From contig JAUXBW010000005.1 of NCBI GenBank assembly GCA_030619185.1, forward strand, positions 1 to 16,593: 16,593 bases of DNA. The letters are read 5' to 3'. The position numbers and the translations under genes are program-made. The DNA comes from Methyloprofundus sp. (GTDB taxonomy: Bacteria > Pseudomonadota > Gammaproteobacteria > Methylococcales > Methylomonadaceae). The notes beneath the pieces were generated by a model, which saw nothing but the letters and a program-made list of their open reading frames with translations, was not told the DNA's origin and did no database searches. How positions within the stretch are numbered: position 1 is the first letter of the stretch; each line of letters opens with the position of its first letter. Shown in pieces: positions 1-16,593 of the stretch.

Positions 1-10
1 ACGTTAGTTT

Positions 11-175
11 AACCTAGAAAAATCAGTTGAACGCGGAATTATAGTGCAAGATATGGATTTCACAGTGATTTAAAAAAATCTTAGCTTCACCCATAGGTTA
101 AGTGGGTGTTTTTTGGAAGTGCTGTGGAATCAATGGTTTGCGCTAGAGGCCGTGGGCAACTGATTATTTTAGGTT
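11..175. repeat. Palindromic dispersed repeat, family A/B, copy 1
   Basis: The 19 bases at 11-29 (AACCTAGAAAAATCAGTTG) match the reverse complement of 157-175 (CAACTGATTATTTTAGGTT) at 17 of 19 positions, giving terminal inverted repeats around a 165-bp unit. The similarity continues inward (CGG, then CTAGCGCAA-like blocks on both arms). A second copy in opposite orientation lies at about 13181-13335 and shares the centre, including TTCACCC-TAGGTTAAG and GGAAGTGCTGTG. No open reading frame is present. I infer a non-autonomous MITE-like or REP-like element; no clear flanking target duplication is visible. Confidence 0.75.
88..114 (+). terminator. Terminator-like hairpin inside repeat copy 1
   Basis: CACCCA (88-93) pairs with TGGGTG (103-108) across a 9-base loop and is followed by six T residues (109-114). 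This has the form of a rho-independent terminator on the plus strand and would end transcription entering from left of the window. It lies in the centre of the 11-175 repeat. The second copy of the repeat does not keep the TGGGTG arm, so the function may be incidental. Confidence 0.5.
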
Positions 176-312
176 GAATACGAATAAAAATAATGCGCCA
201 GTTACTCAACTTATTCCGTGCGCGTTCCTGTATTGCAATCAAGAGCGTGTAACAAAAACCATCGGCAACTGATTTTTTCAGGGTATTATTAATTGATTTA
301 GAAAGGGTATGT

Positions 313-984
313 ATGACACAAGGCTATTTTATAACTGGCACGGATACAGGGATAGGCAAGACCTGGAGCACCATAGCTCTTATGCAGTATTTTAAGAATC
401 ACGGAAAAACAGTGTTGGGGATGAAGCCGGTTGCATCGGGTTGTATTGAACTTGATGGTCAGTTGAAAAATGAAGATGCGTTGTTAATACAAAAGTATGC
501 CTCGGTATCTTTGCCTTATCAAGACATCAACCCTTATGCATTCGAACTACCCGTTTCTCCTCATATTGCAGCTCAAGCCGTTGGGGCTAATATAGATTTA
601 GATGAAATTGTGAGTAAATATCAGCAACTAGAAAAACAGGCAGATGTGGTATTGGTTGAGGGAGTGGGAGGTTGGCGAGTGCCGCTAAATGCTCACCAGG
701 ATGTGGCTGATTTAGCGCGGCAACTGGATTTGTCTGTGATTGTCGTGGTGGGTATGCGTCTCGGCTGTATTAATCAGGCAAAATTAACCTTTGCAGCGAT
801 ACAGCAAGCTGGAGTGATTTGCAGTGGCTGGATTGCATCCTGTGTTGAGCAAGATATGTTGATGCTGGAAGAAAATATTCAGACTTTAAGTCTGGCCGTT
901 AATATGCCTTTGCTGGGAGTACTTCCCTACATGAATCATTTGGATCCAGAGAGGCTAAGCAGGGAGATAGCTATTGAATCTTAA
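313..984 (+). CDS. bioD: Dethiobiotin synthetase BioD
   Basis: Closes the ureido ring of dethiobiotin from 7,8-diaminopelargonate, CO2 and ATP, the penultimate step of biotin synthesis, in the cytoplasm. The 223-residue length is normal for the family. Visible motifs are the P-loop GTDTGIGKT (residues 9-17), the substrate lysine in GMKPVASGC (K38), and VEGVGGWRVPL (115-125) with the conserved glutamate E116. The P-loop has glycine where many BioDs have glutamate before xGKT, a mild variation. ATG at 313 follows a GAAAGGG purine stretch; the ATG at 309 is out of frame. No other biotin gene is in the window, so it is either the end of a bio cluster to the left or a solitary gene. Its stop codon (982-984) lies within the first bases of a dispersed repeat. 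Confidence 0.95.
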   Translation: MTQGYFITGTDTGIGKTWSTIALMQYFKNHGKTVLGMKPVASGCIELDGQLKNEDALLIQKYASVSLPYQDINPYAFELPVSPHIAAQAVGANIDLDEIVSKYQQLEKQADVVLVEGVGGWRVPLNAHQDVADLARQLDLSVIVVVGMRLGCINQAKLTFAAIQQAGVICSGWIASCVEQDMLMLEENIQTLSLAVNMPLLGVLPYMNHLDPERLSREIAIES

Positions 985-1081
985 GCGCAGATTCCCGATA
1001 AAAAACTTCGAGAATGACGAGACTCTTAACATGCTGATATTTTAAAGTTTTTTAATGTGGCTGTGAGTTGTACGTAATCAG
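981..1081. repeat. Dispersed repeat family C, copy 1 (left end missing)
   Basis: This segment matches 6294-6395 closely: GATTCCCGATAAAA, ACTTCG, GAATGA, TTAAC-TGCTGAT, and TGTGAxTTGTACGTAATCAG at the right end. Compared with the copy at 6272-6395 it lacks the left inverted terminus, so it is truncated, and its first bases supply the bioD stop codon. An internal hairpin ATTCCCGA/TCGAGAAT has one mismatch. It occupies about a third of the 280-bp bioD-coxB spacer. The rest (1082-1264) should hold the cox promoter, but I see no convincing -35/-10 pair. Confidence 0.7.
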
Positions 1082-1267
1082 GTATTCTTCTTGGTGGTTA
1101 AAAAGAGAAAAACATACCTAGCTTAGCAGTGGCTCATGAGTTAAAATTACACAGTTTGATTGTGATAAGAATAAAAGGGCTAGTCTTGCTAAGGGAATAA
1201 ATGCAGATCACAACGATTTTGGCGCATTCAACCAGTTTATTATTAATTTAGAGGAGGCTTCTCCGTG

Positions 1268-2428
1268 ATGAAAACAAAGCAATTATTCGCAGGTCTGACC
1301 CTGATGGCTACTGGCCTAGGGACAGCGCAGGCGGACTATACTCTTAACTTAATGGAGGGCGTAACATCGATTAGTCGTGATGTTTACGGTTTGCATATGT
1401 TGGTGTTGTGGGTCTGTGTATTCATAGGTATCGCAGTGTTCGGTACCATGTTTTACTCGATCTACTATCATCGCAAATCGAGAGGGTATAAAGCATCAAA
1501 TTTCCATGAAAGCACTAAAGTGGAAATTATCTGGACAATCATCCCCACTGTTATTTTGATTTTATTGGCGATTCCTGCCACTAAGGTTATGTTGGAAATG
1601 GATGATCTTAAAGATTCTGAGATGTCCATTAAAGTCACGGGGTGGCAGTGGAAGTGGGAATATGAATATCTGGATAATGGCATTCACTTTTTCAGTAGTT
1701 TAGATGAAGCGAGCAACAAAGCACGACAAGTCGGCTCAGGTATTGATCCGCGTACTGTGCCAAATTATCTATTAGAGGTTGATAAGCCTTTAGTGGTTCC
1801 AGTCAATACTAAAATTCGCTTCCTTTTTACAGCGGCAGATGTGATCCACTCCTGGTGGGTGCCTGACTTAGGCTGGAAAAAAGATACGATTCCTGGCTAT
1901 ATCAATGAAGCATGGACGAGTGTTGAAAAAGCGGGAACTTACCGTGGTCAATGTACTGAATTATGTGGTAAAGATCATGGCTTTATGCCGATTGTGGTCA
2001 TTGCCATGGAAAAGCCTGATTATGAAGCATGGGTTGCCGAGCAAAAAGGTATTGCCGTTGCAAATGCCGCCGCTGCTGATAAAGAATGGTCTCAGGAAGA
2101 TTTGATTAACAAAGGTGAAAGCGTATACGCAAATAACTGTGCCTCATGTCATATGGCAGATGGTGCGGGTTTGGCGGGTACTTTCCCTGCTGTTACCGGA
2201 AGCTCCGTAGTAACTGGTGATATTAATGCGCAAGTAGAATTAATGCTAAATGGCAAAGGTATGATGCCAGCGTTCGGGCAAATGCTAGACCCTGTTGATT
2301 TTGCAGCAGTCTCTACGTTTATCCGTAATGGTTTGGGTAATTCAGTAGGTGATTCAATTCAGCCTGCAGCGATTAAAACATTACAAGCAGCGATTCCAGC
2401 CGTCGAATATGACGACGATGATGAATAA
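1268..2428 (+). CDS. coxB: Cytochrome c oxidase subunit II with fused cytochrome c domain
   Basis: Accepts electrons from cytochrome c at the periplasmic face and passes them to subunit I. From the ATG at 1268 (386 aa), a signal-like hydrophobic N-terminus ends near AQA (about 20-22), followed by two membrane helices (about 43-65 and 87-108). The CuA domain carries H194, C229, E231, C233, H237 and M240 in the pattern C-x-E-x-C-x3-H-x2-M. A C-terminal class I cytochrome c domain has CASCH (291-295) and a likely Met ligand at 332/333, as in caa3-like or proteobacterial COX2-cyt c fusions. The protein ends in an acidic DDDDE tail. GAGGAGG at 1251-1257 could also serve the GTG at 1265, giving one extra residue. 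It starts the coxB-coxA-cox11-coxC operon. Confidence 0.95.
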   Translation: MKTKQLFAGLTLMATGLGTAQADYTLNLMEGVTSISRDVYGLHMLVLWVCVFIGIAVFGTMFYSIYYHRKSRGYKASNFHESTKVEIIWTIIPTVILILLAIPATKVMLEMDDLKDSEMSIKVTGWQWKWEYEYLDNGIHFFSSLDEASNKARQVGSGIDPRTVPNYLLEVDKPLVVPVNTKIRFLFTAADVIHSWWVPDLGWKKDTIPGYINEAWTSVEKAGTYRGQCTELCGKDHGFMPIVVIAMEKPDYEAWVAEQKGIAVANAAAADKEWSQEDLINKGESVYANNCASCHMADGAGLAGTFPAVTGSSVVTGDINAQVELMLNGKGMMPAFGQMLDPVDFAAVSTFIRNGLGNSVGDSIQPAAIKTLQAAIPAVEYDDDDE

Positions 2429-2490
2429 TCTATGATGATTATCACTATTGAATCGAATTCTTTATTTAGTATTTTTAAGAGGTATTAATT

Positions 2491-4104
2491 ATGTCTGCTG
2501 TCGTAGCTGAACATGAACATGATGATCATCATGATCACGGACCTGAAAAAGGTTTTTTAAGGTGGATAATTACCACTAACCATAAAGATATTGGTACGCT
2601 ATATCTATTCTTTGCACTGGCAATGTTTTTTGTTGGTGGCACAATGGCATTGATTATTCGTGCTGAATTATTTGAACCCGGCATGCAGTTTGTCAGTCCG
2701 CAGTTTTTTAACTCGATGACGACGATGCATGCGTTAGTGATGGTATTTGGTGCCGTAATGCCAGCTTTCGTGGGTTTTGCCAACTGGCAAATTCCTATGA
2801 TGATTGGTGCGCCTGATATGGCATTACCAAGAATGAACAATATGAGTTTCTGGATGTTGGTTGCCGGAATTTTATTGTTGGCCAGTACTTTATTTATGGA
2901 AGGCGGAGCACCCGCATCTGGCTGGACTTTGTATCCACCCTTAGTCTTGCAAACAGGTGCTGCACTACCCTTTGCAATCTTTGCGGTGCATATGCTGGGA
3001 ATCTCATCGATTATGGGAGCGATTAACATTATCGCGACTATTTTTAATATGCGTGCGCCGAAAATGACATTAATGAAAATGCCATTGTTCGTCTGGACCT
3101 GGTTAATCACTGCTTTCTTATTGATTGCGATTATGCCAGTTTTCGCAGGTGCGGTAACCATGCTATTGACTGACCGTTTCTTTGATACCAGCTTTTTCGA
3201 TGCAGCGGGTGGTGGTGATCCTGTGCTTTATCAGCATATATTCTGGTTTTTCGGACACCCAGAAGTGTACGTCATGATTCTGCCTACTTTTGGTGTCGCT
3301 TCGACAATTATTCCGGTATTTGCGCGTAAACCTTTATTTGGTTACAGCTCGATGGTTTATGCAACAGCAGCGATTGCCTTCCTGTCTTTTATCGTTTGGG
3401 CGCACCATATGTTTACCGTGGGGATGCCGATGGCAGGGGAGTTATACTTTATGTATGCCACCATGCTTATTGCGATTCCGACCGGGGTGAAGATTTTCAA
3501 CTGGACAGCAACCATGTGGCAAGGGTCCATGACTTTTGAAGCTCCGATGCTGTTTTCAATAGCCTTTGTTGTGTTATTTACCTTAGGGGGCTTTACTGGC
3601 TTGATGATGGCACTGGCACCCGTTGATTTTCAGTATCACGATACCTATTTTATTGTCGCTCACTTTCATTACACATTAGTCCCTGCATCCATTTTTATCA
3701 TTATGGCAGGTGCTTATTTCTGGTTACCTAAATGGACTGGAAATATGTACAATGAAAGGTTGGCTAGATTCCATTTCTGGTTATCTGCTATTTCAGTGAA
3801 CATATTATTTTTTCCACAACACTTCTTAGGTTTGGCAGGTATGCCACGTCGTATTCCTGATTATGCAGTGCAGTTTGCTGACTGGAATATGGTGTCTAGT
3901 GTCGGTGCATTTATCTTTGGCTTTAGTCAGTTGTTATTCCTTTATATTGTTATTCAAACAATCAGAGGTGGTACAGGTGAAAAAGTAACAGATGAAGTCT
4001 GGGAAGATGCACATAAACATGGCTTGGAGTGGACATTGCCTTCTCCAGTGCCATACCATACTTTTGCGACTCCACCAGAAAAGATTCCAACAGAGCATTT
4101 CTAA
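2491..4104 (+). CDS. coxA: Cytochrome c oxidase subunit I (A1-type, aa3)
   Basis: Catalytic subunit that reduces O2 to water at the heme a3-CuB centre and pumps protons across the inner membrane. The 537 residues form about 12 hydrophobic helices. Visible residues are heme a ligands H80 and H393, heme a3 ligand H391, CuB ligands H256, H305 and H306, and Y260 in HPEVY for the His-Tyr cross-link. E258 in the same motif and D109 in [12 protein letters not shown] mark a D-channel, and K334 in PTGVKIFNW a K-channel, so this is an A1-type enzyme. The N-terminus (residues 8-16, HEHDDHHDH) is unusually histidine-rich. AAGAGG at 2477-2482 lies 8 bases before the ATG. The coxB-coxA gap is 62 bp. Confidence 0.97.
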
Positions 4105-4163
4105 GGAGTTATGTTGGCTTTGTCGGCATCGCTTATAAAGTGCTGGCAAAGCGAACTGAAATA

Positions 4164-4259
4164 ATGAATACTAAGACAAAAAATATATTGACTGCAGTTG
4201 CCCTCGCGGTAGTTGCATTTTCAATTTATGTTTTTGCTGTTATAAGAGTTACTTCTTAG
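4164..4259 (+). CDS. Small membrane peptide preceding Cox11 (candidate oxidase small assembly protein)
   Basis: A 31-codon ORF encoding a lysine-containing N-terminus (MNTKTKN) followed by one hydrophobic helix (about residues 8-27) and a short polar end. Tiny single-helix proteins in exactly this position, between coxA and cox11, are known in many Beta- and Gammaproteobacteria and are often called cytochrome oxidase small assembly proteins; that assignment is by position and shape, not by a conserved motif. Its stop TAG (4257-4259) shares one base with the GTG start of cox11, which supports real, coupled translation. A GTG at 4140 in the same frame is an alternative start. No strong ribosome binding site precedes the ATG. 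Confidence 0.65.
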   Translation: MNTKTKNILTAVALAVVAFSIYVFAVIRVTS

Positions 4260-4786
4260 TGGCATCAGATTTAGAACAGAAGAATAAAAAAACAGTACGC
4301 GCTTTGCTTCTTTTAGTGCTCGTGATGTTTTTATTTGCAGTTGCCCTGATACCTTTGTACGATATTCTGTGCGAGATAACAGGGATTAATGGCAAGACCA
4401 GGCAAGAATCTTCGATTTTAAATTATACGATTGATACACAGCGAGAAATAACAATAGAATTTATCACTTCAATAGGAGCGGGGACAGGCTTAGAATTTAA
4501 AGCCGATAAGTACCAGTTAAAAGCGCATCCTGGTGAAGTTATAAAAATGACTTATACAGTAAGGAATAAAACAAATAAGCGTATGTTTGCCAAGGCAAAC
4601 CCTAGTGTGACACCGGGGCCTGCAGTGGGGTACGTTAAAAATACCAAGTGTTTTTGTTTTGCTACACAGGTTTTTGAAGTAGGGGAGACTAGGCACCTTG
4701 AGGTGCAAATAGTCGTTGATCCAGCCTTACCTGCACACTACAAAAGATTGACATTTGGACTTACATTTTATGATACTACTAAATAA
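4259..4786 (+). CDS. ctaG: Cytochrome c oxidase assembly protein Cox11/CtaG
   Basis: Membrane-anchored copper chaperone that helps deliver copper to the CuB site of subunit I from the periplasmic side. The 175 residues contain one N-terminal membrane helix (about 14-35), the conserved cysteine just after it in YDILCEITG (C38), and the copper-binding CFCF motif (C131, C133). The C-terminal beta-domain ends with DPALP (154-158) and LTFGLTFYD, typical of the family. The start is GTG at 4259, overlapping by one base the TAG of the upstream 31-codon ORF, so translation is probably coupled. It sits between coxA and coxC, the usual proteobacterial position. Confidence 0.95.
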   Translation: MASDLEQKNKKTVRALLLLVLVMFLFAVALIPLYDILCEITGINGKTRQESSILNYTIDTQREITIEFITSIGAGTGLEFKADKYQLKAHPGEVIKMTYTVRNKTNKRMFAKANPSVTPGPAVGYVKNTKCFCFATQVFEVGETRHLEVQIVVDPALPAHYKRLTFGLTFYDTTK

Positions 4787-4800
4787 ATTAGGGGATAATG

Positions 4801-5664
4801 ATGTCTACAGGCGCATATTACATTCCACATAAGGCAACCTGGCCCATAGCGGCAACGGCAGGTATGATGCTGACGTTAGCAGGCTTTGCAAATTACCTGA
4901 ATGGTAATGCTGCAGGGTCAACTTTTATGATACTGGGTCTGGTCATCTTTATCGTGATGCTGGCAGGCTGGTTTACCATGCAGGCTAATGAAAGTGAAAC
5001 CGGCATGTATAACCATTATGTAGGAATTTCCTACCGTATGGGGATGATGTGGTTTATCTTTTCTGAAATCATGTTTTTCGCAGTATTCTTCGGTACGCTT
5101 TGGTATACACGTAACTTATCAATGGACTGGCTGGCAGGAATAGGCGATGGCCCTGGGCGATCTACTGCGATGCTATGGCCTTCATTTGAATCTCTATGGC
5201 CAACAAATGGACCGGGTGAAATCGGTGGTGAATATGAGCCTATGGGGGCTTTCGGTTTGCCATTGTTAAATACCTTAATTCTATTGAGCAGTGGTGTCAC
5301 TCTTACCTGGGCACATCATGGCTTGCTTGCTAAAAATCGCTCTCAGCTTATTAAAGGCCTGGCGGTGACAGTCGGTTTAGGGTTTTTATTTGTTGCTTTT
5401 CAGGCAATCGAATATCAAGAAGCCTATCATGACATGGGCTTAACCTTAGGCTCCGGTATCTACGGCTCTACATTCTTTATGCTAACAGGCTTTCACGGTG
5501 CACACGTATGTATCGGTGCGATTATGTTGTCAGTTGTTTTATTTCGTAGCTCAAAAGGCCATTTTACACCCGAAAATCATTTCGTTTTTGAAGCAGCTGC
5601 CTGGTATTGGCATTTTGTTGATGTCGTATGGTTAGGCTTGTTTATCTTCGTTTATTTGCTGTAA
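4801..5664 (+). CDS. coxC: Cytochrome c oxidase subunit III
   Basis: Integral membrane subunit that stabilises subunit I and keeps its proton uptake path active. The protein (287 aa from the second ATG) has about seven hydrophobic helices. Family landmarks are SEIMFFAVFFGTLW, TLTWAHHGL, GSTFFMLTGFHGAHV and the C-terminal AAAWYWHFVDVVWLGLF block. The first ATG at 4798 is only 3 bases after AGGGG (4790-4794), whereas the ATG at 4801 is 6 bases after it, so I chose 4801. It is the last gene of the structural cox operon and is followed by a strong terminator. Confidence 0.95.
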   Translation: MSTGAYYIPHKATWPIAATAGMMLTLAGFANYLNGNAAGSTFMILGLVIFIVMLAGWFTMQANESETGMYNHYVGISYRMGMMWFIFSEIMFFAVFFGTLWYTRNLSMDWLAGIGDGPGRSTAMLWPSFESLWPTNGPGEIGGEYEPMGAFGLPLLNTLILLSSGVTLTWAHHGLLAKNRSQLIKGLAVTVGLGFLFVAFQAIEYQEAYHDMGLTLGSGIYGSTFFMLTGFHGAHVCIGAIMLSVVLFRSSKGHFTPENHFVFEAAAWYWHFVDVVWLGLFIFVYLL

Positions 5665-5684
5665 ACAAGTAATTACAGATAAAG

Positions 5685-5721
5685 AAGCACTGCCTTATAA
5701 TATAGGTAGTGCTTTTTTTTT
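5685..5721 (+). terminator. Rho-independent terminator after coxC
   Basis: AAGCACTGCC (5685-5694) pairs with GGTAGTGCTT (5705-5714; one G-T wobble), and nine T residues run to 5721. It ends the coxBA-cox11-coxC transcript. The opposite strand has a weaker T-rich stretch, so it may also stop the convergent gene at 5814-6065. Confidence 0.9.
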
Positions 5722-5813
5722 GCCAAAACAAATTTGAGGTATAGGGTACGCTTCCTATCGGCAGCACATCCTATGTTACAGTGTGGATAAATCCGCACCT
5801 ACGTTGTAATACA

Positions 5814-6065
5814 TTAATTACCCTGTTGTTCAGCCATCTTTTCTTTTTGTAACTGCATCTGCATACCTATTCCTGTAGGCTGTATAAGCCCAGTCATCAA
5901 AGCAATGGATAATAAAATAAACAAGGCTAGGGAAATACTAATACGATAAGTCAGTGCTTTAACGGTTTTTGTTGATGATTCTTTATGTTTTATCAGATGA
6001 AATAGAGCGCTACCAAGGCTGGCAATAATAGTTAAAAAAACAAGAATAATAAGAATTTTTAGCAT
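5814..6065 (-). CDS. DUF2909-like twin-helix membrane protein
   Basis: An 83-residue protein with two hydrophobic helices (about 3-24 and 41-62) separated by a short lysine-rich loop (IKHKESSTKTVK) and ending in a charged glutamine-rich tail. Small proteins of this shape (DUF2909 / twin transmembrane protein) are known on the opposite strand between coxC and SURF1 in many Gammaproteobacteria, which matches the position here. The function is unknown; a role in oxidase assembly is inferred only from conserved location. Its ribosome binding site is weak. It converges on the coxC terminator. Confidence 0.8.
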   Translation of the reverse strand: MLKILIILVFLTIIASLGSALFHLIKHKESSTKTVKALTYRISISLALFILLSIALMTGLIQPTGIGMQMQLQKEKMAEQQGN

Positions 6066-6438
6066 AATTTTTTAAACAGTTTAGAGAGAAGGAGTGGTTG
6101 TTAAGGACTGCGCACGACGGATAAAAAAACAAGTCAGTTGTTCAGGTTATTCCGTGTTTGTTGCTACTCCGCTAAAGACGGATAAAAAGACCCGCAATAT
6201 TGGATGATGTGTGTTTCCATCTCCCTAAGTCAGACGTTTTAACAATTATATCTTATTAGTTAAAAATATTACCTGATTACCTACAACTCTCAGCTAAGCA
6301 CGGATTCCCGATAAAAGACTTCGGGAATGATGCATTTTTTAACTTGCTGATGCTTATGGTTTTTTCTACTATGGCTGTGAATTGTACGTAATCAGAAAAT
6401 ATTATGAGTAATGACTAATCAATGAAGCAGAGTTTGGT
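6066..6438. other. 373-bp spacer with repeats and no gene
   Basis: Divergent region between the minus-strand DUF2909-like gene and SURF1. It contains the 12-base direct repeat GACGGATAAAAA at 6116-6127 and 6177-6188, a short block (6135-6156) related to one at 199-220, and the mobile-looking element at 6272-6395. Promoters for both flanking genes should be here, but I cannot assign boxes with confidence. Confidence 0.6.
6272..6395. mobile_element. MITE-like element, repeat family C, copy 2 (intact)
   Basis: About 124 bp with inverted ends: CTGATTAC-TACAA-TC-CAGC at the left matches the reverse complement of the right end at 19 of 22 positions. It is flanked on both sides by the 9-base sequence AAAATATTA (6263-6271 and 6396-6404), which looks like a target-site duplication. 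Inside is a perfect hairpin, ATTCCCGA/TCGGGAAT. It has no ORF, so movement would need a transposase supplied elsewhere. A truncated relative is at 981-1081. Confidence 0.8.
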
Positions 6439-7164
6439 ATGTGCCGGTGTCGAGTAAAAATTTTACCGCTAATTATGTTTGTTTGCCTTTTGGCTTTATT
6501 GCTACGCCTGGGGTTTTGGCAATTAAGCCGAGCAGAAGAAAAGCAGGCGTTTCTTGCTAATCAACAAGAAAATATGCTTGGGCAGGCACTTCCAATCGGT
6601 AAATTATTAGCAGATAATAAACAGTTAAGATTTAGCAAGGCAATATTAGAAGGGCATTATGATGTCCAGCATCAAATACTAATGGATAATCAGATCCATG
6701 CCGGAAAAGTAGGTTACTTTGTATTAACGCCTTTTATACTGGAAGCGGATCAAAAAGTCGTTTTGGTTAATCGTGGCTGGGTGTTGATGAATAAAGACAG
6801 ACATCAATTGCCAGATGTTGATTTTATGCCACCTGCAGGAAAGCTGACTATCGTAGGTGTGATCAACCATTTTCCGGAAGTAGGTCTGGTACTGGAAGGT
6901 GCTGATGAGCCCGGACAAGGTTGGCCATCGGTAGTGCAAATTATAAATAGTCAAAAAATCACAAAAAAACTACAGCAACCCATCTTAGGTTTTCAACTGC
7001 AATTGGCCGCTGAACAACCGTATGGCTATGTCAGGGAGTGGCAAGTGCATACGCGGATACCGCCTGAAAAACATAGAGCCTATGCATTTCAATGGTTCGC
7101 GCTAGCCGCGACCTTAACTTTATTAATCCTTTGGATAAGTTGTAAAACACAGAAACATGACTGA
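6439..7164 (+). CDS. SURF1 family cytochrome oxidase assembly protein
   Basis: SURF1 proteins bind heme A and help insert it into subunit I of aa3-type oxidases in the inner membrane. This 241-residue protein has the family architecture: an N-terminal helix (about 9-26) followed by LGFWQLSRAEEK (24-35), a periplasmic domain with MDNQIHAGKVGYFVLTPF (82-99) and VLVNRGWV (108-115), and a C-terminal helix (about 216-235) preceded by KHRAYAFQWF with the conserved H212. The ATG at 6439 has no clear ribosome binding site; an ATG at 6475 would remove the first 12 residues without losing the helix. Its end overlaps the next gene by 8 bases, which indicates an assembly operon. Confidence 0.93.
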   Translation: MCRCRVKILPLIMFVCLLALLLRLGFWQLSRAEEKQAFLANQQENMLGQALPIGKLLADNKQLRFSKAILEGHYDVQHQILMDNQIHAGKVGYFVLTPFILEADQKVVLVNRGWVLMNKDRHQLPDVDFMPPAGKLTIVGVINHFPEVGLVLEGADEPGQGWPSVVQIINSQKITKKLQQPILGFQLQLAAEQPYGYVREWQVHTRIPPEKHRAYAFQWFALAATLTLLILWISCKTQKHD

Positions 7165-7753
7165 GCAAATAAAGAAAAACCATCGCACGATTATTATTTT
7201 AGCCTTGATGACGATTATTCCTTTTTCGTATGCATGGTATTTGACGACTGAACCGGATTTTCGCCCTGGAGCAACCAATAAAGGTGAATTGATTATTCCT
7301 GTTATCACAACCGAGCGAGTTGAATTAGCGGGAATTGATCAATTTTCAATTAATAATATTGATGAACTAAAGGGGCATTGGCTGATGCTGAATATCATCC
7401 CCACTGAACAATGTAATAAGGTGTGTGCTGATGCCATTCATGCGACCAAACAATTGCGTTTAATGCTGAATAAAGATTTAACGCGCACGCGGCGTGCCGT
7501 TATCATTATGCAAGGTAAACAGGAATCCAGTTTTCAGCCCTGGTGGGATGCCGATGATCGTTTAATAAAAGTTAAGCCATCAGTCGCTTTGGCAGATAAA
7601 ATTAAAAAGCAATTGGGCGGCAACATAGCAGAAGGCGTATTAATTCTTATGGATCCACTGGGCAATCTGATGATGCAATACCCATCCGGGTTTGATCCCT
7701 ACGCGGTAAAAAGTGATTTGAAAAAATTGCTTAGAATTTCTCAAATCGGGTAA
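7157..7753 (+). CDS. Oxidase-cluster thioredoxin/Sco-like membrane protein with CxxxC
   Basis: A 198-residue protein of the type found between SURF1 and ctaA in gammaproteobacterial cox clusters and usually annotated as hypothetical. One N-terminal helix (about 11-29) anchors a periplasmic domain. The domain resembles the thioredoxin fold of Sco proteins: a strand HWLMLNI (74-80), then C86-x3-C90 at the start of a helix, and late in the chain LILMDPLGNLMMQYP (162-176) followed by a terminal helix. The CxxxC spacing equals that of Sco copper chaperones, but the third copper ligand (the histidine of the DH motif) is not evident. A copper or disulfide role in oxidase assembly is inferred from fold-like pattern and neighbours. 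It overlaps SURF1 by 8 bases and ends 6 bases before the next gene. Confidence 0.8.
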   Translation: MTEQIKKNHRTIIILALMTIIPFSYAWYLTTEPDFRPGATNKGELIIPVITTERVELAGIDQFSINNIDELKGHWLMLNIIPTEQCNKVCADAIHATKQLRLMLNKDLTRTRRAVIIMQGKQESSFQPWWDADDRLIKVKPSVALADKIKKQLGGNIAEGVLILMDPLGNLMMQYPSGFDPYAVKSDLKKLLRISQIG

Positions 7754-7759
7754 GTCGGC

Positions 7760-9694
7760 ATGTTTAGATTATTTGCATTTTTTGTTTGTTTTTTTACCTT
7801 AGTCTTAACTGCATCAGGTACTTATCAGCGCGTCACGCAAGTTAACTCTCTGACCTGTACTGAGGTTTCCAGCTGTTTTACGCAAATGACTGAGCTAATG
7901 AGTCAGGCAGAGATGAGTAGTCATGATGTCATAGGGCTGATTCATTATATGAGTACTTTTGGCGTGCTGTTATTTCTTGTGGCCATGTTAATTGCCAGTG
8001 TCTGGTTAACAGCTGCACGGTTAAAATTAGTTATTTTCACTCTAGTCCTGGCCGCATTAGCGGGCTTGCAAATTCAACTTGGGATGTATCCTGATTTACT
8101 ACCCAGTCAGGCAGTCAGTCACTTAGTACATTATCTATTAAGTGCACTTATCTTGTTTATTGGCTACGCCACCTTCTTGCGTAGCCAGTCTGGCTATGTC
8201 AAGCAAGCTAATAATGGCAAACAATACCTGCTACTGACAGCAATGAGTTTGTTATTACTACAGGTGGCACTCGGAGCCTGGCTTGCTGCAAATAAAGGTG
8301 CACTGGTCTGTGGCGGATTTCCTCAGTGTTTGAATTCCTGGTGGCCACAGGCTGGCTATCAATATGCACTGGATCTTTTTGCTCCATTGTCATTTAGTGC
8401 AAAAGTTGCGTTACATTGGCTGCACCGCCTTTTGTCGGTTATTGTGTTTGTCTGTCTGACCTGGCTTATGCTATCAGCGACTAAAAACAGGGTTAAGCAA
8501 ATACGCTGGGCTGGTATGGCAATTAGTATTTTATTGCTGGTCCAGTTTGCAGCAGGAATTGGCATAGTCAAGCTGGGTATGCCAGCCTGGTTAGTTGTAC
8601 TGCATAGCTTAAATGCGGTTGTTTTAATGTTGCCATTACTGGCGCTTAGATTTTACACGCGCTATCAGCTTTTAGACGAGCAGGAAAAACCCACGCAGGC
8701 AGTAGACCGGGATGAGTCAAAGCCAGAGCCTGAAATCGAAATACCCGTTGCTGAACGGGTCGAGCCTGAGTCCTTATATTTACGCTTAAGATCCCAACTC
8801 GGGAAAACACGCTCAGGTCTGGGCGCGGCTTTATCTGTGGTCACTTTGACTAATAGAAAAATTGACCAGGATTTACTGGAAGAAATCGAAACCAGTCTGT
8901 TAATGGCCGATGTAGGGATGGATGTTACCACCGATATTATTGCGAAACTGGAAGACAGTGTTGAAAAACACCAGTTGCAAGATGTTAATGCCTTATCCAC
9001 ATTATTAAAGCAGCAATTGCTGGAATTATTGGAGCCTGTTAGCCAGCCCTTAGTGATTCCTGAAAAACAAGGTCCCTATGTTATTCTGGTCGTGGGCGTT
9101 AATGGCGTGGGTAAAACCACAACCATTGGTAAGTTAGCGCAAAGATTGCAACAGCAAGGCCATAGTGTCATGCTGGCAGCGGGGGATACGTTTAGAGCGG
9201 CGGCTGTAGAGCAATTACAAATCTGGGGTGAACGTAATAATATTCATGTGGTGGCGCAGCACACGGGTGCTGATTCAGCATCGGTTATTTTTGATGGGGT
9301 ACAATCGGCTCAGGCTAAAGGGGTAGATGTGTTGATTGCAGATACCGCAGGGCGTTTGCATACTAAATCAAACCTGATGGAAGAACTCAAGAAAATCAAA
9401 CGCATTACTGCGAAAGTGGATGAGTCTGCACCGCATGAGGTGCTGTTGGTTCTGGATGCAGGAACAGGTCAGAATGCACTATCTCAGGCTGAACATTTTA
9501 ATAAAGCAGTTGAGCTAACCGGTATTGCGCTGACTAAGTTAGACGGCACAGCAAAAGGTGGAATGATTTTTGCGCTAGCCAGGCAAATAGGTGTGCCTAT
9601 TCGTTTTCTGGGTGTGGGTGAGGGTATTAATGATTTACAAGATTTTAATGCCGAGCATTTTATAGATGCATTATTTGCAGTGGATGAGCGTTAA
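7760..9694 (+). CDS. ctaA-ftsY: Heme A synthase - SRP receptor fusion (CtaA-FtsY)
   Basis: One 644-codon frame with two complete parts. Residues 1-300 are a CtaA/Cox15-type heme A synthase: eight hydrophobic helices, paired cysteines C33/C39 and C184/C190 (VCGGFPQC, then WWP), and the four expected heme-site histidines H62, H124, H222 and H282. Residues 301-337 form an acidic linker (rich in D, E and P) resembling the FtsY A domain. Residues 338-644 are the FtsY NG domain: amphipathic LYLRLRSQLGKTRSGLG, then GVNGVGKTTTIGKLA (446-460), DTFRAAAVEQ, DTAGR (528-532), TKLDGTAKGG (592-601) and GVGEGINDL (618-626). An even helix count would leave the GTPase in the cytoplasm, where it must act. The CtaA part is divergent (see findings). 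SURF1 and the Sco-like gene precede it, and ftsE follows after 5 bases. Confidence 0.93.
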   Translation: MFRLFAFFVCFFTLVLTASGTYQRVTQVNSLTCTEVSSCFTQMTELMSQAEMSSHDVIGLIHYMSTFGVLLFLVAMLIASVWLTAARLKLVIFTLVLAALAGLQIQLGMYPDLLPSQAVSHLVHYLLSALILFIGYATFLRSQSGYVKQANNGKQYLLLTAMSLLLLQVALGAWLAANKGALVCGGFPQCLNSWWPQAGYQYALDLFAPLSFSAKVALHWLHRLLSVIVFVCLTWLMLSATKNRVKQIRWAGMAISILLLVQFAAGIGIVKLGMPAWLVVLHSLNAVVLMLPLLALRFYTRYQLLDEQEKPTQAVDRDESKPEPEIEIPVAERVEPESLYLRLRSQLGKTRSGLGAALSVVTLTNRKIDQDLLEEIETSLLMADVGMDVTTDIIAKLEDSVEKHQLQDVNALSTLLKQQLLELLEPVSQPLVIPEKQGPYVILVVGVNGVGKTTTIGKLAQRLQQQGHSVMLAAGDTFRAAAVEQLQIWGERNNIHVVAQHTGADSASVIFDGVQSAQAKGVDVLIADTAGRLHTKSNLMEELKKIKRITAKVDESAPHEVLLVLDAGTGQNALSQAEHFNKAVELTGIALTKLDGTAKGGMIFALARQIGVPIRFLGVGEGINDLQDFNAEHFIDALFAVDER

Positions 9695-9699
9695 AGGCT

Positions 9700-10362
9700 A
9701 TGTTGACTGCAAATCATGTCTGTAAACGTTATGCTGAGGCCGGCGATGCTTTGAGTGATGTTAACTTTCATCTGGAGAAGGGTGAAATGGCATTTTTAAC
9801 CGGGCACTCGGGGGCTGGCAAAAGTACCTTGCTGAAACTGATTGCTGCAATTGAGCGTTGTTCGCGCGGACAATTGCTGGTCGATGGGCAGGACTTAAGC
9901 CGCTTGCCCGATAGGCAAATTCCTTATTTACGGCGCAAATTAGGGCTGATTTTTCAAGACTATAAATTATTGCTTGATAAAACCGTATTTGATAATGTTG
10001 CTTTGCCCATGGTCGTGGCTGGAGTAGGTCCGCATGAGATAGCTCGGCGCGTACGTGCGGCATTAGATAAAGTCGGTTTGCTGGATAAAGAGAAAAGGTA
10101 TCCGCTGGCTTTGTCAGGGGGGGAGCAGCAGCGCATTGGCATCGCCCGCGCAGTGGTAAATAAACCCGCGCTGATTTTAGCGGATGAGCCCACTGGAAAT
10201 CTTGATCCTGAATTATCGGCAGAAATTATGTATTTATTTGAGCAATTTAAGCAAGTGGGTGTGACCGTCTTAATCGCAACACATGATATTGCCCTGGTTA
10301 ATCAATTAAATCATAGAGTGCTGCAATTAGATCATGGCCGACTGCTAGAGCCGCGCTTATGA
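9700..10362 (+). CDS. ftsE: Cell division ATP-binding protein FtsE
   Basis: ATPase of the FtsEX complex, which works at the division septum and relays ATP hydrolysis through FtsX to periplasmic cell-wall hydrolase activators. The 220-residue ABC domain is complete: Walker A GHSGAGKST (35-43), Q-loop Q86, signature LSGGEQQR (138-145), Walker B ALILADEPTG (157-166) and switch histidine H195 in THD. The cysteine-bearing IFQDYKLL segment and the ALPM block are typical of FtsE rather than generic LolD-type ATPases. The ATG lies 5 bases after the ftsY stop and the gene overlaps ftsX by four bases (ATGA), so ftsY-ftsE-ftsX are translated together as in many Gammaproteobacteria. Confidence 0.96.
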   Translation: MLTANHVCKRYAEAGDALSDVNFHLEKGEMAFLTGHSGAGKSTLLKLIAAIERCSRGQLLVDGQDLSRLPDRQIPYLRRKLGLIFQDYKLLLDKTVFDNVALPMVVAGVGPHEIARRVRAALDKVGLLDKEKRYPLALSGGEQQRIGIARAVVNKPALILADEPTGNLDPELSAEIMYLFEQFKQVGVTVLIATHDIALVNQLNHRVLQLDHGRLLEPRL

Positions 10363-11357
10363 AAGCAGTGAGAAACACCAGAGTACCGAACCCTCGAACT
10401 AGCAAAGAAGCGCAAATAATAAAACGTGGGCCAGAGAGCCAGGTGCTAACAAGTCTGCAATTAAACCGGGAATCACTTATTTCCAGTTTAGTGCGCTTAT
10501 TACAATGCCCTTTTTCATCAGCGATGGCAATCATCGTGATGGCGATATCTATTGCCCTGGCAGGCAGTTTTTATGTGCTAGTGAACAATGCTCAGCAACT
10601 ACTTGACTCAATGCAGGTAGGTAAGCAAATATCCCTGTTTTTGCATGAGAAAACGAGTGATCAGCAGGCGGCTAAGTTAGCCAGGAAATTACAGGGGAAT
10701 AAGTCGATAGAAAAAGTGAATGTTATATCCAGACAACAGGCACTGGCAGAATTTCAGCAATACAGTGGTTTTGGTGCGGCTCTGGATGCGCTGGAAAGCA
10801 ACCCACTACCGATTGTTATACAGGTAAACCCGAAAGAATCTCTGACAGAGGCGGCGCAATTAAAAGATCTGTTAGGGCAGATGCAGCACGAGCAGGCGGT
10901 TGATTTTGCGCAAATGGATATGCAGTGGCTTGCGCGTTTACAGGCGATGATGAAAATGGCAAACCGAGTTGTGATTATTTTGGCTGCTCTACTTGCGATT
11001 GGCGTGTTGTTTATTATTGGCAATACCATACGCTCTGAATTACAGACGCGCCGCGAGGAAGTTATCGTGACTAAGTTGGTTGGCGGTACCAATATGTTTA
11101 TTTGTCTGCCCTTTTTATATACTGGTTTTTGGTATGGTTTTATTTCGGGGATGTTGGCATGGGTGGTTATCAGCTTGATTTTATTTATGATTAACGCACC
11201 GATAGAACAATTATCTCTATTGTATCAAAGCCAGTTTACATTACAGTTTATGAGTTTTAGTGAATCTATTTTGCTGTTACTGGCTTCATCCACTCTTGGG
11301 ATACTGGGGGCATATGCAGTTGCAAGCCATCAATTACGTTTATTAAAACCCGAATAG
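10359..11357 (+). CDS. ftsX: Cell division membrane protein FtsX
   Basis: Membrane partner of FtsE. The 332 residues show a long basic cytoplasmic N-terminus (about 1-50), a first helix (about 53-75), a large periplasmic loop (about 80-200), and three further helices (about 203-225, 252-278 and 302-323), the normal FtsX topology. RSELQTRREEVIVTKLVGG (225-243) after helix 2 is the conserved cytoplasmic coupling segment of the family. The start overlaps the ftsE stop as ATGA, which ties its translation to ftsE. It is the last gene of the run that begins with SURF1. No obvious T-rich hairpin follows before hfq. Confidence 0.95.
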   Translation: MKAVRNTRVPNPRTSKEAQIIKRGPESQVLTSLQLNRESLISSLVRLLQCPFSSAMAIIVMAISIALAGSFYVLVNNAQQLLDSMQVGKQISLFLHEKTSDQQAAKLARKLQGNKSIEKVNVISRQQALAEFQQYSGFGAALDALESNPLPIVIQVNPKESLTEAAQLKDLLGQMQHEQAVDFAQMDMQWLARLQAMMKMANRVVIILAALLAIGVLFIIGNTIRSELQTRREEVIVTKLVGGTNMFICLPFLYTGFWYGFISGMLAWVVISLILFMINAPIEQLSLLYQSQFTLQFMSFSESILLLLASSTLGILGAYAVASHQLRLLKPE

Positions 11358-11455
11358 TATTGATTTTTAGCTTTGAGTCCTTATATCTTGTAAAGCATAG
11401 CAATTATCGGTAAGGTAAGGGCAGAGACACTATTGGAATATTAGCTTCAGGCTAA

Positions 11456-11507
11456 GGAACGAGCATTGTTGAGTTCACGTTCCTCACCATATAACAATAA
11501 TAATAGG
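11456..11507 (+). promoter_or_regulatory. hfq leader: hairpin plus A-R-N triplet run over the ribosome binding site
   Basis: GGAACG (11456-11461) pairs with CGTTCC (11478-11483). Downstream, 11493-11507 reads AAC AAT AAT AAT AGG, five consecutive A-R-N triplets. A-R-N repeats are the known binding motif of the Hfq distal face in Enterobacteria. The last triplet overlaps the Shine-Dalgarno AGGGAG (11505-11510), 6 bases before the hfq ATG. Hfq is known to repress its own translation in E. coli, so an autoregulatory site is a reasonable inference here. Confidence 0.45.
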
Positions 11508-11516
11508 GAGAACATC

Positions 11517-11756
11517 ATGCCAAAAAGCCAGAATTTACAGGATACTTTTTTAAATACACTTAGAAAAGAACATACACCGGTGTCCATTTTTTTAGTCAAT
11601 GGAATTAAATTGCAAGGGCGTGTTGATTCATTTGATCAGTATGTCGTGATGCTGAAGAATACCATGGTACAAATGGTTTATAAGCATGCGATTTCAACGA
11701 TAGTACCCGGTAAACCCGTTACTATGATGATGAATAAAGAGCCAGGAGTTGAGTAA
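11517..11756 (+). CDS. hfq: RNA chaperone Hfq
   Basis: Hexameric Sm-like protein that anneals small RNAs with mRNAs. The 79 residues match the family closely from [12 protein letters not shown] through Sm1 ([23 protein letters not shown], with Q8, D9, Q41 and Y42) to Sm2 (YKHAIST, with Y55, K56 and H57), and there is only a short C-terminal tail. I chose the ATG at 11517 because MPKSQ-LQD is the usual N-terminus and AGGGAG lies 6 bases upstream; a TTG at 11466 would add 17 unlikely residues. The rim patch reads RKEH (16-19) instead of RRER in E. coli. miaA, its usual upstream neighbour, is replaced by ftsX. Confidence 0.97.
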
Positions 11757-11788
11757 TTTGAGTCACCTTTGTAACAAGGAGATTAACC

Positions 11789-13054
11789 TTGTTTGATCGT
11801 CCGGAATCCGGGGAAAGAGCTGTTCTTGTGCATATTAACTTATATGCAGGTCAGGAAGATTTAAATGAATTAAAAGAATTAGCGAGTTCTGCCGGTGCAG
11901 AAGTGGTACATGTCTTAACAGGATCAAGGAAATATCCGGATGCCAAATATTTTATAGGTTCGGGGAAGTTAGAGGAATTAAAGGCAGCCATTGAAGAAAC
12001 AGAGGCTGATCTTGTGCTATTTAACCATGTGTTAACACCTAGCCAGGAACGTAACCTGGAGGCCGCACTAGAATTTCGAGTGGTAGATCGTAATGGTTTG
12101 ATATTAGATATATTTGCCTTGCGTGCAAAATCATACGATGGCAAACTACAGGTTGAACTGGCTCAGTTAAATCACCTGTCTTCGCGTTTAACCCGGGGCT
12201 GGACGCATCTGGATAGACAGAAAGGGGGCATAGGCATGCGTGGAACTGGGGAAACTCAGTTAGAGGATGACAGAAGACAAGTGGGTGCGCGCATCAAGCT
12301 AGTACAAAGCCGTCTGGAAAAAGTAGTCAAACAACGGCACCAGGGACGCGCCAGACGTAAACGCTCAGAAATACCAGGCCTGTCTCTGGTAGGCTATACT
12401 AATGCAGGGAAATCAACTTTATTTAATAGCTTAACAGGCGCAGACATATATGCTGCTAACCAGCTATTTGCGACTCTGGACCCGACACTAAGACGTTTTA
12501 AGCTACCCAATGCCGCTGAAGTTGTTTTAGCAGATACGGTTGGATTTATTCGCCATTTACCGCATGAGTTAGTTGCCGCATTTAAATCAACCTTGCAGGA
12601 AGCAACAGAAGCGGACTTATTGCTACACGTTATTGACGCGAATGATGAATATAGAGCGGAAACAATAGCTGAAGTTAATCGGGTATTAAAAGAAATTGGC
12701 GCAGATATTAATAAGCAACTCGAAGTCTATAATAAAATTGATTTACTCGAGGGTTTTGAGCCGCGTATAGATCGTAATGAATTGGGGATGCCAATACGTG
12801 TCTGGGTGTCTGCACAAACAGGCGCAGGCATGGACTTGTTATTACAGGCACTGGCGGAGCTTTTTTCCGCAAATAAAGTGACTCGTTTATGTCATTTATT
12901 GCCCAGCCAGGGCGGTGTGCGCGCTAAATTATTTTCAGTCGCCCATATCATACGCGAAGATTATACCGAACAGGGTGGTTGGGATATGCTAGTGGAAATT
13001 GATCAGCAGTATATGGGTGTTTTAGGTGAAGTTGAAGTTGAAGAAGTCGTTTAA
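11789..13054 (+). CDS. hflX: Ribosome-associated GTPase HflX
   Basis: GTPase that binds the large ribosomal subunit and can split stalled or stressed ribosomes. The 421 residues carry the N-terminal HflX domain with the family segments YFIGSGKLEEL (54-64), QERNLE (86-91) and LAQLNHLSSRLTRGWTHLDRQKGGIGMRG with GTGETQLE, then a basic linker, and a GTPase domain with G1 GYTNAGKST (202-210), G3 DTVGF (249-253), G4 NKID (315-318) and G5 SAQTG. The start is TTG at 11789, supported by AAGGAG (11776-11781) 7 bases upstream and by the typical first residues MFDRP-x-GE-AVLVHI. It follows hfq by 32 bases, and the terminator at 13110-13152 ends the pair. Confidence 0.96.
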   Translation: MFDRPESGERAVLVHINLYAGQEDLNELKELASSAGAEVVHVLTGSRKYPDAKYFIGSGKLEELKAAIEETEADLVLFNHVLTPSQERNLEAALEFRVVDRNGLILDIFALRAKSYDGKLQVELAQLNHLSSRLTRGWTHLDRQKGGIGMRGTGETQLEDDRRQVGARIKLVQSRLEKVVKQRHQGRARRKRSEIPGLSLVGYTNAGKSTLFNSLTGADIYAANQLFATLDPTLRRFKLPNAAEVVLADTVGFIRHLPHELVAAFKSTLQEATEADLLLHVIDANDEYRAETIAEVNRVLKEIGADINKQLEVYNKIDLLEGFEPRIDRNELGMPIRVWVSAQTGAGMDLLLQALAELFSANKVTRLCHLLPSQGGVRAKLFSVAHIIREDYTEQGGWDMLVEIDQQYMGVLGEVEVEEVV

Positions 13055-13109
13055 CCAAGAAAAATAAGTATCAACTTTAAATATCAGGGTAATCTACAGG
13101 AGTGCAATC

Positions 13110-13152
13110 GCTTTAGCTATTGCTGTCATGACAAAAAAGCTAAAGCTTTTTT
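13110..13152 (+). terminator. Rho-independent terminator after hflX
   Basis: GCTTTAGCT (13110-13118) pairs perfectly with AGCTAAAGC (13138-13146) and is followed by six T residues. Outside this core, GGAGT (13099-13103) can pair with ACTCC (13153-13157). It probably ends hfq-hflX transcripts and separates them from hflKC. Confidence 0.8.
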
Positions 13153-13180
13153 ACTCCTCTCTGGAATTTAAAGTAGATAC

Positions 13181-13335
13181 AAAAATCAGTTGCTCTCGGT
13201 TTCTAGCGCAAGCTATTAACAGCACAGCACTTCCAGAAAATTCCTCTTAACCTACGGGTGAAGTTAAGATTTCTGAAAGCATTGCGAAACCAATAGCTTG
13301 CACTAGTGTCCGTGTTCAACCGATTTTTCTAGGTT
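13181..13335. repeat. Palindromic dispersed repeat, family A/B, copy 2 (inverted relative to copy 1)
   Basis: Left arm AAAATCAGTTG...CGG...CTAGCGCAAGCTATT mirrors right arm AATAGCTTGCACTAG...CCGTG...CAACCGATTTTTCTAGG. The centre, read on the minus strand, matches copy 1 (11-175) through TTAxCTTCACCC-TAGGTTAAG and TGGAAGTGCTGTG. The left outermost bases are less conserved than the right ones. No ORF is present. Confidence 0.75.
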
Positions 13336-13435
13336 TCAGGGTGATTGTGTAATCATGTTTTTTTTAGGATAATTACCGAGTAAAAGCATAAAAATTATGC
13401 TTAAATTTTTTGCAGTATAAATTTGGAGTTAGAGA

Positions 13436-14635
13436 ATGTCTTGGAATGAGCCGGGCGGTGATAAAAATAAAGACCCTTGGAGTGGTCGTGGAGAGGAAAA
13501 TACTCCTCCCGATTTAGATGAGGCGATTCGTTCGCTGCAAAATAAATTAGGCGGCCTGTTTGGTGGCAACAAAGGCGGCGGTGGTGGTGGCAATGATGAA
13601 AGCACGCCACCCTCATTGAAAGGGCTAGGCTTTTTAGCGGTAGGTGCCTTAGCACTCTGGGCTGCAAGTGGATTCTACATCGTTGATGAAGGAAATCGTG
13701 GGGTTGAGTTACGTTTTGGTAAATATGTAACGACAACTCAACCCGGTTTGAACTGGAAAATGCCTGCGCCTATTGAGCAAGTTGAAATTGTTAATATTTC
13801 CCAGATTCGGTCTTTAGAGGTTGGTTATAGGTCAGGTGGCGGTCGTAAAGGAACGGTCTCAAAAGAGGCGTTGATGTTGACCAAAGATGAAAATATTGTC
13901 GATGTACGTCTGGCTGTGCAATATCAGGTTAGTGATGCAAAAAAATATTTGTTTAATGTACAGAATCAGACCGCTACTCTAAAGCAAGTGATCGAAAGTG
14001 CTGAGCGGGGCGTGATCGGTGGTAATACCATGGATTTCGTTCTGACTGAAGGGCGTACCCAGATTGTTGCCGACATTAAAACTGAAATTCAGCAAGTGAT
14101 GGATTCTTATGAATCGGGCATTGCCATTACCAGTGTTAACTTACAAGATGCGCAGCCGCCAGAGCAGGTTCAAAGTGCTTTTGAAGATGCCATTAAAGCA
14201 CGGGAAGATAAGCAACGTTTGATTAATGAAGCAGAAGCCTATGCCAATGATATTGTGCCAAAGGCACGAGGTGCTGCAGCAAGGATTATTCAGCAATCAG
14301 AGGGGTATAAATCACGTATTATTGCTTCTGCAGAGGGGGACGTGAGTCGTTTTTCTCAGATTCTAACAGAGTATGTAAAAGCACCCGAAGTCACCCGACA
14401 ACGTATTTATCTGGATACCATGGAGTCAGTGATGAGTGGTACTGATACGGTGATGGTTGATGTTAAAGGGGGTAATAACATTATGTATTTACCTCTAGAT
14501 CAACTAGCGGCTAAGTCACAGGCAATGAGTAGCCAGCGTAGTACCTATAAACCATCGCCAACGGCGACTCAGCCATTTAACAGCAGTAATACACCTCGAC
14601 CTTCTGGTCGTGGACGTACACCAAGAGGGCGCTAA
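13436..14635 (+). CDS. hflK: FtsH modulator HflK (SPFH/prohibitin family)
   Basis: Forms with HflC a large membrane-anchored cage around the FtsH protease and regulates its access to membrane substrates. The 399 residues show the HflK layout: a soluble N-terminus beginning MSWNEPGGDKNKDPW, a glycine-rich stretch (about 39-52, including GGGGGG), one helix (about 63-82), then the SPFH domain starting FYIVDEGNRGVELRFGKY and a long charged coiled-coil region (about 250-310). The C-terminus is low complexity and ends in a basic GRGRTPRGR tail. GGAG (13425-13428) lies 7 bases before the ATG. It is followed 2 bases later by hflC. Confidence 0.96.
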   Translation: MSWNEPGGDKNKDPWSGRGEENTPPDLDEAIRSLQNKLGGLFGGNKGGGGGGNDESTPPSLKGLGFLAVGALALWAASGFYIVDEGNRGVELRFGKYVTTTQPGLNWKMPAPIEQVEIVNISQIRSLEVGYRSGGGRKGTVSKEALMLTKDENIVDVRLAVQYQVSDAKKYLFNVQNQTATLKQVIESAERGVIGGNTMDFVLTEGRTQIVADIKTEIQQVMDSYESGIAITSVNLQDAQPPEQVQSAFEDAIKAREDKQRLINEAEAYANDIVPKARGAAARIIQQSEGYKSRIIASAEGDVSRFSQILTEYVKAPEVTRQRIYLDTMESVMSGTDTVMVDVKGGNNIMYLPLDQLAAKSQAMSSQRSTYKPSPTATQPFNSSNTPRPSGRGRTPRGR

Positions 14636-14637
14636 GC

Positions 14638-15495
14638 ATGTCAGCAAATAAAATTTTAGTGAGTATTGGGGCAATATTTACAGTTGCCATGATGTGTGTT
14701 TTTACTGTATCAGAGACAGAAAAAGCCATTAAGTTTAAATTTGGGGAAATCATTGCGTCGGATTATCAGCCGGGTTTACATTTTAAACTTCCGTTTATCA
14801 ATAACGTCAAAAAATTTGATGCGCGTATCTTAACCCTGGACTCTGCGCCAGAGCGTTTTTTAACGGCAGAAAAGAAAAATGTGATCGTTGACTCGTTTGT
14901 AAAATGGCGTATCGGAGATGTTGAAACTTTCTATACCTCTGTTGCGGGCGATGCTTATCAGGCGAATATACGCTTAGATCAAATTATTAAGGATGCATTT
15001 CGTAGTGAGTTTAGTAAGCGTGATATTAAGCAACTGGTCTCTACTGACCGTAGTGCAGTGCGTGAAGCACTGATTGAAAATACGGCTAAAGCCGCTGCTC
15101 AATTGGGTATTGATATAGTTGATGTACAGGTAAAGCGTATTGATCTACCGAGCGAAGTCAGTCATTCTGTTTATAGTCGTATGGAAGCTGAGCGAGCACG
15201 AGTTGCGCGTGAATTTAGATCACAAGGGGCTGAGGCCGCCGAGAAAGTACGCGCGGATGCAGATAAGCAAAAAGAAATTATTCTGGCCGATGCTTATCGT
15301 GATTCTGAAATCAAGAAAGGGCAGGGCGATGCAAAAGCCGCTGAAACTTATGCAAATGCCTATGGAAAAAATGTTGAGTTTTATGCGTTTTACCGTAGTA
15401 TGCAGGCATATAAAGAAACATTTAATAAATCAGCGAATATTATGGTGACTGAGCCTGACTCTGAGTTCTTTAAATATTTCAAACAAATGAAATAG
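14638..15495 (+). CDS. hflC: FtsH modulator HflC (SPFH/prohibitin family)
   Basis: Partner of HflK in the FtsH-HflKC membrane complex. The 285 residues have an N-terminal helix (about 5-24), the SPFH start VSETEKAIKFKFGEI (24-38), QPGLHFKLPF (44-53), and a charged coiled coil rich in A, E, K and R (about 180-240) that ends with YANAYGKNVEFYAFYRSMQAY, highly typical of HflC. The length is slightly below the E. coli protein. The ATG is 2 bases after the hflK stop with GAGGG (14625-14629) inside hflK as ribosome binding site. A terminator follows at 15523-15548. Confidence 0.96.
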   Translation: MSANKILVSIGAIFTVAMMCVFTVSETEKAIKFKFGEIIASDYQPGLHFKLPFINNVKKFDARILTLDSAPERFLTAEKKNVIVDSFVKWRIGDVETFYTSVAGDAYQANIRLDQIIKDAFRSEFSKRDIKQLVSTDRSAVREALIENTAKAAAQLGIDIVDVQVKRIDLPSEVSHSVYSRMEAERARVAREFRSQGAEAAEKVRADADKQKEIILADAYRDSEIKKGQGDAKAAETYANAYGKNVEFYAFYRSMQAYKETFNKSANIMVTEPDSEFFKYFKQMK

Positions 15496-15522
15496 TTTTT
15501 ATCTGTTTGTGTTGAACAATTA

Positions 15523-15548
15523 ACGCTCTGCTTATGCGGAGCGTTTTT
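15523..15548 (+). terminator. Rho-independent terminator after hflC
   Basis: ACGCTCTGC (15523-15531) pairs with GCGGAGCGT (15536-15544; one wobble) across a TTAT loop, followed by a run of T residues to 15548. It lies only about 20 bases before the hisZ start, so hisZ may rely on read-through or on a promoter overlapping this hairpin. Confidence 0.85.
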
Positions 15549-15568
15549 GTGTGAATTGGAAAATTATC

Positions 15569-16593
15569 ATGTTGCAACGAGACCCTTGGCTTTTGCCAGA
15601 TGGTGTTGAAGAAGTTCTACCCGAAGATGTTAAACACTTAGAATCTTTGCGCCGCCAATTACTTGATGTGTTCGAGTGCTGGGGCTATGAAAAAGTCATT
15701 CCACCCTTTATCGATTATCTAGATTCTTTGTTAACAGGGTCAGGGCATGATTTAAACTTGCAGACCTTTAAGTTAACCGATCAACTCAGTGGCGAAGTGT
15801 TAGGCATACGTGCCGATATGACCCCGCAAGTTGCCAGAATTGATGCGCACAGCTTAAGTCATCAGCAAGTATCACGTCTCTGTTATGAAGGTACAACGCT
15901 GCATACCCGGGGCGGTGCTTTGGATAAAACTCGTATCCCGATGCAAATTGGTGCTGAGTTATTTGGTCACGCCGGTATTGATAGTGATATTGAAGTCGTG
16001 CAGTTAATGCTTGAAGTCTTGTCTATGGCAGGCTTAAAAAATGTACATCTAGATCTAGGGCATGTGGGTATCTATCGTGGACTTGTTGCCCAGGCAAACT
16101 TAACCGGGGAACAGGAATTAGCTTTATTTGAGGTTTTACAGCGTAAATCTAATTGTGAGCTGGTGGAACTTCTGCAAAGCTATGCCGTTGCAGCTGATTT
16201 ACAAACAGTCTTCCTGGCTTTGCCTAAATTGAACGGTGATAAGTCAGTACTGGCGAATGCAAGAGATGTTTTTAGTGCTGCCGATGTCAGCGTTAAAAAT
16301 GCCTTGGCACAGCTGGAAGAATTGGCTGATATATTGCATAGCTATTATCCAGAATTAACCATTAGCTTTGATTTGGCTGAATTACGTGGCTATCATTATC
16401 ATACGGGAATGGTATTTGCTGCTTTCGTTCCTGAAGTAGGTAAAGAAATTGCGCGGGGTGGGCGTTACGACAATATAGGTCAGATATTTGGCAGTGCCAG
16501 ACCAGCAACCGGGTTTAGTGCTGATTTGAAAGTTCTGGCGGCACTGACTAAAAGACTGCATTCAGAAGATGAAGTATCAAGAATCCTGGCACC
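15569..16593 (+). CDS. hisZ: ATP phosphoribosyltransferase regulatory subunit HisZ (3' end beyond window)
   Basis: HisZ resembles histidyl-tRNA synthetase but lacks aminoacylation activity; it activates the short form of HisG in the first step of histidine synthesis. The frame is open from the ATG at 15569 to the window end (341 codons), so about 50 residues are probably missing compared with typical HisZ. Visible blocks are WLLPDGVEEVLPED (7-20), RADMTPQVARIDAH (81-94), LDKTRIPMQIGAELFG (118-133), ELRGYHYHTGMVFAAF (271-286) and ARGGRYDNIG (295-304) followed by RPATGFSADLK. It follows hflC, as in Pseudomonas, where purA comes next. The presence of HisZ predicts a short-form HisG elsewhere in the genome. 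Confidence 0.95.
   Translation, partial: MLQRDPWLLPDGVEEVLPEDVKHLESLRRQLLDVFECWGYEKVIPPFIDYLDSLLTGSGHDLNLQTFKLTDQLSGEVLGIRADMTPQVARIDAHSLSHQQVSRLCYEGTTLHTRGGALDKTRIPMQIGAELFGHAGIDSDIEVVQLMLEVLSMAGLKNVHLDLGHVGIYRGLVAQANLTGEQELALFEVLQRKSNCELVELLQSYAVAADLQTVFLALPKLNGDKSVLANARDVFSAADVSVKNALAQLEELADILHSYYPELTISFDLAELRGYHYHTGMVFAAFVPEVGKEIARGGRYDNIGQIFGSARPATGFSADLKVLAALTKRLHSEDEVSRILA

Follow-up and report, generated by a model that had tools for sequence, protein, structure and literature searches.

A heme A synthase-like membrane domain fused to the only FtsY found in methanotrophs of the order Methylococcales

The ctaA::ftsY locus

The window, that is, the whole stretch of 16,593 nucleotides analyzed here, is an entire contig of a draft genome of Methyloprofundus sp. 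(G000; 1.72 Mb in 208 contigs, 66% complete). It carries genes of an aa3 oxidase operon, then a single long frame in which a protein of the heme A synthase family CtaA/Cox15 continues into the SRP receptor FtsY, and then ftsE and ftsX, which are the usual partners of ftsY. The features are as follows.

1265..5664 (+), coxB, coxA, ctaG and coxC of the aa3 oxidase operon (coxB and ctaG by Pfam, coxA and coxC from their translations)
6439..7753 (+), surf1 and the gene of a 198-aa protein, directly upstream of the fusion
7760..9694 (+), ctaA::ftsY fusion gene, one ATG-started open frame of 644 aa (coordinates inclusive of the stop codon)
7760..8665 (+), CtaA-derived eight-helix membrane domain, residues 1-302, with predicted transmembrane helices at about residues 2-25, 54-80, 87-109, 117-141, 156-177, 212-241, 246-271 and 276-301
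7934..7936 (+), Gly59, at the position of the catalytic Glu57 of Bacillus subtilis CtaA, lost here
7943..7945 (+), His62, equivalent of H60
8129-8131 (+), His124, equivalent of H123
8309..8329 (+), Cys184 and Cys190, the two cysteines of ECL3 (C191/C197), retained in 69/70 fusions
8423..8425 (+), His222, heme-b ligand position (H216 equivalent), 70/70 fusions
8603..8605 (+), His282, heme-b ligand position (H278 equivalent), 70/70 fusions
8666..8779 (+), acidic linker of 38 residues (303-340), disordered at 306-336 in the AlphaFold2 model, without ATG, GTG or TTG
8780..9691 (+), FtsY NG GTPase, residues 341-644
9700..11357 (+), ftsE and ftsX (ABC_tran and FtsX domains by Pfam, and gene order)

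A gene for a small twin-helix protein lies on the opposite strand within the cox operon (5814-6065, -), in a position like that seen in many of the loci compared. The 198-aa protein (7157-7753) gives a weak match, below cut-off, to NF058629, the PA0111/PP_0108 redox-active disulfide family, and its relatives are found directly before ctaA in fused and unfused genomes alike.

Domains and predicted topology

An earlier note on this DNA had taken the frame 7760-9694 for a true fusion, and the same architecture in relatives bears this out. In the 644-aa protein, Pfam finds COX15-CtaA at residues 41-291 (85.4 bits, cut-off 29.9), SRP54_N at 364-420 and the SRP54 GTPase at 439-639, and the NCBIfam FtsY model TIGR00064 is matched at 365.8 bits, above its cut-off of 260.7. 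A fold search with the whole model returned FtsY and other SRP GTPases among the matches listed, and the membrane part was therefore modelled alone; in a PDB profile search, the best 60 of 78 matches were solely FtsY/SRP. A stand-alone CtaA relative used as sequence query led to the structures 8aw5 and 6a2j. The fused domain belongs to CtaA/Cox15 by sequence family and by fold. It departs from this family at the catalytic E57, replaced by Gly59; H60 and H123 are present as His62 and His124, H216 and H278 as His222 and His282, and all four histidines and both cysteine pairs are thus retained in the window.

Both AlphaFold2 and hydropathy predict eight transmembrane helices, in agreement with the polytopic anchor, even helix number and cytoplasmic GTPase proposed earlier. 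These predicted helices precede the NG domain in one polypeptide, across a linker without stop or start, as would be expected of an integral-membrane SRP receptor. Hydropathy gave eight helices in 65 of 70 fusions, seven in G024, G033 and G147, six in G030 and three in G012, in which a contig end cuts the frame. In G030 (L060), the fused domain is shortened to about six helices; the helix 2-3 region is gone, and the parity and the heme-b histidine pair are retained.

A codon scan confirmed that the last ATG ahead of the FtsY part is codon 290 (8627). The earlier note had given GTG codon 360 (8837) as the next start of any kind; the linker, scanned for ATG, GTG and TTG, is indeed free of them, but a TTG at codon 291 (8630), within helix 8, had been missed. 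The linkers of the 70 fusions have a median length of 40 residues (27-60) and are net acidic in 67. ATG is absent from 63 of them and present in seven; 51 contain some ATG, GTG or TTG and 19 lack all three, and in 12 a Shine-Dalgarno-like 4-mer precedes a start. Moreover, six of 50 fusions (G046, G051, G054, G057, G058 and G060) have no ATG across the 90 codons preceding NG. Initiation in the linker is thus no general solution for producing a free FtsY.

Distribution of the fusion

Among 60 related genomes, the fusion was found in 49, including G012 with its truncated frame, and separate FtsY and CtaA in seven (families f7 and f8). The remaining four are undecidable: the FtsY frame of G002 ends at a contig edge, and G003, G016 and G021 gave no FtsY-like match, weaker SRP-GTPase matches only. 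A protein search added 65 further fused clusters (69 matches in all, the window's own among them), with Methyloprofundus, Methylobacter, Methylococcaceae and Bathymodiolus methanotrophic symbionts as source names. A scan of named genomes yielded at least 80 loci, and 11 of those listed are fused: Ca. Methylobacter oryzae, Crenothrix polyspora, Methyloglobulus, three Methylomonas, Methylococcaceae CSMAG_547, Methylococcales Bin06_002, Methylococcus UBA6136, an Iophon sponge symbiont and a Methylothermaceae MAG. The other 69 listed align from residue 285 onward only, and the four of these frames that were read are all unfused, that of a Methylococcales MAG (L192) included. Relatives sharing the fusion, a search for which the earlier note had suggested, were thus found; the assignment to the order Methylococcales comes from the named records.

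A class-wide scan covered 276 genomes, three of them from Methylococcales (G000, G027 and G039). Among the matches listed, only these three had matches from within the CtaA part; all others align no earlier than query residue 295, in frames of 317-526 aa except for G449 and G290. No further fusion in the class emerged from these matches. No match at 1e-60 was obtained in 25 of the 276 genomes, and rare fusions outside the order are therefore possible.

Gene order around ctaA and ftsY

In families f7 and f8, M16 points leftward, ftsY, ftsE, ftsX and rpoH point rightward, and ctaB and ctaA follow further on, leftward. In family f6, cox genes, ctaA::ftsY, ftsE, ftsX and, further on, rpoH point rightward, ctaB leftward and M16 rightward. 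The unfused f7 genome G053 has two M16 genes leftward, ftsY, ftsE, ftsX and rpoH rightward and an aspartyl protease gene, then ctaB, ctaA, the 198-aa gene, surf1 and cox leftward. The f8 genome G043 resembles it, but its rpoH and ctaB are separated by one COX1-like and one helicase-like gene. The f6 genome G041 has cox, surf1, the 198-aa gene, ctaA::ftsY, ftsE, ftsX, pmoC and rpoH rightward, followed by ctaB leftward and M16 rightward. One inversion of the ftsY-to-ctaB piece, with breakpoints between ctaA and ctaB and on the 5' side of ftsY, interconverts the two orders, and ftsE and ftsX are carried along by it. A tree of 76 NG domains, made by a quick method and with long branches (G046 above all), puts the 70 fusions on one side of a single branch and the six unfused proteins on the other, with a support of 96. 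From gene order and tree, it appears likely that the fusion arose once, through an inversion placing the 5' end of ftsY behind ctaA. Examples from f1 and f4 (G027 and G054) have ctaB far from the fusion. The lone pmoC/amoC gene of G041 (L084:12714-13550; PF04896, 386 bits) lies between ftsX and rpoH.

The oxidase genes do not always accompany the fusion. In the f4 loci of G039, G051, G054, G057 and G060, and in G025, coxA, coxB and coxC were sought beside the fusion and none was found; coxA is elsewhere in the genome. In G044, a lone coxB-like frame of 245 aa (L054:8740-9477) stands between bioD and the fusion, with a like place in G050 (L056), and its CuA motif looks degenerate by eye. A search of the fusion loci of G044 and G050 yielded none of coxA, ctaG, coxC, surf1 or the 198-aa gene, and no close coxA was found anywhere in the G044 genome; both fusions still have C191, C197, H216 and H278. 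In G170 (g38, L095; 1.7 Mb, 99% complete), whose fusion has all nine CtaA sites, no coxA was found at E 1e-50 and a coxC piece lies at a contig end; the absence of coxA may be an assembly gap.

FtsY and its SRP partners

Exactly one TIGR00064 match above cut-off was found in each of 41 genomes. In the 35 genomes outside f7 and f8, G000 included, it lies within frames of 565-864 aa. A second, stand-alone ftsY would have spoken against the earlier interpretation; searched with TIGR00064, the 41 genomes contain none, a result that is weaker for G000 (66% complete) than for its 34 fusion-bearing relatives, for which a completeness of at least 95% was requested. G000 has Ffh (562.9 bits, cut-off 473.2) and the SRP RNA (RF00169, on C206), and SRP RNA was found in 20 of 21 genomes, G038 being the one without. 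Nearly all organisms have FtsY, and model bacteria cannot live without it. The protein is an FtsY by its NG GTPase, above the curated cut-off, and by the SRP partners, Ffh and SRP RNA, in the same genome; where an A domain with lipid-binding helices would be expected, it has the CtaA domain and the 38-residue acidic linker. Such an A domain is usual in proteobacteria (PMC2780400); it does not define FtsY as such. FtsY tied to a membrane domain has been reported to be functional in E. coli (cited in PMC2780400). In the unfused relatives G053 and G043, FtsY begins with MFGFGKKK-.

Decay and retention in the CtaA-derived domain

Passages of PMC12808453 describe E57 as strictly conserved in CtaA alignments and proposed to be catalytic, H60 and H123 mutants as inactive yet heme-binding, and H216 and H278 as heme ligands on helices VI and VIII. 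Heme B is located in the C bundle of CtaA (PMC7327177), and the cysteines of ECL1, unlike those of ECL3, are important for heme A synthesis in B. subtilis (PMC8239418).

The stand-alone CtaA of f7 and f8 keep all nine sites in 7/7 cases. In the first 50 fusions (G000 and relatives, gaps scored as losses), the N-terminal half retains C35 in 43, C42 in 42, E57 in 9, H60 in 36 and H123 in 35, and the C-terminal half C191 in 49, C197 in 49, H216 in 50 and H278 in 50. The corresponding values for 70 fusions are 63, 62, 24, 53 and 55 in the N half, and 69, 69, 70 and 70 in the C half. The 20 added fusions, three chosen for being without a second CtaA and 17 from higher-scoring PF02628 matches, lean to intact ones, and the counts are not independent since the sequences share ancestry.

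E57 is absent from 46 of the 70 fusions (three of these are gaps), lost to G, S, Q, W, A, H, N, L, V, D, K or R, and H60 and H123 are replaced repeatedly (by Y, Q, R, S, D and other residues). With G012 left out, 47 of 69 fusions have a broken E57-H60-H123 triad (42 of 49 in the unpicked set) and 22 of 69 a whole one. All 47 triad-broken fusions keep both heme-b histidines, and 46 of them C191/C197; in G024, both cysteine pairs are gone and the heme-b histidines are kept. Among 142 columns invariant in seven stand-alone relatives, H216 and H278 rank first and E57 114th. Over 66 clusters, the membrane part has no invariant residues other than G172, W174, C184, F187, C190, H222, T241 and H282, all in the C half. 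The ECL3 cysteines are better kept than those of ECL1 (69 and 69 versus 63 and 62 of 70); as the ECL3 pair is dispensable in B. subtilis, the best-kept parts of the domain are the heme-b site and a cysteine pair unneeded for heme A synthesis.

With gaps and the truncated G012 taken as lost, the state of E57 requires at least 13 changes on the NG tree. In all 12 decayed pairs that gave both values (16 decayed pairs tried), dN/dS of the N half exceeds that of the C half, as it does in one of four intact pairs; the pairs were picked for closeness, share genomes and include several with dS above 1. All dN/dS values obtained are below 1 in both halves. Taken together, these patterns suggest that the catalytic half has probably decayed many times over and that the C-terminal four-helix half has been retained. 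Two observations temper the reading of single residues. Natural CtaA groups exist with E57N and with E57K plus H123N (a section of PMC8239418), so that the loss of E57 alone is no proof of lost activity. In addition, H3 (H216) is Phe in 55% of archaeal type 1A* proteins (a passage of PMC12808453), and hence it need not bind heme everywhere.

Stand-alone CtaA copies

G000 possesses a separate CtaA of the H60N type (C131:3182-4069, L034), located between an acyltransferase/AMP-ligase-like and a ygfZ-like gene (names from translations). PF02628 is matched elsewhere in 48 of the 50 first-read fusion genomes (only partially in G013 and G017), and G040 and G050 gave no such match besides the fusion. 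All 30 stand-alone CtaA examined, 29 from fusion genomes and one from G021, have C35, C42, E57, H123, H216 and H278, Asn in place of H60, and no second cysteine pair. Asn naturally replaces H60 in 34% of type 1C (PMC12808453), and by residues these copies would fit, in these features, type 1.3 as given in a section of PMC8239418.

The fusion is the sole CtaA found in G040, G155, G170 and G188 (at least 90% completeness, two lineages); all nine sites are intact in these four, where it is likely a true double enzyme. Among the other genomes outside f7 and f8 with one PF02628 match, this match is a stand-alone CtaA in G002, G003, G016 and G021, whose fusion is either cut or was not detected. G024 also has a single match, its fused domain itself scoring too low, and that of G212 is outside the matches listed. 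No second CtaA was found beside the broken fusion of G050 (85% complete), which counts against the rule that the fusion is intact when alone; because its genus mate G044 has one, we read this absence as an assembly gap. A second PF02628 match also accompanies 18 of the 22 intact fusions (some not among the matches listed). Decay was probably permitted once a second, stand-alone CtaA was present. In G001, three short PF02628 pieces in different frames (G001:C14:95250-95643) are perhaps a decayed third CtaA copy.

Discussion

We consider it likely that the fusion acts, as one polypeptide, as the sole SRP receptor of the cell, and that its CtaA-derived eight-helix domain is a permanent, heme-b-holding membrane anchor of the NG GTPase. 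This domain would hold the NG part at the inner membrane via the short acidic linker, where FtsY usually has helices that bind lipid reversibly, and SRP (Ffh and SRP RNA) with its ribosome would dock on a fixed receptor. The anchor role is deduced from the topology and from the finding of no other FtsY, and permanent anchoring in cells is what we infer from it. One inversion would have put the 5' end of ftsY behind ctaA, giving an early fusion that was probably a double enzyme, both heme A synthase and SRP receptor. In the presence of a second, stand-alone CtaA, the catalytic half of the fused domain would then decay repeatedly, in G000 too, and its heme A synthase activity would be lost; the C-terminal four-helix half would keep its bis-histidine heme-b site and periplasmic cysteine pair. 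Residue pattern and fold suggest that this half binds heme b, and the fused domain most likely now works as a heme-b-holding membrane anchor. Some points could go against this explanation: H216 and H278 could be kept for packing, catalysis is possibly retained in the 18 triad-intact fusions having a further PF02628 match, and an internal start in the fusion or its proteolysis is possible.

One could wonder whether the fused domain is here a working heme A synthase, which would tie the provision of heme A to oxidase subunit insertion. The window's fusion stands in the cox operon behind coxA and surf1, heme O synthase is present, and the four histidines and both cysteine pairs are retained; elsewhere the triad is whole in 22 of 69 fusions, four genomes have no other CtaA found, and the E57N and E57K groups in the same section of PMC8239418 show that CtaA proteins do exist with this residue changed. 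However, the strictly conserved E57 (PMC12808453, in part) is Gly59 here and many residues elsewhere, G000 has a stand-alone CtaA of a kind with E57, H123, H216 and H278 in 30/30, and in G025 and five f4 loci the fusion has no coxA, coxB or coxC that could be found next to it, all of which makes this reading unlikely. The link between heme A supply and CoxA insertion suggested in the earlier note accordingly lacks support for G000, given Gly59, the separate CtaA on C131 and the decay of the N half. It is possible in relatives with an intact fusion, above all in the four genomes where the fusion is the sole CtaA, and possible even in G000, as natural CtaA groups without E57 occur (PMC8239418, in part). 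At the opposite extreme, the domain could be a heme-free anchor whose histidines and cysteines are kept solely for folding of the helix bundle. The eight helices predicted in 65 of 70 fusions and the loss of both cysteine pairs in G024 agree with this, but the pseudo-symmetric pair H60/H123 of the N half was lost repeatedly and H216/H278 never in 70 fusions, and G024 kept its heme-b histidines despite the loss of its cysteines; we regard a heme-free anchor as quite improbable.

Another possibility is that proteolysis or an internal start in helix 8 releases a free FtsY, the fusion being merely a means of co-expression. Helix 8 does hold starts here (ATG 8627, TTG 8630), an ATG occurs near this region in many of the 50 fusions scanned, the linker is disordered in the AlphaFold2 model, and a Shine-Dalgarno-like 4-mer precedes a start in 12 of 70 linkers. 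Yet 63 of 70 linkers are free of ATG and 19 of all starts, six of 50 fusions have no ATG in the 90 codons before NG, and two separate genes would be simpler were free FtsY needed, so that such a split seems very unlikely. Finally, an artefact of assembly or sequencing at the junction might be suspected, the window being a short whole contig from a 208-contig, 66% complete draft. The same architecture recurs in 49 of 60 relatives, including the one- or two-contig assemblies G027, G039, G046, G054 and G055, and in the named isolates Methylomonas koyamae R-45383 and Ca. Methylobacter oryzae KRF1; fused frames in relatives and named genomes rule this artefact out, and its probability is next to nil. 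Beyond the role of a heme-b-holding anchor, which we prefer, the heme could act as a structural pin or as an input; in the latter case the heme-b half might be a sensor, its heme loading or its redox state (with Cys184/Cys190) setting the activity or stability of the attached FtsY; we put this forward only tentatively and hold it to be rather doubtful.

Several known systems can be compared with the fusion. Like bacterial FtsY (TIGR00064; E. coli structures 2yhs and 5niy), it has a complete NG GTPase, is the only FtsY found, goes with Ffh and SRP RNA and has ftsE-ftsX adjacent; unlike it, it has an eight-helix enzyme domain where the A domain and lipid-binding N-terminal helix would be. It shares with CtaA/Cox15 having two cysteine pairs (type 1.1 or class B in a section of PMC8239418; structure 6a2j) the fold, the place in the cox operon, the cysteine pairs and the heme-b histidines, but it has lost Glu57 here, gained a C-terminal GTPase and been parted from ctaB by the inversion. 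FtsY proteins with a hydrophobic sequence of their own are likewise held in the membrane by it, through either a genuine transmembrane helix or a single extended lipid-binding helix, whereas the anchor of the fusion is polytopic, enzyme-derived and probably heme-bearing. When FtsY NG was joined in the laboratory to an unrelated membrane polypeptide (Zelazny et al. 1997, as cited in PMC2780400), the transmembrane-tethered FtsY was functional in vivo; those fusions are artificial, and CtaA-FtsY is natural and widespread in an order. In the eukaryotic SRP receptor, too, the SRP-docking GTPase is permanently tethered, alpha by the membrane subunit beta (PMC2780400, in part), but the tether is a separate GTPase subunit.

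We know of no relation between SRP receptor beta and CtaA. "Fused signal recognition particle receptor" is, we take it, a generic database name for FtsY that says nothing about CtaA. CtaA fusions with heme O synthase have been described (parts of PMC8239418, PMC12808453 and PMC9145763), and, as one of its passages states, a CtaA survey of 2026 left fusion proteins out of its alignments (PMC12808453); FtsY is absent from its text. Among the papers listed in searches of the open-access literature, none described a CtaA-FtsY fusion. FtsY with a transmembrane helix and CtaA fused to heme O synthase are thus known; an SRP receptor carried by CtaA appeared in none of these papers.

The extent of FtsY movement on and off the membrane has long been debated. 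In most sampled members of this order of methanotrophs, the receptor seems to be polytopic and permanently anchored, which offers a natural test of how far FtsY must leave the membrane. The locus also provides a traceable case of gene fusion by inversion, in which an enzyme has become a membrane part and has retained its heme site. Methanotrophs are rich in membrane-bound methane monooxygenase. If heme matters, their membrane-protein traffic would have a heme input, and, should the sensor reading be true, membrane-protein insertion in methanotrophs would answer to heme, oxygen or redox supply through a heme-regulated SRP receptor, a control of co-translational targeting that is undescribed in the literature we found.

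In other families of the class, the FtsY matches G449:C31:17235-18143 and G290:C40:14671-15597 lie in open frames of 944 and 993 aa, respectively, which are possibly other FtsY extensions or chance open frames.
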